Below are positions 1 through 64,000 of a stretch of 64,000 nucleotides of DNA, in pieces (positions within the stretch are counted from its first letter, which is position 1; each line of letters opens with the position of its first letter). Source of the DNA: Synechococcus sp. MEDNS5 (GTDB lineage: Bacteria; Cyanobacteriota; Cyanobacteriia; PCC-6307; Cyanobiaceae); contig NZ_CP047952.1 of the NCBI RefSeq assembly GCF_014279875.1, positions 744,001 through 808,000 on the forward strand. The letters are read 5' to 3'. The notes beneath the pieces were generated by a model, which worked only from the letters and a program-made list of their open reading frames with translations, searched no databases and was not told where the DNA came from. Position numbers and translations under genes: made by a program.

Positions 1-144
1 CACGAAGTGAACAACGATTGGATGGATGACATCCAGCCAGGGAAGATTTTTATCGTTGAGTGGTGGGAGCAACTCGAGCATCGGCAAGCGGAGCGACGCT
101 CTTTAAGGATGGACAGCATTCAGGCAGCAGTCATCCTTTCGTGA
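1..144 (+). CDS. C-terminal fragment of an unrecognised protein
   Basis: An open frame enters from the left edge and ends at TGA 142-144, giving 47 residues. The visible part is acidic and tryptophan-rich (IVEWWEQLEH) and ends in RMDSIQAAVILS. I do not recognise the family. It runs convergently towards the antiporter gene, with about 50 bases between the two stops. No terminator hairpin is obvious in that gap. The frame is open for its whole visible length with codon use like its neighbours, which is the only support for calling it coding. Confidence 0.45.
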   Translation, partial: HEVNNDWMDDIQPGKIFIVEWWEQLEHRQAERRSLRMDSIQAAVILS

Positions 145-195
145 ACGAATGCACCGATCGGTGTGGGGATGCCGACGCAACCGTTGTGTTGCCGA

Positions 196-1314
196 TTACC
201 TCGAAGGCAAATCGCGTTGTTTTTGTTTGCGCTTGAGCTGTCGCCAATACAACCCAGCCTGAACGCTTATCACGACAATGACGGCAGGCAGGACCAGACA
301 CAGCATCACGATTCGGAATTCGTCCTGCCAGGTGGGCAAGGTGCGTGGGAGCACCTGGTCGATCACATAAAAGACGTACAGCGCCACCAGAATCCCCCCT
401 TCCAGACGGGTGATTCGGCCTCGGGTCCAGAAAATCGGAAGGCAGGCCAGGGCGGCCAACACCATCACCGGCAGATCCCGCTGAATCAAGAGTGGGCTGA
501 CCTGCAGCCCTGCTCCACCGGCGGCAGCCACGGCACTGGCACCCAGCACCAACAGCTGATTGAGCAGATTGCTCCCCACCACATTACCGATCGCCAGATC
601 CGTTCTCCCCTTCACGGCTGCGACCAGTGAGGTGATCAGCTCCGGCATGGAGGTGCCTGCCGACACGATGGTCAGCCCGATCACGGCCTGACTCACTCCC
701 AAAAATGCGGCCGCCGCACTGGCTCCATGCACCAGAACACGTGATCCAACGCCAAGGAGGAGGATCCCGATCAGTAGCAGACCCAGGGCACGGGTGACGC
801 CGCGTTTGCCCTGATCCGGATTCACTTCGGGTTCGGCCTCACCCACATCATCGGGTTCTTCCCGTGCCGTGCGGATTTCCCAGACCGAATTGATCACCAG
901 TGCCAGAAGCAGAGCGAGCCCCGCCTGCCAGGTCACTCGTCCTGCTGAGGCCATTCCCCAAACTGCAGCCGAGACGGCAATCAGGAGGGGGACATCCCTT
1001 CGCACAAGTCGGCTCTCCACCCGAAGAGGCGTCACCAGGGCACTGCTGCCCAGCACCACCATCACATTAAAAATGTTGCTGCCCACAACGTTGCTCACGG
1101 CAAGGGCGTCAAATCCCTGTGTCACCGAGCTCAAGCTCACGAATAATTCCGGTGCACTGGTGCCCAATGACACGACTGTGAGTCCAATCACCAGCTGGGG
1201 AATGCCGAAGATCAGCGACAGGGTCACCGCACCCTGCACGAAGAACTCACCTCCACCGAAGAGCAGGGCGATTCCGATCAGAACTTCCAGAAATGCTGAC
1301 AGAAACGGAGGCAT
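196..1314 (-). CDS. Calcium/sodium:cation antiporter, CaCA (YrbG-like) family
   Basis: This 372-residue inner membrane protein has the two inverted alpha-repeats that define the CaCA superfamily. Repeat 1 has GTSAPE at about residues 51-56 followed by NVVGSN near 75. Repeat 2 has GTSMPE at about 220-225 followed by GNVVGSN near 243. The acidic residues in GTSxPE are the ion ligands in characterised members. A charged loop at about 150-172 separates the halves. Length fits the bacterial YrbG group. The gene is divergent from bicA, so it may set the Na+ gradient that BicA uses; that link is inference. The exchanged ion cannot be read from the sequence. Confidence 0.9.
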   Translation of the reverse strand: MPPFLSAFLEVLIGIALLFGGGEFFVQGAVTLSLIFGIPQLVIGLTVVSLGTSAPELFVSLSSVTQGFDALAVSNVVGSNIFNVMVVLGSSALVTPLRVESRLVRRDVPLLIAVSAAVWGMASAGRVTWQAGLALLLALVINSVWEIRTAREEPDDVGEAEPEVNPDQGKRGVTRALGLLLIGILLLGVGSRVLVHGASAAAAFLGVSQAVIGLTIVSAGTSMPELITSLVAAVKGRTDLAIGNVVGSNLLNQLLVLGASAVAAAGGAGLQVSPLLIQRDLPVMVLAALACLPIFWTRGRITRLEGGILVALYVFYVIDQVLPRTLPTWQDEFRIVMLCLVLPAVIVVISVQAGLYWRQLKRKQKQRDLPSR

Positions 1315-1419
1315 CGCGATCAGAAGCCAGACCTCATTGTGCGCTCTCGACCATCAGCCCCTATCAGTCCGATTCCCTTGGCGGGACTTAGCATTCCGCC
1401 ACCATTGGCCCGCAACGCC

Positions 1420-3084
1420 GTGTTTCTGAATCACATCAGCACCCGCAACATCCCTGGGGACTTCTTCGGAGGACTGACGGCTGCTGTGGTGGCTCTCCCC
1501 ATGGCACTGGCCTTCGGCGTGGCCTCCGGGGCGGGCGCTGCTGCTGGTTTATGGGGCGCCGTGATCATCGGCTTGATGGCCTCCCTGTTCGGGGGGACTC
1601 CCACACTGATCTCCGAGCCCACAGGTCCGATGACGGTGGTGTTCACCGCTGTGATCCTGAGCTTCACGAGCCAGATTCCTGATCGGGGAACCGCTCTGGC
1701 AATGGCCTTCACCGTGGTGGTTCTGGCGGGTGTGTTCCAGATCCTGTTCGGATTCTTCCGACTAGGGCGGTACATCACGATGATGCCCTACACCGTGATT
1801 TCCGGGTTCATGTCCGGAATCGGAGTGATCCTGGTGATTCTTCAGCTCGCTCCTTTTCTCGGACAGAACAGTCCGAGTGGGGGCGTGATCGGAACACTGA
1901 GCAGTCTTCCTGAGCTCGCGGCAGGGATTCAGCCGCTTGAGCTCGGACTCGCTGTGATCACACTGCTGATTCTCTGGTTAACTCCTGAACAGTGGAAGCG
2001 ATTCTGCCCTCCCCAGCTGCTGGCACTGGTGATCGGCACGTTGCTGTCGTTAACGGTCTTCGGAGCTGTGGAACTCCGTCGAATCGGGACCTTCACCGCT
2101 GAGTTCCCCACCTTTCAGGTTCCGACGTTCTCCACCGATCAGATCCGCCTGATGGTGGTGAACGGTGCGGTTCTGGGCATGCTCGGCTGTATCGATGCAC
2201 TGCTTACCTCTGTTGTGGCTGACAGCCTCACCCGCACAGAGCACGACTCCAATAAAGAATTGATTGGTCAAGGGCTTGGCAATGTGATGTCTGGGCTTTT
2301 CGGTGGCCTCCCGGGCGCTGGCGCAACGATGGGGACCGTTGTGAATATTCAGGCCGGTGGACGATCTGCCCTCTCGGGCATCTTTCGTTCATTGATTCTG
2401 ATGCTGGTGATCCTGCTTGCGGCCCCATGGGCCTCTCGGATCCCGTTGGCCGTTCTCGCGGGCATCGCCCTCAAGGTCGGTTTCGACATCATCGACTGGA
2501 GCTTTCTCAAGCGGGCGCATCATCTATCCATCAAGGCAGCCTGCATCACTTATGGCGTGATCGCCCTCACTGTTTTGGTTGATTTGATCTGGGCTGTGTT
2601 CATTGGGGTTTTCGTGGCGAATGTGCTCACGATCGAGCGGATGACAGCACTTCAGGCCAAGGGGGTGAAGACCATCACCACGACCGATGATGACGTTGAA
2701 CTTCCAGAGCAGGAGCAGGCCTTACTCGATCAGGCCTCAGGGCGCCTTTTGCTCTTCCAGCTCACCGGCCCGATGATTTTTGGTGTCGCCAAGACGATCA
2801 GTCGTGAACACAACGCCATCGAAGACTGCGACGCTGTTCTGTTTGACCTGAGCGAAGTCTCCCACCTGGGAGTGACGGCATCATTGGCGTTGGAGAATGC
2901 CATCAAGGAGGCTGTGGAAGTCGGCCGTTCTGTTTACCTTGTGGTTATTGCCGGGTCAGCCACACGCACCCGTCTCGAGAAGCTGAAGCTTCTTGAGCTT
3001 CTTCCCGAGCACCACGTGAGCGAGGATCGCGAAGAGATTCTCCGCCGAGCAGTCGGCGAGCTTCCCGTTCTTCAGGAGGTCTGA
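1420..3084 (+). CDS. bicA: Sodium-dependent bicarbonate transporter BicA (SulP/SLC26 family)
   Basis: The protein moves HCO3- with Na+ across the plasma membrane and feeds the CO2-concentrating mechanism. From memory of BicA of Synechococcus PCC 7002, long blocks match closely: GGTPTLISEPTGPMTVV, MMPYTVISGFMSGIG, and LGMLGCIDALLTSVVADS. A STAS domain with GPMIFGVAKTISREHNAI follows in the last 120 residues. GTG 1420 is chosen because it gives an N-terminus (FLNHISTRNIPGDFFGG) aligned with known BicA; the frame is open back to a GTG at 1339. The result is 554 residues, close to the family length. Some SulP relatives carry sulfate, but the similarity is specific to BicA. Confidence 0.92.
   Translation: MFLNHISTRNIPGDFFGGLTAAVVALPMALAFGVASGAGAAAGLWGAVIIGLMASLFGGTPTLISEPTGPMTVVFTAVILSFTSQIPDRGTALAMAFTVVVLAGVFQILFGFFRLGRYITMMPYTVISGFMSGIGVILVILQLAPFLGQNSPSGGVIGTLSSLPELAAGIQPLELGLAVITLLILWLTPEQWKRFCPPQLLALVIGTLLSLTVFGAVELRRIGTFTAEFPTFQVPTFSTDQIRLMVVNGAVLGMLGCIDALLTSVVADSLTRTEHDSNKELIGQGLGNVMSGLFGGLPGAGATMGTVVNIQAGGRSALSGIFRSLILMLVILLAAPWASRIPLAVLAGIALKVGFDIIDWSFLKRAHHLSIKAACITYGVIALTVLVDLIWAVFIGVFVANVLTIERMTALQAKGVKTITTTDDDVELPEQEQALLDQASGRLLLFQLTGPMIFGVAKTISREHNAIEDCDAVLFDLSEVSHLGVTASLALENAIKEAVEVGRSVYLVVIAGSATRTRLEKLKLLELLPEHHVSEDREEILRRAVGELPVLQEV
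3074..3080 (+). promoter_or_regulatory. Strong Shine-Dalgarno that fixes a TTG start for pyrC
   Basis: AGGAGGT lies inside the last codons of bicA and 7 bases before TTG 3088. It supports the unusual TTG start of pyrC and suggests translational coupling with bicA, whose TGA is at 3082-3084. Confidence 0.7.
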
Positions 3085-3087
3085 CCA

Positions 3088-4203
3088 TTGCAGGACAGTC
3101 CCAGCCGTCTGGTGCTTCGCCGTCCTGACGATTGGCATGTGCACCTTCGGGATGGAGCCATGCTCAGAGCTGTTGCTCCTGCGACAGCCAGGGTGTTTGC
3201 CAGGGCGATTGTGATGCCCAACCTGAAACCACCCGTGACCACGGTGGATCAGGCGAGCGCTTACCGGGACAGAATTCTGAAGGCAGTTTCAGAGGACACG
3301 CGGTTCCAGCCGCTGATGACGGCCTATCTCACCGATCACCTGGATCCTTTCGAGCTTGAGCGTGGTTTCACTGAGGGCGTGTTCACCGCAGCCAAGCTCT
3401 ACCCAGCCAATGCCACGACCAATTCAGCTGCTGGTGTGAGCGATCTCTCCAAGATCACCAAGCTGCTGGAGCGAATGGAGGCCATCGACATGCCTCTGCT
3501 CATCCATGGCGAGGTCACCGATGCTGATGTGGATGTGTTTGATCGGGAAGCAGCATTCATCGAAACCCATCTGATCCCCCTGCGCGAGCGTTATCCAGCT
3601 TTGCGCATCGTGCTGGAGCACATCACCACGGAGCAGGCGGTCGATTTCATCCGCAGCGCAAGCCTCGCCGGTGATTCCCGCATCGCAGCCACCATCACCC
3701 CGCACCATCTGCATCTCAACCGCAACGCGATGTTCATGGGTGGCCTACGCAGCGACTTCTATTGCCTTCCGGTTGTGAAAAGGGAGTGCCACCGACGCGC
3801 TTTGGTGAAGGCGGCAACCAGTGGTCTGCCCTGTTTCTTCCTCGGTACCGATTCAGCTCCCCATCCCCGTTCCGGCAAGGAATCAGCCTGCGGATGTGCC
3901 GGCATCTTCAATGCGGTGCATGCGCTTGAAAGCTATGCCGCTGTCTTCGAGCAGGAGGGGGCTCTTGAGCATCTTCAGGGGTTTGCCAGTGAGCATGGGC
4001 CCAGGTTCTACGGTCTTCCCCTGAATCAGGAAAACCTCACACTTGTGAAACGGGCACAGACCGTTCCCAGGCGCCTCGAGTCGACACCATCGATACAGCT
4101 CAGAGATGCTGGGCTCGAAGCCAGTGAATGGCCGGTTCTGTTCCATGCCGGTGAAACTTTGAGCTGGTCGGTGCAAGTCGATAGGCAAGCGCAGACGAAC
4201 TGA
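3088..4203 (+). CDS. pyrC: Dihydroorotase, class II (PyrC)
   Basis: Catalyses the reversible cyclisation of carbamoyl aspartate to dihydroorotate in pyrimidine synthesis. The binuclear zinc site is complete. HVH is at residues 17-19, the lysine expected to be carboxylated is K103 in AAKLYPA, histidines sit at 140 (IHGEV) and 178 (LEHIT), and the catalytic Asp is D255 in GTDSAPH. ITPHHLHLN is also typical of PyrC rather than of the larger PyrC-like AllB group. The length is 371 residues, slightly above E. coli PyrC (348). Translation starts at TTG with a strong Shine-Dalgarno, 3 bases after bicA, so the two are probably co-transcribed. Confidence 0.95.
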   Translation: MQDSPSRLVLRRPDDWHVHLRDGAMLRAVAPATARVFARAIVMPNLKPPVTTVDQASAYRDRILKAVSEDTRFQPLMTAYLTDHLDPFELERGFTEGVFTAAKLYPANATTNSAAGVSDLSKITKLLERMEAIDMPLLIHGEVTDADVDVFDREAAFIETHLIPLRERYPALRIVLEHITTEQAVDFIRSASLAGDSRIAATITPHHLHLNRNAMFMGGLRSDFYCLPVVKRECHRRALVKAATSGLPCFFLGTDSAPHPRSGKESACGCAGIFNAVHALESYAAVFEQEGALEHLQGFASEHGPRFYGLPLNQENLTLVKRAQTVPRRLESTPSIQLRDAGLEASEWPVLFHAGETLSWSVQVDRQAQTN

Positions 4204-4234
4204 ATAGGGTTCGTTCAGGCGTACACCTCATTCC

Positions 4235-4696
4235 ATGGGCGACCCCCAGATCCAGACTCCTGACGCAGAGCAGTATTGGCATCTCTGGACGGATGCTGAG
4301 GGCATGAGTCGTCATCAGCTCTGCACCATCAGTGAGTTCAAGCTCGGCCGGCTCGGACCTCGGAACTCACCGCAGTTCTCACGCGATCTGATCAAGGACG
4401 GCAATGCGTTCGTGACGTATCTGCCCGTGGGTTGGACAGCTGATTGGCATGAAAACCCTGACCCCAAGTGGATCTACATCCTGCGCGGAGCCTGGGCTGT
4501 CACCAGCATGGATGGTCAGCGGGTTGTGATGAAAGCTGGTGAGTACTCCTATGGGGGGGATCAGGGCTGCGTGATGACATCCGATGGCCGTTTTGGCCAT
4601 CTGTCTGAACAGGTTGGCGATGAACCTTGCGTGCAGCTGGTGATCCAGCGCAATGACGATGCCTGGCGCAATCTCCCTCCAGGGTCATTCAGCTGA
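4235..4696 (+). CDS. Cupin-fold protein of unknown function
   Basis: This 153-residue protein has a single predicted cupin barrel. The region from WHENPDPKWIYILRG to GEYSYGG corresponds to cupin motif 1 and the turn before motif 2, but the usual HxH pair is replaced by a lone His with Asn-Pro-Asp, so metal binding is uncertain. No signal peptide is seen. It opens a run of same-strand genes (lactonase, Nif11, GlcG-like) with gaps under 20 bases, which suggests one operon. The function is unknown; a sugar-binding or isomerase role would fit the neighbours but is inference. Confidence 0.75.
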   Translation: MGDPQIQTPDAEQYWHLWTDAEGMSRHQLCTISEFKLGRLGPRNSPQFSRDLIKDGNAFVTYLPVGWTADWHENPDPKWIYILRGAWAVTSMDGQRVVMKAGEYSYGGDQGCVMTSDGRFGHLSEQVGDEPCVQLVIQRNDDAWRNLPPGSFS

Positions 4697-4704
4697 GACA
4701 ACCG

Positions 4705-5661
4705 ATGGCTGCGATGAACGTTTATCGAAGCGATTTCGTTGAAACAAGGCTTGAGGAGCTGGATCCTCGATTCAGTTCTCTGGTCTTGTTCAATGCCCAG
4801 TTGGAACGTCTGTTTGATGGTTGCCGATGGCTTGAAGGTCCTGTGTGGCTTGGTGATCAGCAGCGACTTTTGGTTTCCGATATCCCCAACGACCGAATTC
4901 TTGCTTGGGATGAGGTGCATGGATTGAGCGTGTTCCGCCACAGTGCAGGATTCCCGAATGGTCAGACGCGGGATCGTCAAGGACGTTTGCTGACATGCAG
5001 CCACCGCGATCGTGCCGTGTTGCGAACCGAGCACAACGGCAGAGTGACGTTGTTGGTGGACTCCCATCAGGGAAAGTCTCTCAATACACCCAATGATGTG
5101 GTGGTGAAACGGGACGGCACCATCTGGTTTAGTGATCCGGTGTATGGGCTTGTCAATGATTACGAGGGCGGTCGGCGGTCTTCGTTGCAAGCTCCTGTGG
5201 TTTACCGCTTTGACCCAGCGGATGGCTCATTGCAAGCCATGACCACCCCAGATGAAGTGTCTGGTCCGAATGGTCTGGCCTTTTCGCCGGATGAGTCCCT
5301 GTTGTACGTCGTCGATACCGGAGCCCCGGACGATCCCGTTGCCGATCGACTGATTCACGTGTTTGATGTTGTTGAGGGTGGCCGGCAACTCGAAGGACGA
5401 CGGGATTTCCACCGGGTGAATAACGGCAATGCCGATGGCATTCGTGTGGATGAGGTCGGCAATGTCTGGAGCAGCGCAGGCAATGGTGTGCACTGCATCG
5501 CTCCCGACGGAACTCTGCTGGGACGCATTGCCACGCCGCACCTCGTCAGCAATCTCTGTTTTGGCGGTGTTCATGGCAACCGACTGTTTCTGTGCAGTTG
5601 GGACACCGTGTATTCCATCCACGTCAACACCAGGGGCCTTCAGCACCCAGCCCTGCCCTGA
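4705..5661 (+). CDS. SMP-30/gluconolactonase-like lactone hydrolase
   Basis: A six-bladed beta-propeller of 318 residues in the SMP-30/gluconolactonase/LRE family, which hydrolyse sugar lactones or related esters using one divalent metal. The expected metal ligands are visible: E44 in LEGPVW, N130 in TPNDVVV, an Asn near 189 in GPNGLAFSPDE, and an Asp near 243 in NADGIRVDE. FSDPVYG and VVDTG are family landmarks. It lacks a signal peptide and should be cytoplasmic. Eight bases separate it from the cupin gene. With the nearby SDR sugar dehydrogenase it could convert gluconolactone to gluconate; the substrate is inferred only. Confidence 0.87.
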   Translation: MAAMNVYRSDFVETRLEELDPRFSSLVLFNAQLERLFDGCRWLEGPVWLGDQQRLLVSDIPNDRILAWDEVHGLSVFRHSAGFPNGQTRDRQGRLLTCSHRDRAVLRTEHNGRVTLLVDSHQGKSLNTPNDVVVKRDGTIWFSDPVYGLVNDYEGGRRSSLQAPVVYRFDPADGSLQAMTTPDEVSGPNGLAFSPDESLLYVVDTGAPDDPVADRLIHVFDVVEGGRQLEGRRDFHRVNNGNADGIRVDEVGNVWSSAGNGVHCIAPDGTLLGRIATPHLVSNLCFGGVHGNRLFLCSWDTVYSIHVNTRGLQHPALP

Positions 5662-5678
5662 CCCATTTCTGAACTCCA

Positions 5679-5939
5679 ATGACCAGTAATCCTCAACTTG
5701 AAGCGTTTCTCAGCAAGGTGAAAGGTGATGCCGACCTGCTGAAACAGTTCCACTCCGCCGCATGCCTTAATGACATCGCTGCCATGGGGGCTGGGATGGG
5801 CTTTCAATTCACAGGCGTCGACATTCTTTTGCATCAGGCCTCAGCCACGCTGAAGCTCTCTGCGGATGCCTTAGAGGCCCTGGCTGCAGGTGTGGAATTG
5901 GAAGGGCATCTCTGGAAGATGGCCATTCAGTGGACCTGA
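5679..5939 (+). CDS. Nif11-domain small protein
   Basis: This 86-residue protein starts PQLEAFLSKVKGDADLLKQF and continues with AAMGAGMGFQFTG, the typical helical Nif11 (nitrogenase/nitrile-hydratase leader) pattern: a repeated L-x-x-F-L-x-K-v start, then an A-x-x-x-G-[FY] block. In marine picocyanobacteria this domain occurs in free-standing proteins and in leader peptides of prochlorosin-like lanthipeptides. Here there is no double-glycine cleavage site with a Ser/Thr/Cys-rich core, so it is not an obvious peptide precursor. It sits between the lactonase and the GlcG-like gene. The function is unknown. Confidence 0.75.
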   Translation: MTSNPQLEAFLSKVKGDADLLKQFHSAACLNDIAAMGAGMGFQFTGVDILLHQASATLKLSADALEALAAGVELEGHLWKMAIQWT

Positions 5940-5943
5940 ATCA

Positions 5944-6384
5944 ATGCAGATGATTCCTTGCCTGGACCTCGCTGATGCCGAGGCGATTGTCTCCTCCGCG
6001 CTCCAGGCGGCTGAACGCTCTGCGTCGCAGGTGTCGATTGCAGTGGTGGATGGGGCTGGACTGCTGATCCGTTTCAGTCGGGTCGATGGCGCATCAGCGG
6101 CGAGCGTTGAAGCGGCCACAGCCAAAGCGCGGACGTCGGCTTTGACAGGAAACGACAGCGCCGCTGCCGAGCAGGCCATCGCATCCGGGCGTCTGGCCTT
6201 GCTCTCGCTGCAGGGGGTTCTCCACCAGCCTTGCGCTCTGATGGCTGGTGGTCTTGTGCTGCGCTCCCAGGGAGTTGTGGTGGGGGCGATTGGCGTGTCC
6301 GGGATGACTCCTGATCAGGACACGGCCATCGCTCGCGCCGGTGTGGACTGTTTTGCGCTCAGAGCCCAGGACTGCTCATCATGA
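5944..6384 (+). CDS. GlcG/HbpS-like (heme-binding fold) protein
   Basis: A 146-residue protein of the GlcG/HbpS/PduO-C fold. The pattern VSIAVVDGAGLLIRFSRVDGA, followed by a helix with TAKARTSAL and an ending of VGAIGVSGMTPDQD, is characteristic. Family members bind heme or corrinoid-like ligands or accompany glycolate and alcohol oxidation operons, but many have no known role. ATG 5944 is chosen because it is 4 bases after the Nif11 stop; the frame is open further upstream. Its 3' end overlaps the convergent SDR gene by 26 bases. Confidence 0.8.
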   Translation: MQMIPCLDLADAEAIVSSALQAAERSASQVSIAVVDGAGLLIRFSRVDGASAASVEAATAKARTSALTGNDSAAAEQAIASGRLALLSLQGVLHQPCALMAGGLVLRSQGVVVGAIGVSGMTPDQDTAIARAGVDCFALRAQDCSS

Positions 6385-7159
6385 TGCCGCCGTCAGCAAA
6401 CACGCTGGTGGCGGTCATGTAGCTGGCTCCATTGCTGGCCAGAAATGCCACCACGGAGGCGATTTCTTCAGGCTGAGCCATGCGCCCCATGGGAATCGCT
6501 GCATTGAGCTTGGCCAAAAGCTCAGGATTGTTGATCGTGGAGTCGTTGATTGGCGTGGCCACGGCTCCAGGACCCACATTCACAATCGAGACTCCCTTAC
6601 CGGCCAGTTCCACCCCGGCGGTGCGGGTGAGCATGCGCACTCCGCCTTTGGCCACGCAGTAGGGCGTGTTGTCGGGCATCGGCCAGTCCTCGTGAACCGA
6701 TGAGATGTTGATGATCCTGCCGCCGCTGCCTTGGGCGATCATTTGTTTGGCTGCGAACTGTGTGGCGAAGAACACGCCACGGAGGTTCACATTCATCACT
6801 TTGTCGTAGTCCTCCGGAGTGGTGTCGAGGATCGAGGTGCGGGTTTCGATTCCCGCGTTGTTCACCATCACGTCGATCTTCCCGAACGTTTTCACCGCAG
6901 TGTCGATCAGCCGTTGAAGATCATCCAGCTTGGCCACGTCGGCCTGAACACCAATGGCTTGACCGCCCAGCTCGCCGATTTCTTCGATCAGCTCTTCGGT
7001 GCGTTCGGGATGAGAGCGGTAATCGATCACTACTTTCGCGCCCAGGCCGCCAACCGCCTCAACGATCGACTTGCCGATTCCGGAATTGCCGCCGGTGACA
7101 ACGATCACTTTGTCGCGAAGACAAAGGGATGTCATGGCCTTGGGGACCTGGTTGGTCAT
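6359..7159 (-). CDS. Short-chain dehydrogenase, glucose 1-dehydrogenase-like
   Basis: A 266-residue classical SDR. The cofactor motif TGGNSGIG is at about residues 22-29, VNNAGI follows near 107, the catalytic Ser is in NISSV, and the Tyr-Lys pair is in YCVAK. The spacing and the C-terminal SVFADGG match the glucose 1-dehydrogenase subgroup, which oxidises beta-D-glucose to gluconolactone with NAD(P)+. Substrate range in this subgroup is broad, so glucose is likely but unproven. The start could also be the internal ATG at residue 9. It is convergent with and overlaps the GlcG-like gene, and about 110 bases separate it from the divergent VOC gene. Confidence 0.87.
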   Translation of the reverse strand: MTNQVPKAMTSLCLRDKVIVVTGGNSGIGKSIVEAVGGLGAKVVIDYRSHPERTEELIEEIGELGGQAIGVQADVAKLDDLQRLIDTAVKTFGKIDVMVNNAGIETRTSILDTTPEDYDKVMNVNLRGVFFATQFAAKQMIAQGSGGRIINISSVHEDWPMPDNTPYCVAKGGVRMLTRTAGVELAGKGVSIVNVGPGAVATPINDSTINNPELLAKLNAAIPMGRMAQPEEIASVVAFLASNGASYMTATSVFADGGIMMSSPGL

Positions 7160-7268
7160 GGGTATCGGTGAAAGACATTCATTGGATAGCTGGTTTTCAT
7201 ATGGATTGCTGTGTTGTGTTGCGTCGTCCAGAACGCGCTAAGACGCATTTAAAGCCTTTTGTCTGGTC

Positions 7269-8108
7269 ATGACTGACTCCATCCGACCTATGCCTGCGGT
7301 GGAAGGAGTGGCGTTCTCTCTACCAGATCCGCATGCTCTTGATCCGCTGTTCAGCACCCTGGGCGTGACTGACCACGGCAGCACCATGCTCGATGGGGCA
7401 GCGCTTCAACGTCGGTTTGGCATCAATGAAGGACAGGCAACCGTGCATCACCATCGTCTCGGCTCGGAGCGTCTTGACACCATCACGTTCGCGGGGTGTC
7501 CTCCCGCAAGGTCGTTACAACCTGGGCCTGCCAATACCTTGTGGTTTCAGCACGTGGCCATTGTGGTGAGTGACATGAACCGTGCGGCTGCCTGTTTGAT
7601 GCCGATGGTGACGCCCATCTCCGAGTCCCCCCAGTGGCTCCCCAACGGAGTGGCGGCATGGAAGTTCAGGAACGCGGCCGGCCACGCCATGGAACTGTTG
7701 TGGTTTCCCCCCGAACTGGGCCATCCCCGTTGGCATCAGTCTGATCCTCCGCTTTTTCAAGGGCTTGATCACACAGCGATCGCCATCAGTGACAGCGACC
7801 TCAGCCTTGCGTTCTATAGCTGTGATCTGAGGCTCAAGCTGCGTTACGCCACGCTCAATCAGGGGCTTGAACAGGAGCGATTGGATGGATTAATGGATGC
7901 CAGGGTTGCGATTCACGGCGTGAGTGGCTCCAGCCCCTGTGGGGTGGAGTTCCTTCGTTATCTCCACCCGGAGCCTTGCCAGCCAACAGCGGCTTCCCTG
8001 CAGCCTCAGGATGCGTTGTACGCGCAAATCCTTGTTCGCGATCCGGATGCTGGTCATGGCCGATTGGTGAGTGATCCTGATGGTCATCGACTCTGGATCG
8101 AGTCTTAA
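7269..8108 (+). CDS. Two-module VOC (glyoxalase/dioxygenase fold) protein
   Basis: A 279-residue protein with two vicinal-oxygen-chelate modules. One begins near LWFQHVAIVVSDM (about residue 90) and the other near GLDHTAIAISDSD (about 168). The final DPDGHRLWIE is the classic end of a VOC module with its Glu ligand. The family includes glyoxalase I, extradiol dioxygenases and epimerases, all metal-dependent. I cannot assign a reaction. The first 85 residues form an extra module without clear metal ligands. Placement within a set of oxidoreductases and a lactonase suggests a role in small-molecule oxidation or detoxification. Confidence 0.75.
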   Translation: MTDSIRPMPAVEGVAFSLPDPHALDPLFSTLGVTDHGSTMLDGAALQRRFGINEGQATVHHHRLGSERLDTITFAGCPPARSLQPGPANTLWFQHVAIVVSDMNRAAACLMPMVTPISESPQWLPNGVAAWKFRNAAGHAMELLWFPPELGHPRWHQSDPPLFQGLDHTAIAISDSDLSLAFYSCDLRLKLRYATLNQGLEQERLDGLMDARVAIHGVSGSSPCGVEFLRYLHPEPCQPTAASLQPQDALYAQILVRDPDAGHGRLVSDPDGHRLWIES

Positions 8109-8169
8109 GACAATCCTTAACGTTCAGATTCAGCTCGCTTTCTAGCGTTCGATAAATGCGTTCTGTCCG

Positions 8170-8661
8170 TTGGATCTCATCTCTCTGATTCTCCCCGCTG
8201 CGCCCACCGGACCCGCTGTTGGTGGGTTGCTTTTGCTGCGTGTGTTCACTGGGGTGGTGTTCATTCGCCACGGCTGGCCAAAGTTAAGCAACCTCAGCAT
8301 CTGGGCTGCAGCCATGAAAACTCCGGCATGGCTCTGCTTCCTCTCGGCTTTTTCGATGTGGGCCGGAGGGATTGCTTTGATCATCGGCCTTCTCACGCCG
8401 CTCGCCGCCTTGGCGATCGCTGTTTCGATGCTTTATGCCGTGGTGTTGGAGATCAAGAATGGATTTCCCTTCATTGCCCCAGATCCCTTTCAGATTCCTG
8501 AGGGTGATTATGTAGGACCCATGGGTGTGGGCGACCCTCCGAGTTGGGAAAAAGCCGCCATGTATGTGGTGATGTGCGCAGTGCTGATCACCGCCGGAGC
8601 TGGTCCTTTCAGTGTGGACCTGGCGATCGTTGCACCCAAAGTGCAGGCACTGCTGGGCTAG
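8170..8661 (+). CDS. DoxX family membrane protein
   Basis: A 163-residue integral membrane protein with about four hydrophobic helices. The DoxX signature is present at the start: LLRVFTGVVFIRHGWPKL, and later GLLTPLAALAIAVSML. DoxX relatives include the small subunit of thiosulfate:quinone oxidoreductase and many proteins tied to quinone or redox stress. Translation apparently starts at TTG 8170, since no ATG is in frame nearby; an upstream ATG at 8156 is out of frame. The gene meets the GMC oxidoreductase gene stop-to-stop with no gap, so the pair may be linked functionally, with the membrane partner offering a route to quinone. That is inference. Confidence 0.85.
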   Translation: MDLISLILPAAPTGPAVGGLLLLRVFTGVVFIRHGWPKLSNLSIWAAAMKTPAWLCFLSAFSMWAGGIALIIGLLTPLAALAIAVSMLYAVVLEIKNGFPFIAPDPFQIPEGDYVGPMGVGDPPSWEKAAMYVVMCAVLITAGAGPFSVDLAIVAPKVQALLG

Positions 8662-8671
8662 TTAGCCCAGC
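8652..8671. terminator. Perfect inverted repeat spanning two facing stop codons
   Basis: GCTGGGCTA, GT, TAGCCCAGC forms 9-bp arms with a 2-base centre. The left TAG ends the DoxX gene and the right TTA is the TAA of the GMC gene on the other strand. The hairpin could end transcription from both sides, although there is no T-run. Confidence 0.45.
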
Positions 8672-10260
8672 CGTTCCTTGAGGTGATCCCCCACGCGGAT
8701 GGCATTGGCAATCGCGGTGAGTGATGGATTCACTGCCGAGCTGCTGGGGAAGAAACTTGTATCCACAACATAAAGATTGTCCACTTCATGGGTGCGGCAG
8801 TTGAGATCCAGCACTGATTTGGTGGGATCTGTGCCGAAGCGGCAGGTCCCCATCTGGTGACCGACAGCCGCGATATCCATAGATGAGGCGAAGTACACCT
8901 GACGCTCAGCCAGGTGGTTCTGCAGGTAAAGCTTGTCGAGAAGACCTTCCAGCCTGTTGATCAGCTCCTGGGATGCCCGGTTGTTGGTCATGGTGTAGCT
9001 CAGCTTGATCTGGCCGTTGGCATCCACGGTGACCCGATTCTCGGGGCGCGGCAGGTCTTCCGTTTGCAGCCAGAAATCAAGCGAATGCTCAGCGATACGA
9101 TCCATGCTCCAGGTGGGAGCGAGAGCCGTTAAACGAGGCTTGTAACCCTTGATCATGGCTCCGTTCGTCTTGCCGGTCATCTGCACATTGCCCATCGGGT
9201 AGTCGAAGGCGTTATCACCGAAATACCAGTCGTTCACCGCAACAGTCTTCTGGAAGATTGTGGTGTTTGGTTCATGGGCGAGGGCTACAACGGCCTTGCA
9301 GTTGTGGAACATATAATTCCTTCCCACCTGTTCGGAGCTGTTGGCCAGTCCCTTGGGGTGGGCATCATTGGCTGACATCAGCAACAGTCGGGCAGAGTTC
9401 GCCGCTCCAGCTGAAATCACCACAATGTCTCCGCGGAAGCGGCGCTCTTCACCACGGTGATTCACAACAACTTCGGTGATCTCACGTCCGCTGGCGTCGG
9501 TCTTGAGCTTGCAGACTTCCGCTTCGGTCAGCAGAAAAACGTTGTCGTGATCCAGGGCTGGACGCACACCCATCACTTCGGCGTCGCCTTTGGCGTGCAC
9601 GAGACAGGGGAAACCGTCGCAGCGGTTGCATCGCACACAGGCGCTGAAGGCTGGGTCCAGCTCATTCATGGCCACGCCGGTTGGTGCATGGAAGGGATGA
9701 AGACCAGCGGAGCGCAGATCAGTCACCAGTTTCTGCATCCGCGGCTCGTGGCTGATCGGTGCGTAGGGGTAAGGCGAGGACGCCGGTGGCTCGGTGGGAT
9801 CTTCACCTCGCTCGCCATGCACGTGATACCACTCTTCGGCTTTGCGGTAGTAGGGCTCGAAGACGTCGTATTTGAGGGGCCATTCCGGTGACTCACCATC
9901 AACGTGAATCACTGATTCAAAATCCCGCTCCCGAAGGCGGAAGTGGGCCGCTCCGTACATCTTTGAGGCACCACCGACGAAGTAATGACTTCCGGGTTGA
10001 AATTCTTTTCCGTTCTTGTCGAGCCAGGGATCGGTTGAGACGTAGCGATCCTTCTGAAAAACTTCCACAGGGTCCCAGTTCTGAGGTTCTCGGGGCAGCC
10101 AGCCACCTCGCTCCAGGATCAGAATCGAATGGCCTGAATCGGCCAGGGCCCGCGCTAGAGAACCGCCACCAGCACCACTGCCGATGATCACCACGTTGAA
10201 GTGATCGCCTTTGGGCTCCATCGGCGTCTGACGCTGCGCGGAGCAGGTGGCAAAATCCAT
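8662..10260 (-). CDS. GMC family FAD-dependent oxidoreductase with a Cys cluster
   Basis: A 532-residue flavoprotein that probably oxidises a sugar or alcohol. The dinucleotide-binding fold is VVIIGSGAGGG at about residues 23-33, followed by ILERG. The GMC C-terminal domain has HQMGTCRFG and VDTSFFPSS..NPSLT, supplying the catalytic His and Asn. A cysteine cluster C208-x2-C211-x2-C214-x4-C219 (CVRCNRCDGFPC) interrupts the fold and resembles a metal or Fe-S site. There is no Tat signal, so it should be cytoplasmic. The start may be the Met at residue 14. Choline-dehydrogenase-like annotations would be misleading; the substrate is unknown. Confidence 0.9.
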   Translation of the reverse strand: MDFATCSAQRQTPMEPKGDHFNVVIIGSGAGGGSLARALADSGHSILILERGGWLPREPQNWDPVEVFQKDRYVSTDPWLDKNGKEFQPGSHYFVGGASKMYGAAHFRLRERDFESVIHVDGESPEWPLKYDVFEPYYRKAEEWYHVHGERGEDPTEPPASSPYPYAPISHEPRMQKLVTDLRSAGLHPFHAPTGVAMNELDPAFSACVRCNRCDGFPCLVHAKGDAEVMGVRPALDHDNVFLLTEAEVCKLKTDASGREITEVVVNHRGEERRFRGDIVVISAGAANSARLLLMSANDAHPKGLANSSEQVGRNYMFHNCKAVVALAHEPNTTIFQKTVAVNDWYFGDNAFDYPMGNVQMTGKTNGAMIKGYKPRLTALAPTWSMDRIAEHSLDFWLQTEDLPRPENRVTVDANGQIKLSYTMTNNRASQELINRLEGLLDKLYLQNHLAERQVYFASSMDIAAVGHQMGTCRFGTDPTKSVLDLNCRTHEVDNLYVVDTSFFPSSSAVNPSLTAIANAIRVGDHLKERLG

Positions 10261-10348
10261 CGGTGGTACTTAAAGCACTTCCTGAACGGTAGGTAAGGCT
10301 TCCGATGACGTCAGGAGATGCGTGCTGAGCCGCACCGCCTGGAGGGGA

Positions 10349-13045
10349 TTAGGTCTGCCAACGATTCAGCTGCGTGATCATCTTGGCGATAATGGCGCTC
10401 CACCCTGTTTGATGACTGGCTCCGACGCCCGCGCCGCTGCAGCCATGGAAATATTCATTGAACAGGAAGAGATCACGCCACAGAGGGTTCTGCTGAAACT
10501 GTTCAACAGTGCCATTGAAGGCTCGTCGTCCGTCGGCATCGCGGCGGAAGATGCCGATCAGGCGTTGTTCCAACTCAAGGGAAATCTGCCAGAGGTTCAG
10601 TTCCCTGCCGGACCCTGTCGGGAATTCCATTTTGAAATCGTCGCCGAAGAAATGGCCGAATTTCTGAAGGGCTTCGATCAGTAGGTAGTTGATCGGCATC
10701 CAGATGGGGCCCCGCCAGTTGGAGTTACCTCCAAACATGGCAACTGGGCTGTCGGCCGGGCTGTAGCTGATCGTGGCGTAGTCATCTCCCTGCTGATATG
10801 AATATGGATTGTTTTCGTAAACCTTCGAGAGGCTGCGAATGCCGTAGGGAGACAGGAACTCCTGTTCATCGAACACTCTCGTCAGAATTCGCCGCAGGCG
10901 GTTGGGAGGCACGATTGAAAACAGAACCCTGTCCCGGTGCCATGTGCCGAGGTGCGGGATCGCATCAAATGGGGCTCCGCGTTCCTTCCCTAACTCATTG
11001 AGGTAGCTGCGCACATCCAGGGCTGGAATTGAATCCACCGTCTGGGCGTCAAAGGTGGCGATCGCCAGCAATGGGATCAGTCCGCTGAGAGAGCGGGTGC
11101 GCAGGTAATCGGAGCTCCCGTCCGGCCGTTTCAGCACGTCGTAATAGAACCCATCCGCTTCGTCCCAATTCACGAATCCACGCCCTGAAGGACTGTTCAG
11201 GGCATAGGTCAGCCGACTGAAGTCGCTGACAAAGCGTTCACATAAGCCTTTGTACTCCTCTCGATCACTCGCTAGCAGAACACAGGCCTCCAGCATGTTG
11301 AGACTGAGCATGCCCATCCAGGCTGTGCCATCGGATTGCTCGATCCGACTGCCGTCTTTCAGGGGATAACGGCGATCGAAGATGGCGATGTTGTCGAGCC
11401 CGAGGAAGCCGCCTTCGAACAGGCTGTCCCCGTTGCGATCCGTGCGGTTGGCCCACCAGCCGTATTCGAGCAGAAGCTCCCGCAGGCTGGCGCGAAGAAA
11501 GGGGTAGTCCTTTTGCCCATGGGTGCGCTTGGAGATCTGGAAAATGCGCAGGCTGGCCCAGGCTCCGATCGGTGGATTGGCATCGGATAAGGCCCATTCG
11601 TAGGCGGGGGACTGCCCGTTGTTGGCTGTCACGCTCGCCTGGCGAAGCATGCGGGCCTGACGCTTTGCTTCGCCGGGGTCGAGTTCTGCGAAGGCCACGG
11701 CGTGAACCATGAGATCCCACTGACAGAAGTAGGGATATTCCCAACAGTCCGGCATCGAGATGATGTTGCGGGCTCGCAGAGTGCTCCAGTAAGCGTTCTC
11801 GGTGTGCCAACGGCTTTCCGGTGGTCTCAGAGAGTTGCTGTCGCCGCGCAACCATCGGGCGACATACCAGTTGTAAAACTTGCGGCACCAGAACAACCCG
11901 GCCGCCGCCGCGGCGTGGATCGCTCGGTCTTCCGTACCCAGGCCCGGTGCCACCCACTGCAGGTGATCCTCCCAGTCCTGTCGACGCTGGCTCAGGACGG
12001 CTTCGACCTGACTGGACTCCATCGGGTCTGGAGCCTTCGCTCCGTGATGGTCATGTCGGCAGAGGCGAAGATTCACCTGCCAGACCTCGCCTGGTTCAAG
12101 ACGGCGTTGGAGATGAAGCGCTGCTTTGCTGCCCTCGCCGATCGGGTTCACGGCGTCTGTTTGCCCTTCGATCAGATACCGGTGAAAGGCATCCTTCACA
12201 TAGGGCTGGCGAAGCGGTTGGTTGTAAAGGCGCTCGGTGTTGGTTTCGTTCTCCGTGAACAGCCAGGTGCCCTGCTCGCTGCAGCTGAGGTTGTACGACG
12301 CCAACTCTTTCAATGCGTCGCTGACGACCACGCCGTCTGCAAGACGAATCCGTGGATGTGCGCTGTTTTCATCACCCCAGTCCCAGGTGTTGCGGAACCA
12401 GAGACTGGGAAGCAGATGAAGATCCGCTGCCTCTGGTCCCTGGTTGGTCACCGTGAGGCGGATCAGTAGATCCTCTGGCGAGACCTTGGCGTATTCAACG
12501 TCCAGATCGAAGAAGCGGTTTCCAGAAAAAATTCCGGTGTCGACCAACTCGAATTCAGTCTCATCCCGGCTGCGGCGTCGGTTCTCATCGCGCAGCCGTT
12601 CGTAGGGAAAGCGATCCTGCGGATAGCGGTACAGGGCCTTGGCGTAGCTGCATGTGGGTGTGCCCGCCTGGTGATACATCGTGTCTTTGAGGTCTTCCCC
12701 GTGATTGCCTTCAGGGTTTCCCAGACCGAACAAGCGTTCCTTGAGCACAGGATCTTTCCCGTTCCAAAGCACGGGAGCGAAGCAGAGCAGACCGTTTTCA
12801 TCGCTCAGACCGAGAAGGCCATCCTCACCCCAGCGATAGGTTCGTAGATGGCTGTGATCGAAGGGAAAAGAGTTCCAGGCGTTGCCATCGTCCGAATAAT
12901 CTTCACGGACCGTTCCCCACTGGCGATCACTGAGATAGGTCCCCCAGAGGTCCCATGGCTTCAGACCCGCATCCCTCTCCCGGGATCGAACCAACTCCAT
13001 CGGCTCCTCGCCCAATTGAGCGGTCGAGATTATGGACGTAGTCAT
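10349..13045 (-). CDS. GH63-like glycoside hydrolase (MGH1 type)
   Basis: An 898-residue protein whose C-terminal half is an (alpha/alpha)6 barrel of the GH63 group that includes bacterial mannosylglycerate and glucosylglycerate hydrolases. Landmarks are CWEYPYFCQWDLMVHA, QSDGTAWMGMLSLNML and NWRGPIWMPINYLL. The N-terminal beta-rich part begins at DLWGTYLSDRQWG. ATG 13045 is chosen; the frame stays open upstream but runs through the tRNA-Leu gene, so longer starts are implausible. There is no signal peptide, so it acts on intracellular sugar. Marine Synechococcus make glucosylglycerate as an osmolyte, which makes that a plausible substrate, but this is inference. Confidence 0.87.
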   Translation of the reverse strand: MTTSIISTAQLGEEPMELVRSRERDAGLKPWDLWGTYLSDRQWGTVREDYSDDGNAWNSFPFDHSHLRTYRWGEDGLLGLSDENGLLCFAPVLWNGKDPVLKERLFGLGNPEGNHGEDLKDTMYHQAGTPTCSYAKALYRYPQDRFPYERLRDENRRRSRDETEFELVDTGIFSGNRFFDLDVEYAKVSPEDLLIRLTVTNQGPEAADLHLLPSLWFRNTWDWGDENSAHPRIRLADGVVVSDALKELASYNLSCSEQGTWLFTENETNTERLYNQPLRQPYVKDAFHRYLIEGQTDAVNPIGEGSKAALHLQRRLEPGEVWQVNLRLCRHDHHGAKAPDPMESSQVEAVLSQRRQDWEDHLQWVAPGLGTEDRAIHAAAAAGLFWCRKFYNWYVARWLRGDSNSLRPPESRWHTENAYWSTLRARNIISMPDCWEYPYFCQWDLMVHAVAFAELDPGEAKRQARMLRQASVTANNGQSPAYEWALSDANPPIGAWASLRIFQISKRTHGQKDYPFLRASLRELLLEYGWWANRTDRNGDSLFEGGFLGLDNIAIFDRRYPLKDGSRIEQSDGTAWMGMLSLNMLEACVLLASDREEYKGLCERFVSDFSRLTYALNSPSGRGFVNWDEADGFYYDVLKRPDGSSDYLRTRSLSGLIPLLAIATFDAQTVDSIPALDVRSYLNELGKERGAPFDAIPHLGTWHRDRVLFSIVPPNRLRRILTRVFDEQEFLSPYGIRSLSKVYENNPYSYQQGDDYATISYSPADSPVAMFGGNSNWRGPIWMPINYLLIEALQKFGHFFGDDFKMEFPTGSGRELNLWQISLELEQRLIGIFRRDADGRRAFNGTVEQFQQNPLWRDLFLFNEYFHGCSGAGVGASHQTGWSAIIAKMITQLNRWQT

Positions 13046-13129
13046 GCGGTGGTCTGATTCCTTGCCCCAGAACGTAGAGAGGGATTCACAGACTGCCCAT
13101 GGGATTGTCCGCGCAATAGGAAGCTCGGA

Positions 13130-13215
13130 TGGGGGCGGGGGGACTTGAACCCCCACAGGATTTTCATCCCAAACGATTTTAAGTCGCGTGCGTCTACCGA
13201 TTCCGCCACGCCCCC
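13130..13215 (-). tRNA. tRNA-Leu(UAA), intron-less
   Basis: The minus strand folds into an 86-nt class II tRNA. The acceptor stem GGGGGCG pairs perfectly with CGCCCCC, followed by discriminator A. The D-arm contains GGCGGAATCGGTAGACGC, the anticodon loop is CTTAAAA (anticodon TAA), there is a long variable arm, and the T-arm has GTTCAAGTC. No CCA is encoded. The anticodon arm is continuous, so the group I intron found at this tRNA in many freshwater cyanobacteria and in chloroplasts is absent. Confidence 0.95.
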
Positions 13216-13272
13216 GGAAACCCACTGGCTCCGATACGGCATCCTAGATTCTCCTGAGGACGGGAATCATCA

Positions 13273-13524
13273 GTGACGATTGAGACGCTTCTGAATGCCT
13301 TTCCCCAGGAGACTCTCCTGGTGATCGGTGCCTACGGCGCCCTCGGAGCGGCTTATCTCGTGGTCATCCCGCTGTTTCTTTATTTCTGGATGAACCGTCG
13401 CTGGACGGTGATGGGCAAGCTGGAGCGACTGGGAATCTATGGACTCGTTTTTCTTTTCTTCCCGGGGTTGATCCTGTTTGCACCCTTCCTCAATCTGCGA
13501 CTCAGCGGCCAAGGAGACGTTTGA
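13273..13524 (+). CDS. ndhL: NAD(P)H-quinone oxidoreductase subunit L
   Basis: An 83-residue membrane subunit of the cyanobacterial NDH-1 complex, involved in cyclic electron flow, respiration and CO2 uptake. Two to three hydrophobic helices are visible, with the conserved [15 protein letters not shown] and FFWMNRRW-like block ([16 protein letters not shown]) characteristic of NdhL. The start is GTG at 13273. The gene lies head-to-tail with a DUF3007 gene and just before trpA, an arrangement I recall from other cyanobacteria. It is divergent from the tRNA-Leu gene. Confidence 0.93.
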
Positions 13525-13525
13525 T

Positions 13526-13882
13526 TTGACGCGAGCAGGAGTTTTGTCGCTGGGAGCCGCCCTGCTTGTGGCCGGGGGCCTGGGATACGCGGCATTTCAG
13601 GCACTGGGTCTGAAGGGATTTTCAGCGGGTATCGCAGCAGAAGCTCTGTTGGTGCTTGTGGTTGTTTTGTGGACAAGCAGTTATCTCTTTCGGGTCATCA
13701 CCGGTCGAATGACCTACATGCAACAAAGGCGCAATTACAGAGCTGAGTACGACGCTCTCACGGATCAGCAGTTGCAGGCGCGTTTCGATGCGATGACGCC
13801 TGAAGAGCAAGCGGCATTATTGGCCTCAGTCTCTGGTGAGAAGCCTGAGGAATCACAAGACAAGGTTTCTTCCGACTCGTAG
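13526..13882 (+). CDS. DUF3007 family membrane protein
   Basis: A 118-residue protein with two hydrophobic helices ([15 protein letters not shown] and a second around [11 protein letters not shown]) and a soluble C-terminus beginning [19 protein letters not shown]. This pattern is DUF3007, found almost only in cyanobacteria and plastid-bearing plants and usually next to ndhL. The start is TTG at 13526, one base after the ndhL stop; the frame extends upstream inside ndhL but the TTG fits the family N-terminus. Its role is unknown; the linkage to ndhL suggests NDH-1 assembly or membrane function. Confidence 0.85.
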
Positions 13883-13913
13883 GCTCGCTGCCATCACATT
13901 GTCAGATTCTGCG

Positions 13914-14717
13914 ATGCAGCCCTCGTCAAGAATCGCTGAGGTCTTCGCCAAGACTGCTCGTGAGCAGCGCCTCGCACTGATGCCTTTCATCGTGGCTGGA
14001 GATCCGAATCTCGAAAGTACGGCCGAAATCCTTCTCAGCCTTCAATCCAATGGTGCTGATGTGGTGGAACTAGGCATTCCTTACAGCGATCCACTGGCGG
14101 ATGGTCCGGTGATTCAATCTGCTGCTTATCGGGCGTTGGCACAGAACACCACGCCATCCAACGTGCTCACCATGCTGCATGGTTTGCGCGATCGTCTGAC
14201 GATGCCGGTGGTGCTGTTCACCTACAGCAATCCTCTGCTGAACCGTGGTGCGGAACAATTCTTCGCTGAGGCTGCAGCCGCAGGAGTCACAGGACTGGTG
14301 GTGCCCGATCTTCCCTTGGAAGAGGCTGAACGTTTGTCTCCGCTGGCTGCTCAGCAAGGCCTTGATCTGGTTCTGCTTGTGGCGCCCACCACTCCAGAAG
14401 ATCGTCGGTGCAGGATCGCGACATCCAGCCGCGGATTCACGTATCTCGTCAGTGTTACAGGAGTAACGGGTGAACGTGCATCGCTTCAAGATCGTGTGGC
14501 AGAGCTGGTGCTTTCGTTGAAGGGATTGGAGGCAGGACCTGTTGCGGTGGGGTTTGGAATCTCAGGGGCTGATCAGGTCCGTCAGGTGCGGGAGTGGGGT
14601 GCTGATGGGGCCATCATTGGCAGTGCTCTCGTTAAAAGAATCGCCGCTGCACAACCTGGTTGCGCAGCGGCGGAAGCAGGTGAATTCTGCCGGGAGCTTC
14701 GAGAGGCTGCCGGCTGA
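13914..14717 (+). CDS. trpA: Tryptophan synthase alpha subunit
   Basis: Cleaves indole-3-glycerol phosphate to indole and glyceraldehyde 3-phosphate, with TrpB as partner. The catalytic Glu lies in [11 protein letters not shown] and the Asp in [12 protein letters not shown]. The phosphate-binding loops are ITLV-like segments, including [10 protein letters not shown] and [10 protein letters not shown]. The protein is 267 residues, the normal family length. ATG 13914 is preferred over an upstream frame extension that would overlap the DUF3007 gene. trpB is not in this window, as usual for the scattered trp genes of cyanobacteria. The 3' end contains a strong hairpin within codons. Confidence 0.96.
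14642..14672. repeat. Inverted repeat inside the 3' end of trpA
   Basis: Two 14-base arms (CGCCGCTGCACAAC and GTTGCGCAGCGGCG) pair with one mismatch around a CTG centre. The repeat lies in codons for [12 protein letters not shown], 45 bases before the trpA stop and facing the AbrB gene. No T-run follows. Confidence 0.6.
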
Positions 14718-14720
14718 TGA

Positions 14721-15092
14721 TCACTCTTCGTCTTCGTCAGTTCCGCCAACGGGAACGAGGCGAATCTGCTTGCGACCAAGCTTGATTTCGAACTCATCAC
14801 CAGGCTTGAGATCAAGCATGGCTGTATAAGCCTTGCCAATCAACAGATTGCCGTTGCCTTGAACGGTTGCGACATAAGAAAGCTTGCGACCGCCTTTGCC
14901 GATTCCAGCAACGCCGGTAGCGCCGAGATTCACTCCCTTGGCTTCGAGTAGTGCTTCGTAGAAGGCGGTGAAGTTGAGGCGCTCCCCACCATCCTTCTTG
15001 TTGGACACATAACCGCAGGCACGGACGAGATCAGACTTGCTGACATCACCCAGCTCCTTCACTTTGTTCAGCAGGTCAGCACCAGTAAGCAT
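14721..15092 (-). CDS. AbrB-like transcriptional regulator, cyanobacterial CalA type
   Basis: A 123-residue DNA-binding protein. The N-terminal half (LLNKVKELG...SKSDLVRACGYV) and the C-terminal SpoVT/AbrB-like segment (AYTAMLDLKPGDEFEIKLGRKQIRLV) match the cyanobacteria-specific cyAbrB family, which regulates carbon and nitrogen metabolism, hydrogenase and stress genes. In this family the AbrB fold is at the C-terminus. ATG 15092 is chosen over a start five residues upstream because it leaves the usual MLTGADLLNKVK. It ends in an acidic tail (GGTDEDEE). It is convergent with trpA with 3 bases between stops, and divergent from the YciI gene. Confidence 0.88.
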   Translation of the reverse strand: MLTGADLLNKVKELGDVSKSDLVRACGYVSNKKDGGERLNFTAFYEALLEAKGVNLGATGVAGIGKGGRKLSYVATVQGNGNLLIGKAYTAMLDLKPGDEFEIKLGRKQIRLVPVGGTDEDEE

Positions 15093-15186
15093 GGTGATTG
15101 AAAACATCTACTTACTGAACATAGCGCTTAATGTGCAGCATGTGCCATCCTTTGCATCGGTTTTGTACCTACTGGGCAAGCAACCT

Positions 15187-15456
15187 ATGGCTCGATTCGT
15201 TCTCTGGGGTCTGTACTGCGAAGATGCTCTTCAAAAAAGAGTGCCTTTTCGGGATGAGCATCTTGCTCGACTGCAAAGTCTCAAGGACGACGGCACCTTG
15301 ATCACTCTGGGTCCTACAGAGGGCAGCACTCATGTGTTCGGAGTGTTCGAAATGAAGAGTGAATCCGCGGTTCGCGCGCTGCTGGAAGCTGATGTCTATT
15401 GGCGCGAGGGTATCTGGACGCGTCTGGATATTTATCCCTGGGTCCAGGCGTTCTGA
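15187..15456 (+). CDS. YciI-like protein
   Basis: An 89-residue protein with a ferredoxin-like alpha/beta fold. The pattern MARFVLWGLYCEDALQKR, followed by RDEHLARLQSLKDDGTLITLGP and FEMKSESAVRALLEADVY, is typical of YciI-like domains, which carry a conserved His (in RDEHL) near a putative active site. The biochemical role of most members is unknown. ATG 15187 is chosen by family length; the open frame extends upstream past the AbrB start. Its 3' end overlaps the convergent cytochrome gene by 25 bases. Confidence 0.85.
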   Translation: MARFVLWGLYCEDALQKRVPFRDEHLARLQSLKDDGTLITLGPTEGSTHVFGVFEMKSESAVRALLEADVYWREGIWTRLDIYPWVQAF

Positions 15457-15764
15457 GCTTGAAGCCAGACCCAATCACCCACGACGATCTCGTTTCCCTC
15501 GCCGAGGGCATCGCCATAACCGCTCATCTGGCCGATTCCCTCTCTGGCGATCGTTGCAATCGCTTCTGGATTGTCCAGGCCTCGTTTCGATAGATCCTTC
15601 AATTTCAATGATCGGCCGCGGCGAATGATGTTGCCACCGTTGGGATGACATCCAGCGCAGTGGAGATCAAACAGCTGGGCGCCATCTGTGGATAGGGCGC
15701 TGACCCTCTGTGCCGGCAAAACAAGAGCGATCAATAATCCGGCGACAATCAATAGTGCTCGCAT
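15432..15764 (-). CDS. c6-like cytochrome, c6B/c6C type
   Basis: A 110-residue secreted c-type cytochrome. The signal peptide covers about residues 1-23 (LLIVAGLLIALVLPA, cleavage near VSA-LS). The heme site is CAGCH and the sixth ligand is Met in GQMSGYG. Compared with the petJ product in this window, the Gln that precedes the NG(K)NAMP loop by four residues is replaced by Ile (AIATIAREG versus AIEHQIENG). In c6A/c6B/c6C proteins a nonpolar residue here lowers the redox potential, so this protein is unlikely to be the normal PSI donor. The acceptor is unknown. Confidence 0.88.
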   Translation of the reverse strand: MRALLIVAGLLIALVLPAQRVSALSTDGAQLFDLHCAGCHPNGGNIIRRGRSLKLKDLSKRGLDNPEAIATIAREGIGQMSGYGDALGEGNEIVVGDWVWLQAQNAWTQG

Positions 15765-15787
15765 CGCCAGGAACCCTTTGAGGATTC

Positions 15788-16033
15788 TCAGTCTGCCTTC
15801 GAGGCGGTGTCATTGATCCGATGGGAGCGCTGGTAGCGAAGCACAAGATCCTCAGGGGAGCGATAGCTCTGCGGAAGCGATCGATGCAGGCGTTGGAGAT
15901 AGTCCCAGCAGATGGTGCGCTGAATGGCCGTCATGGATCGCCCTTCAGACACAAGGCGACGCAAGGCTTGGCAATAGCTTGAAAATCCTGCTTCCAGATC
16001 ACCGATCGTGAGCGTGCGACTTGAGGCGGTCAT
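15788..16033 (-). CDS. Small conserved hypothetical protein
   Basis: An 81-residue soluble protein, helical by composition (DLEAGFSSYCQALRRLVSEG, then a basic, aromatic middle CWDYLQRLHRSLPQSY). I recognise no motif. It lies 23 bases upstream of the c6-like cytochrome gene on the same strand, so the two may share a transcript. The frame, codon use and tight spacing support a real gene. The function is unknown. Confidence 0.6.
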   Translation of the reverse strand: MTASSRTLTIGDLEAGFSSYCQALRRLVSEGRSMTAIQRTICWDYLQRLHRSLPQSYRSPEDLVLRYQRSHRINDTASKAD

Positions 16034-16118
16034 GACCGAATCTGTCAGGTTCCCCTGACTTTCGTGGTGTCCCCGTCTTTTCGTCTGTTGCCAGGATCAC
16101 GAGATTGCTTTGGATGTC

Positions 16119-16685
16119 ATGGCAGAAGCGGATCTGCAGCGGTTTCTCAAGAAGGTCAAGGCGCTGAATGCCCTCGTTGAGCACCTCGAGAGCGATCCTG
16201 CTTCTCGGAGACAGTTCGCTTCCTGCTCGGATCACAACGCAGTTGTGGCTTTGGCTTCAGCGTGGGGATTCGATATTGGACGCCGTTGGGGAGAGACATC
16301 GTTTGCTCCGCAAGCTCCATCGACGGCGACGACCAACCTTCTGGCGGATGTGGGTTGTCTTCCGGGTGAGGAACAGGAGAACGTTCTATGCAGCGGACCG
16401 GATTGGAGGCTGGTGAGAATCCAATCCAACGGCTCAAGCACTCCCGCAGGCTCTTGGTACGAGCAGAAAGAGCATGAATGGTTGACCTTGCTGAAGGGGA
16501 GCGCCCTTCTTCGACTGGCTGAACCTGACCAGCTGGTCGATCTCAGTGTTGGAGATCAGCTCTTGCTTCCGGCCGGTCGTCGTCATCGGGTGGAAAGGAC
16601 TGATCCCCATCCAGGTACGACCTGGTTGGCTCTGTATTGGGCTGATGCCCCTGGGCTGATCCCCACGGCCGCATCGAACGTTTAA
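16119..16685 (+). CDS. Nif11-cupin fusion protein
   Basis: A 188-residue protein with two recognisable parts. Residues 1-60 are a Nif11-like helical domain (ADLQRFLKKVKALNALVEHL, then VVALASAWGFDIG). Residues about 95-180 are a cupin barrel with motif 1 in WYEQKEHEWLTLLKGSALL and motif 2 in GDQLLLPAGRRHRVERTD. EHEWLTLLKG and RRHRVE match the EHxxLxGxG/PxxxxHxV pattern of the YjlB-like small cupins. The start is ATG 16119; a TTG lies three codons upstream. The gene is convergent with psiE, and the last 143 bases overlap psiE on the opposite strand. Confidence 0.8.
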   Translation: MAEADLQRFLKKVKALNALVEHLESDPASRRQFASCSDHNAVVALASAWGFDIGRRWGETSFAPQAPSTATTNLLADVGCLPGEEQENVLCSGPDWRLVRIQSNGSSTPAGSWYEQKEHEWLTLLKGSALLRLAEPDQLVDLSVGDQLLLPAGRRHRVERTDPHPGTTWLALYWADAPGLIPTAASNV

Positions 16686-17103
16686 CCAGCCAATAAGCGC
16701 CGGCCAAGGCGATGGATGAAATCCCCAGGCCGATCAGGAGCTGAGGTTTGTTCTCAGATCCTGCGGGGAGAACGATCACTTTGCGGGCCACGGCGGTCAA
16801 GGCGGTGACGAGAACCAGTTCAATTTGAACAACGTGTCGCCTCAGATAACTGGTGATGTTCTGAAGCACTTCCAAAGCGATCAGAACAGTCAGCAGATCT
16901 CCAAGCACTCGGATCAGTCCGTCACCGAGCCAGTACGCATCCTGGTCGGTGGTGATCAGGGCCAGCGTGACTTTGACCGTGAGCTGAACCAGGGCGGCAA
17001 CGATGACCACAGCTGTGATCACGGTGAGAAGAATGGCGACTTGCTTTTCGCCTTGATCAACCCACTGAAGGAAGCTTCGACGTTGGCGACGGAACTCGGG
17101 CAT
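16543..17103 (-). CDS. PsiE family membrane protein
   Basis: A 186-residue protein with four hydrophobic helices (about residues 23-48, 66-84, 92-112, 122-142). LITTDQDAYWLGDGLIRVLGDLLTVLIALEVLQNI is the PsiE (phosphate-starvation-inducible E) core, and YLRRHVVQIELVLVTALTAVARKVIVL follows. The family is named for an E. coli gene under PhoB and CRP control; its function is unknown. The membrane core ends near residue 145. The remaining 40 residues form a polar acidic tail encoded antisense to the cupin part of the neighbouring gene, so the tail may be a read-through addition. Confidence 0.8.
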   Translation of the reverse strand: MPEFRRQRRSFLQWVDQGEKQVAILLTVITAVVIVAALVQLTVKVTLALITTDQDAYWLGDGLIRVLGDLLTVLIALEVLQNITSYLRRHVVQIELVLVTALTAVARKVIVLPAGSENKPQLLIGLGISSIALAGAYWLVKRSMRPWGSAQGHQPNTEPTRSYLDGDQSFPPDDDDRPEARADLQH

Positions 17104-17108
17104 GCGCT

Positions 17109-17363
17109 TCAGTTGCTGCTGAAGGGGTTGTAGTAGGGCTTCGCGGGGGTGTCTCCGGGAGGGTTCTCGATCTTGGTGTTGCAGGTGATCGAGCCGTCTG
17201 CGTTCTCAAGGCAGTCGGTCGGTACAACTGTGCTTTGCGGACCAGTGCGGCTGTTGGGGCCCAGAAGCCAAACCTCTGATTGGGCCAGGACGGCCTGGGG
17301 AAGGGTGGCGGAAAGGGCCGTCATCAAACCGATGCCGGCAAGCCGTCGGTGCAGGGAGGGCAT
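17109..17363 (-). CDS. Small exported hypothetical protein
   Basis: An 84-residue protein with a signal peptide (basic MPSLHRRLAG, hydrophobic IGLMTALSATLPQAVLA, cleavage near AQS). The mature 56 residues contain two cysteines (DCLENADGSITCNT) that could form a disulfide. It ends 5 bases before psiE on the same strand, so co-transcription is likely. The pattern resembles small periplasmic proteins of marine picocyanobacteria, but I know no function. Confidence 0.65.
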   Translation of the reverse strand: MPSLHRRLAGIGLMTALSATLPQAVLAQSEVWLLGPNSRTGPQSTVVPTDCLENADGSITCNTKIENPPGDTPAKPYYNPFSSN

Positions 17364-17404
17364 CGTTCTCAGCTCATCTCACTCCACTTTGCCCGGGATT
17401 TCCC

Positions 17405-17749
17405 TCAGGTGGCGCGGTCATCGCGGATTTCCTGCAGCAGTAGGTCGAGCTGCCCGAATGGATCGGCAGAGTCACTGGCTGTGTTCACAGCCTCGCTGAG
17501 GAAGTCCGAAGGCTGTCCATCCGCCCACTCGGCTTCGATGGCGCAGAGGTGGGCCGCAAGTCTTGGCATGCCACCAAGGCTGTAATCCCGTTGAAGACTC
17601 TCAAGAAGGGCGGGCATGCGTGTGGATGAGGCCCGGAGGCTGCGCCGCAGGTCGGCCTGCGTTCGCCCTTGGTTCTTGAGCCAGTCCTTGAGCAGTGCTC
17701 CGAGGTCGTCCTCCAGCTCTTGAGACCAGGGGGTCATGGATTTGATCAT
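17405..17749 (-). CDS. Conserved hypothetical helical protein
   Basis: A 114-residue soluble, mostly helical protein (LEDDLGALLKDWLKNQGRTQADLRRSL, then LLESLQRDYSLGGMPRLAAHLCAIEAEW). The spacing of the first part recalls a helix-turn-helix-like or TPR-free helical bundle, but no family is certain. ATG 17749 overlaps the stop of the YkvA gene by four bases (ATGA), which indicates translational coupling. A second ATG lies at 17737. Confidence 0.65.
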   Translation of the reverse strand: MIKSMTPWSQELEDDLGALLKDWLKNQGRTQADLRRSLRASSTRMPALLESLQRDYSLGGMPRLAAHLCAIEAEWADGQPSDFLSEAVNTASDSADPFGQLDLLLQEIRDDRAT

Positions 17750-18120
17750 GGAAACCACCGCTCCAGTCTGCGCTGAGCCCGCTGCCTGATTTCGGGAGTG
17801 ATGTGATTCCTGCACAGTCCAAGCAAGGCGGTGAGTGCCACCAGATCGTCGCTGAAACCAGCCACTGGCAGAAGGTCAGGGATCAGATCAATCGGAACGA
17901 GCAGATAAGTGAGCGCCGCAAGAACGGTGACTCTGGCCTGATGGGGTGTGCTCGGCTCGAGCACCATCTCCATGGCTTCAAGTGCTGGGCGGGCGAGAAA
18001 TCGGCCGCTCCGCTTGAGCAGGTTGCGAAGCAAACCCGCATCCACCGTGACGTCGACAGTCTTTGAATCGGCGCGAGAGGAAGCGGATGCCAACGGGGCC
18101 ATTCTCCTGAGAATGACCAT
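17746..18120 (-). CDS. YkvA family (DUF1232) protein
   Basis: A 124-residue protein with the DUF1232 core TYLLVPIDLIPDLLPVAGFSDDLVALTALL at about residues 71-100, a hydrophobic hairpin with the characteristic PxDLxPDxxPxxGxxDD pattern. The family is widespread and poorly understood; members are thought to be membrane-associated. The first 20 residues are Ser/Arg-rich and the true start may be further in. It is the first gene of a two-gene unit with the 114-residue protein. Confidence 0.82.
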   Translation of the reverse strand: MVILRRMAPLASASSRADSKTVDVTVDAGLLRNLLKRSGRFLARPALEAMEMVLEPSTPHQARVTVLAALTYLLVPIDLIPDLLPVAGFSDDLVALTALLGLCRNHITPEIRQRAQRRLERWFP

Positions 18121-18187
18121 TATCTTCAGTGGTTCCGACGGGCTCGGGAAGGAGAGGGATCCGGCGCGTTGATGGTCGGGTTTCCGC

Positions 18188-19114
18188 TCAAACGCTCATT
18201 TCGACCAGTCCGTGCTGAATTCCGGTCTTGCGGAGCTTGCGCAGAGCGCGCTGCACCACCTGGCGGCAGTATTCGCGGCTGCAGTTCATCTGACGAGCCA
18301 CCTCGGCCAATGTTCTCCATTCATTGCTTCCGTCAAGGCCGAAGCGCAGCATGACAACGGTGCGTTCCTTGGGCGTGAGGTTGGATTTATCGAGCAGTTT
18401 CCAGGCTGATGCCGTGCGCTCGGCAATCTCAGCCCTTTCCATAGGCGGAACTTCCTCGCTGGGCAGCACATCCACCAGCTCCGACGGATCGGATTTTGAC
18501 TTCACTACGCCTTGAAGGCTCACGGTGACGCTGCGCAATTCACAGCCAAGAAGATCTTCAACTTCGCTGATTGGAAGATTCATGTCGTCGGCCAGCTGCG
18601 CTGTGCTCGGTGACAAGCCATTCCGTTGCATTAAACGGGCTTTGGAAGCACGAAGTTTTGTAAGTTTTTCATTCACATTGACGGGGATGCGAATGGTGCG
18701 GCTCTGGGTGGAAAGAGCACGATTAAGTCCCTGCCGAATCCACCAATAGGCATAGGTGGAAAAACGATGACCTCGGGTTGGATCGTACTTTTCAACGGCT
18801 CGGGTCAGCCCGAGGGTCCCCTCCTGGATCAGGTCTAGAAGGTCAAGGCCTTTGCCCTGGTAGCGCTTGGCGAGATTCACAACCAGCCTGAGGTTGGCTG
18901 TGATCATCTGATTCTTGGCCTTTTCACCGCGTTTGATCGTTCGCTTCTCGTCATCGCTGAACTCGCAGGCCGGGCCGCTGCCCCCGGCGAGCTGACAACG
19001 CTCGGTCAGGGTCACCATGGCCTGCACCTTCCGGCCCATGGTTAATTCCTGTTCAGGCGTCAGTAATTGGTGTCTGCCGATTTCGCCGAGAAAAGCACTC
19101 AGGGAGCTCACCAT
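18188..19114 (-). CDS. RNA polymerase group 2 sigma-70 factor
   Basis: A 308-residue non-essential-type sigma factor. Region 1.2 begins at SAFLGEIGRHQLLTPEQE, region 2 includes NLRLVVNLAKRYQGKGLDLLDLIQEG and the -10 reading helix RFSTYAYWWIRQGLNRAL, region 3 lies around LTKLRASKARLMQRNG, and region 4.2 ends with EVARQMNCSREYCRQVVQRALRKLR. The long region 1.1 of the primary sigma is missing, which puts it in group 2 (SigB/C/D/E-like) of cyanobacteria. Such factors serve stress, dark or stationary responses. A 249-bp AT-rich spacer upstream probably holds its promoter. Confidence 0.93.
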   Translation of the reverse strand: MVSSLSAFLGEIGRHQLLTPEQELTMGRKVQAMVTLTERCQLAGGSGPACEFSDDEKRTIKRGEKAKNQMITANLRLVVNLAKRYQGKGLDLLDLIQEGTLGLTRAVEKYDPTRGHRFSTYAYWWIRQGLNRALSTQSRTIRIPVNVNEKLTKLRASKARLMQRNGLSPSTAQLADDMNLPISEVEDLLGCELRSVTVSLQGVVKSKSDPSELVDVLPSEEVPPMERAEIAERTASAWKLLDKSNLTPKERTVVMLRFGLDGSNEWRTLAEVARQMNCSREYCRQVVQRALRKLRKTGIQHGLVEMSV

Positions 19115-19149
19115 TTTGTTGGCTCTGTTTCTTTGAACCTAGGGCGAAT

Positions 19150-19300
19150 GTCTTTTTCTCTGGCCCGTGTAATAAAGAGTGCGGAATTCATTATTTGGAC
19201 ACAATTTTGAATTTGTTCTGATTCCCTTTTTTGTTCGTTTTTTCAATCGTTTTTCTTCGCTTTTCGTCTGTCTGAGTATTTCTGCATAGGACAAGCTCGC
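19150..19300. promoter_or_regulatory. AT-rich divergent spacer with phased T-tracts
   Basis: The 249-bp gap between the sigma gene and the DUF2214 gene is much more AT-rich than its surroundings. Four T-tracts start at 19227, 19238, 19250 and 19261, about 11 bp apart, which is expected to bend DNA. Promoters for both flanking genes should lie here. I cannot fix a single -35/-10 pair. Confidence 0.5.
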
Positions 19301-19363
19301 TGCGTAACAGCCGCTTGTGTAGTTCTACCGCTACCCTCGCTGGCGCCGACCTGTGTCGAACCC

Positions 19364-19855
19364 ATGCCTCTGGCCACCGTGCTCACCCCCGAGATCGCCA
19401 AGAGTGCGGGAGTGGCCTACATCCACTACGTGAGCTTCATGTTCTGCTTTGCGGCGCTGGTTGTGGAGCGCAGGCTGCTGCGTCCGGATCCTGATCGCCG
19501 TGCGGCAACGGCGATGGTGATCACCGACATCATTTATGGCATCGCAGCTCTGGCGCTCCTGGTGAGCGGCATCTTCCGAGTTCTTTATTACGGCCAGGGA
19601 AGCGAGTTCTATACCCAAAACCCACTCTTCTGGTGGAAGGTCGGTCTTTACTTGAGTGTGGGGGCCCTCTCCCTCTATCCAACGATCACCTACATCCTCT
19701 GGGCGATCCCCTTGCGCAAGGGCGAGCTCCCCAAGGTGAGTGAGGCTCTGGCCACCCGCCTCGGATGGATCATCAATGTGGAGTTGGTGGGCTTTTCGCT
19801 CGTTCCTCTGCTCGCCACGCTGATGGCCCGAGGGGTCGGCCTGCCCAGTGTGTGA
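19364..19855 (+). CDS. DUF2214 family membrane protein
   Basis: A 163-residue integral membrane protein with four predicted helices (around residues 15-38, 50-72, 88-106 and 130-155). The pattern SAGVAYIHYVSFMFCFAALVVERRLL and NPLFWWKVGLYLSVGALSLYPT matches DUF2214. A conserved His (IHY) and the Lys in WWKVGL lie in or near helices. It is the first gene after the bent-DNA spacer. The role is unknown. Confidence 0.82.
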   Translation: MPLATVLTPEIAKSAGVAYIHYVSFMFCFAALVVERRLLRPDPDRRAATAMVITDIIYGIAALALLVSGIFRVLYYGQGSEFYTQNPLFWWKVGLYLSVGALSLYPTITYILWAIPLRKGELPKVSEALATRLGWIINVELVGFSLVPLLATLMARGVGLPSV

Positions 19856-19867
19856 CGCAGGCGATTC

Positions 19868-20524
19868 ATGAACCTTGACCCGTGCCCTCCCGCCCAGGCG
19901 GAGCGCGTTCTGGAGGGGGAGTCGCTTCGGGCAGGCGCTGCTGCATCAGCCCCGGGATACGGCAACAAGTTGGCCCGGTCTCACTATGGAGCCCCCTCGT
20001 TGCCGCGATGGTGTGTATGGGTTCAACCCGCTGCCGGGATAGAAGCGGATCGCTGGGAGCGACGTTGGCTCCAGGGTGTGGATGCAGCGCTGGCCAGCTG
20101 GGCCAAGCTCCTTCCTGTTGTTCGCGTTGAGGATCCACGACGCGCTCATGTGCGCGTTGAGCGGCGGCGCCCCCCGCTGCGTCAGCTTTCTGGGGGATGG
20201 CGCGCCAGTAACGGACGCAGTCTGTTGCAGGTGTTGGAGGTAAAACGTGCAGATCGCACGCTGCTCGAGCCTCGGGTCACCGTGCTGGTGTCGCCTGAGC
20301 TGCGTGCATCGTCTCTGAGGGCGACGGCGTTGCATGAGCTTGGGCATGCGTTTGGGCTCTGGGGCCATAGCGACAATCCCGCTGATGCCATGGCACCTGT
20401 GCAGGGGGCGTCCCCGGTGCTTGAGCCTTCCGCGGATGATCGCCTCACTTTGGAGTGGATCCGTCGCCAGCCGACAGGTTTTGGACAGCCATTGCCGCCC
20501 CAGCCTCAGAGTGGCGACGCGTAG
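19868..20524 (+). CDS. M10-like (matrixin-type) zinc metallopeptidase
   Basis: A 218-residue protein with the metzincin zinc site HELGHAFGLWGHS (HExxHxxGxxH) at about residues 157-169, followed by DAMAP, a likely Met-turn. Upstream, SWAKLLPVVRVEDPRRAHVRVE corresponds to the substrate-side strands of matrixins. It lacks a signal peptide and a propeptide cysteine switch, which is unusual for this class. It follows the DUF2214 gene by 12 bases. The Pro-rich tail (LPPQPQSG) is low complexity. Substrates are unknown. Confidence 0.82.
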   Translation: MNLDPCPPAQAERVLEGESLRAGAAASAPGYGNKLARSHYGAPSLPRWCVWVQPAAGIEADRWERRWLQGVDAALASWAKLLPVVRVEDPRRAHVRVERRRPPLRQLSGGWRASNGRSLLQVLEVKRADRTLLEPRVTVLVSPELRASSLRATALHELGHAFGLWGHSDNPADAMAPVQGASPVLEPSADDRLTLEWIRRQPTGFGQPLPPQPQSGDA

Positions 20525-20651
20525 AGGTTACGTTTGCGTAACGTATCTAAGACGGTTTCGTGTCGCCTTTGCCGGGTGGTGCTGCTTCGCGAGGATGTCA
20601 TCAGGCTCTAAACCCGGCAAGCTGCTGAAGGAGAATCCTTCCTCTTTGGTT

Positions 20652-21329
20652 ATGACGCGGAGATGGCGCACCGGACAGCTGATGGGACTCCCCGCCCTTG
20701 CTGCTCTGGCAGTTGCTGCGGTGGGGTGCAGTCCCTCGGATCGGACTGTTGATCAATCCGCTGGCGAGTCTGAAACCATCCTCATTCAGCTGGATGGCGA
20801 CGATCCATCGGCCAGTCGGGGGGAGCTGCGACGCGGCAGAACGCCCCTGCAGTTCAAGGTTGGCTACGGCCGCAATGGCATTGCCTGCCAAGGAACGCGT
20901 TTCGAGGAGGGCTGGACTCCCCTGGGTACCTTCCGCGTGAATGCTGTGCTCAGTGCGGATCGCTTTGCGATGGCCCCCTCCCTGGTGAAGGCCTCCGGAA
21001 AAAGTGAGGCCTATTTGCGCGACAACCTCTTCCGCAACATGAGCGCGATTGACTTCAAAGGGGATGGTGAAAGCGCGGAATACGGCATCGGTTACATCAG
21101 CCTGACGCCGGTTCCACCGACGCCCCAACCATTCCGCTTCAACACCTACGACGGTCAGTTCCGCTGGTACAGCTTTGCCATTCACGGCACCAATGATCCC
21201 AGTCGGGTCGGTCAGTCAGTGACTGGAGGGTGCATCAATGTGGGACAGGAGGCGATGGCCGATCTGCTCAAGACCGTTCAGCTCGGAGACGAGGTCGTGA
21301 TCACCTCCGAGAGCCCCTGCGTGTCTTAA
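20652..21329 (+). CDS. L,D-transpeptidase (YkuD) family lipoprotein-like protein
   Basis: A 225-residue envelope protein that cross-links or anchors peptidoglycan. The N-terminus is a signal sequence (hydrophobic [17 protein letters not shown] with Cys27 as a possible lipid attachment site). The YkuD catalytic signature is IHGTND followed by SVTGGCINV near the C-terminus, with the Cys nucleophile. ATG 20652 is preferred; ATG 20595 is an alternative, and an upstream extension would overlap the metalloprotease gene. The stop overlaps the hisIE stop by four bases in convergent orientation. Confidence 0.85.
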
Positions 21330-22006
21330 TCCGTTTCCTGGTGCCGCCTTGGTGCGCCTCTTCGGGCCGCAAGCACTTCCTGCACCTGGCGCCAGCTGAC
21401 CCCGTGATGGGCCAGGGCCACTTGAAGATGGAAGAGAATATCTGCCGCTTCACCGGCAATCTCCTCGGGGTTGTTGTCTTTGCAGGCCATCACGAATTCG
21501 GCGCTTTCCTCGCCGATCTTCTTGAGAATGCGATTGTCACCGCCGCTCAGCAGTTTGTTCGTGTAGCTGCCCTCCTCGGGGTGTTCACGGCGGTTTTCGA
21601 TTACGCGCATTAGTTCCGTGCAGGCATCCGCCGGCGGTGGCGGGGCCTGGGGGCCGCCTTCACTGCGCTGATCCCCGTCTTCAAAGAAACAACTGCGTGC
21701 ACCGGTGTGGCAGGCCACATCGCCGCGCTGCTCGATGGTGAGCAGGATCACGTCGGCATCGCAGTCGTAGCGGATGTTGCGCACCGTCTGGGTGTGTCCA
21801 CTGGTGGCTCCCTTGTGCCAGAGCTCCTGGCGGGAGCGGCTCCAGTAGTGGGCTTCGCCGCTGCTGAGGGTGAGCTCCAGCGAGCTACGGTTCATCCAGG
21901 CCACCATCAGCACGGCACCATCCAGCCAGTCCTGCGCAATCGCGGGGATCAGTCCCGCTTCGTTGAAGCGGAGCTGATCGAGGAACGCAGAGGTGAGGGG
22001 CGGCAT
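21326..22006 (-). CDS. hisIE: Bifunctional phosphoribosyl-AMP cyclohydrolase / phosphoribosyl-ATP pyrophosphatase
   Basis: Performs histidine synthesis steps 2 and 3. The cyclohydrolase (HisI) part, residues 1-110, has [20 protein letters not shown] and the zinc cysteines in YDCDADV and [13 protein letters not shown] Pro-rich linker (GGPQAPPPP) leads to the HisE part, with [10 protein letters not shown] and [13 protein letters not shown], at about residues 128-215. The 226-residue total is normal for fused enzymes. The 3' end overlaps the L,D-transpeptidase stop. Confidence 0.95.
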
Positions 22007-22074
22007 CGGTTGGAGTGGGGTCCAGATGTAGACAGGAGGGATCCTCCCGCAGCGCCTTTCCGTTCGTCTGCCCG

Positions 22075-22575
22075 ATGCCCCTGCCCCCCGCTGGTTACAC
22101 CTGCAGCAAGCAGTTCGACGGTTACCCCTGCTGTCATCGCCAGTGGCGTCATCCGGGACATTGCCGGTTCGTGCATGGCTACAGCCGCAGTTTTACGGTT
22201 TGGTTTGCTGCCACGTCTCTGGACGCCTGTGGCTTTGTGGTGGATTTCTCCAGCCTCAGACCCCTGGAGGCTCAGCTGCGTGAGCAGTTTGATCACACCT
22301 TTCTGGTGAATGCCGATGATCCCCTGCTGGCGCAATGGCGGGATCTGCATGCGCAGGGGGCCCTTGATCTCCGCGTGATGGAGAACGTGGGCATGGAAGC
22401 TTCGGCACGGTTGGTGTGGACCTGGGCCAACGCACTCCTGAAGGAGCGTGATCAAAGCCGCAGCTGCTGCTGGCGTGTGGAGGCCCGGGAAAACCGGGCC
22501 AATGGAGCCAGCTACGAGGCCCTGCCGGAGTGGTTCAACGCAGGGCCAGCTGCTGCTGGTTCTCGTGGCCTGTGA
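22075..22575 (+). CDS. 6-pyruvoyl/6-carboxy-tetrahydropterin synthase-like protein, HGY variant
   Basis: A 166-residue PTPS/QueD-fold protein. [13 protein letters not shown] corresponds to the QueD motif C..[LV]HGHSY, and [12 protein letters not shown] corresponds to LDH..LN. However, the second His of the zinc pair HGH is a Tyr here, so zinc binding must differ or rely on the His residues of [12 protein letters not shown]. The subgroup is often named 6-carboxytetrahydropterin synthase (queuosine pathway), but the reaction is uncertain. ATG 22075 is chosen. The last 41 bases overlap the end of clpB. Confidence 0.75.
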
Positions 22576-25150
22576 CGGGTTCGACATCCACATGGACGCT
22601 GTCACCGTCGCCATACCTTCCGGAGAGGATGGCTTTGGCAATCGGCGTTTCCAGTTCCCGCTGAACGGCGCGCTTGAGTGGGCGGGCGCCATAGACAGGG
22701 TCGTAGCCGGCATTGGCCAGCCAGTCCGTGGCTGCTTCGGTGAGAGTGAGACCCAGTTTGCGCTCATCCAACCGAGCGCGCAGTCGCTCCACCTGAAGGG
22801 TCACGATCTGGCGCAATTCATCCCGCCTGAGGCTGTGGAAGATGATCTGATCATCGAGCCTGTTGAGAAATTCGGGCCTGAAGTGAGCGCGCAGCGCCTC
22901 GTTCACCCGCCGCTCCATTTCGGCATGCTGACTGTCATCGCCCCCGAGGTCGAGGATCGACTGGCTGCCGATGTTGCTGGTGAGGATCAGAACAGCATTG
23001 GTGAAATCCACCGTTCGCCCCTGACCATCGGTGACGCGGCCGTCATCCAGGATCTGCAGCATCACGTTGAACACATCGGGGTGGGCCTTCTCCACCTCGT
23101 CGAACAGGATCACGGCGTAGGGCCGGCGTCGTACAGCTTCCGTGAGCTGCCCCCCGGCCTCGTACCCCACATAGCCAGGAGGTGCCCCGATCAGCCGGCT
23201 CACCGTGTGCTTCTCCATGTACTCCGACATGTCGATGCGCACCATGGAGTCCTCGCTGTCGAAGAGCTGAGCGGCCAGAGCCTTTGACAGTTCGGTCTTG
23301 CCCACCCCGGTCGGGCCCAGAAACAGGAAGCTGGCGATCGGTCGGTTGGGGTCGCTGAGACCAGCACGGGAGCGCTGGATCGCATCGGCGACAGCGGTGA
23401 CCGCTTGCTGCTGACCCACGACGCGTTCGTGCAGCTCGGTTTCCAAGCTCAGAAGCTTGGCCATCTCCGATTGGACCAGCTTCGCTACGGGAATGCCTGT
23501 CCATTTCGCGATCACCTCAGCGATGTCGTCCTCGGTGACCTCTTCGCGAAGCAAGGACTTGTCCTGCGCTCCGTCGTCTGCCACAGCGAGGGCTGCCTCC
23601 TTGTCGGCCAGCTGTTTCTGCAGGGTGGCCAGGGTGCCGTATTCGAGTTCGGCCGCTTTGTTCAGGTCGTAGCTGCGCTTGGCTTGCTCCACCTGCAGCT
23701 GCACGCGCTCGATCTCTTCTTTCAGATTTGAGAGGTCGTCGATCGCGCCTTTTTCCTGCTGCCATTGGGCATTGAGGGTGCTCTGCTGTTCGGAGAGTTC
23801 CGCCAGCTCTCGCTCAAGGCGTTCCAACCGTTCCTGGCTGGCGGCGTCTGACTCGCGGCCGAGAGACAGCTTCTCCATCTCCAGCTGCAGAATCTTGCGG
23901 TCGATCTCGTCGATCTCCTCTGGTTTGGAGGTGATCTCCATCTTCAGGCGTGCAGCGGACTCATCCACCAGATCGATCGCCTTGTCCGGAAGGAAGCGAT
24001 CGGCGATGTAGCGGCTGCTCAGAACTGCCGCGGCCACCAGGGCGCTGTCGGCGATACGCACGCCATGGTGCACTTCGTACCGCTCCTTCAGGCCGCGCAG
24101 GATCGAGACCGTGTCCTCGACGGTGGGCTGATCCACCAGCACTTGCTGGAAGCGACGCTCGAGGGCCGGATCCTTTTCGATGTGCTGCCGGTGTTCATCC
24201 AGGGTGGTGGCACCGATGCAACGCAGTTCGCCCCGGGCGAGCATCGGTTTGAGCAGATTGCTGGCATCCATGGCCCCACCGGTGGCGCCGGCACCGACCA
24301 CGGTATGGATCTCGTCGATGAACAGCACGATCCCGCCGTCAGAGGCGGTCACCTCCTTGAGTACGGCCTTCAGCCGTTCCTCGAACTCTCCTCTGTATTT
24401 GGCGCCCGCGATCAGGGCGCCCATGTCGAGGGCGATGAGCTGTCGGTTCTGTAGGGCCTGGGGAACGTCGCCGTTGACGATTCGTTGTGCCAAGCCTTCA
24501 ACGATCGCCGTTTTTCCGACCCCCGGCTCACCGATCAGCACCGGGTTGTTCTTCGTCCGGCGGCTCAGAATCTGAATCGTGCGGCGGATTTCCTCATCAC
24601 GACCGATCACCGGGTCGAGCTTTCCGTCCCTGGCTGCGGCTGTGAGATCCCGTCCGTATTTTTCCAGGGACTCATAGGAGCCCTCCGGGTTCTGATCAGT
24701 CACGGTTTGACTGCCCCGCACGGCGTTGATGGCATTTTTGAGTGATTCGGGGTCAGTGCCAGCCTGCGTGAGCAGACGTCGTCCACAGCGACTGTCATCT
24801 GCAAGGGCCAGTAGCAGGTGCTCAACGGAGATATAGCTGTCGCCATAGTTTTGTTTGAGACTGTCGGCACGATCGAGCAGGTCGCTCAGGCCCTTGCCCA
24901 AATACACAGACTCAGGCGGGGACTGCAGAGCAGGCTGCTGACTAAGGTGACTCTCCACGCTGCTCTGCAGGGCGGCAGGCGTGACTCCCGCTTTTTCGAG
25001 GATGCGGCTGGCCAGACCATCCTGTGCCAGGAGGGCCTGGAGCAGGTGTTCCGTCTCCAGCTGCTGATGCCGGCGTTTCTGGGCCAGCTGCTGAGCCGAA
25101 AGGATGGCGGCCCAGGCTTTCTCAGTGAATTGTTCGGCCGTGGGTTGCAT
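22535..25150 (-). CDS. clpB: ATP-dependent disaggregase ClpB
   Basis: An 871-residue Hsp100 chaperone that works with DnaK to rescue aggregated protein. It has the Clp-N domain (about 1-145), a first AAA+ module with Walker A GEPGVGKT and [11 protein letters not shown], the coiled-coil middle domain (about 395-525), and a second AAA+ module with GPTGVGKTE and the [13 protein letters not shown] Walker B. ATG 25150 gives the normal start [12 protein letters not shown]; upstream frame is non-coding. A 25-bp inverted repeat (25214-25238) lies 64 bases upstream. The 3' end overlaps the QueD-like gene. Confidence 0.97.
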
Positions 25151-25213
25151 GGTTCTTGTCGTCTGCACCAACCGTATGGGTGATCTTCGGATCAGAGTCC
25201 TGGAGAACCGCTC

Positions 25214-25238
25214 CCTGTCGTTCGGTCTCCACGACAGG
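25214..25238. promoter_or_regulatory. Inverted repeat upstream of clpB, operator candidate
   Basis: CCTGTCGT, 9 bases, ACGACAGG: perfect 8-bp arms with a 9-base spacer, 64 bases before the clpB ATG. The geometry resembles the CIRCE heat-shock operator (9-bp arms, 9-base spacer), although the sequence does not. It lies between divergent clpB and the small gene at 25288. Confidence 0.45.
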
Positions 25239-25287
25239 CGACGGTTAACCGATGGAAATCGGTAGGGTCCACCGAATTGTTCCACTC

Positions 25288-25506
25288 ATGATGCAGCAGC
25301 CCAAGGCTGTCGATCCAGCTCTTGTGACGCGTCTTGTGGCCAGGGTGCGGGAGGTTTACGGCCAAACTCTTACGGATCCAGAGCGGATGTGCTGGACCGT
25401 TGTTCATGAACATCATCACGAGGCGATGCCAACGGAGTACGACATCCGTGAGGTTGACGAAGACTTGTATCTGGCGGTTCTTGAGGCTTGCCGTCAGGGG
25501 GCCTGA
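25288..25506 (+). CDS. Small hypothetical protein
   Basis: A 72-residue soluble protein (DPALVTRLVARVREVYGQTLTD, then a His-rich VVHEHHHEAMPTEYD and acidic REVDEDLYLAVLEA). The HEHHHE cluster could bind metal. I recognise no family. ATG 25288 (or 25291) is the probable start since the frame upstream reaches into the clpB control region. It is convergent with the Nif11 gene with only 4 bases between stops. Confidence 0.6.
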   Translation: MMQQPKAVDPALVTRLVARVREVYGQTLTDPERMCWTVVHEHHHEAMPTEYDIREVDEDLYLAVLEACRQGA

Positions 25507-25510
25507 TCGC

Positions 25511-25711
25511 TCAGATCCTGCTGTCGTTAAACCAGCTTGCGATCTTGGAGCAATGCGCATCGGCCTTGAAATCCTCGGCCGAAACTGGAAAGCCCGTTTG
25601 TCTTGCCAGTTCGATGACCGCATCAAGCGTGGCAAGGTTTTGAAGCTCTCGTCTCAAGCCAGGGCTGCGTTCAAGCGCTCTTACGAAATCACTGAATCCC
25701 TCCCGGCTCAT
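25511..25711 (-). CDS. Nif11-domain small protein linked to petJ
   Basis: A 66-residue protein with the Nif11 pattern: FSDFVRALERSPGLRRELQN, then AVIELARQTGFPVSAEDF. It is the third Nif11-type domain in this window. Its ATG overlaps the petJ stop (ATGA, 25708-25711), so it is translationally coupled to cytochrome c6. There is no double-glycine leader cleavage site and no Cys/Ser/Thr-rich core. The function is unknown; the coupling suggests a role with the electron carrier or its regulation. Confidence 0.75.
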   Translation of the reverse strand: MSREGFSDFVRALERSPGLRRELQNLATLDAVIELARQTGFPVSAEDFKADAHCSKIASWFNDSRI

Positions 25712-26070
25712 CGAGACCAGCCCTGTTCGGCCTGGATCTCCACGTAAGCAGCGACATCCTCGATGTCCTTGTCACTGAGCTTGCCTTCGTAGGCAGGCAT
25801 GGCGTTCTTGCCGTTCTCGATCTGATGTTCGATTGCCTCCAGCGGGTCCATGCCGTAGGACTCCAGATGGGCTTGCAGGTCAGTCTGGCTCAGGGTGCGG
25901 CTTGCGCTGATGACATTGCCACCACCCATATGGCATGCCGCGCAGTTGGCAGAGAACAGCTGGGCGCCATGCTCTGGATCTGGACTGCTCAGAGCACTGG
26001 CAGGGAGTGCGCCCATCAGGCTCAAGCCAATGCTGAGAAGCAAGGCCAGCAAGGACATGGGGTTCAGCAT
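25708..26070 (-). CDS. petJ: Cytochrome c6
   Basis: A 120-residue precursor of the soluble lumenal electron carrier from cytochrome b6f to PSI or cytochrome oxidase. The signal peptide (about residues 1-28) ends at ASA-LSS. The heme site is CAACH and the axial Met is in NGKNAMPAYEGKLSD. The conserved Gln before NGKNAMP (HQIENG) is retained, as expected for true c6. The start is ATG 26070; a TTG precedes it by one codon. It lies just downstream of petE on the same strand, separated by a terminator. Confidence 0.95.
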   Translation of the reverse strand: MLNPMSLLALLLSIGLSLMGALPASALSSPDPEHGAQLFSANCAACHMGGGNVISASRTLSQTDLQAHLESYGMDPLEAIEHQIENGKNAMPAYEGKLSDKDIEDVAAYVEIQAEQGWSR

Positions 26071-26115
26071 CAAACGCTGAGGATCTCTGCTTGAACCCTA
26101 TCCAGACCTGGAAAT

Positions 26116-26156
26116 AAAAAAAGCCCCCGGAAGAAAGGTGTCATTCTCCGAGGACT
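26116..26156 (-). terminator. Rho-independent terminator between petE and petJ
   Basis: On the minus strand CCTCGGA pairs with TCCGGGG (one G-T pair) across a 15-base loop. It is followed by GGCTTTTTTT. It lies about 50 bases after the petE stop and 46 bases before the petJ start, so it should end the petE transcript or attenuate read-through into petJ. Confidence 0.8.
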
Positions 26157-26203
26157 TGTTGTGTTGCTTTCAAAAAATCGTCAACCGATCCAGAAGATTG
26201 GGA

Positions 26204-26563
26204 TCATTCAACGATCACTTTGCCGACCATGCCAGCACCACGATGGGGCTCGCAGTAATAGTCGTAGGTGCCGGCCTCGGAGAAGGTTTCCTCCCAGGAC
26301 TCTCCGGGTGCGAAGGCGAGGTCGCTGTGGCTGAGTTCATCATGACCATCGAACACAGCGTTGTGAGGAGCCAGCTTGTTGTTCACGAACTTGACGGTGT
26401 CGCCAGCTTTGATGGTGACGGTGCTGGGCTCGAAAGCCAGCATCCCGGCATCAGTGCCGAGCTTCACTTCAACAGTGGAAGCATTGGCGGATGCCACGCC
26501 GATGGAGCAGACCACGAGGAATGCGATGGCTGCTGAAACGATGGACTTCAGGCTCTTAAGCAT
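26204..26563 (-). CDS. petE: Plastocyanin
   Basis: A 119-residue precursor of the blue copper protein that carries electrons from cytochrome b6f to PSI in the thylakoid lumen. The signal peptide runs to about residue 28 ([11 protein letters not shown]). The copper ligands are all present: His in [10 protein letters not shown], and Cys, His and Met in [11 protein letters not shown]. It sits upstream of petJ, its copper-independent substitute. Only 34 bases separate it from the upstream epimerase gene, so its promoter is either in that short gap or inside the epimerase gene. Confidence 0.97.
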
Positions 26564-26597
26564 GATGTCAGGAACACTTCGGCGATCTTAAGCGTTT

Positions 26598-27590
26598 TTA
26601 GACTCCACCCCGGCGGGGTAGGCCTGAATCTTGAAGCACAGCTTCAAGATCTGCAGCATGACTGGTACCGCCGAAGCGCTCGGGTTGGGTCACCGGGTTG
26701 TGGATGAAGTGGCGCTGTTTGATGGAGAACCGGTCCCAGGCGTTCACCTCGATGGGGAGGATTTTGATCAGGGTTTCAATCAACCAAGGCCAAAGCGGCA
26801 CCCCGGGTGTACGGGCCACTCCACGCCAACGGCAAAGGGTGGCGACGGCTTCATTCACGCTGATCACTGGCTGTCCCATCACGATGCGTCGAACAGGTCC
26901 CTGGCCTGGCTCTGGATTGCGCTGATGAGGGTTGGTCGCCAGATGGCCACAGATGGCAGCAATGTCCGCTGCATGGATGAAATGGAAACTGGCGTCGGCC
27001 CGTAGAAACCGTGCCAGCCATAGCCACTTGCTGGCTTCCGCCAACCCTTCTGTGAGATAGCTCGTCGGAAAAGGGCTGGTGCCGTCGACGCGTCCGCCGA
27101 ACACCAGGGTTGGAAACACCGCCACGATCTTCTCGGCGAGCGGATGCTGCTCCAGCTCACTCAGGCACTGGGCTTTGGTTTGGATGTATTCCGTGCCGTA
27201 AGCAAGGGCTTCGGGGAGCGGCTGCAAGTGGCGATCAAGAATGCTTGCCGTGGAGAAATAGGTGATCTGCTCGATCAGATTCGGGTTGAGCAGCGCCAGC
27301 AACCGTTTCACCGCCACCACATTCACTTGCTGTGCTCTCTCGGGGTCCCCCCAGGCCGTGGCGGTATGAATCACCCGGGTGACTGTGCCCAGATCGCTGG
27401 CGAATCGGTCGGTTTCACGCAGATCCCCAACCAGCAGCCTCACCCTTGGGTTGTTGGCTTGGATCGCGGTGAGTTTGGAGGGGTCACGCAACCAGAGGAG
27501 AAGATCCGCATCGCTGTTCTGCAGCAGCCAGGCGGCGGTGTACTGACCGACGCAGCCGCTGGCGCCGGTGATCAGGATGCGAGCAGGCAT
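26598..27590 (-). CDS. NAD-dependent epimerase/dehydratase family protein (atypical SDR)
   Basis: A 330-residue extended SDR. The cofactor motif GASGCVGQYTA starts at about residue 9, VIHTATAWGDP follows near 93, and a catalytic YGTEYIQTK (Tyr-x3-Lys) is near 150. FPTLVFGGRVDG and HFIHAADIA follow the pattern of NAD(P)-dependent reductases acting on sugars or flavonoid-like compounds. It lies 10 bases downstream of hemE and is probably co-transcribed. Relatives in cyanobacteria lack known substrates. Confidence 0.85.
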   Translation of the reverse strand: MPARILITGASGCVGQYTAAWLLQNSDADLLLWLRDPSKLTAIQANNPRVRLLVGDLRETDRFASDLGTVTRVIHTATAWGDPERAQQVNVVAVKRLLALLNPNLIEQITYFSTASILDRHLQPLPEALAYGTEYIQTKAQCLSELEQHPLAEKIVAVFPTLVFGGRVDGTSPFPTSYLTEGLAEASKWLWLARFLRADASFHFIHAADIAAICGHLATNPHQRNPEPGQGPVRRIVMGQPVISVNEAVATLCRWRGVARTPGVPLWPWLIETLIKILPIEVNAWDRFSIKQRHFIHNPVTQPERFGGTSHAADLEAVLQDSGLPRRGGV

Positions 27591-27600
27591 TCGATCGTGC

Positions 27601-28659
27601 TCAGGCGAGGGTGCCGATTCGGTCCATCACGCTCTTGCCGGAGCGAAAGAAGGATGCGCCATTTTCTTCAGGGGTCCCGGGAAGGATTCCGTGACCGAGA
27701 TTGAGAATATGTTTGCGGCCCCTGGCCTTGCGCACACAATCGTCGATTCTGGCTTCGATCGCTTCCGGCGTTCCAAAGAGCAGGCCGGGATCCACGTTGC
27801 CTTGCACACCGATGTGCTCGGGAAGCCGGGCCAAGGCTTCAGCCATATCCACGGTCCAATCGAGGGAGATGATGTCCACCCCGGTGGTGGCCATGCGCTC
27901 GAGCACCCCTGCACTTCCAGAGATGTAGAGGATGAAGGGTGTGTCGGGATGGGTCTGCTTGACCAGATCCACCACCTTTTTCTGATAAGGAGCTGCGAAG
28001 GTGTCGTAATCCGCGGGGCTGAGCTGGCCGGCCCAGGAATCGAACATCTGCACCACCTGGGCGCCGGAATCGATTTGGTAGCGCAGGTATTGGGCAATGG
28101 ATTCTGCGAAGTGATCGAGCAGCTTGTGCAGCAGGGCCGGTTCCTGAAAGGCCATGGCCTTGATCACGGCGTAGTTCTTGCTGCTCTTGCCTTCCACCAC
28201 GTAGGCGGCCAGGGTCCAGGGAGCGCCGACGAATCCCAGCACAGCCGCCTGGTTGCCCACGCTGTCCCGCAAGCGTTTGAGAACCTCACCCACAAAGGGC
28301 ATCGATTCGCTGGGATTGAGGGGGCGGAGAGCTTCCACCTGCTGAAGGGTGCGGATCGGGTCACCGATCTGGGGCCCTTTACTTTCGATGATGTCGAAGT
28401 CAATACCCATGCCCGGCAGGGGCGTGAGGATGTCGGAGAACAGGATCACGCCGTCGGGCTTGAAGGCGTTGAAGGGCTGCATGGAGATCTCGTAGGAGAG
28501 ATCAGGGTTCTCCGACCGTTCTCGGAAGCTCGGGTACCTATCGCGCAGATCTCTGTAGATCTTCATGTAGCGGCCGGCCTGACGCATCATCCACACCGGA
28601 GGACGCTCCACCGCCTCACCGCGGGCTGCGCGCAGTAACAAGGGCAGTGAGTCGCTCAT
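27601..28659 (-). CDS. hemE: Uroporphyrinogen decarboxylase
   Basis: Converts uroporphyrinogen III to coproporphyrinogen III in heme and chlorophyll synthesis. [12 protein letters not shown] near residue 22 is the substrate-binding signature, and [23 protein letters not shown] and [15 protein letters not shown] are family landmarks. ATG 28659 is used; a TTG precedes it by one codon. The length of 352 residues is normal. It has 76% of its upstream gap taken by the glgB terminator, so it starts its own transcript. Confidence 0.97.
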
Positions 28660-28703
28660 CAAGCTCTTTCGACGTAGCCGGAAACTTACCTGAGTGATGC
28701 ATG

Positions 28704-28738
28704 CAAAAAGCCCCGGAATGCTTCCATCCCGGGGCCTT
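28704..28738 (-). terminator. Rho-independent terminator of glgB
   Basis: On the minus strand GGCCCCGGGATGG pairs as GCCCCGG / CCGGGGC around a 12-base loop and is followed by TTTTTGC. It lies about 40 bases beyond the glgB stop and before hemE. Confidence 0.85.
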
Positions 28739-28777
28739 CGTCATATGCGGAGAAATTTCTCTAACCGAGAGGGTCGG

Positions 28778-31063
28778 TCAATCTTGAACCGGATTCAGGC
28801 TCCTTTTGGGATCGTGTTTGAACACCATAAGGCTCAAGGGAGGCAGGCAAAGGTCGAGAGAGTTCTCGTAGCCGTGGATCCCCCACTCTTCAGTGGGCTT
28901 TCCGCCCATGTTGCCCAGGTTGCTGCCACCGTATTTGCTGGCATCGGTGTTGAAGATCTCTTCGTAGAACCCAGCCAGGGGAACACCGACTCGGTAGTGA
29001 GAATGACTTTGAGGCGTGAAGTTGGCCACAACAACGAGCCAGGTACCGCTTGTGCTTTCCCGACGCATGAAGCTGATCACTGAGTGGCGGTTGTCGTTGC
29101 AGTCAATCCACTGGAACCCAAACTGATCAAAGTCATCACGCCAGAGGGCGGGTTCGGCTTTGTAGAGCGTATTGAGGTCATCGACCATGCGCTGAACACC
29201 TTGATGGGGCTCGTAATTGAGGAGATCCCATTGCAGATCCCCCCACACGTTCCATTCAGCTCTTTGGCCGAACTCCATCCCCATGAAGATGGTTTTCTTG
29301 CCTGGGTGCGTCCACATGTAGGCCAGTAATGCCCTGGTGTTGGCGTACTTCTGCCAGTCATCCCCTGGCATTTTGTGCAACAGATTGCTCTTGCCATGCA
29401 CCACCTCGTCGTGGCTGAGGGCAAGCATGAAATTTTCCGTGTAGGTGTACCAGATGGAAAATGTGATGTTGTTCTGGTGAAACTGGCGGAACCAGGGATC
29501 AAGCTCGAAATAATCGAGCATGTCGTGCATCCAGCCCATGTTCCACTTCAGGTTGAAGCCAAGGCCACCAATGTCCGTGGGCTGGGTCACCATCGGCCAG
29601 GTGGTGGATTCCTCCGCAATTGAGAGGGCACCTGGAAAGTGCTGGAAGAGCACGTGATTGGCCTGCTGGAGGAACTGCACAGCCTCAGTGTTTTCCCTGC
29701 CGCCGTGTTCGTTGGGAAGCCATTCGCCATCCGGGCGCAGATAGTCGCGGTAAAGCATCGATGCAACAGCGTCCACCCGGATGCCATCGATATGGAACTG
29801 GTCAAACCAGAACACCAGGTTGGCAACGAGGAAGTTGCGAACCTCATTGCGGCTGTAGTTGAAGATCAGCGTCCCCCATTCCTTGTGCTCGCCAATTCTT
29901 GGATCGGCATGCTCATAGAGATGGCAGCCATCGAAGAAGGCGAGGCCGTGTCTGTCTTTGGGGAAGTGGCCTGGTACCCAATCGATGATCACGCCAATGC
30001 CTTCCGCATGGCAGCGATCCACGAATGCCCGGAATTCATCGGGTGTGCCGTAGCGGCTTGTCGGCGCATACCAGCCGGTGACCTGATAACCCCAGGAGCC
30101 GTCAAAAGGATGCTCGGTGATCGGCATCAGTTCGATGTGGGTGAAGCCCCGCTCCTTCACATAGGGGATCAAGCGGTCGGCCAGTTCTGGATAGGTGAGA
30201 AGCCTGGCTCCCGGCTTGAGGTCGGCCGCTGGAACTGGAGCACGGGGCGTGCCGTCGGCTTCGATGAACGGCTCATCGGCGGCAGCGTGGATCCAACTGC
30301 CAAGGTGCATCTCATACACCGCGATCGGTTGATCGAGGGGGTTGCTGCTGTCGCGCTTCTGGATCCATGCACTGTCGGTCCAGTGGAAGCCATCCAGGTG
30401 GTTCACCACCGAGCTGGTGTCTGGACGCACCTCATGCTGGAACCCATAGGGATCGGCCTTCTGATAGCAGTGGCCGTCCTGGGTGCGGATTTCGTATTTA
30501 TAGAGGTTGCCTTCGCCAAGTTCGGGAATGAACAACTCCCAAATTCCCCCCAGACGCTGTTGCATGGGGTGATGGCGGCCATCCCAGGAGTTCAGGTCGC
30601 CGATCACACTCACACTGCGCGCATGCGGTGCCCACAGGCAGAACATCACGCCCTGGATCCCTTGCCGCTCACAGTGATGGGCACCCATCCGACGCCAGAT
30701 GTGGTGATGGTTGCCTTCTGCGAAGAGATGGCGATCCATCTCCCCCATCCACTCCTGTCGGAACGCCCAGGGGTCGTGCTGTTCGTGGGTGATGCCTCCG
30801 CGGTGCACGCGTAATCGATACCCGCAACCTGGGTCATGGGCGACGGAGGCTTCGAAAATCCAGGGGTGGTGAGGAGTCGTCATCCCCATCTCCTGGTTTC
30901 CCAGAAGCAAGGTGACATTCTCTGCCTCAGGCATCCACACACGCAGAACCCAGGTCCCATCGTCCTGAGGCTGGGGTCCGAGGACCGCAAACGGATGGTC
31001 GTGACGGCACTCGACCAACCGTTGTGCGTCTTCAACCATCCACTCGAGAACAGTGTTGGTCAT
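28778..31063 (-). CDS. glgB: 1,4-alpha-glucan branching enzyme
   Basis: Introduces alpha-1,6 branches into glycogen. The 761 residues comprise an N-terminal CBM48-like domain (about 1-225), a GH13 catalytic barrel and a C-terminal all-beta domain. GH13 landmarks are [21 protein letters not shown] (nucleophile Asp), the acid/base Glu in [10 protein letters not shown] and the stabilising Asp in [10 protein letters not shown]. The gene has its own terminator. The DUF3887-like gene upstream is on the same strand, 78 bases away. Confidence 0.97.
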
Positions 31064-31141
31064 GCCTTCGGACGCCGCGTTGGCCGGGAGCTTAAGCCGA
31101 AATTCCCAACATGAGGCGCACCGAGCTGATGGAGCTGGGGA

Positions 31142-31888
31142 TCAGACCAGATCCGCGGAGAAATCCACGTTGATGATCCGCCCCTGCCGGTTGAAAATCA
31201 CGAACAGGTTGTCGGTGACCTTGCCGAATTGGATGGTGACCAGAACGAGCTGCTGCTCACCACCCTGGCTGGCCACCAGTGCGCTCTTGATGCGTTTCAC
31301 ACCGCCGAGCAGCCCTTCAAGCTTGGTCCATTTGCGTTGCAGATCGGCCGGCGAAATCTCCCTCTGAAAATCGAGATCGAGGTAGTAGCGGGCAGCCACC
31401 CAACGGCCTGCATCCAGATCCTTCACAAAATTGAGTGCCGTCTGCTCGATCGGACGCATCGTGCCGACCCATTTCCAGGCAAGCAGTTTGCCGTCGTCGT
31501 CGAGCACCAGCATCAGGGGAACCTCCCGAGTTCCACCGTTGGTGATCGCCACCGTGTCCACCGTGGTGTCGTCCATGCCGGGATTGACGGCCACCACACG
31601 GAATGTTTCGATCCCTGGAGCGGATTCCAGACGCTTGGCCACGGCCTCTGCAGTTGTTGCGGCCTGAAGCGGAGAGGACAGGAGGGAATAAATCCCTGCG
31701 GCATTCTTGGTTTTGATGGCCTGAAGCAGAGCCGCGGCGGCTTCGGTGGCCTGGCGGGGGCTGAGTCCTGTGCGGGGGGCCTCGGTGGCCTGGCTGAGCA
31801 GCGTCTCAGCGCGAGCGGAGGATGCAGGGATCAGCTCAACCGTGCTGGTGGCCAGGGCTGCAGCCAGAAGACAGGAGGTGAGCTTCAC
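31142..31888 (-). CDS. Exported DUF3887-like protein
   Basis: A 248-residue secreted protein. The signal peptide (VKLTSCLLAAALATSTVEL) ends near SSARA-ETL. Residues about 165-248 (FVKDLDAGRWVAARYYLD, then KLEGLLGGVKRIKSALV and VFNRQGRIINVDF) recall DUF3887, a cystatin-like fold with no known role; the match is from memory. GTG 31888 is chosen since it opens the signal peptide. The start is 24 bases before the end of the upstream hydrolase reading frame is passed, i.e. the genes are close. Confidence 0.7.
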   Translation of the reverse strand: MKLTSCLLAAALATSTVELIPASSARAETLLSQATEAPRTGLSPRQATEAAAALLQAIKTKNAAGIYSLLSSPLQAATTAEAVAKRLESAPGIETFRVVAVNPGMDDTTVDTVAITNGGTREVPLMLVLDDDGKLLAWKWVGTMRPIEQTALNFVKDLDAGRWVAARYYLDLDFQREISPADLQRKWTKLEGLLGGVKRIKSALVASQGGEQQLVLVTIQFGKVTDNLFVIFNRQGRIINVDFSADLV

Positions 31889-31911
31889 GACAATCGTCCG
31901 AACAATCGCGG

Positions 31912-33516
31912 TCAGTCTGCCGGAGTTCCATCGTTGTGGAGCATCAGAAAAGACTCCATCTGCAGCCGAGCTGACTTCAATTGCAACGCGATGCTGATCA
32001 CCTGGCACCGAAAGTGAGGTGCTCCGCAGAGATGATCCAGCGTGCCTGGATTAACGCCAACCGCTGGCCACGCTGCACCTGCAATGGAGAGTCTTACTCG
32101 GTCGCCTGCTTGAAAGCTGGCGAGCATCGGTTGCAATTCAACGCAGCGTTCCTCGCTCTGCCGTGCACGGTCTCCAAGAACTCTCAGAAGACCCGTCGAA
32201 AGTTGCTGGGTGGTTGTCGACCCAGCGGGGAGTCTGGAGAGGGTCACGCTGAGGTCGAATCCGGGTTGGTCCGCCGAGGCCTCACAGCTCAGAACCGGAC
32301 GGCCACGTAGCACCATTGACTCTTGCAGTGGAGCGCTGGTGAAGAGCGCAACATCACTGCGCTGGTCGATGGAGCTGCGGTCGCAAGGCCCGGCTGAAGG
32401 ACTCAGGTGACCTCCAACGGCCGGGACCGGACGCCAGGGGTCATGCACAACCGTGACGGTTCCACCGGAACCTTCCGACAACTTAAGAAGACGGCCATCG
32501 TCAGGGTCCAGGCAGGCCAGGCCATCACTGGCGAGGTGCCAGCCGATCGCGTCTGGTGTTGGGTTACCCGCCACCATCCAGGGCAGGTCAACCCACTGAT
32601 CACTCCCCTGGTCCCAGAGTCTCAGGAGCTCAGCATCGTCTGCTGCCGCGAGGTCTTGCAGATGACGCCGAAAGAAATTCAGCAGCAGCGCACTGCTTTG
32701 AGGCCACCACTGCAGGTGGGTGGCTGGGCCGATGTGCAGTTCAGGACTGCCGCCGGCGGCCCGGGACCTTTCGGCCAGATCAAGTACGCCGCGGAGGTGG
32801 GGATCCCACCATCCGCCCAGCAGCAGGAGAGGGCGACGCAACCAGGAGCGTGGGCTGTGATGGTGTTTCCAACCATCGGCTTGGTCTGCAGGCAGCTTCA
32901 ACCAGCGCAGGGCCATGCCATTGGGATCATGGCGTTCGAGCAGATCAGGGCCATCGCGCAGGTAACGACCGCTCTCGAGGCTTTCACGGATTTCCCCCCA
33001 GGCGCTCTGATCCCCCCGTCTCCTGGCCTGCAGTGCCGCCAGCTGCAGACCCCAGCCCAGGCCGAGATGCCACCAGTGAGCGCCTCCCTCGCAGCTCCAA
33101 TGGGTCTGCTCATCGAGCCCGCACATCGCCGGTGCCATGCAATCGGGAGGCAGGCTGTCTTCCGGGGCCAGCAGCTGGGTCAGGCCCTGATAGGAAAAGC
33201 CGTAGAGACCGATGCGACCATTGCAGTCGGGGTGGTTCCGAATCCATTCCAGGGTTGTGGCCGTATCGCGAGCTTCCTGGCTGAATCCTTCGAACACCCC
33301 ATCGGAGTCTCCCTGCCCGCGCACGTCCTGAACCAGCACCATGAAGCCATGGCGACACCACCACTCAGGGTGAGGCAGGGTGACCGTCGAGGCGATCGCT
33401 TTGCCATACGGCTGACGCATCAGCAGGCATGGCCATGGTCCGGGTTCATCGGGTCGCCAGAGTCTGGAGGCAAGCGCTACCCCGTCGCCAGTGATCAGAT
33501 TGTGATCAGCGAACAT
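31912..33516 (-). CDS. CocE/NonD family alpha/beta hydrolase
   Basis: A 534-residue X-prolyl-dipeptidyl-peptidase/cocaine-esterase-like hydrolase. The nucleophile is S108 in GFSYQG. LVQDVRGQGDSDG before it and GGWWDPHLRG near 235-245 (the Asp loop) are typical, and the C-terminal beta jelly-roll (from about residue 370) is present. Several family members cleave ester or acyl bonds; the substrate is unknown. It is not exported. Start ATG 33516 overlaps the preceding gene by 11 bases. Confidence 0.85.
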   Translation of the reverse strand: MFADHNLITGDGVALASRLWRPDEPGPWPCLLMRQPYGKAIASTVTLPHPEWWCRHGFMVLVQDVRGQGDSDGVFEGFSQEARDTATTLEWIRNHPDCNGRIGLYGFSYQGLTQLLAPEDSLPPDCMAPAMCGLDEQTHWSCEGGAHWWHLGLGWGLQLAALQARRRGDQSAWGEIRESLESGRYLRDGPDLLERHDPNGMALRWLKLPADQADGWKHHHSPRSWLRRPLLLLGGWWDPHLRGVLDLAERSRAAGGSPELHIGPATHLQWWPQSSALLLNFFRRHLQDLAAADDAELLRLWDQGSDQWVDLPWMVAGNPTPDAIGWHLASDGLACLDPDDGRLLKLSEGSGGTVTVVHDPWRPVPAVGGHLSPSAGPCDRSSIDQRSDVALFTSAPLQESMVLRGRPVLSCEASADQPGFDLSVTLSRLPAGSTTTQQLSTGLLRVLGDRARQSEERCVELQPMLASFQAGDRVRLSIAGAAWPAVGVNPGTLDHLCGAPHFRCQVISIALQLKSARLQMESFLMLHNDGTPAD

Positions 33517-33793
33517 CCGGGCAGTGGAGGCCGATCACATAGGTAGCCAGGATCTCGGCATCGGTGGTGCTGAGGTTGCGCTGGTCGGCGAGCCTGCCGA
33601 TGGACTTGCCTGACAGGGCCGATTTGCCTTTGGCGTTGAGAGCTTTGAACTGTCGGCACAGGGCCTTGGCTTCTTTCGGATTGCGTTTGACGCTCTCAAG
33701 AAGGGTGGATTGCGCCGAGCTCGGAGAGGGCACAAGTAGAGCAGCAGCCATGGAGGCAGCGCTCAGTCGAGCCAGAGTTTGGAGGGAGTGCAC
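33506..33793 (-). CDS. Small exported hypothetical protein
   Basis: A 95-residue protein with a signal peptide (RLSAASMAAALLVPSPSSA, cleavage before QST). The mature part is basic and helical (VKRNPKEAKALCRQFKALNAKGKSALSG) and ends with CPDVR; two Cys residues could pair. It resembles small exported proteins seen only in marine picocyanobacteria. Its stop lies inside the CocE gene start by 11 bases, so the two are coupled. The function is unknown. Confidence 0.65.
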   Translation of the reverse strand: MHSLQTLARLSAASMAAALLVPSPSSAQSTLLESVKRNPKEAKALCRQFKALNAKGKSALSGKSIGRLADQRNLSTTDAEILATYVIGLHCPDVR

Positions 33794-33859
33794 AGGACCT
33801 CCGTCCTTGTTCGACCCTCATTTGAAACGGGTGAGACCACCTGTTGCTCGCCGAAGCGG

Positions 33860-34264
33860 TCAGTTCGTGTTTTGCCTCTCCTTGGCTTTCAGGATCCAGG
33901 TCTTTGCCAAAGCCAGGTCAACCACCGGCGGGCGGCCACTGCGCAGTTGCCGTTCCAAACGCCCAGTCCGAGTGACCAGCTCGGGGGGTGATGAACCCGC
34001 CACGGCTGCGACTGTGGCCAGGCCCGCATGCATCAGGAGGGCTGCATCGGCTGGGGCTAGGTCGAGGCAGCACCCTAGATCTGCCATGCCTTTCAGGCGG
34101 CGGAGGTTTCGGGCTGAGGCCCTGCCTGAGGCGGCCAGGCGACTGATCTGGGGGTCGGTGAGGTTTTGCACGTCCCCCCAGGTGTTGAATCCTGAAGCCA
34201 AGAGCTGAGCCTGTTCATCACGTAGTCCCTGGGGGAGCTCCCTGAGTGGATCGGCGGCGTTCAT
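33860..34264 (-). CDS. DUF4332 helix-hairpin-helix protein
   Basis: A 134-residue protein built of tandem helix-hairpin-helix-like motifs (LLASGFNTWGDVQNLTDPQISRLA, then LMHAGLATVAAVAGSSPPELVTRTG). This arrangement matches DUF4332, a family related to DNA-binding HhH domains of DNA topoisomerase V and terminal transferases. The start overlaps the Ycf51 stop by four bases (34261-34264). A nucleic acid role is plausible, but unproven. Confidence 0.78.
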   Translation of the reverse strand: MNAADPLRELPQGLRDEQAQLLASGFNTWGDVQNLTDPQISRLAASGRASARNLRRLKGMADLGCCLDLAPADAALLMHAGLATVAAVAGSSPPELVTRTGRLERQLRSGRPPVVDLALAKTWILKAKERQNTN

Positions 34265-34704
34265 CCGGGCTCGAAGCTCCGCTCGAGTTCCCCGAGGATG
34301 ATGGGCCTTGAGGCTCCATCGCCAGCCGGTTGCAATTGACGCAGCCGTACCGACACCACAGCGCTGCTGCGACCTCCGGGCCGCACATTGAGCGCAAGCT
34401 GTTCGAGGGTGGGTGCCACCGCCTCAGGTGGGAAATCAACGCTTGCCTGCGCCACCACCAGATCGTCGCCGTTGTCGAAAACAACCGGGACGCGAAGGGC
34501 GCCATCCACCTTCACCGTGGGGGTGTAGCTCACGGAAAAGGCCCAGCAGCTCGCCGACAGCAGCAGGGTGAAACTGCTGACCCCCACCAGACGGAACCGC
34601 ACCCCCCAGCCGGCGATGAAGGCCACGATCGTGAGTGCCGACAGCGCTGCTCCGCCCCAGGCCAGCCAGCCGCTCGAGTTTTCAAGCAACTCCGGTAAGG
34701 GCAT
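34261..34704 (-). CDS. ycf51: Ycf51 (DUF2518) family protein
   Basis: A 147-residue protein conserved in cyanobacteria and some algal plastids. Two hydrophobic helices (GGAALSALTIVAFIAGWGV and VGVSSFTLLLSASCWAFSV) precede a soluble part (VKVDGALRVPVVFDNGDDLVVAQASVDFPP). ATG 34704 matches the family start; the upstream reading frame is a shadow. It is divergent from tamB with 64 bases between. No function is established. Confidence 0.85.
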   Translation of the reverse strand: MPLPELLENSSGWLAWGGAALSALTIVAFIAGWGVRFRLVGVSSFTLLLSASCWAFSVSYTPTVKVDGALRVPVVFDNGDDLVVAQASVDFPPEAVAPTLEQLALNVRPGGRSSAVVSVRLRQLQPAGDGASRPIILGELERSFEPG

Positions 34705-34768
34705 GGGGTGGTGTCTCAACGATGTGCTCCTTATATTGCGTCGGCTTCCAGCCAATTGACGGAGATTG

Positions 34769-37700
34769 ATGCTCGGAAGCGGTCCCGGGGGACGAACCAA
34801 CAACGGGATCGTCAAGAGGCTCGGCATAGCTCTGATCGGCGGTTTCGTTGTCTGGATTGCTGCAGATCGCATCGTTTCGACTGTGTTCGATCGACTGCGC
34901 CCTGGCCTCGAAGAGCAGGTGGGCAAGCCCCTGGGACACCCTGTGAGCATCGGCACCTATCAGGGGTTGAGCCTGCGTGGGATCACGGTCGGCCCCATCA
35001 AGGTGCAGCGTGGTCGCCGTGATCAGTCCACTGCATCGGTGCAGCAGCTGACGATTGGAGTGAACCCCCTGGCCAGTCTGCAGCGGCTTCGGCCGGTGGT
35101 GACTGTGGGCGTCAAGGGAGCCCAGCTCGACCTGCGTCGCAATCCTCAAGGGGCGTACTGGGTGCTCGGTCCTCAGCCCAAGGGAGGCAAGCCGCCTCGC
35201 CTGGATCTGGATGTTCGGCTGACGGATTCGGCGCGACTGCAAATCGCACCGGCTGGATTAGCGCTCCGTGCAGCGGGACGGACATCGGTTCGCCTCGATG
35301 AGAATCGAGCTGACGTATCCCTGCAGGTGGCACTGCCGGATCGTGGACGGATCACCCTCCAGGGCCGGGGGCGTTGGGTTCGACCGGAACTGCAGCTGAG
35401 CACTCGCCTGGAACGGATCCGTTTGGAGCGTTATCAGGGGCTTTTGCCAGCCAAACTCCCCGTGCAACTGCGGGGTCAGCTGGGCGGAGATCTGCGTCTG
35501 GGCTGGAGGCAGGGACAGGCGAATTGCAGCGGGGGGATTTCCCTGGTTGGCGTTGAGGTGAGCGGTGAACCTCTCGACCAAACCCTGCGCTCGAAGCAAC
35601 TGAAGATCAGCTGCCGTGGCAACGCTCTGTCGATCCCCACCAGTGAGTGGGCCTATGGAAACTATCGAGCCGATCTTGGCGGTCAGGTGCGCCTGAATCG
35701 CGCCTTCGATCTTCGTGGTGGCCTCCGGGAGCTCGGGCAGGACAGGCGCGTGGCCTTCCGTTTGCGGGGCGATTGGTATCGGCCGAAATTTCAACTTAAG
35801 GGCCGCTGGGCTCTGCCCGAAACGGTGGCTCTGGATGGGCCTCTGCAGTTGGCTGTTCAGCTGGGAGCTGATTGGCGTAATAACAAGGCCTGGACGGCCC
35901 AGCTCGATCGTCTAGATCTGCAAGCGCCGGGTGTGGCGTTGCAGGCGCGGGGGATGCTGCATCCTCAGCTTGATGTGACCAGCAAACAGCTCACTCTCGC
36001 GGGCCCGGCCTGGAAGAGACTGCCGCTGGTGCCTGAGTTCCTGGGGGCGAAGGTTCCTCTCCAGGGGCTGTTGAAGCTTCGAGGAGAGACGGCAAAACCC
36101 GTTATCAGTCTCGATCTCGCTCAGGCCAGCAATCCTCTCCTCGAGGCCTGGTCACTGAAGGCTGGCTGGAGCAGCGAAACCGGTCTTCTGCGGGTCGAGA
36201 ACTTCCGCAGTCCTGACCTTCAAGCCCAGGCCCGTCTTCCGCTCGCACTTGGCGCAGAGGGCCTGGAAATCGGCGATCTGCAAGCTGATCTGAGGTTGGA
36301 TCGCTATCCGCTGAAGCGCATCGGTCCGCTGCTTGGCACCCCAATGGATGGATCGATCAGCGCATCCGGACAGGTGCGTGGTCCGCTTCAGGCGCTTCGA
36401 CCCGATCTCAACATTGCTGTCAATGAACCCCGTGCCGGAACGATTCGCCTGGTCGAGAACTGGAATGGACGCTTCGCAGGGCTGGCCGGAGGGGGTGGTG
36501 TCCTGACCATGGCGTCCGTTGGCGCGGTGGTGCAGGGGGAACTTGAAGCCAGGCTTGGTGCGAACTGGCTCCCGAATCGGGTGCTTCTGACCCGGCGTGG
36601 CGGGCGCATGGAGATGACCGGAACACCAGCGGCGTACCGCTGGATGGCGAAGGGACTCTCGATCGATGGAGTGGAGCTGGCCTTGCCTCCGAAGCAGCGC
36701 TGGGAGGGGCTCTATGGCCGGCTGAGTGGAGAGGGGACATTGGGACTGCAGCCATTGGCGATGGAGGCTGATCTCAGCCTCCATCGCCAATGGCTGATGG
36801 GTCTCCAACTGCGTCAGATTCTGCTGAGTGGTCGCTACAAGGATCGTCGCTATTCCATAACCGGTGAGCTCCTTCCACCGGATACGGGCCAGATCACGCT
36901 CGATGCCACAGGTCGACTAAATGGTGCCTTGGATGCCCATGTGGAAGCACGAGGACTCAGTGCCCGCTGGTTGACCAACAGCGCGCTCAGCCTGCCTCAG
37001 CTCAACGAAGAGCTGCCGGCCTCCATGGGGACGGCCACGGATCTGGGCACCCTGTTGGTGAACACCTTTGGGGGAACGCTTGACGGTCAGCTGCAGGCCC
37101 TTCGCGACGCCAGGGAGGCCCTGCTGAACGCGACCAAAACGAGCCGTGATCGCGATCCGCTTCATCTCAAGGATCTGAGAGGGCAGGTGGATGCGGTGAT
37201 CGATGTGAAAGGTCCCAGGCTGAGTCGCCTCGATCTTGATCTCAAGGCCAGGGGCCATCTCTGGATCGAAGGACAGGACCAGGACTACGCCCTGCAGATC
37301 AAACCCTTCATCGCCAGGATCGAAGGACCGATCCAGGGCGGGGAAGGGAGTTTCTCATTGGAACATCTCCCTTTCAGCCTGCTAGCCCTCGTGGCTCCTG
37401 TCCCGCCAGCTCTTCAAGGGGCTGTTGGGCTCACGGGCCGCTACAAGCTGGACGGTGCATCACCCGAGCTCAGCACCGATCTCAAGCTGGAGGATGCGCG
37501 GGTTGGTGACAAGCCGATCGCTCTGGAGCGTGGGCAGGTGCTCTTTGAAAACGGAGAGGTTTCGCTTGACCTGGCGCTCAAAGCGGAGCAGGCGGCCGAG
37601 CCTGTCACTGTCACCGGCCGCATTCCGCTGGGCCCTGATCAACCTCTCGATGTGAGGGTGGTCAGCCTGGGTGACGGACTGCGTTTCCTGACCGGTTTCA

Positions 37701-39199
37701 CCGGGGGGCTGGTGTCTTGGACCAAGGGAGATGCAGACCTGCGGCTCCTGCTGAGCGGACCGGTGTCGGCGCCTGAAGCCAATGGCTACGTGGTGCTGAA
37801 AAATGCCTCGTTCAAGGCTCAGGACCAAAAGTTGTCCCAGGTCAACGGGTCAGTCGTTTTCGATTTTGACCGGCTGGAGGTTCAGTCCCTGAAAGGTCGC
37901 GTCGGATCAAGCGGTCAGCTCAAAGGCAGTGGCGCCCTGGCTCTGCTCCGCCCTGCCCCTGAAGCCAAGCCGCTGCGACTGCAGTTGGAGAAGGCTCGGA
38001 TCAAGCTGCCGATTGCAGACGTTCAGGTGGGTGCCGATCTCACGATCACTGGGGCCCTGGTGAAGCCTGATGTCGGCGGCAGTCTGGAGATCAGCGATGG
38101 CGCGATCCGGCCAACACGCTCGATGTTGGTGCGTCCCAAGAGCAGGGCGGAGTCCAAGCTTCTGCCCACGGCTTCCGTCAAAGGCGGTGATGCGCAGATT
38201 GTGTCTGCGGATGCCCTGCTCGAGCAGAAATGGAACTTTGAGGATCCTCTGGTGTTGCTGGGCCCAAATATCGAGGCGGATAGCAGCCGTTCGCTGAAGG
38301 CCTCGCTGCCGAATCTTCCCTTTCTCGGGTTCAACGATCTGCGACTCAGGCTGGGTCCCAAACTCAAAGTTGAGGTGCAGCCCCTCGCCAACTTCACTAC
38401 GGCGGGGCTGCTGACCCTGAACGGTGCCCTGGACCCAAGCCTGCAGCTGCGTGGTGTGGTGCAGCTGCTCACCGGGCGCGTGTCGATGTTCACGACGACG
38501 TTCAACCTTGATCGTCGCGCTCCCAATGTGGCGGTGTTTACACCTTCCCTCGGTCTGATTCCCTATGTGGATGTGGCCATGACCAGCAGGGTCTCCGACA
38601 GCGTGAACCTGGGGACAGGCAGCAACGCAGTCTCCAGCTCAGTGTTCGATACCAATGGCCTTGGAACTCTCGGCGGTGGTGGCCAGTTGCGTTTGATCAA
38701 GGTGATGCTCACTGCCGCTGGGCCTGCTGACCGTTTGGCTGATGCCATCAAGCTGCGCAGTTCTCCGCCGCTGCCCCAGGCGCAGTTGCTGGGTCTGATC
38801 GGTGGCAACTCCCTGGCCGGCCTTTCCGGCGCCGATGCCGGTGCGGCTTTGGCGGCAGTTCTCGGCCAGTCGCTGCTCTCTCCAGTGCTCGGCACCTTGA
38901 CGGATGCCTTCAATCAAAGGCTGCAGTTCGCCCTCTATCCCACCTATGTGACACCGACTGTGCAGAACAACCAGGAGCGCACCTCCGGACAGGTTCCTCC
39001 CCAGCTGGCTCTGGTCACCGATGTGGGCGTGGCGCTCACTGATCGCTTCGATTTCTCAGTTTTGGCTGCCCCTGACCGCAACGACATTCCCAGCCAAGGA
39101 ACACTGACTTACCAGCTCAACTCCAGAACGAGCGTGTCCGCCTCCGTGGACACCCAGGGCACGTGGCAGTCTCAGCTTCAGGTTTTTCTGCGCTTCTGA
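34769..39199 (+). CDS. tamB: TamB/AsmA-like envelope translocation protein (DUF490)
   Basis: A 1476-residue envelope protein. One N-terminal membrane helix (LGIALIGGFVVWIAADRIV) is followed by long repetitive beta-strands (typical of AsmA/TamB bridges that carry lipids or help assemble outer membrane proteins). The C-terminal TamB domain has NVAVFTPSLGLIPYVDVAM and a final strand ending LQVFLRF. ATG 34769 follows GGAG by 4 bases; a TTG sits one codon upstream. It is a Tic236-type protein in plastid terms. A perfect 23-bp-armed inverted repeat lies at 36749-36796. Confidence 0.9.
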   Translation: MLGSGPGGRTNNGIVKRLGIALIGGFVVWIAADRIVSTVFDRLRPGLEEQVGKPLGHPVSIGTYQGLSLRGITVGPIKVQRGRRDQSTASVQQLTIGVNPLASLQRLRPVVTVGVKGAQLDLRRNPQGAYWVLGPQPKGGKPPRLDLDVRLTDSARLQIAPAGLALRAAGRTSVRLDENRADVSLQVALPDRGRITLQGRGRWVRPELQLSTRLERIRLERYQGLLPAKLPVQLRGQLGGDLRLGWRQGQANCSGGISLVGVEVSGEPLDQTLRSKQLKISCRGNALSIPTSEWAYGNYRADLGGQVRLNRAFDLRGGLRELGQDRRVAFRLRGDWYRPKFQLKGRWALPETVALDGPLQLAVQLGADWRNNKAWTAQLDRLDLQAPGVALQARGMLHPQLDVTSKQLTLAGPAWKRLPLVPEFLGAKVPLQGLLKLRGETAKPVISLDLAQASNPLLEAWSLKAGWSSETGLLRVENFRSPDLQAQARLPLALGAEGLEIGDLQADLRLDRYPLKRIGPLLGTPMDGSISASGQVRGPLQALRPDLNIAVNEPRAGTIRLVENWNGRFAGLAGGGGVLTMASVGAVVQGELEARLGANWLPNRVLLTRRGGRMEMTGTPAAYRWMAKGLSIDGVELALPPKQRWEGLYGRLSGEGTLGLQPLAMEADLSLHRQWLMGLQLRQILLSGRYKDRRYSITGELLPPDTGQITLDATGRLNGALDAHVEARGLSARWLTNSALSLPQLNEELPASMGTATDLGTLLVNTFGGTLDGQLQALRDAREALLNATKTSRDRDPLHLKDLRGQVDAVIDVKGPRLSRLDLDLKARGHLWIEGQDQDYALQIKPFIARIEGPIQGGEGSFSLEHLPFSLLALVAPVPPALQGAVGLTGRYKLDGASPELSTDLKLEDARVGDKPIALERGQVLFENGEVSLDLALKAEQAAEPVTVTGRIPLGPDQPLDVRVVSLGDGLRFLTGFTGGLVSWTKGDADLRLLLSGPVSAPEANGYVVLKNASFKAQDQKLSQVNGSVVFDFDRLEVQSLKGRVGSSGQLKGSGALALLRPAPEAKPLRLQLEKARIKLPIADVQVGADLTITGALVKPDVGGSLEISDGAIRPTRSMLVRPKSRAESKLLPTASVKGGDAQIVSADALLEQKWNFEDPLVLLGPNIEADSSRSLKASLPNLPFLGFNDLRLRLGPKLKVEVQPLANFTTAGLLTLNGALDPSLQLRGVVQLLTGRVSMFTTTFNLDRRAPNVAVFTPSLGLIPYVDVAMTSRVSDSVNLGTGSNAVSSSVFDTNGLGTLGGGGQLRLIKVMLTAAGPADRLADAIKLRSSPPLPQAQLLGLIGGNSLAGLSGADAGAALAAVLGQSLLSPVLGTLTDAFNQRLQFALYPTYVTPTVQNNQERTSGQVPPQLALVTDVGVALTDRFDFSVLAAPDRNDIPSQGTLTYQLNSRTSVSASVDTQGTWQSQLQVFLRF
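36749..36796. repeat. 48-bp palindrome within tamB
   Basis: Arms of 23 bases (36749-36771 and 36774-36796) are perfect reverse complements around TC. The repeat encodes QPLAMEADLSLHRQWL in the sense frame, and the opposite strand reads a nearly identical PLAMEAEISLHRQWL. It is far longer than chance inverted repeats. Confidence 0.95.
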
Positions 39200-39202
39200 G
39201 TC

Positions 39203-40093
39203 ATGGCTGAGCCCTGTGTTCTGGGGGTTGATATCGGCGGAACCGCCCTCAAGCTCGGCCTGTTCAGCGCGGATGGCGCCTTGCTGGCTGATCTCCAGCG
39301 ACCCACGCCTCAACCGGCAACACCGGGATCCGTGTGCATGGAGCTGGTGGAGGCGATCGACATGCTCGATCCGGAGAGGAAGGCTGAACTGGTGGGGATT
39401 GGGCTTCCCGGACCGATGGATGCAGCGGCCCGGGTGGCGAGGGTGTGTATCAATCTGCCCGGATGGGAGGAGGTTCCCCTGGCCGGATGGCTGGAGCCAC
39501 GCCTCAAGCGCAAGGTCACCCTGGCCAACGATGGCAACTGCGCTCTGGTGGGAGAGGCCTGGAAGGGGGCTGCCCGGGGGTTTCAGGATGTGGTGCTCCT
39601 CACCCTGGGCACTGGCGTTGGCGGTGGGGTGATGCTTGGAGGCGCGCTGTTCACTGGCCACAACGGTGCCGCTGCAGAGCCTGGTCTCATCACCCTCGAC
39701 CCAGAAGGCCCTAACTGCAACAGCGGCAATCAAGGATCGCTCGAACAATTCGCCAGCATCAGCGGCCTGGGGCGTCTCAGCGCTGAGGATCCCGCCGTTC
39801 TTGCTGAAGCTGCTGCTCTCGGTGATGCCGAGGCTCTGGCGATCTGGCGTGAATACGGCCGCTTGCTGGGGATCGGGATCACGTCGCTGGTGTACGTGTT
39901 CACACCACAACTCGTGTTGGTGGGTGGAGGCCTGGCCGGAGCCAGTGCTCATTTTCTTCCAGCCGTTCGCCAGGAGGTGGCTCAGCGGGTCCAGGCCGTT
40001 TCGAGGGAAGGTCTTTGCATCGAAGCCTGTGCCCTGGGAAATGGAGCCGGTCGTCTTGGCGCAGCCCGGCTCGCTTTGCAGCGCTTGGGCTGA
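39203..40093 (+). CDS. ROK family sugar kinase, degenerate zinc motif
   Basis: A 296-residue ROK-family protein, probably a glucokinase or N-acyl-sugar kinase. The ATP motif GVDIGGTALKLG is at the N-terminus, GIGLPGPMD near residue 68, and LGTGVGGGVMLGG near 132. The ROK zinc motif CxCGxxGCxE is altered to CNSGNQGSLE: only one of three Cys remains. GHNGAAAEPGL retains the Glu/His-like sugar site. It starts 3 bases after tamB. A second, unrelated glucokinase (glk) lies at 51044. Confidence 0.85.
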   Translation: MAEPCVLGVDIGGTALKLGLFSADGALLADLQRPTPQPATPGSVCMELVEAIDMLDPERKAELVGIGLPGPMDAAARVARVCINLPGWEEVPLAGWLEPRLKRKVTLANDGNCALVGEAWKGAARGFQDVVLLTLGTGVGGGVMLGGALFTGHNGAAAEPGLITLDPEGPNCNSGNQGSLEQFASISGLGRLSAEDPAVLAEAAALGDAEALAIWREYGRLLGIGITSLVYVFTPQLVLVGGGLAGASAHFLPAVRQEVAQRVQAVSREGLCIEACALGNGAGRLGAARLALQRLG

Positions 40094-40139
40094 CCGTCGA
40101 GATGTGTTGACTCCTCCAGACCCTCGGCATTGATGATGG

Positions 40140-40162
40140 CCTGAGTGAGAGTCGCCCTCAGG
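40140..40162. promoter_or_regulatory. Inverted repeat just before the proA start
   Basis: CCTGAG, 11 bases, CTCAGG: 6-bp arms ending one base before ATG 40164. If it forms in the mRNA it would cover the ribosome-binding area. Short enough to arise by chance. Confidence 0.3.
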
Positions 40163-40163
40163 T

Positions 40164-41471
40164 ATGAACGAAGTCCCAGTGCCGTCCCCTGAGCTGTTGC
40201 AACGGGCTGGCGCCGTGCGTCGGGCTGCGGTGGATCTGGGGATGGCTGACGATGGTCAGCGCATGGAGGCTTTGCAGGCCATGGCTGAGGCCCTGGCTGA
40301 TCGCTCTGATGCCCTCGTGGCAGCCAACCGTGAAGATCTGGAACGCTCTGCCGCCGAGGGACTGGCGCCCGCCTTGATGGCCAGGCTGAAGCTCGACGCT
40401 GCCAAGCTTGAGGGGGCGATCGATGGCATCCGCAAGGTGGCCAGCCTCAGGGACCCCCTCGGCCGGCGTGACCTTCACCGTGAACTGGATCAAGGCCTTG
40501 CGCTGGAGAGGGTTTCAGTGCCTCTTGGGGTGCTGGGTGTGATCTTCGAGGCGCGTCCTGACGCCGTGATTCAGATCGCCTCCCTGGCCATTCGCTCCGG
40601 TAACGGTGCCTTGCTCAAAGGGGGCAGTGAAGCCCGATGCACCAATGAAGCGGTGATGGAGGCCCTCAAGGCTGGGCTGGCTTCCAGTGCTGTCTCCCCG
40701 GATGCGCTCGCTCTGCTGACCACCCGTCAGGACAGCCTGGCCCTGTTGAGGCTGGATGGTTTGGTTGATCTGATCATTCCCCGTGGCAGCAACGAACTGG
40801 TGCGGTTCATTCAGGACAACACCCGGATTCCCGTGCTGGGTCACGCGGACGGAATCTGTCATCTGTATGTGGACGCGGCAGCGGATGTGGACAAGGCTGT
40901 TCGGGTGGCGCTGGATAGCAAGACCCAGTACCCGGCGGCATGCAATGCCATCGAGACCCTGCTGGTGCATCGCTCTGTGGCCGCCTCCTTTCTTTCCGCT
41001 GCCATCCCGGTGTTCCGCAAGGCGGGGGTGGTGCTGCGTGGCGACGCCGCCAGCGTCGCGCTGGGAGTGTCTGAACCAGCGACGGACGATGACTGGCGCA
41101 CTGAATACCTCGATCTGATCCTGGCGGTGAAGGTGGTGGAGGATCTGCCTGAAGCCGTTGAGCACATTCGCCGTTTTGGCTCCCGTCACACCGAGTGCAT
41201 CGTCACGGAGGATTGCACTGCTGCTGACCGCTTCCTGAGCTCCGTCGACAGCGCCGGGGTTTATCACAACTGCTCCACCCGGTTTGCTGATGGTTTTCGC
41301 TATGGGTTCGGCGCTGAGGTTGGCATCAGCACCCAGACGCTTCCACCCAGGGGGCCTGTCGGTCTGGAGGGTCTGGTGACCTATCGCTACCGATTGCGTG
41401 GTGATGGCCATCTCGCCGCGGACTACGCATTGGGTGCCAGCAGCTTCACGCACAAGGATCTGCCGTTGTGA
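40164..41471 (+). CDS. proA: Gamma-glutamyl phosphate reductase
   Basis: Reduces gamma-glutamyl phosphate to glutamate semialdehyde for proline synthesis. The 435 residues include the aldehyde dehydrogenase-like fold with [27 protein letters not shown], and the catalytic Cys in [28 protein letters not shown] and [10 protein letters not shown] are also typical. proB is not in the window. The stop overlaps the folB start (TGATG), so proA and folB are coupled. Confidence 0.97.
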
Positions 41472-41860
41472 TGTCGGCTTCGATCCCTCTTCATTCCCTG
41501 GATGTGATCCGCGTCGATGATCTGCGCCTCTGGGCCCATGTGGGAGTGCTGGAGCATGAGCGCAGGGATGGGCAATGGTTCCGTTTAGATCTTGCTTTGC
41601 ATCTGGATCTCTCCAGGGCTGCGGCGTCGGATGCGCTTGAGGCCACGGCTGACTACAGCCTGGGTGTGACCGCACTTCAGGCGCTTGCCGCTGAGATTCG
41701 TTGCGAAACGATCGAACACTTCAGCGAACGGGTCTTCGAGGTCTTGGAGAGCCTTTATGGAGCCCTGCCGATGCATTTGCGCCTCAGCAAATGTTCCCCA
41801 CCGATCGCTGGATTCACCGGTACGGTGACTGTTGAACGCTGGCGAAACCGGCCGTCCTGA
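41471..41860 (+). CDS. folB: Dihydroneopterin aldolase
   Basis: A 129-residue enzyme of folate synthesis, producing 6-hydroxymethyl-dihydropterin. Landmarks are LRLWAHVGVLEHERRDGQWF, TADYSLGVTALQ and the catalytic-type segment ETIEHFSERVFEVL. ATG 41471 overlaps the proA stop; a GTG one codon earlier is possible. It ends one base before the next ATG, so it belongs to a proA-folB-lipase string. Confidence 0.93.
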   Translation: MSASIPLHSLDVIRVDDLRLWAHVGVLEHERRDGQWFRLDLALHLDLSRAAASDALEATADYSLGVTALQALAAEIRCETIEHFSERVFEVLESLYGALPMHLRLSKCSPPIAGFTGTVTVERWRNRPS

Positions 41861-41861
41861 C

Positions 41862-42482
41862 ATGACCTCTTCGGTCAACGCGCCGTTGCCCGCGCGGCGT
41901 CCGCTCATACTTGTTCATGGGCTCTGGGATTCACCCCGTCTTTTCAATCGGTTGGTTCGCCGCCTGGATGCTTACAAGTGGCCTGTGCTGGTGCCCCACC
42001 TTCCCCATCGCTTGGGTGCTGTTCCACTGTTAACCCTTGCCGAACAGCTGGACGATCACATTCGCCAACGCTGGGGAGATGACGCTTCTGTTGATCTGCT
42101 GGGTTTTTCCATGGGGGGCATCATCAGTCGGGTCTGGCTTCAGCACTTGGGGGGTGCCCGGAGAACCCATCGCTTCATCAGTGTGGGCAGCCCGCAGCAA
42201 GGCACGCTCACGGCGCAGTGGATTCCCCGCTGGTTGTTTGCTGGGCTGGCCGATATGAAACGCGGCAGTGCTCTGTTGCGTTCCCTGAATGCCGATCCCT
42301 CGCCACTGCGTGACGTCGACTGTGTGAGTTATTTCTGCCGCTGGGATCTCATGGTGGTGCCCGGATGGCAAGCCCATCTGCCCCTCGGAACGGTGCGGAG
42401 CATTCCAGTGCTGAGCCATCAGCAGCTGGTGGCCCATCCCCGTTCTTTGGATGTTCTTCTGCAGACCCTTCTGCGTGACTAA
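41862..42482 (+). CDS. Alpha/beta hydrolase, lipase-like
   Basis: A 206-residue hydrolase. LILVHGLWDSP near residue 19 is the oxyanion-loop HG motif, and GFSMGG near 82 holds the Ser nucleophile. YFCRWDLMVVPG likely bears the Asp, and SHQQL the His. The pattern matches the triacylglycerol lipase class of small cyanobacterial hydrolases. It lacks a signal peptide. ATG 41862 is used since it follows the folB stop by one base. Confidence 0.85.
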   Translation: MTSSVNAPLPARRPLILVHGLWDSPRLFNRLVRRLDAYKWPVLVPHLPHRLGAVPLLTLAEQLDDHIRQRWGDDASVDLLGFSMGGIISRVWLQHLGGARRTHRFISVGSPQQGTLTAQWIPRWLFAGLADMKRGSALLRSLNADPSPLRDVDCVSYFCRWDLMVVPGWQAHLPLGTVRSIPVLSHQQLVAHPRSLDVLLQTLLRD

Positions 42483-42507
42483 GTGCTTGCGGACTGGTGA
42501 CACTTTC

Positions 42508-42523
42508 TGTGAGCGAGGTCACA
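42508..42523. promoter_or_regulatory. Perfect CRP-type box (TGTGA-N6-TCACA)
   Basis: TGTGAGCGAGGTCACA matches the full CRP/SyCRP1 consensus TGTGAN6TCACA. It sits 28 bases before the ATG of the DUF6629-like gene (42552) and 25 bases after the lipase stop. Cyanobacterial CRP-family proteins bind this motif; at this distance it could act either as repressor site or, if transcription starts further upstream, as an activator site. Confidence 0.6.
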
Positions 42524-42551
42524 CTTGGGTGTCGTCGAGTGTGCGCCGCCA

Positions 42552-43247
42552 ATGTGTTTTTCGGCATCGGCAAGTTTTACCGCCTCAGCTGTGCTCATTC
42601 CCTTGGGGCTGTATTCCAATCATCTGGCTTCCAGTCATGAACGGCCGGATTACAAGCCTCTGGCGCTGGTGCCTTTCTTTTTCGGTGTGCAACAGCTGGT
42701 GGAAGGTCTGGAATGGACAGCGATTGACCGCGGCAATCTGGAACCCCTGGGAACACTCGCTGGGCTGGGATTCCTTTTTTTTGCTTATTGCTTTTGGATG
42801 ATCTGGATTCCATGGAGCGCCTGGTCGATCAGTCGTTCAACGGATTCCATCGGCCTGCAACGACGGCTCAAATGGGTTGCGATCGTGGCCACGATTCTGG
42901 GCATCGCCTTCTACCTGCCGGTTCTCTTCAATCCCCCGGCTCTTCAGCCCGCTGTTGAAAGCAACGGACGACTTCTCTACGACGTCTCCAACTTGCACAG
43001 CATCCTTCACAATTTCATCAATACCGAACCGGTGGGTGAGTTGATGTATTGGGGATTCATTGTTTTGCCATTGATTGCTCTGAGTGATAAGGCGGTCAAG
43101 CTGTTTGGTGTGTTGATCTTCGTATCGATCGTGTTGACCTGGCTCACTTACAGCGCCACTTTCAATTCGGTGTGGTGCTTTTACTGCGCTGTGTTGTCGA
43201 TCATGGTGATCTGGATCGTCAACCGTCCCCAGTTGCGTCGGGCTTGA
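42552..43247 (+). CDS. DUF6629-like membrane protein
   Basis: A 231-residue protein with about six to seven hydrophobic helices. The start MCFSASASFTASAVLIPLGLY with a later PLALVPFFFGVQQLVEGLEW matches a family I know as DUF6629. The tail has WCFYCAVLSIMVIW. ATG 42552 fits the family start MCFSA; an upstream frame is open from 42525. It is the first gene of a three-gene run and follows a CRP-type box. The function is unknown. Confidence 0.8.
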   Translation: MCFSASASFTASAVLIPLGLYSNHLASSHERPDYKPLALVPFFFGVQQLVEGLEWTAIDRGNLEPLGTLAGLGFLFFAYCFWMIWIPWSAWSISRSTDSIGLQRRLKWVAIVATILGIAFYLPVLFNPPALQPAVESNGRLLYDVSNLHSILHNFINTEPVGELMYWGFIVLPLIALSDKAVKLFGVLIFVSIVLTWLTYSATFNSVWCFYCAVLSIMVIWIVNRPQLRRA

Positions 43248-43254
43248 ACGCCCC

Positions 43255-43803
43255 ATGGCTGACCAATTGATCACATCCCTGGAATCCATGGGTCAGTTGT
43301 TACTGGCCATGGATACCGGTGTTGGCCTTCTCATTGGCGTGGGGATCTCCATGTCGGCATCCCATGGTTTTGCCTTGCTGGCCAACAGGCTGACTCCCCC
43401 TCAGATCCTGTTGCACATGGTTGTCGACGCGCTTGTTCTCAGTCTGGCGTTTCTGCTCTGCATCCTTTGCCACAGCGTGATGTTGATGGTGCTCGAAGGG
43501 ATCCCTTTGCAACCCATTTCTTTCGCCAACCGGATGGGTGCTGCCCTTTGGCCTGGGCTGCTGTACGTGCTGGTCGCAGCTCCTTACGTCAGTGATGTGA
43601 TCGCGATTGCTCTGCTGGCCTGGATTCACCTCAACGTGTTGGTGCTGCTTCAGGCTGTGTATGGCATTTCCTTTCAGGCAGGACTACTCGTGGCCTTGCC
43701 TGGTTACATCGTGGCTCTCCTGCTGGTGGGTCTGCTGTTCGCGCAACGCTGGCGCAGGAGTTACGACATCTTGGCCCGTGAAGTGGCGGCTCTGTTGCGC
43801 TGA
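43255..43803 (+). CDS. Membrane protein of unknown function
   Basis: A 182-residue, very hydrophobic protein with five or so helices (around residues 15-40, 48-75, 90-115, 118-140, 145-165). LLHMVVDALVLSLAFLLCILCH contains a buried His/Cys cluster. The arrangement suggests a YIP1-like membrane domain, but I do not assert membership. It follows the DUF6629 gene by 7 bases, and its TGA shares one base with the next gene's ATG. No known function. Confidence 0.7.
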   Translation: MADQLITSLESMGQLLLAMDTGVGLLIGVGISMSASHGFALLANRLTPPQILLHMVVDALVLSLAFLLCILCHSVMLMVLEGIPLQPISFANRMGAALWPGLLYVLVAAPYVSDVIAIALLAWIHLNVLVLLQAVYGISFQAGLLVALPGYIVALLLVGLLFAQRWRRSYDILAREVAALLR

Positions 43804-44897
43804 TGGCAGTGTCGTCCGCGCCGATCCAACACCAACGCAACAGGCTGCGTTTCGCCCGCCGTTGCTTCATCGCCGTTCTGGTGAGTGTGGTCTTGCTCGG
43901 CCTGGTTGGGCTCACGGCCGTGCGTCGCGATTCCGCGGATCTTCTTCAGCCTGAATCCCTGCTGGAGCTTCTGATCTGGTCTGGCTTTGTGCTGGTGGTC
44001 GTGATTGCTCTGGTGGGGGTGTATTCCGTGATGGCGGACTTCGTGTTCTGGGAGGGTTGGATGCGTGGGCTCCCAGATCCATCCCGTCTGTTTCCAGAGG
44101 AGATCAGCCAAGCCTCGATCCATCGTCATTACCTCGTGTATCTCGATGGCATTCATCAGAGTGAGGAATGTCATCCGCCCAAGGTGACGGAGTTCCTGGA
44201 GTGCCTCGACGGAGCGATTGCCGAAGACACGCTGCTGGTGAAGGGCATTGAGGCTTACACGATCACCAACGTTGGACTGCGCTCCACCACGTTCGCCGGA
44301 TGGTTCTGGCAGCGCCTCTTCTCCCTTCAGGAGCATCACCCCAATGGATTGGTGCGCTTGATCTGTGCGTTCTCTGTACAGGCCAATAATGTGATCAAAG
44401 TTGGGATTTCATCGGATCGTCGTTATGGGCCGGTAATGAATTACGAACTGGCGCTGAAGATCGCCCGTCGTCTTGGAGTGATGGGATTCCATCCCAGTCA
44501 TGCGGCCCGGGTTGTGCTGGTGGGTTACAGCGGTGGCGGGGAGATGGCCATTGGTACTGCAGAGATCCTGCAGCAGTTGTGCCGCGTTCCTGTTCAGGTG
44601 ATCACGGTGTGCGGGGTGTTCAGTGGTAATGGATCTTTGGATGCCATTGAGGATGTGGCGATGGTGGTGGGAAGCCGGGATCCAGTTGCGGCTTTAGGAC
44701 GCATTGCCTACCCAGGTCGCCTTCCGTTTCTGTTCCTGTCCAACTGGAATCGATGGCAGCGGCTTCATCCGCTTCATCGCTATCCGATCGAGGGGATGAG
44801 CCATAACGGCTTCACTGGGCCATTTTCTGTGACTTTTCGCGGCGCAGTGGTCAATGCGATTTGCCGTGAACTGGAACGCTTTTCGCTCAAGGCTTAG
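43803..44897 (+). CDS. Membrane-anchored alpha/beta hydrolase
   Basis: A 364-residue protein with two membrane helices near the N-terminus (CFIAVLVSVVLLGLVGL and LLIWSGFVLVVVIALVGVY) followed by a soluble alpha/beta domain. GYSGGGEMAIGTA near residue 242 is a nucleophile-elbow pattern (GxSxGG). The N-terminal YLVYLDGIHQ of the domain resembles the first strand. The probable acid is in VVGSRDPVA and the His in GMSHNGFTG. It is co-translated with the preceding membrane protein. The 3' end overlaps a convergent gene by 11 bases. Confidence 0.72.
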   Translation: MAVSSAPIQHQRNRLRFARRCFIAVLVSVVLLGLVGLTAVRRDSADLLQPESLLELLIWSGFVLVVVIALVGVYSVMADFVFWEGWMRGLPDPSRLFPEEISQASIHRHYLVYLDGIHQSEECHPPKVTEFLECLDGAIAEDTLLVKGIEAYTITNVGLRSTTFAGWFWQRLFSLQEHHPNGLVRLICAFSVQANNVIKVGISSDRRYGPVMNYELALKIARRLGVMGFHPSHAARVVLVGYSGGGEMAIGTAEILQQLCRVPVQVITVCGVFSGNGSLDAIEDVAMVVGSRDPVAALGRIAYPGRLPFLFLSNWNRWQRLHPLHRYPIEGMSHNGFTGPFSVTFRGAVVNAICRELERFSLKA

Positions 44898-46347
44898 TGG
44901 TGCATTCCCCATTCAGGGATCTCACCAGGGTGAAAGGACTGTGAGGCGGCTGGCTGGCGAGGAGGCGACGGTTCGCCTCGTCGTTGGAGCTGCGGTTCAC
45001 GAACAGATCCTGAGGAGTGCTCTCCAGGCTCCGCCTGTATCGCTCCACCGTTTCAGCATTGGCCTCCAGTCCGCTGTCCAGGAGCTGATTCAGTTCATCG
45101 TCCAGGAGTTGGCGCCATAGACCACCAAGGGTCAGAGGGAACAAGTGGGTTGTTTGGCGCACTGCCACTTCCAGCATGGCTGTGGAATCGATGCAGAAGC
45201 CAAGCGCTCCGTAGCCGCCGAGAGTCAGGCGGTTGCGCATGGCTGCACTGTTGTGGACAGCCCCCATCAGGTCGCAGAGATCCAGGGCTGTGGTGAGGGT
45301 CTCGCCGGTGAGGCCTGGCCCTAGGTAGGCCACGGTGCCATTGCTGCGGTCGTTCTGCCATGGGCGATGCAGATCATTGAGAGCTGCCCAACCGTTCAAC
45401 CCTTCTGTTCCCTGGTAGTACTGCAGCAGGAACGGTTCGCCAAGGTCAGGTTTCAGCTCCATCTCCAGGGAACAGTGGGGCAGGAGTGCTCGGCGTTCCT
45501 CTCCCCGGGAATCGCGAAGACCTGTGCGGTACGGCAAGGCCAGGGGAATCTGTGCCCATTGATCACCTTTGCGGGTGCTGGCTCCAAGGCCGAAGCTGGC
45601 AGTGCTGGCTCGGAAGCGGGCTCTGCACTGCCATCCCCGCGCAATTAGGTGGGTGATCAACGCGGAACTGCGATCGAAGCCTTCAAAGTGGAATGGCTCC
45701 GAGGCGCACGGCGATGGCGGCAAGCGGTTGCTTGCCAGCACGTTGAGCACCTGGGCGAGCACACGGTTTCTTAAACGGGCATTCTGCGGTTGCAGAAACG
45801 GCAGGCCTTGGTTGCTCCACTGCAGCTCTGCACTGAAGCCCCTCACCGCGGGGGCGAGTGCTCCGGAAGACGGGGATGGGCTGTCCTGGCACGAGAGGGT
45901 CTGCAGGCCGAGCAGGTCGGTGGGCAACAACCGCGCGCTTCCATCGTCAAGATCGATGGAACGCTGGCACCAGCGATTCATGGCATTGATATGGGTTGCG
46001 CTCTCCTCGCTCCCACTGGTGATCAGATGCTGGAGATCATCGGCGAGTGCTGCCAGCAGCAGCGGACTCACCAAGCCATGCTCCAGCAAACCCCCCAGGT
46101 TACGCAGGGATCGCGGCAGGGACGCCGGCTGAAATCGCCAGCGTCTGGGCAGCATGAAGAGCAGGGGGATGAGCCTCTGATGATTCAGCTGGGTCAGGGT
46201 TGACTTGAGAAACTCGTGCCGGCTGATATTCCGCCGCAGGCTGCTTGATTCGAGTGCCTGCTCGAATGAGATCAAGGGTGCGATGTCAGAGGCATCTCCC
46301 TTGGCTTGCCCCCAGCTATCGCTGAGGTTCAGAAGGTCATCGGCCAC
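44887..46347 (-). CDS. Conserved hypothetical protein, 486 residues
   Basis: A 486-residue soluble protein without recognised motifs. It begins MADDLLNLSDSW, has an Arg-rich segment (FMLPRRWRFQPASLPRSLRNLGG) and a C-terminal helical area (LTTALDLCDLMGAVHNSAAMRNRLTLGGYG). No signal peptide. It lies 22 bases after prlC on the same strand. It seems limited to marine picocyanobacteria, but that is memory-based. The function is unknown. Confidence 0.65.
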   Translation of the reverse strand: MADDLLNLSDSWGQAKGDASDIAPLISFEQALESSSLRRNISRHEFLKSTLTQLNHQRLIPLLFMLPRRWRFQPASLPRSLRNLGGLLEHGLVSPLLLAALADDLQHLITSGSEESATHINAMNRWCQRSIDLDDGSARLLPTDLLGLQTLSCQDSPSPSSGALAPAVRGFSAELQWSNQGLPFLQPQNARLRNRVLAQVLNVLASNRLPPSPCASEPFHFEGFDRSSALITHLIARGWQCRARFRASTASFGLGASTRKGDQWAQIPLALPYRTGLRDSRGEERRALLPHCSLEMELKPDLGEPFLLQYYQGTEGLNGWAALNDLHRPWQNDRSNGTVAYLGPGLTGETLTTALDLCDLMGAVHNSAAMRNRLTLGGYGALGFCIDSTAMLEVAVRQTTHLFPLTLGGLWRQLLDDELNQLLDSGLEANAETVERYRRSLESTPQDLFVNRSSNDEANRRLLASQPPHSPFTLVRSLNGECTTKP

Positions 46348-46368
46348 GACTCAGTTGACCCTGATGGC

Positions 46369-48447
46369 TCAGCCTGTCGATGTTGCCAGACCCGAATGGC
46401 GAATGAGCGCTGCACTGCTGGCATCCCGACCCCGGAACTGCCTGTAGATCTCTGCTGGACGGAGACTTCCTCCCAGGCTGAGGATCGTGTTGCGGAAACG
46501 CTCGCCCGTGGCTGCCACAGCATCATCCTGCTCCAGACCGACCTCTTCAAACGCAGAGAAGGCGTCAGCACTGAGGACTTCCGCCCACTTGTAGGAGTAG
46601 TAGCCCGCTGCGTAACCTCCGGCAAAAATATGGCCGAACGCGCAGAGGAAGCGGTCGGTTTCGATCGGCGGCAGCACCGTCGTCGTCTCGGCGATACGGC
46701 GACGGAAGGCATCCGGGCTCAGTCCGAGCTCTGGGGACCATTGGCTGTGCAGCCGTAGATCGGTGAGTGCGAAGTGGATCTGGCGAAGCGTGCCACTGCC
46801 CTGCATGAAGGTACGGCTGCTGCAGAGCTTGATGTAATCCGCTTCAGGCAACGGTTCACCGGTTGTCCAGTGCCTGGCCATGCCCATCAGAGTCTTCCGG
46901 TCGAAGCACCAGTTCTCCATGAACTGACTGGGGAGTTCCACGGCATCCCACTCCACGTTGTTGATGCCAGCGGCCTGGGGGTGCTCGACTGTTGTGAGCA
47001 TGTGCTGCAAGCCATGCCCGAATTCGTGGAAGAGAGTCTCCACCTCCTCGAAGCTCATGAGGCTGGGGGTCTCCCCAGAAGGTGGGGTCTGATTGCAGAT
47101 CAGGTAGGCCACTGGAAGGGTTAAGTCTCCGTTCGGTTGCCGTCTGCGGTTGAGGCACTCATCCATCCAGGCTCCGCCGCGCTTGCTCGCTGGCCGGCTG
47201 AAGGGATCCAGGTAAAACCCAGCCAGGGCTTCTCCCCTGCGGTCGAGGACGCGGAAGAACCGCACGTCCTCGTGCCAGATGGGCGCATCTCCATCGGCCG
47301 CTTCAATGCGGATCGCAAACAGGCGTTCGCAGAGGTTGAACAGGCCATCGAGAACCTGGGGCAGGGGAAACCACGGCCTCAAGGCTTCCTGATCGAGATC
47401 GAAGCGCTCCCTGCGCAGTTGCTCCGCCCAAAAGCTCACATCCCATGCAGCGAGAGCTTCCTTTGCACCGCGACTGGCAGCGAGTTGGTTTAGTTCCTTC
47501 AGCTCCTGTTCAGCGACGGGCAGGGCTGCAGCCCTGAGTTCCTCCAGAAGGGTTTCCACCGCATCCACCCCATCGGCCATCTTGGAGGCCAGGCTCAGCT
47601 CGGCCCAGTTGGCATAGCCCAGTCGCTGAGACTGCTCCTGGCGCAGAGCAAGGATTTCTTCGATGAGCGGGCCATTGTCGAGCTCACCCTGGCTCGCTCG
47701 GCTTACGTAGGCCTTGTAAACCGTTTCGCGAAGATCGCGGTTTTCGGCATGGGTGAGGATCGGCACGTAGCTCGGCATGTCCAGTCCCAGTCGCCAAGGC
47801 CCATCTGCCGTGGCTGCATCAACGGCCAGATTGTCCAGGACGCGATCGGGAACTCCCCGCAGTTGATCCCGGTCGTCAACAACGAGGCTCCATTGCTGGG
47901 TGGCGTCGAGAACGTGATTGCTGAAACTGGTGGAGAGGGCTGCCAGACGCTCGCTGGTGCGGTTGAAGGCCTGCTGTTCGTCTCCTTTCAGGCCAACACC
48001 GCGATGCTGCATCGAGAGCAGTTCGGTTTCGAGAATGCGGACCTGGGTGGAATCAAGTGTGTTGTTCTTTTGCTCCAGCAAGGAACGAAGGGCCTGGTGA
48101 AGGACACGGCTCTGTCCGACCCTGTTGCTGAAACGCACCACTTCAGGTTGTTGTCGTGCGTGGGCTTCACGCAACTCCGGCGTATTGCGAACGGCTGTGA
48201 GGTGCGTGACGACGCCCCAGCTCCAACGCAAGCGTTCTCCAAGAGCATGGAATGGAGGCATGAGTTCGTCCCAGGACAGGGGGGTGCTGTCTGGTTCGGA
48301 GAGTCGCTCGCGAAGCTGATCCTCCAGGGTGGTGAACCTTTCACTGAGATCAGCCAGCAGGGCCGGGATCTGTTGATCCACGTGCTCGGCTTCGATGGCG
48401 TCAAATCGAGGGAGTCCCTCGCAACGCAGCAGTTCTGATGGGGGCAT
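46369..48447 (-). CDS. prlC: Oligopeptidase A-like M3 metallopeptidase
   Basis: A 692-residue cytosolic thimet-like zinc peptidase that degrades short peptides. The zinc site HEFGHGLQHML is at about residues 470-480, with the third ligand Glu in NVEWDAVELPSQFMENW. FYLDPFSRPASKRGGAWMD and YSYKWAEVLSADAF are M3 landmarks. It follows ndhD by 6 bases, on the same strand. Length matches E. coli OpdA (680). Confidence 0.93.
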   Translation of the reverse strand: MPPSELLRCEGLPRFDAIEAEHVDQQIPALLADLSERFTTLEDQLRERLSEPDSTPLSWDELMPPFHALGERLRWSWGVVTHLTAVRNTPELREAHARQQPEVVRFSNRVGQSRVLHQALRSLLEQKNNTLDSTQVRILETELLSMQHRGVGLKGDEQQAFNRTSERLAALSTSFSNHVLDATQQWSLVVDDRDQLRGVPDRVLDNLAVDAATADGPWRLGLDMPSYVPILTHAENRDLRETVYKAYVSRASQGELDNGPLIEEILALRQEQSQRLGYANWAELSLASKMADGVDAVETLLEELRAAALPVAEQELKELNQLAASRGAKEALAAWDVSFWAEQLRRERFDLDQEALRPWFPLPQVLDGLFNLCERLFAIRIEAADGDAPIWHEDVRFFRVLDRRGEALAGFYLDPFSRPASKRGGAWMDECLNRRRQPNGDLTLPVAYLICNQTPPSGETPSLMSFEEVETLFHEFGHGLQHMLTTVEHPQAAGINNVEWDAVELPSQFMENWCFDRKTLMGMARHWTTGEPLPEADYIKLCSSRTFMQGSGTLRQIHFALTDLRLHSQWSPELGLSPDAFRRRIAETTTVLPPIETDRFLCAFGHIFAGGYAAGYYSYKWAEVLSADAFSAFEEVGLEQDDAVAATGERFRNTILSLGGSLRPAEIYRQFRGRDASSAALIRHSGLATSTG

Positions 48448-48453
48448 GGATGA

Positions 48454-50034
48454 TCAGCCGGTGGGAAGAAGGGCGCGCATGGCCACAACGGTGTGTTTGG
48501 CCAGATCCACTGCCAGCGCATCGGTGGAGGCTTCATAGAGATCCATCGCGATCCGGGGCCAGATGCCAATCACAAGCGTGGGGACCAGCAGGGTGAGACC
48601 GATCACCAGCTCGCGAGGACGCATGTCTTCGACAAAAGCGAGGGCGGGAATACGCGGACCGAAGAACACCCGACGGCACATCGACAGGAGATAAATCGGA
48701 GTGAGAACCAGACCGATGGCTGCGAGCACGATGGTGGTGACCCTGAACAGGGTGGTGAAACTCTCCTGGCTGGTGATGCCGAGGAATACGGTGATTTCGC
48801 TGATGAATCCACTCATGCCGGGCAGTGCGAGGGATGCAAGGGAGCTGGCCAGGAAAAAGGCGAAAGTGATGGGCAGCACCTTGGCCAGTCCGCCCATGTT
48901 CGGGATGGACAGGGTTTTGGTGCGCTCGTAAAAGCACCCGGTGACGAAGAACATGGCCGCGGCGATCAGGCCATGGCTGATCATCTGCAGCATGGCTCCA
49001 CTGATGCTGAGGGCATCGACGGCACCGATGCCCAGCAGCACAAATCCCATGTGACTGACCGAGCTGCAGGCGATTCTGCGCTTCACGTTGTCTTGCGCGA
49101 AGGCATTGAGAGCGCCGTAGACGATGTTGACGATGCCAAGAATGATCAGGGCCGGTGCCATCACGAGGTGGGCATCCGGAAGCATCTGAACGTTGAACCT
49201 GAGCAGGGCGTAGCCGCCCATTTTGAGAAGCACGCCTGCTAACAACATGGACACCGGCGCATTTGCTTCCCCGTGGGCATCCGGAAGCCAGGTATGAAGC
49301 GGGAACATCGGCAGTTTCACGCCAAAGCCCACAAGGAAGCCGAGATAGCAAAGCAGGCCGAAGCTTCCTCCCGGTGAGCGTTGGGCGAGCTCATTGAGAT
49401 TGAGCGTGAAGCTGTCGCCCGAGAGGGCCAGTGCCAGCCCACTGATCAGGATCAGCAGCGACGCAAGCGCGGTGTAAAGGATGAATTTGGTCGCGGCGTA
49501 TTGACGGTTCTGACCACCCCAGATGGCAATCAAGAGATAGACGGGAACCAGTTCCAGCTCCCATGCGAGGAAGAAGAGCAGGAAATCCTGGGACAGGAAC
49601 ACGAGGCCCTGTGCCGAGGCCTGGACCAAAAGCAGGCCGAAATAAAGCCGTGATTTATGGGTGACATTCCAGCTGGCTGCCACCGAGAGCAGGGTGACTA
49701 GGCCACTGAGAACAACAAGTGGTGCTGAGAGACCATCGGCTCCAAGGGACCATTCCAGGCCGATGGCCGGAAGCCAGCTGACCCTTTCCACAAGTTGGAG
49801 CTCGCTGCTGAGCGGATCAAAGTGCCGGCTGAACACAGCCAGCATGAGCACGAGATCCACCAGCAGAACGCCGATGGCCACATTGAGTGGCACCGGAGAA
49901 GGGGACTGGTCATCGCCCGGCAACAAGGGCATGACCAATGCAGCCGCTGCCGGCAGCAACACGATCAGGGACAGCCAGGGGAAGCCCGCTTCGGACGCAG
50001 CCGTCAAAGGCAGATTGGCGTCCATGGCGTCCAC
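48454..50034 (-). CDS. ndhD: NAD(P)H-quinone oxidoreductase subunit D (chain 4)
   Basis: A 526-residue proton-pumping subunit of NDH-1 with 13-14 predicted helices. Antiporter-family landmarks are [21 protein letters not shown] (conserved Glu), [28 protein letters not shown] and [23 protein letters not shown]. It is most like NdhD1/D2 of the respiratory NDH-1L rather than the CO2-uptake D3/D4, but only alignment can settle that. The start may be the second Met at residue 4. It lies upstream of prlC on the same strand. Confidence 0.94.
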
Positions 50035-50081
50035 AACATTGAGATTGAACTTATCAGTTCCAAGGGTGGTGTTGAGTACAA

Positions 50082-51029
50082 CTACCCAGCATCGCGAGGC
50101 TGCCAGTGGCTTCCGGTCGTCTGCAAGCTCAGCAGGGGCGCTCGACTGGCAACACCCACCGACTCCCAGGCCCTGACCATGGCCTGGCTGATGCCGGGGC
50201 CTTTGTCTTCCGTGCAGAGCGCCAGGATGCTGGGCCCTGCCCCACTGATGGCGCAGCCCCAGGCTCCCGCTTCAATAGCGGCCTGGCGAACCTCCTGCCC
50301 TCCCTTGATCAAGCGCCACCGGTAAGGCTCATGCAGCCGATCATGCATGCCATCGGCAATCAGATCGCCGTTTCCTGTGCGCAGGCCCTGCAGGAGCAGG
50401 GTGAGGGCACCAAGATTGACCACTGCATCTCCCACGGGAACAGTTTTCGGCATGGCTCGCCGGGCTTCACTGGTGCTCAGGCGGATGGAAGGAATCGCCA
50501 CCACGGCTTTAACGCTTTGCATCCATTCGCAACGCACCACCCGCCATCGCTGTGATGCCGCTTTGGCTGTCATGCACAGGCCCCCGAGCAGGGATGGCAC
50601 CACATTGTCGGGATGCCCCTCGATATCGATAGCCAGTTCCAGCAATTTTTCTTTGCTGAGAGGTTCCCCGACTAACGCATTGGCTCCCACCAGCCCGGCA
50701 ACGATGGCTGTGGCACTGCTCCCGAGGCCACGGGCCGGCGGAACCGCTAAACGCACCCTGGCTTCAAGAGCCACAGGCTCCTCGCCAGCTGCTTTCCAGA
50801 CGCGCTGGGCGGCGCGATACACCAGGTTTTCAGCTCCGCCGCGGAGATGGGAACCCTCTTGCCCTTCGATGATCAGTTCGAAGCGTTCGCCATCTCCCTC
50901 GATGCGCCGCATGGTGAAGCGGTTGTTCAGATCCAGGGCTGCACCGAGACAGTCGAAGCCTGGTCCGATGTTGGCTGTGGTGGCTGGAACATCCACCACA
51001 ACGGTCTGGCCTATGCGCGGCTGGGCCAT
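50082..51029 (-). CDS. thrB: Homoserine kinase
   Basis: A 315-residue GHMP kinase that phosphorylates homoserine in threonine synthesis. [23 protein letters not shown] is the N-terminal substrate loop, [21 protein letters not shown] is the GHMP ATP-binding loop, and [14 protein letters not shown] the third motif. It follows glk by 14 bases on the same strand. Length is normal. Confidence 0.96.
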
Positions 51030-51043
51030 CGCTGATGCTCTAC

Positions 51044-52120
51044 TCAGGCCAGTGTCCCACCCGGCTCAGCCAGATCGCGCGCCCTGCAGGCCGCACTGAA
51101 CAATCCGGCCTCCGGATCGGTCACGGCCCGGATGGTGAGGCTCTCGATCAAGGGCCTGAAGCGTCCTTTGCGGCGAAGAGGCTCCAGAAACTGCGAGGAG
51201 CGCAGGCCGCCAATGACCTTTTCCGCGGTACCACCGCCGATCCAGAGTCCACCGACGCAGAGCTCCTGAAGGGCCAGATCTCCCGCGGCGGACCCATACG
51301 CTCCGAGCCACAACGTCATCGCGGCCTTCGCCAAGGGATCGCCTGACACCGCTGCCCGACTCGTGTGGGCCGGCAAGTCTTCATGCTCCGGGTGCTCTGC
51401 CGGCAGTGTTCTCCAGACTTTCGCCTTGTCTTGCAAGGGGTGATCGGTTTGATCCTGCGCGGAGAGCAGCCAGCACATCACATGTCCAAGCCCCGTGCCG
51501 CTGACAACGCGTTCGATCGACAGTCGATCGAGGTCAAGAGCGCTGCGCATCCACTGGGCCAGTTGCCATTCATCCTCCGTTCGCGGGGCGAATTCCCGGT
51601 GACCTCCCTCACTGGGCAAGGCCATCCAGCCCTTGGCCGCCGGAAGGCCGCGGGCCATCCCTAGGCCCGTGCCTGCACCAAGAATGGCCACAGCTCCGCC
51701 GTCCTGTCCGGCCGGTGCCGGAGTGTCTCGGCCGCTTCCGGACTGCAGCACCACCTGTTGCGACGCATTGAAGTGGGGCAGGCCATGGATGAGCACGGCA
51801 AAGTCGTTGACCAGCTCAAGGCGCTGCAGTCCTGTGGCTTCGCACAGAGAGGATTCACTCATGCTCCAGGGCAGATTCGTGAGCTTTGCTGTTCCGTTCT
51901 GAACTGGTCCGGCTACGGCGATGCAGCTGGTTTCAGGCTTGGAGAGACCCGGGGGCAGAGTCTGGAGAAAATCGCCCAGCATCGACTCGAGGTCGCTCCA
52001 CTCAGCCGATGCATAGCGGTGTGAAAGCTCTTTGTTCAGCCCCTGATCGGTTTCGCTGTAGAGGGCCAGCAGGGTCTTGGTGCCTCCGAGATCACCGGCC
52101 AAAAATGTTTTGGCTGCCAT
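51044..52120 (-). CDS. glk: Glucokinase
   Basis: A 358-residue hexokinase of the bacterial Glk family, making glucose 6-phosphate. FLAGDLGGTKTLLAL is the phosphate-1 loop, AVAGPVQNGTAKLTNLPWSM and LVNDFAVLIHGLP follow, and ILGAGTGLGMAR is the phosphate-2 loop. ATG 52120 is chosen for fit with the family; the frame is open 18 codons further. It is in the order glk-thrB. A ROK kinase in the same window has the same possible activity. Confidence 0.93.
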   Translation of the reverse strand: MAAKTFLAGDLGGTKTLLALYSETDQGLNKELSHRYASAEWSDLESMLGDFLQTLPPGLSKPETSCIAVAGPVQNGTAKLTNLPWSMSESSLCEATGLQRLELVNDFAVLIHGLPHFNASQQVVLQSGSGRDTPAPAGQDGGAVAILGAGTGLGMARGLPAAKGWMALPSEGGHREFAPRTEDEWQLAQWMRSALDLDRLSIERVVSGTGLGHVMCWLLSAQDQTDHPLQDKAKVWRTLPAEHPEHEDLPAHTSRAAVSGDPLAKAAMTLWLGAYGSAAGDLALQELCVGGLWIGGGTAEKVIGGLRSSQFLEPLRRKGRFRPLIESLTIRAVTDPEAGLFSAACRARDLAEPGGTLA

Positions 52121-52209
52121 GGGGTTGGGTCTGGCATCGATCCCAAGCGTGGAGATGGTGTTGTCAAACGGCAAGCAATCTGTACGACATCCTCGTGGGA
52201 TTGCGGTCG

Positions 52210-52629
52210 TCAGCGCTGTGCGTCGGTGCCAGCTTCATTGAAAAAATTCAGCGGAAGCGGTCCCCAGGTGGTGCTGGGCTGGCTCTCGTCATCACCGTGT
52301 CCAGTGATCAGGATTCCTTCTCCCAAGCCGTGTTCGATACGGATGCGGATGGATCCACCGTTCTGGTTGGCCTTGAGGAACACAGGTCCTTGCTCCTCGG
52401 TGCTGGCCACCACAGTCATGGGCTCCCACGTCTGGCTGCGTTCCAGCGCCCGCAGGGCTTCAAGGGCTTGGGTGGCCGAGGGGGCCATGACGCCGACGGT
52501 GAACCAATTGGCGCTGCCCATGGCTTCAGATAGCTCTGCTCGCAGGCGTTGGGCGGCCTCTGTGCTGAGCTCCGGTGCCCCGCGCAGACGGGTCAGATCG
52601 CCGAGGGCGGTGATTGGAGACTGCGTCAT
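52210..52629 (-). CDS. DUF1824 family protein
   Basis: A 139-residue cyanobacterial protein with the DUF1824 pattern: ANWFTVGVMAPSATQALEALR, VFLKANQNGGSIRIR and the C-terminal TTWGPLPLNFF. The function is unknown. The start overlaps the thrS stop by four bases (52626-52629), so translation is coupled with thrS. Confidence 0.87.
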   Translation of the reverse strand: MTQSPITALGDLTRLRGAPELSTEAAQRLRAELSEAMGSANWFTVGVMAPSATQALEALRALERSQTWEPMTVVASTEEQGPVFLKANQNGGSIRIRIEHGLGEGILITGHGDDESQPSTTWGPLPLNFFNEAGTDAQR

Positions 52630-54461
52630 CCGTTCAGCTCCAGGCCTGCGGCACGTTGTGTGTTGGCGCTCTGAGCGGCTCGGAGCAGATCGGCCACAGC
52701 CACCACCCCGAGATCGCCATCCCTGCGGCTGCGCAGACTCACGGCGTTTTGCTCGGCTTCTTTGGCACCGATCACGGCCAATACGGGAATTTTCATCTGT
52801 TCTCCGGTGCGGATCAACTTGCCGAGACGGTCGCCGCTGCGATCGATCGTGGCCCGCACCCCCGCCTGGGTGAGCTGGTCGAGCAGGCTTTCGGCGTAGG
52901 GTTGCACCTCATCGGTGACCGGCAGCAGCCGCACCTGCTCGGGTGCCAGCCAGAAGGGATAGTCGCCCGCGTAGTTCTCGGTCATGATCCCGAAGAACCG
53001 TTCCAGCGAGCCGAAGATGGCCCGGTGGATCATAATCGGGCGCTGCTTGCTGCCATCAGCAGCGATGTAATCGAGCTTGAACCGCTCCGGCAGGTTGAAA
53101 TCGAGCTGGATGGTGGAGCACTGCCACATCCGGCCGATGGCATCTTCGATCTTGAGATCGATCTTCGGACCGTAAAAAGCACCGCCGCCTTCATCGATCT
53201 TGTAGGCCCAGCTTTTGCGTTCCAGCGCTTCGATCAGGCCTTTGGTGGCCAGATCCCACACAGCGTCCTCGCCGATCGATTTCTCCGGGCGGGTGGAGAG
53301 GTTGATCTCGTAGTTGCTGAAATCGAAGGTGGAGAGAATCCGCTCTGTGAGGTCGAGAATTTTCAGAATCTCATCGCTGATCTGCTCGGGAAGGCAGAAC
53401 ACGTGGGCGTCGTCCTGGGTGAAGCCGCGCACGCGCATCAAGCCGTGCATCACACCCGGCCGCTCGTAGCGGTACACGGTTCCCAGTTCGGCCCAGCGGA
53501 TCGGCAGTTCCCGGTAGCTGCGCAACTTGCTGGCGTAGGTGAGCACGTGGAACGGGCAGTTCATCGGCTTGAGCTGGTACTCCCGCTCGTCCACCTGCAT
53601 CGGGCCGAACATGCTTTCGGCGTAGAAGTCGAGGTGGCCGGAGGTCTTCCAGAGGCTGATGTCGGCCACGTGGGGTGTGTAGAGCAGCTCGTAGCCGCCC
53701 TCGAAGTGGGCCTGGCGCCAGAAGTCCTCGATCAGCAGACGCATACGGGCGCCGCGGGGGTGCCAGAACACCAGCCCGGCGCCGGCTTCGTCTTCGATTG
53801 AGAACAGGTCGAGGTCTTTGCCAATGCGGCGATGGTCACGGCGCAGGGCTTCTTCCTTGCGGCGCTTGTGCTCGGCCAGCTGTTCGGGGGTCTCCCAGGC
53901 GGTGCCGTAGATCCGCTGCAACTGGGCCTTGGTTTCATCGCCGCGCCAGTAAGCGCCTGCCACGCTCTCCAGCTCAAAAGCCTTGGCGTTGAGCTGGCCG
54001 GTGTGTTCCACATGGGGCCCAGCGCAGAGATCCCACCATTCATTCCCCAGGGTGTAGAGGGTGATCGGCTCCTGCAGGCCCTCAAGAATTTCGAGTTTGT
54101 AGGGCTCGTTCTGGCTTCTGATTTTGGCCTCGGCGTCGGCTCGGCTCACCGCGACGCGCTCGAGAGGGAGCTTTTTGTTAATGATCTTGATCATCCCCTT
54201 CTTAATCGCCTTCAGATCGGCTTCGGTAAAGGGATCGGGGTTGTCGAAGTCGTAGTAGAAGCCGGATTCGGTCCAAGGCCCGATAGTGACACGGGCGTTA
54301 GGAAAGAGCTGTTGCACTGCCATAGCCATCACATGGCTCATGGAGTGGCGAATCTTGAGCAGCTGCTCGTTTTCGCTTGTTTTGGGCAGCACCACTGGGC
54401 TGGGGGAGGCTGAGGTCGTTGCTGCCGCGCTGCTCACCGTCTGATAATCGTGATTCGCCAT
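52626..54461 (-). CDS. thrS: Threonyl-tRNA synthetase, lacking the TGS domain
   Basis: A 611-residue class II synthetase. The editing domain begins RHSMSHVMAMAVQQLFP at about residue 38 and retains the HxxxH and C-containing DLCAGPHV site. The catalytic core has MNCPFHVLTY and RYERPGVMHGLMRVRGFTQDD, and the anticodon domain lies near EQVRLLPVTD. The usual N-terminal TGS domain of about 60 residues is missing; the first 37 residues are low-complexity (AATTSASPSPVVL). I recall the same short form in other cyanobacteria. ATG 54461 is used. Confidence 0.95.
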   Translation of the reverse strand: MANHDYQTVSSAAATTSASPSPVVLPKTSENEQLLKIRHSMSHVMAMAVQQLFPNARVTIGPWTESGFYYDFDNPDPFTEADLKAIKKGMIKIINKKLPLERVAVSRADAEAKIRSQNEPYKLEILEGLQEPITLYTLGNEWWDLCAGPHVEHTGQLNAKAFELESVAGAYWRGDETKAQLQRIYGTAWETPEQLAEHKRRKEEALRRDHRRIGKDLDLFSIEDEAGAGLVFWHPRGARMRLLIEDFWRQAHFEGGYELLYTPHVADISLWKTSGHLDFYAESMFGPMQVDEREYQLKPMNCPFHVLTYASKLRSYRELPIRWAELGTVYRYERPGVMHGLMRVRGFTQDDAHVFCLPEQISDEILKILDLTERILSTFDFSNYEINLSTRPEKSIGEDAVWDLATKGLIEALERKSWAYKIDEGGGAFYGPKIDLKIEDAIGRMWQCSTIQLDFNLPERFKLDYIAADGSKQRPIMIHRAIFGSLERFFGIMTENYAGDYPFWLAPEQVRLLPVTDEVQPYAESLLDQLTQAGVRATIDRSGDRLGKLIRTGEQMKIPVLAVIGAKEAEQNAVSLRSRRDGDLGVVAVADLLRAAQSANTQRAAGLELNG

Positions 54462-54489
54462 CCTATGGGGATACTGCCTGAAACCTTTG

Positions 54490-54807
54490 ATGAAGCCGGA
54501 TCGGGATCCTGAGGCCGATGCTCTGCTGGAGTCCCTATTGGATTCACTGCTGAAGGATTTCAATCACTGGTTCCATCGGGGAGAAGAGTTGCTGCAGGTC
54601 TGCCCAGACGTTGTGATGGATGTGGCGGACCGTGAAGCCATGGCGGCACGGCTTGATGAGGGCCTTCGTGCCATCGAGGCAACGCGAGCGCTCGTGAATG
54701 CCAGTCCTGAGGCGATGGCCGTGTCGATGGAGGCCATGGCGCCGTGGCACCAGCTGGTGATGGAGGTCTGGGCTCTGGCGGCTCAGGTGACCAAGGCGTC
54801 GCGATGA
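54490..54807 (+). CDS. DUF2605 family protein
   Basis: A 105-residue helical protein typical of cyanobacteria (ALLESLLDSLLKDFNHWFHRGEELL, then EGLRAIEATRALVNASPEAMAVSM). This pattern matches DUF2605. ATG 54490 is used; a TTG precedes it. It is divergent from thrS (28 bases between starts) and overlaps the following gene by four bases (ATGA). No function is known. Confidence 0.83.
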   Translation: MKPDRDPEADALLESLLDSLLKDFNHWFHRGEELLQVCPDVVMDVADREAMAARLDEGLRAIEATRALVNASPEAMAVSMEAMAPWHQLVMEVWALAAQVTKASR

Positions 54808-55199
54808 GGAGCGCTTCAGGCCATCGACGCAGTGGTTGGATCAGTCTGGGCTTGCTCGCTGCCCTCGTTCTGCGCGCACGAGGCGTGCCCCTGCTGCTGC
54901 CAGGGTGCCCTCTGCGAACTCTCACAGGGATCCCTTGCCCCACTTGCTTTCTGACTCGTTCGGCTTTGGCGACGCTGCACGGTGATCTCGGAGAAGCTCT
55001 GGAGCTTCATCTCTTCGGCCCGCCCCTGTTGTTGGGCCTGGGTTGGGTCGGATGGCGGCAGGGGGTCTTGGGCAGGGATCTGCCAAGGCTGGGGGCCTCC
55101 GGTTGGCTCGTGCTCCTCGGTCTCGGCTCTGGACTCGGTTTTTACTGGATCCTGCGCCTGACGCTTTGGTTTGTTCTGGATGTCTCCCTGCCTGCTTAA
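54804..55199 (+). CDS. DUF2752 family membrane protein
   Basis: A 131-residue protein with the DUF2752 core CPLRTLTGIPCPTCFLTRSA, containing the conserved Cys residues (C..L...TG..CP.C...R), followed by HGDLGEALELHLFGPPLLLGLGW. Two or three hydrophobic helices follow. ATG 54804 overlaps the DUF2605 stop, so the two genes are coupled. Function unknown. Confidence 0.85.
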   Translation: MRSASGHRRSGWISLGLLAALVLRARGVPLLLPGCPLRTLTGIPCPTCFLTRSALATLHGDLGEALELHLFGPPLLLGLGWVGWRQGVLGRDLPRLGASGWLVLLGLGSGLGFYWILRLTLWFVLDVSLPA

Positions 55200-55205
55200 T
55201 CGGCG

Positions 55206-55925
55206 TTAGGTGCCTTGGCGCAACTTGAGCAGATTGCTTTCATAAAACGCCAGGAGTTCGGCGTGGGTCTTCACGGGTTGCCCGTAGGCACTGCGCCCGG
55301 CATGGGTAGGAAAGGAGGCCCACTCCGGCGCCAGACGGTTCATGGCGGCCCTGGTCAGGCCATTGCGGTCAACCTCTTGAAGGGCTCCGCGTTTTTTCAC
55401 CAGGTGCAAAGCCGCCTGGTCCTGATGCTTGGGAGCGAAGCTGGGAAGCTTGAGGCTGCGGGCCGTTTCCTGCCAGGTGCTGGGCAGAAACTGGTAGGCG
55501 CCAGCCGCGGCACTGGAGTAGCGCTTCACCACGACGCGTTCGGGGTGACGGGACAGGTCTTGAAAAAGCCCGCCGCCGTAGAGGGTGCGGTAGCCAAGAT
55601 CTCGGCCGTCCTTCCAGGTCCCTTCGGCGTATCGGATGGTGTTGAGCAAGGCCCGGCGTTCGGGCGTGATTACGTACGGAGTGGCCTGGAGGTTGTCGCC
55701 GCGATTGTCCTGTGAATCACCACGAAGAGCTTCAGCCACGGTCTGGGCCTGTTCCACTCGCTTCTCGGAGCGTTCAGCCTGGATGCTCGTGCCAAGCGTC
55801 ATCATCAGACCCACGCTGAGGGCTCCAATGCCAAGGAACTTGGCTCCGGAGAACTTGGAAGAGCGGATCGGCGTGGCGGTTCGACGAAGCAAGTGGGCAA
55901 CACTCCAAACGAAATGAAGCGCCAC
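55206..55925 (-). CDS. GH104-like lysozyme / lytic transglycosylase
   Basis: A 239-residue exported muramidase. After an N-terminal hydrophobic segment (FLGIGALSVGLMMTLGTSIQA) comes the phage-lambda-endolysin-like domain: RRALLNTIRYAEGT with the catalytic Glu, GYRTLYGGGLF, AAGAYQFLPSTWQETA and LAPEWASFPTHAGRSAYGQ. It resembles a host-encoded peptidoglycan hydrolase rather than a prophage remnant; no phage genes are near. The start is uncertain; GTG 55925 is proposed and the frame is open to 56003. Confidence 0.83.
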   Translation of the reverse strand: MALHFVWSVAHLLRRTATPIRSSKFSGAKFLGIGALSVGLMMTLGTSIQAERSEKRVEQAQTVAEALRGDSQDNRGDNLQATPYVITPERRALLNTIRYAEGTWKDGRDLGYRTLYGGGLFQDLSRHPERVVVKRYSSAAAGAYQFLPSTWQETARSLKLPSFAPKHQDQAALHLVKKRGALQEVDRNGLTRAAMNRLAPEWASFPTHAGRSAYGQPVKTHAELLAFYESNLLKLRQGT

Positions 55926-56144
55926 CCTCGTCAATGGGATGGGGGTCTGACGAGGGGATCCGCCCACCTCTTGACGCAGTGAACCGTGTATGCCTAGGCA
56001 CAAAGACTCAGTCTGGAATTGACTCGAGACCCATGAGACCCCTTCCCGTTACTGGCCAGCTCCTGTTGAGCGAGGTCCGTGACCCTCCAGGGCTCTCAGG
56101 AAGCTTTAATCATTAGGGAAACTTTTTAATTCCTTTGCCAGCGA

Positions 56145-57158
56145 TTAGCTGCGCCTGAGAAAGCCCAGGGCTGCGCGAACCCTTTGCACGCTGGCATCCG
56201 CGACCGCACCGGCTCGCTCTCGGCCGATTTCCAAAACTGAGAGGAGCTGACCTCGGTCCTCCATCAGTTCGTGGTAGCGCTTCTGAATCGGATCGAGTGC
56301 AGCCACGGTGGCCTCTGCAAGAAGGGGTTTGAATTGACCCCACCCCATCTCAGAGCACTCCGCGGCTGCTGCCTCACGCCCTCTGCCGCTCAGAAGCGCA
56401 TAAAGCCCGAGGAGATTGTCTGTCTCCGGCCGTTCAGGGTTGCCGAACTCGAGGCCGCGTTCCGGATCAGTCTTGGCCCGTTTGATCTTTTTGGTGATCA
56501 GTTCCGGAGGGTCGAGCAAGGTGATGCGGCTTCCCTCGTTCGGGTCGCTCTTGCTCATCTTGCTGCGACCGTCAGTGAGGCTCATCACCCGAGCACCATC
56601 CTTGAGGATGAGCGGTTCGGGGACCTTCAGGATCGGAGCGTCCTCGCTCCCGAACCTGGCATTGATGCGTTGCTGTGCGATGTCGCGAGCGAGCTCCAGA
56701 TGCTGTTTTTGGTCTTCTCCGACAGGGACGAGGTCAGCGTCATAAAGAAGGATGTCAGCGGCCATGAGTACTGGGTAATCCAGGAGTCCCACAGACACGT
56801 TGTCCCCCTGTTTCACAGCCTTTTCCTTGAACTGGATCATGCGTTCCAGCCAGTTGAGGGGGGTGACGCAGTTCAGCAGCCAGCACAGTTCGCTGTGGGC
56901 GGGGACCTGGCTCTGCACAAAGATTGTGCAGAGCTCAGGATCAAGTCCGCAGGCCAGGTAGAGCGCAGCGGTGGAGAGGGTGTCCTCCGCCAGGCGTTGC
57001 GGGTCGTGGGGCACGGTTACGGCATGCAGATCCACCACGCAGAAGTACGTGTCGTGGTCGTGCTGCAAATCCACCCAGTTTCGGATTGCTCCGAGCCAGT
57101 TCCCCAGATGGAGGGCACCGGTTGGCTGGACGCCAGAAAGTACGCGTGGCCGACCCAT
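56145..57158 (-). CDS. trpS: Tryptophanyl-tRNA synthetase
   Basis: A 337-residue class I synthetase. The HIGH-type motif is GVQPTGALHLGNWLG near residue 10, and the KMSKS motif is KMSKSDPN near 200. TDPERGLEFGNPERPETDNL and VQSQVPAHSELCWLLNC are typical of bacterial TrpRS. It lies 3 bases after the RGG protein gene, on the same strand, so they may be co-transcribed. Confidence 0.96.
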   Translation of the reverse strand: MGRPRVLSGVQPTGALHLGNWLGAIRNWVDLQHDHDTYFCVVDLHAVTVPHDPQRLAEDTLSTAALYLACGLDPELCTIFVQSQVPAHSELCWLLNCVTPLNWLERMIQFKEKAVKQGDNVSVGLLDYPVLMAADILLYDADLVPVGEDQKQHLELARDIAQQRINARFGSEDAPILKVPEPLILKDGARVMSLTDGRSKMSKSDPNEGSRITLLDPPELITKKIKRAKTDPERGLEFGNPERPETDNLLGLYALLSGRGREAAAAECSEMGWGQFKPLLAEATVAALDPIQKRYHELMEDRGQLLSVLEIGRERAGAVADASVQRVRAALGFLRRS

Positions 57159-57161
57159 GGA

Positions 57162-57695
57162 TCAGGCTCCGGTCTCGCTGATCGGGCCTGCGTCGGCTGC
57201 AGCTTCTTCGGTGTTTTGTGCTTCAGGCTCTGCAGAAGCTGGCTCGACATCAGCGTCTGCACTGGTTTCGGGCTCAGGTTCAGGCTCTGGAGCAGGGGGC
57301 TGAGGCTTAGCGGGTCGTGCGAAAGGATCAGGCCTGGAGCTGCGACCTCCTTCACCGCGGCCTTCGCCACGACGGCCACCCCGATCATCATCACGGCGAG
57401 CGCCGCCACGGTTGCTCTGGGAGCGTTGCTGGGCCACCAGCTCGTCAAGCTTTCCCTCCTCGAGCATCTGCCCAAGGGTGCGGACGGCAAAGCCGAGCAC
57501 TGCCACGGTGGAGCGCAGATTGAGGGCTTCCTGGAGCGCCCGAGCGGATCGCATCTCGTTGTCGCTCAATCTGATCCTGAAGCCGCCACCCTCTCGGTTT
57601 CCGGGGCCGCGGCCACCTCGGGCTCCACGACCGCCCTCGCGGCCGCCTTCACCTGGTCCGCCCTGTTGGCGGGAATCGCTATAGGAATCAGTCAT
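57162..57695 (-). CDS. Arg/Gly-rich hypothetical protein
   Basis: A 177-residue protein in three parts. Residues 1-38 are RGG-rich (GGREGGRGARGGRGPGNRE), 39-90 are a helical core (RIRLSDNEMRSARALQEA and VRTLGQMLEEGKLDELV), and 91-177 are another RG-rich stretch followed by a Pro/Glu/Ala tail (PAPEPEPEPETSADAD). RGG repeats often bind RNA, so a nucleic-acid role is plausible. The low complexity also makes family assignment impossible by eye. It is directly upstream of trpS. Confidence 0.7.
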   Translation of the reverse strand: MTDSYSDSRQQGGPGEGGREGGRGARGGRGPGNREGGGFRIRLSDNEMRSARALQEALNLRSTVAVLGFAVRTLGQMLEEGKLDELVAQQRSQSNRGGARRDDDRGGRRGEGRGEGGRSSRPDPFARPAKPQPPAPEPEPEPETSADADVEPASAEPEAQNTEEAAADAGPISETGA

Positions 57696-57787
57696 GGCCT
57701 GGGGCCTGGAGTCAGGCGCAAGTGTGACGCATCACCGCAAACCCGCGAGTTTCTTGGGGAGCTTCGTCAGCTGTTTCAGCAGCTGTT

Positions 57788-58693
57788 TCAACCGTGGGTT
57801 CCCCGAAAAGTGATCTGTTGTTCCGCGTAATCCCTCGGCTCAAGATGGATTGTGCAGCGCACCGGTCCGAAGCGGGTCTCCAGTCGGTCCTCGACCTGCT
57901 CGGTGATGCGATGGGCTGCGGCGAGGTCATCAACATCCACCACCATGTGCATGTCGATAAAAACTCTCTGACCCAGGACCCCTCGGCTGGCGATGTCGTG
58001 GCAGTTCAAAACTCCTGGAACTCCCATGGCTTGCTCGTGGATTGCTTCGGGGGCAATGGCGATGTGATCGACTAGCCAGGGCAGGTTGTCCCGCAGAACG
58101 TGCCAGCAAACACGGATCAGAATCACGGCCAGGGGCATGGCCAGGGCCAGATCCAGCCAGTTCACCTTGAGGATCCAGGCTCCTGTCAGTCCCACTAGCA
58201 CGATCACGGTGGTCCAGATGTCGCTGGTGGTGTGATTGGCATCGGCCAGAAGCAGCTGACTGTTGAGCTTTCGTCCCTTGCGACGTTCGTAACGGGCCAG
58301 AAACACATTGAGAACGAGTACCAGGAGCAGCAGCAGCAGCTCGGAGCCTTCGATCTTCAGCTGCGGTAGGCCCTCCAGGATCCGTTGCCCGGCGGTGATC
58401 AGGATCTCGATCGCAGTGAAGAAGATGAAACCAGCGATCGCCAGGGCGCCGATGCCTTCGTATTTATCGTGTCCGTAAGGGTGGTCTCGGTCGGGCTTCG
58501 GGTCAGAGAGGCTGTTGGTGATCAGCGCCAGAAGGCTTGAAAGGGCATCCGTGGCGCTGTGCATGGCATCAGCGATCACCGCCAGGGATCCGCTCACCAA
58601 CCCCACCACAAGCTTCAGCGCGGTCATGCTGAGGTTGATGGATAAGGCCACCATCAGCACCCGCTTCACCTCATCTCGGCGGTCGCTGGCCAT
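57788..58693 (-). CDS. Cation diffusion facilitator (CDF) metal exporter
   Basis: A 301-residue, six-helix transporter exporting divalent metals in exchange for protons. Ligands are in VIADAMHSATD (helix 2, DxxHxxxD) and LLADANHTTSDIWTT (helix 5, HxxxD). RDHPYGHDKYE is typical of CDF loops. The C-terminal domain, with HMVVDVDDLAAAHRITEQVED, is metal-sensing. Zn/Fe/Mn preference is not readable. ATG 58693 is used; TTG 58717 opens the frame further. Confidence 0.92.
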   Translation of the reverse strand: MASDRRDEVKRVLMVALSINLSMTALKLVVGLVSGSLAVIADAMHSATDALSSLLALITNSLSDPKPDRDHPYGHDKYEGIGALAIAGFIFFTAIEILITAGQRILEGLPQLKIEGSELLLLLLVLVLNVFLARYERRKGRKLNSQLLLADANHTTSDIWTTVIVLVGLTGAWILKVNWLDLALAMPLAVILIRVCWHVLRDNLPWLVDHIAIAPEAIHEQAMGVPGVLNCHDIASRGVLGQRVFIDMHMVVDVDDLAAAHRITEQVEDRLETRFGPVRCTIHLEPRDYAEQQITFRGTHG

Positions 58694-58846
58694 GGGCGGC
58701 GAGTTCTTACTTATCAACCATATGGAGTGGTGTCCGTCCTGGCTGCAAGAGAGGGTCGGATTGCCTGCTGCACGATTGCAGGCTGGTCATCAACGTGTGC
58801 CTTAGGCAGCAGAGTGAGCTAGGAAAGCCGGGTCCGTGGACCCGTT

Positions 58847-60205
58847 GTGCAGTTTCCGGTTCAATCGATCCGCAACCTGGCCGGCTCCGGTTGGTCTCTC
58901 TCTCCTCACCTGGTGAGGCGGCTGGCTGTTTCCGCCGGTGTCCTCACTGCTGGGCACTGGCTGCTCACCGATGTGGCGCACATTCCTGGAGGAGGATTTG
59001 GCGTTGTTGCGGCTGGAGCCGGTTTCTGGTGGCTCACCCGGCCTGCGAAGGCTCCTTCCTTTAAGGAACCTGAATCGCTGAAGGCCTGGGTTCAGCGCTG
59101 CGAACAGGTGCTCTGCCAGTTCGCCGAACTTGAGACGGTTCTTGGGCTCACCGACCTGCGAGCTCCCCGAGCGGCCGAGCTGCAACAAAGGCTGGCTTTC
59201 GACGATCCGCTCAGCCTTGGGGTCGTGGCCACTGACGGCACACCGTTGCCGTCCACGGAGCGATTGCTAGGTGCGCTGGCGGGGGTTCGCAATCTCGACC
59301 TCTGCATCGGAAGGCCTCTTCCGGTTGTCGGCACGTCCTGGAGCTGGCCAGAAGATCTGCAGCAGCTCGATGTTCTTCTGCATGTGCTGTCCCTGCCACT
59401 GCGGGCGGCTGATCTGCTCTGGCTTGAGCAGCTGCCTGTTGATCGCCCTGTTTGGTTGCTGCTCGAGTCGGAGTCCTCCACTCCAGAGCAGATCCAGGCC
59501 TTGATCTGTCAGCTACCGGAGCGCTGGCATTCGCAGCTTCTCCCGTGGGAAGGAACCGCCGCGACTCTGCGGACGGTGCTTCAACCCGTGCGTCGTCAGC
59601 TTGAGGATCCGCAACGGGTTCGGGAGAGCACACGCCAACGGCTGTTGCGCGACCTGCATCGCCAGTGGCAGGCCGAACTGGAAGGGTTTCGCAGAGAACG
59701 GTTCCGTGCTCTGCTTCAGCGCAGCCAGTGGATTGTGGCCGGTGTGGTGGCTGCGTCACCGGTGCCCAGTGTCGATCTGTTGGCCGTCGCGGTCGGCAAC
59801 GGCCTGATGGTCAAGGAGATGGCCACGATCTGGAATTGCACTTGGAGTCAGGACGTCTTGCAGGCTGTGGTTCGTCAGCTCGGAGGTGCCGCGCTCGCCC
59901 AGGGCGTTGTGGAGTGGAGCGGGCAGGCTCTGCTTGGTCTTGCCAAGCTCGATGGAGCGAGCTGGCTAGCAGCTGGCGCTGTGCAAGCGTTGAGTGCTGC
60001 CTACCTCACCCGCGTCGTGGGAGCGTCGATGGCGGATTGGATGGCTCTCAATGCAGGTGTTGCGAAGCCTGACCTCGAGGAACTCAAACGTCAGGCGCCG
60101 TTGCTGGTAGCCCGTGCGGCAGAGCGAGAACGGCTTGATCTCCCCGTTTTCGCAAACCAGGCACGCGACTGGATCCGAGCGAGGAGCGACTGGAACGTGA
60201 CCTGA
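58847..60205 (+). CDS. DUF697-containing membrane protein
   Basis: A 452-residue protein. A short hydrophobic N-terminal part (LAVSAGVLTAGHWLL, then FGVVAAGAGFWWL) is followed by a long middle region that may descend from a P-loop GTPase domain but shows no GxxxxGKS/T. The C-terminus is DUF697-like: WIVAGVVAASPVPSVDLLAVAVGNGLMVKEMATIW. GTG 58847 is the apparent start. It is divergent from the CDF gene by about 150 bases. Function unknown. Confidence 0.78.
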   Translation: MQFPVQSIRNLAGSGWSLSPHLVRRLAVSAGVLTAGHWLLTDVAHIPGGGFGVVAAGAGFWWLTRPAKAPSFKEPESLKAWVQRCEQVLCQFAELETVLGLTDLRAPRAAELQQRLAFDDPLSLGVVATDGTPLPSTERLLGALAGVRNLDLCIGRPLPVVGTSWSWPEDLQQLDVLLHVLSLPLRAADLLWLEQLPVDRPVWLLLESESSTPEQIQALICQLPERWHSQLLPWEGTAATLRTVLQPVRRQLEDPQRVRESTRQRLLRDLHRQWQAELEGFRRERFRALLQRSQWIVAGVVAASPVPSVDLLAVAVGNGLMVKEMATIWNCTWSQDVLQAVVRQLGGAALAQGVVEWSGQALLGLAKLDGASWLAAGAVQALSAAYLTRVVGASMADWMALNAGVAKPDLEELKRQAPLLVARAAERERLDLPVFANQARDWIRARSDWNVT

Positions 60206-60213
60206 CTTCAAGA

Positions 60214-60238
60214 AGCTTCATGAAGTGTTCATGAAGCT
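60214..60238. promoter_or_regulatory. 25-bp perfect palindrome upstream of psbA
   Basis: AGCTTCATGAA, GTG, TTCATGAAGCT: 11-bp perfect arms. It contains two copies of TTCATGAA, 8 bases after the DUF697 stop and 131 bases before the psbA ATG. It has no T-run, so it looks more like an operator than a terminator. Confidence 0.55.
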
Positions 60239-60349
60239 GTCGTGAATTAATGCTGCGAGATGACTCGAATGATGTGATGTCGTGATTCTTGAACGACAAC
60301 TCCATAGCCTTAATTGCGAATCCAGGCTCTCTTTGAGCGTCCAGATTCG

Positions 60350-60362
60350 CTCCCGTACTCAT
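60350..60362 (+). promoter_or_regulatory. Leader motif shared by both psbA copies
   Basis: CTCCCGTACTCAT occurs here, 7 bases before the first psbA ATG, and again at 63824-63836, where its last AT is the start codon of the second copy. No Shine-Dalgarno is present in either leader. Confidence 0.55.
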
Positions 60363-60369
60363 TTGTTCT

Positions 60370-61446
60370 ATGGCTACCGCAATTCGCAGCGGTCGCACCG
60401 GCAGCTGGGAAAGCTTCTGTCAGTGGGTCACCGACACCAATAACCGCATTTATGTGGGTTGGTTCGGTGTGCTGATGATTCCCTGTCTGCTGGCTGCCAC
60501 CACCTGCTTCATTGTTGCTTTCATCGCAGCGCCCGCCGTCGACATCGACGGCATCCGTGAGCCCGTCGCCGGCTCCCTGATCTACGGCAACAACATCATC
60601 TCCGGTGCTGTTGTGCCTTCCTCGAACGCCATCGGCCTTCACTTCTATCCCATCTGGGAAGCTGCCTCCCTCGACGAGTGGCTGTACAACGGCGGTCCTT
60701 ACCAGCTGGTTGTTTTCCACTTCCTGATCGGCATCTCCGCCTACATGGGGCGTCAGTGGGAACTCTCCTACCGCCTCGGCATGCGCCCCTGGATCTGCGT
60801 GGCCTACAGCGCTCCGCTGTCGGCTGCTTTCGCCGTGTTCCTGGTGTACCCCTTCGGTCAGGGTTCCTTCTCTGACGGCATGCCCCTGGGCATCTCCGGC
60901 ACCTTCAACTTCATGCTGGTGTTCCAGGCAGAGCACAACATCCTGATGCACCCCTTCCACATGATGGGCGTCGCAGGTGTGTTCGGTGGCTCCCTGTTCT
61001 CCGCCATGCACGGCTCCCTGGTGACCTCCTCCCTGGTGCGTGAAACCACCGAGAGCGAGTCCCAGAACTACGGCTACAAGTTTGGCCAAGAGGAAGAGAC
61101 CTACAACATCGTGGCTGCCCACGGTTACTTCGGTCGCCTGATCTTCCAATACGCCTCCTTCAACAACAGCCGCAGCCTTCACTTCTTCCTGGCTGCCTGG
61201 CCCGTGGTCGGCATCTGGTTCACATCCATGGGCATCAGCACCATGGCGTTCAACCTGAACGGTTTCAACTTCAACCAGTCGGTTCTGGATGCTCAGGGCC
61301 GTGTCCTGAACACCTGGGCTGATGTGCTGAACCGCGCCAACCTCGGCATGGAAGTGATGCACGAGCGCAACGCTCACAACTTCCCCCTCGATCTGGCTGC
61401 GACTGAGTCCACTCCTGTGGCTCTGCAAGCACCCGCCATCGGCTGA
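60370..61446 (+). CDS. psbA: Photosystem II D1 protein, D1:1 (Q130) form
   Basis: A 358-residue D1 reaction-centre protein with five helices. RVQ-like segments EWELS are here GRQWELS: the residue at position 130 of the usual numbering is Gln (129 here because the N-terminus is one residue shorter), which marks the low-light D1:1 isoform. Ligands for Mn, QA/QB and P680 ([21 protein letters not shown]) are intact. The C-terminal extension after the processing site [12 protein letters not shown] is present. A terminator follows at 61491. Confidence 0.98.
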
Positions 61447-61488
61447 GGCTGAAGTCTCTACCAAAAGATTCAGCGTCAGTTGAATCGG

Positions 61489-61519
61489 AAAGCCCTCACC
61501 TCAAGGTGGGGGCTTTTTG
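61489..61519 (+). terminator. Rho-independent terminator of psbA
   Basis: AGCCCTCACC, TCAA, GGTGGGGGCT, then TTTTTG: 10-bp stem (one mismatch) and T-run, 43 bases after the psbA stop. It also separates psbA from the convergent gap1 gene. Confidence 0.88.
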
Positions 61520-61533
61520 TTGCGCTAAGCGAT

Positions 61534-62610
<1,077 letters not shown>

Positions 62611-63681
62611 TCAGAACAGGCGACGCGTCCATTGCGAGCTGCGCCGCCGCGCTTCTGCGAAACCGGGCACCAAAATTCTCTCGGGAAGCATCGCGGTCTG
62701 CATCGGAGTGAGGTCGTTGAGGTTCAGGGTCGTTTCCTTGGTGGTTTGATCGGTCTCCGACCAATCGATCAACGTCAGGGATGGAGGTGAGATGCGGTCG
62801 CTTCCGATCAATCGCCTGGGTCCACTGCCCATCGCACCGAGGCTCAGCAGTCGTAGGCCCAGTGCCTCGGCGGGATACCAGGCATGGTGATGACCTGAGA
62901 TCAGAAGATCCACCTGGGCCTGGCGCAGTTCGTCAGCCAGTGATGCGGCGTCGTGAATGCATTCGCCAGCGCGTGCCCGGCCCTGGCTGAAGGCCGTCAA
63001 GGGGAGGTGGCCCACAACAAGGCAAAGGTCATTTTTCTGACGCTGTGATGACTTCAACGTGCGGGAGAGCCATTGCCGCTGAGCTCTGCTCACGCTTGCG
63101 GATGAGGCATCCATCACCACGATGAACAGTCCGGGGCGTCGCCAGGCGTACTGGAACGGAACGTTCTTCGCTTCCGTCAGCCCCGGTGTCAGCGCGTCCC
63201 GATGTCTGTTCCAGAACCGTGAGGCCTGCTGCCGCTCCCGTGCATAGATCCAGCGGCCCTGAGATCGCTGGCTTGAGGCGTCGTGATTCCCCATCGCCGG
63301 CAGAAGTGGTATGCCGGCTGCCTGCAGTGGCCCTCGCACGGAGGTCTCAAAGCCCTCCCACATCGCTGCAAGCTGGCGGTCAGTGAGCGACGTCTTCTGG
63401 CCCGCGACCATATCGCCGGCGCAAATCACGAGATCGGGCTTCTGCTGCAACAGAAGATTCACGCCCCGTGCAACGGTCGCGCCGTAGCTGGTGCTGCCGT
63501 ACGACCTGTTCAGATCACTGATCAGCCCAATCCTTAGAGGCTCGGCCTGGGTTTGGGACCTGTTCTGTTCTGAATCCAGTGGTTGCGACGCCGCGTGCCT
63601 CAGCAGAATCTCCAGGGCCGTGCCCGACACGGTGGCGCCGGCCATGAGACGCAGAACTTGTCGCCGTCCGGGCTGTTTCAT
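62611..63681 (-). CDS. Calcineurin-like metallophosphoesterase, exported
   Basis: A 356-residue phosphoesterase. The N-terminus KQPGRRQVLRLMAGATVSG has a twin-arginine-like, basic and moderately hydrophobic segment, which suggests export. Metal motifs are GLISDLNRS (motif I, DLN rather than DxH), ICAGDM, PAMGNHD, VVGHLP and ISGHHHAWY. The Asn replacing the first metal His is notable. It is divergent from the second psbA (153 bases). The substrate is unknown; phosphate scavenging is possible. Confidence 0.85.
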   Translation of the reverse strand: MKQPGRRQVLRLMAGATVSGTALEILLRHAASQPLDSEQNRSQTQAEPLRIGLISDLNRSYGSTSYGATVARGVNLLLQQKPDLVICAGDMVAGQKTSLTDRQLAAMWEGFETSVRGPLQAAGIPLLPAMGNHDASSQRSQGRWIYARERQQASRFWNRHRDALTPGLTEAKNVPFQYAWRRPGLFIVVMDASSASVSRAQRQWLSRTLKSSQRQKNDLCLVVGHLPLTAFSQGRARAGECIHDAASLADELRQAQVDLLISGHHHAWYPAEALGLRLLSLGAMGSGPRRLIGSDRISPPSLTLIDWSETDQTTKETTLNLNDLTPMQTAMLPERILVPGFAEARRRSSQWTRRLF

Positions 63682-63737
63682 CAGCTGAGGTTATGCATGC
63701 GATGAGGGATGGTCACGCCCCGGTTTCGTGAACTTCG

Positions 63738-63765
63738 TTGTCGATGCGCAAAATTCCTTTACATT
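63738..63765 (+). promoter_or_regulatory. Possible promoter of the second psbA
   Basis: TTGTCG, 16 bases, TACATT is a plausible -35/-10 pair, 70 bases before the ATG. A small hairpin, GCCGG-TATT-CCGGC, follows at 63772-63785 in the predicted leader. Confidence 0.4.
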
Positions 63766-63834
63766 GGTTATGCCGGTATTCCGGCTTTCTTTACCGCCGA
63801 AGGGTTTTCCCTGACGCTTTTTTCTCCCGTACTC

Positions 63835-64000
63835 ATGACCACCACCATTCAGCAGCGCTCCGGCGCCAATGGCTGGCAGTCCTTCTGCGAGTGGGTCACC
63901 TCCACCAACAACCGCCTGTATGTGGGCTGGTTCGGTGTGCTGATGATCCCCACCCTGCTGGCTGCCACCACCTGCTTCATCGTTGCTTTCATCGCAGCGC
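63835..64000 (+). CDS. psbA: Photosystem II D1 protein, second copy (partial)
   Basis: The N-terminal 55 residues of a second D1 run off the right edge. The start [20 protein letters not shown] differs from the first copy ([19 protein letters not shown]) and has the usual one-residue-longer N-terminus. The last 76 bases of the window differ from the first copy at about six positions. The isoform-determining residue 130 lies outside the window, so D1:2 (E130) is only inferred. Confidence 0.95.

Follow-up and report, generated by a model that had tools for sequence, protein, structure and literature searches.

ARTO, the alternative respiratory terminal oxidase of cyanobacteria, is common among picocyanobacteria, where its gene set is named ctaC2-D2-E2. 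One study counted it in 85% of its Synechococcus reference genomes, and it has been proposed to act as an extra electron sink and to reduce Fe(III) (PMC10119275). The main text of that paper contains neither "GMC" nor "gluconolactonase" (0 occurrences of each). Among GMC flavoproteins, FAD glucose dehydrogenase (FAD-GDH) holds a 3Fe-4S cluster by the ligands C212/C218/C222 (PMC6719666), and MftG couples mycofactocin metabolism to respiration (PMC11778925). A literature search that covered few subscription papers found no published description of a module that joins a sugar-oxidising arm to ARTO.

The window that we analysed is a stretch of 64,000 nucleotides from Synechococcus sp. MEDNS5, family Cyanobiaceae (contig NZ_CP047952.1, positions 744,001 to 808,000). 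The ORF listing of the window bears out the original prediction that nine genes lie side by side and tightly spaced at 4235-13045: every ORF was found at its place (Table 1). The GH63 reading frame is open as far as 13225, and we set its start at 13045 because of the tRNA gene at 13130-13215. Eight of the nine proteins score above the curated Pfam cut-off, the exception being the VOC/Glyoxalase match (18.5 versus 20.6 bits). Because the strands alternate in four blocks, the nine genes are not a single operon. Their order is kept in close relatives, where they are flanked by pyrC and tRNA-Leu/ndhL.

Table 1. Features of the block and its borders, in window coordinates.
Feature	Position	Strand	Basis or remark
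DUF2231 membrane protein gene, 5' end	1..87	-	First gene of the ARTO-type operon; ORFs, Pfam
Cupin protein	4235-4696	+	ORF, Pfam
SMP-30/gluconolactonase-like lactonase	4705-5661	+	PF08450
Nif11 protein	5679-5939	+	ORF, Pfam, NCBIfam
HbpS/GlcG-like protein	5944-6384	+	PF03928
SDR, glucose 1-dehydrogenase-like	6359-7159	-	Pfam, NCBIfam, nearest solved chains
VOC-family protein	7269-8108	+	Weak Pfam match
DoxX membrane protein	8170-8661	+	PF07681
GMC1, FAD sugar dehydrogenase-like flavoprotein	8662-10260	-	Pfam, Cys motif, His/Asn, fold
GH63-type two-domain alpha-glucosidase-like hydrolase	10349-13045	-	Pfam, predicted fold
tRNA-Leu(UAA)	13130-13215	-	Right border of block, outside its function

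An ARTO-type operon lies at genome positions 738154-744087, with only the 5' end of its DUF2231 gene inside the window, and is separated from the sugar block by cacA-sulP-pyrC. By the ORFs and Pfam matches of locus L061, whose DUF2231 protein is identical to the L063 copy at 167/168 positions, the operon holds, to the left of the window, a second DUF2231 gene, COX2, COX1, COX3 and a second GMC gene (GMC2). The three COX genes stand together, and the COX1 match is strong. Aligned to Thermus caa3, COX2 is without the Cys/Glu/Cys/His/Met of CuA, and by alignment the CuA loop has no Cys in any of 37 COX2 sequences. Since subunit II is without the CuA ligands, the oxidase fits ARTO (ctaC2D2E2), a quinol-type heme-copper oxidase, and is predicted from sequence to oxidise plastoquinol. 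It resembles ARTO also in being encoded by the second of two COX1 genes in the genome, but differs from the described ARTO in its DUF2231 and GMC2 neighbours and in the sugar-oxidation arm.

Both in sequence and in predicted structure, the closest relatives of GMC1 are the flavin subunits with an Fe-S cluster from FAD glucose dehydrogenase and from fructose dehydrogenase. The best folds for the GMC1 model are these two enzymes (E-values 1.6e-37 to 6.3e-34), followed by pyranose 2-oxidase (1.3e-25); the model is weak at residues 212-221, which cover part of the Cys motif. Like FAD-GDH and fructose dehydrogenase, GMC1 has a GMC fold, a His/Asn catalytic pair (H468, N511) and a Cys cluster at the 3Fe-4S position (C208-C211-C214-C219), in which C208/C214/C219 align with the three FAD-GDH ligands; unlike FAD-GDH, it carries one extra Cys, C211. 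By Pfam, none of the nine block proteins is a hitchhiker or multiheme cytochrome c subunit of the kind found with FAD-GDH and fructose dehydrogenase. The motif is present in 41 of 43 GMC1 proteins and in none of 24 GMC2 proteins. Over a wider set it occurs in 51 of 79 GMC1 relatives and is missing in 28, which include the 16 from Streptomyces/Streptacidiphilus and also L186, L204 and L215, which lie near an oxidase.

The remaining proteins are recognisable to different degrees. SMP-30 (PF08450, 159 bits versus a cut-off of 26.3) has putative gluconolactonases as its nearest solved chains, and HbpS/GlcG-like (PF03928, 100 versus 25) and DoxX (PF07681, 49 versus 23.6) are well above their cut-offs. 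The nearest solved chains of the SDR are Bacillus-type glucose 1-dehydrogenases, and its score lies under the curated cut-off for that enzyme (NF006493, 259 versus 420 bits). A glucose 1-dehydrogenase detected in WH7803 showed no significant change with glucose (PMC10100731). For the step by which the aldonate would enter metabolism, a search for gluconokinase TIGR01313 gave no match, and two FGGY kinases score under the TIGR01314 cut-off.

Nif11, whose leader model scores 67.4 bits against a cut-off of 32.3, raises the thought of RiPP or cofactor redox chemistry, in which Nif11 would be the precursor peptide and GMC1 and DoxX would act on the modified peptide in the manner of MftG and HvfX. 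MftG is the best NCBIfam match of GMC1 and likewise a GMC protein, one that links mycofactocin to respiration by handing on electrons (PMC11778925); DoxX weakly matches HvfX. But GMC1 is far under the MftG cut-off (69.8 versus 387.45 bits) and DoxX under that of HvfX (35 versus 80 bits), no radical-SAM or other maturase is found among the nine proteins, the GVELxGHLW-like tail of Nif11 is well conserved, and Nif11 was matched in only 3 of 80 GMC1 loci. With both scores below the curated cut-offs and no maturase among the nine proteins, we rejected this mycofactocin-like scheme, which we regard as extremely improbable.

In the family sample, 72 of the 76 single-piece orthologs have GMC1 behind GH63 on the same strand, a count made without G074, G082 and G103, in which the GH63 matches are split; the exceptions are G222, G186, G087 and G105. 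The block is therefore not a chance cluster. Across the other genera of the family, DUF2231, COX, GMC2, GH63 and GMC1 form a single same-strand run in 24 of 27 loci, and three of the 27 have GH63-GMC1 with no oxidase in the stretch; in L133 COX1 and COX2 were unmatched. DoxX occurs in 20 and the cupin in 11 of these 27 loci. Within the genus itself and genus g5, one or more oxidase-operon genes adjoin cacA, beyond pyrC-sulP, in all 12 genomes with GH63 (in L066, DUF2231 is the only such gene within the stretch examined). A rearrangement may have split the module in the window genome and in those close to it. In other cyanobacterial families COX1 is present in only 3 and GMC1 in 7 of 20 GH63 loci; DoxX was found in none of the 20 by tblastn, and ORF comparison shows one in L108. 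These locus counts come from tblastn, as ORF clustering caught shadow ORFs in places. GMC2-level matches occur also in genomes without GH63, such as G004. The relatives do not show the genes scattered, the outcome that the original prediction had named as counting against it, though accessory members vary.

Two genomes, G222 and G186, retain the oxidase, GMC2 and GH63, yet neither has a GMC1-level match, an SDR or an SMP-30 gene in the stretch. Such loss or partial loss of the block, and the alternating strands, would suit unrelated accessory genes gathered at a tolerant site by tRNA-Leu, with no function in common. Similar sets, with parts swapped, are nevertheless found in other genera and phyla; that explanation was already disfavoured, and we think it very unlikely.

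Beyond the cyanobacteria, part of the loci have the same GMC gene next to cytochrome bd, together with an SDR that resembles glucose dehydrogenase and a glycosidase of family GH15 or GH63. Among 80 GMC1 loci, cydA is present in 20 and COX1 in 10 (never both), GH15 in 21 and GH63 in 18 (never both), and an oxidase and a hydrolase together in 21. In L159 (Spartobacteria, Verrucomicrobium) the gene order reads GH63-GMC1-MFS-SDR-NDH2-cydA-cydB on one strand. Thirteen of the 20 cydA loci are from Streptomyces or near kin, and there are duplicate records among the loci (for example L153/L131 and L151/L075); four Streptomyces genomes carry, next to the GMC gene, a cydA that is a second copy with a lower score. 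Fifty of the 80 loci have no oxidase within 10 kb, some of them on short contigs, and among the 48 loci of at least 19 kb an oxidase is present in 24 and absent in 24. When the 50 window ORFs of at least 140 aa (a set that excludes the shorter Nif11) were compared with the 74 GMC1 loci outside the family, only block ORFs recurred, and two others matched one locus each; this control sets other window ORFs against the same loci and is silent on the general frequency of SDR genes. SDR relatives with 63-67% identity lie beside GMC in L156, L159, L160, L161 and L167, and VOC relatives occur in 18 of the 74 loci.

We put the chances at about even that the block serves a respiratory module as its sugar-oxidising arm, with ARTO as the oxidase. 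Gene content, linkage, the loss of CuA, the Cys motif, the catalytic residues and the predicted folds are its basis. From these we infer a substrate, a fate for the product, an electron path, a lactone step and a physiological role, as follows. Within the cell, the GH63-like enzyme would cleave an alpha-glucoside and release glucose or a sugar like it. GMC1, as an Fe-S flavoenzyme, would oxidise the sugar and send the electrons to plastoquinone, for which DoxX could perhaps, as a guess, be the carrier. The SDR would oxidise the sugar with NAD(P), and a neighbouring NDH-2-like enzyme, seen in relatives, may return those electrons to quinone. SMP-30 would open the lactone, and ARTO would oxidise the quinol with oxygen. 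The alternating strands, the gaps in the Cys motif, the many GMC1 and GH63 loci without an oxidase, the state of G222 and G186, the GMC2-level matches in genomes without GH63, the missing TIGR01313 match and the unchanged glucose 1-dehydrogenase of WH7803 are points on the other side. Of the route originally predicted, from osmolyte through sugar and lactone to aldonate with electrons passed to quinone, the part from sugar to quinone is supported, through the likeness of GMC, SDR and SMP-30 to sugar-oxidising enzymes and the many relatives with adjacent quinol-type oxidases; the glucosylglycerate part is not.

The GH63-like protein (898 aa) is above the cut-offs for the GH63 C-terminal domain PF03200 (37.1 versus 22.4 bits) and for PF22422. 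Because a sequence search of solved structures gave a single weak match, we used a structure model (mean pLDDT 74.5), whose best folds are alpha-glucosidases. It shares a two-domain fold with GH63 alpha-glucosidase I and YgjK (Z 18.8 and 15.7), at identities of only about 16% and 13%. The alignment with alpha-glucosidase I begins near residue 22, whereas mannosylglycerate and glucosylglycerate hydrolases (MgH, GgH) match the catalytic domain (Z 14.4-14.9 over 322-339 residues) and are limited to residues 369-891. D551 and E864, which may correspond to the catalytic Asp/Glu pair of GH63, do not vary in two alignments, of 23 and 17 sequences; D551 falls where the model is weak. Identity as a single-domain GgH/MgH (about 440 aa) is ruled against by the length of the protein and this partial coverage.

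The match of the catalytic domain to these hydrolases and the PF22422 score would accord with a GH63 enzyme that splits glucosylglycerate or glucosylglycerol when osmolarity drops, the other genes oxidising the freed glucose. So would an MIP (aquaporin/glycerol-facilitator) gene, which in other cyanobacterial families lies near GH63 in 7 of 20 loci and which is close to GMC1 in 12 of 80. The genome distribution goes the other way. Because none of 251 genomes passed the NF010496 cut-off, gpgS was called by a score gap (96 versus 75 bits), and this proxy is present in 17 of the 79 genomes with a GH63 ortholog as against 95 of the 172 without. Five genomes with only a 41-47% GH63 paralog (G018, G084, G124, G170, G250) had been set apart by hand, and counting them in leaves the direction unchanged (17/84 versus 95/167). 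The window genome also has a separate gpgS-like/GH13/phosphatase cluster about 1.6 Mb away, and picocyanobacteria have a named glucosyl(mannosyl)glycerate glucosidase, gmgG (PMC9361551). In the freshwater isolates of the same paper glucosylglycerate genes are completely absent, and ggpSP is found in only two freshwater strains. With the full-length model nearer to two-domain alpha-glucosidase I, we consider an osmolyte substrate improbable.

Still within the sugar-arm reading, GH63 could act on short alpha-glucans derived from glycogen, and stored glycogen would therefore feed ARTO by way of free glucose. A debranching-enzyme-like gene is present in 7 of the 27 family loci (L075, L078, L124-L127, L133) and adjoins GH63 in L107; those of L107 and L125 were checked with Pfam (alpha-amylase plus CBM48) and the others assigned by 44-49% similarity. 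GH15 takes the place of GH63 in other phyla, and the alpha-glucosidase folds of the model agree with such a substrate. Against this, alpha-glucosidase I cleaves alpha-1,2 linkages, and the loci from the genus itself and from g5 gave no debranching-like match. We hold this choice of substrate to be possible but doubtful.

More broadly, the loci hint at a module spread over several phyla, a proposal to which we give somewhat less than even chances: an intracellular GH63 or GH15 glycosidase, a GMC protein (mostly with the Fe-S motif) and an SDR of the glucose-dehydrogenase type would feed a dedicated quinol oxidase and so burn free, unphosphorylated sugar, the oxidase being ARTO in cyanobacteria and cytochrome bd, often as a second copy, in actinobacteria, Chloroflexota and Verrucomicrobia. 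That distantly related bacteria pair a similar set with cytochrome bd would then point to a general kind of sugar respiration, one that annotation centred on phosphorylated intermediates would miss. On this proposal, sugar oxidation would be a dedicated electron source of ARTO. The conserved set of sugar-oxidising partners gives this oxidase a concrete, testable candidate source of electrons.

All nine genes of the block (cupin, SMP-30, Nif11, HbpS/GlcG-like, SDR, VOC, DoxX, the FAD sugar dehydrogenase-like flavoprotein GMC1, and GH63-like) are ORFs lying where the original prediction placed them, with Pfam matches above the cut-off for eight and slightly below it for VOC. The cupin, SMP-30, Nif11 and HbpS-like genes are on the forward strand, SDR on the reverse, VOC and DoxX on the forward, and GMC1 and GH63-like on the reverse. 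A gene that we take to be pyrC borders the block on the left and tRNA-Leu(UAA) on the right, followed by ORFs that are presumably ndhL and then trpA; the source contig is a single piece of 2.44 Mb, of which the window covers bases 744001-808000. The Nif11 protein has a GVELxGHLW-like tail that is well conserved among relatives aligning in frame, unlike the hypervariable core of RiPP precursors. At a distance of 3 kb from the block, where Nif11 and cupin are separate genes, a 191-aa ORF carries a Nif11 domain (over the cut-off) fused to a cupin-like domain (under it).

Features in and near the block and at two loci elsewhere in the genome
Feature	Position	Remark
Nif11	window 5679-5939	conserved tail
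tRNA-Leu(UAA)	window 13130-13215	right border of block
Nif11/cupin-like fusion ORF	window 16110-16685 (+)	
GMC2	genome 738154-739674 (L061:10154-11674)	left of window, beside ARTO-type oxidase
gpgS-like gene, adjoining GH13 enzyme, HAD phosphatase (other strand)	L229, genome 2359001-2371000	~2.36 Mb

The linkage is conserved in the family. GH63 matches occur in 84 of the 251 sampled genomes, and GMC1 follows GH63 on the same strand, with a gap of -5 to 352 bases, in 72 of 76 single-piece GH63 orthologs. Same-genus relatives have the block in the same order between pyrC and ndhL, some members being absent in some. In one genome (G222), GH63 remains together with a cupin stub (residues 2-52 of 153 matched), the intervening genes having been lost; the stub, at L064:2239-2391, looks like a deletion scar. 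In another (G186), GH63 is the only block member found in the stretch. In G204, pyrC and sulP are repeated beside the block (L066:12529-17471), one pyrC copy being partial.

A second GMC gene, GMC2, was found to the left of the window as a match at 738166 (36-38% identical). Next to it are COX3, COX1, COX2 and two DUF2231 genes, the first of which extends into bases 1-87 of the window; another COX1 lies at 1.767 Mb. In 24 of the 27 loci from other genera of the family, a single strand carries the DUF2231, COX and GMC2 genes in one run with GH63 and GMC1; the same 27 stretches contain DoxX (20), VOC (19), SDR (18), SMP-30 (15), NDH-2-like (14), Nif11 (11), cupin (11) and HbpS (10). Together with ndhL matches within the same stretch in L077, L131, L137 and the named record L154, these one-strand runs make the arrangement in the window's genus look like a rearranged version of this module, whose two halves are separated by cacA, sulP and pyrC. 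COX2 can be aligned with Thermus caa3 and aa3-600 quinol oxidase; in this alignment its binding loop has none of the CuA Cys/Glu/Cys/His/Met ligands, and Cys is absent from the loop in 37 of 37 aligned COX2 proteins.

GMC1 retains the catalytic pair H468/N511 and has a motif C208-C211-C214-C219, three cysteines of which align with C212, C218 and C222, given as 3Fe-4S ligands of Burkholderia FAD-GDH in the available part of PMC6719666. Its predicted model (pLDDT 82.8) best matches fructose dehydrogenase and FAD-GDH, then pyranose 2-oxidases. The motif is present in 41 of 43 GMC1 proteins but in 0 of 24 GMC2 proteins. GMC2 has also lost the catalytic His (21 of 22 readable cases) and carries Gly instead of the Asn (24 of 24). 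Although it lacks both catalytic residues, GMC2 is retained beside the ARTO-type oxidase, perhaps as a subunit that is non-catalytic or works in a different way. Among wider GMC1 relatives 51 of 79 have the motif; none of the 16 Streptomyces/Streptacidiphilus members has it, which means that linkage with an oxidase does not require an Fe-S cluster.

Across phyla, the named loci around GMC1 relatives (best 80 of 520, with Pfam checks on one member per new gene family) contain cytochrome bd subunit I (20) or COX1 (10), never both, with no oxidase in 50; GH15 (21) or GH63 (18), never both; and oxidase and hydrolase together in 21. Of the 20 cydA loci, 13 belong to Streptomyces or its close relatives and do not count as independent; the remaining seven are made up of five actinobacterial records and one each from Chloroflexota and Spartobacteria. 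L159 has GH63, GMC1, MFS, SDR, NDH-2, cydA and cydB, all on one strand; L157 has NDH-2, COX2, COX1, COX3, SDR, GMC1 and MIP; L171 and L214 have GMC1 with HbpS, SMP-30, VOC, SDR and GH63. Nine genomes chosen for cydA at the GMC locus have one to four cydA matches each, and comparison of match positions with contig ranges indicates that the copy in the GMC locus is the lower-scoring one in the four Streptomyces among them. In L180, L188, L197 and L212 this second, lower-scoring cydA lies in the stretch of the GMC1 relative and SDR, with no SDR match seen in the L212 stretch. As a control, we searched 50 window ORFs in 74 loci from beyond the family (from the best 80 of 520): block ORFs matched in 74 (GMC1), 41 (SDR), 18 (VOC), 11 (GH63), 10 (SMP-30), 7 (DoxX), 2 (cupin) and 1 (HbpS), and among non-block ORFs two had one match each and the other 40 none.

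The original prediction of a route from osmolyte through sugar and lactone to aldonate is partly supported; glucosylglycerate, the GH63 substrate it considered, is disfavoured. A gpgS-like match, called at a score gap (96 vs 75 bits) below the model's own cut-off, is present in 17 of 79 genomes with a GH63 ortholog versus 95 of 172 others, and the window's genome has a separate gpgS-like cluster. This resembles the gpgS-gmgG cluster described in the available parts of PMC7522525 and PMC9361551, and is likely the glucosylglycerate cluster. Glucosylglycerate is therefore unlikely as a conserved substrate. Both domains of the GH63-like model (pLDDT 74.5) match processing alpha-glucosidase I (Z 18.8, 3.7 A, 606 residues), ahead of YgjK (Z 15.7); single-domain mannosylglycerate/glucosylglycerate hydrolases match the C-terminal part (Z 14.4-14.9). 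Maltodextrin or another alpha-glucoside is more likely, because 7 of the 27 family loci include a debranching-enzyme-like gene and, in other lineages, GH15 takes the place of GH63. The sugar would then be oxidized through lactone to aldonate, with electrons perhaps passing via DoxX. Gene content and order, the conserved linkage, the residues and the predicted folds are thus observed, while substrate, electron path, lactone and aldonate steps and the role of the block are inferred.

The words GMC and gluconolactonase are absent from the available part of the PMC10119275 text. The block is a new assembly of known parts. WH7803 is presumably a close relative of the window's strain. In its proteome, glucose 1-dehydrogenase was identified, without significant change on glucose, and it was not identified in the WH8102, MED4 and SS120 proteomes (available part of PMC10100731). 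We infer that the WH7803 enzyme is the counterpart of the block's SDR.
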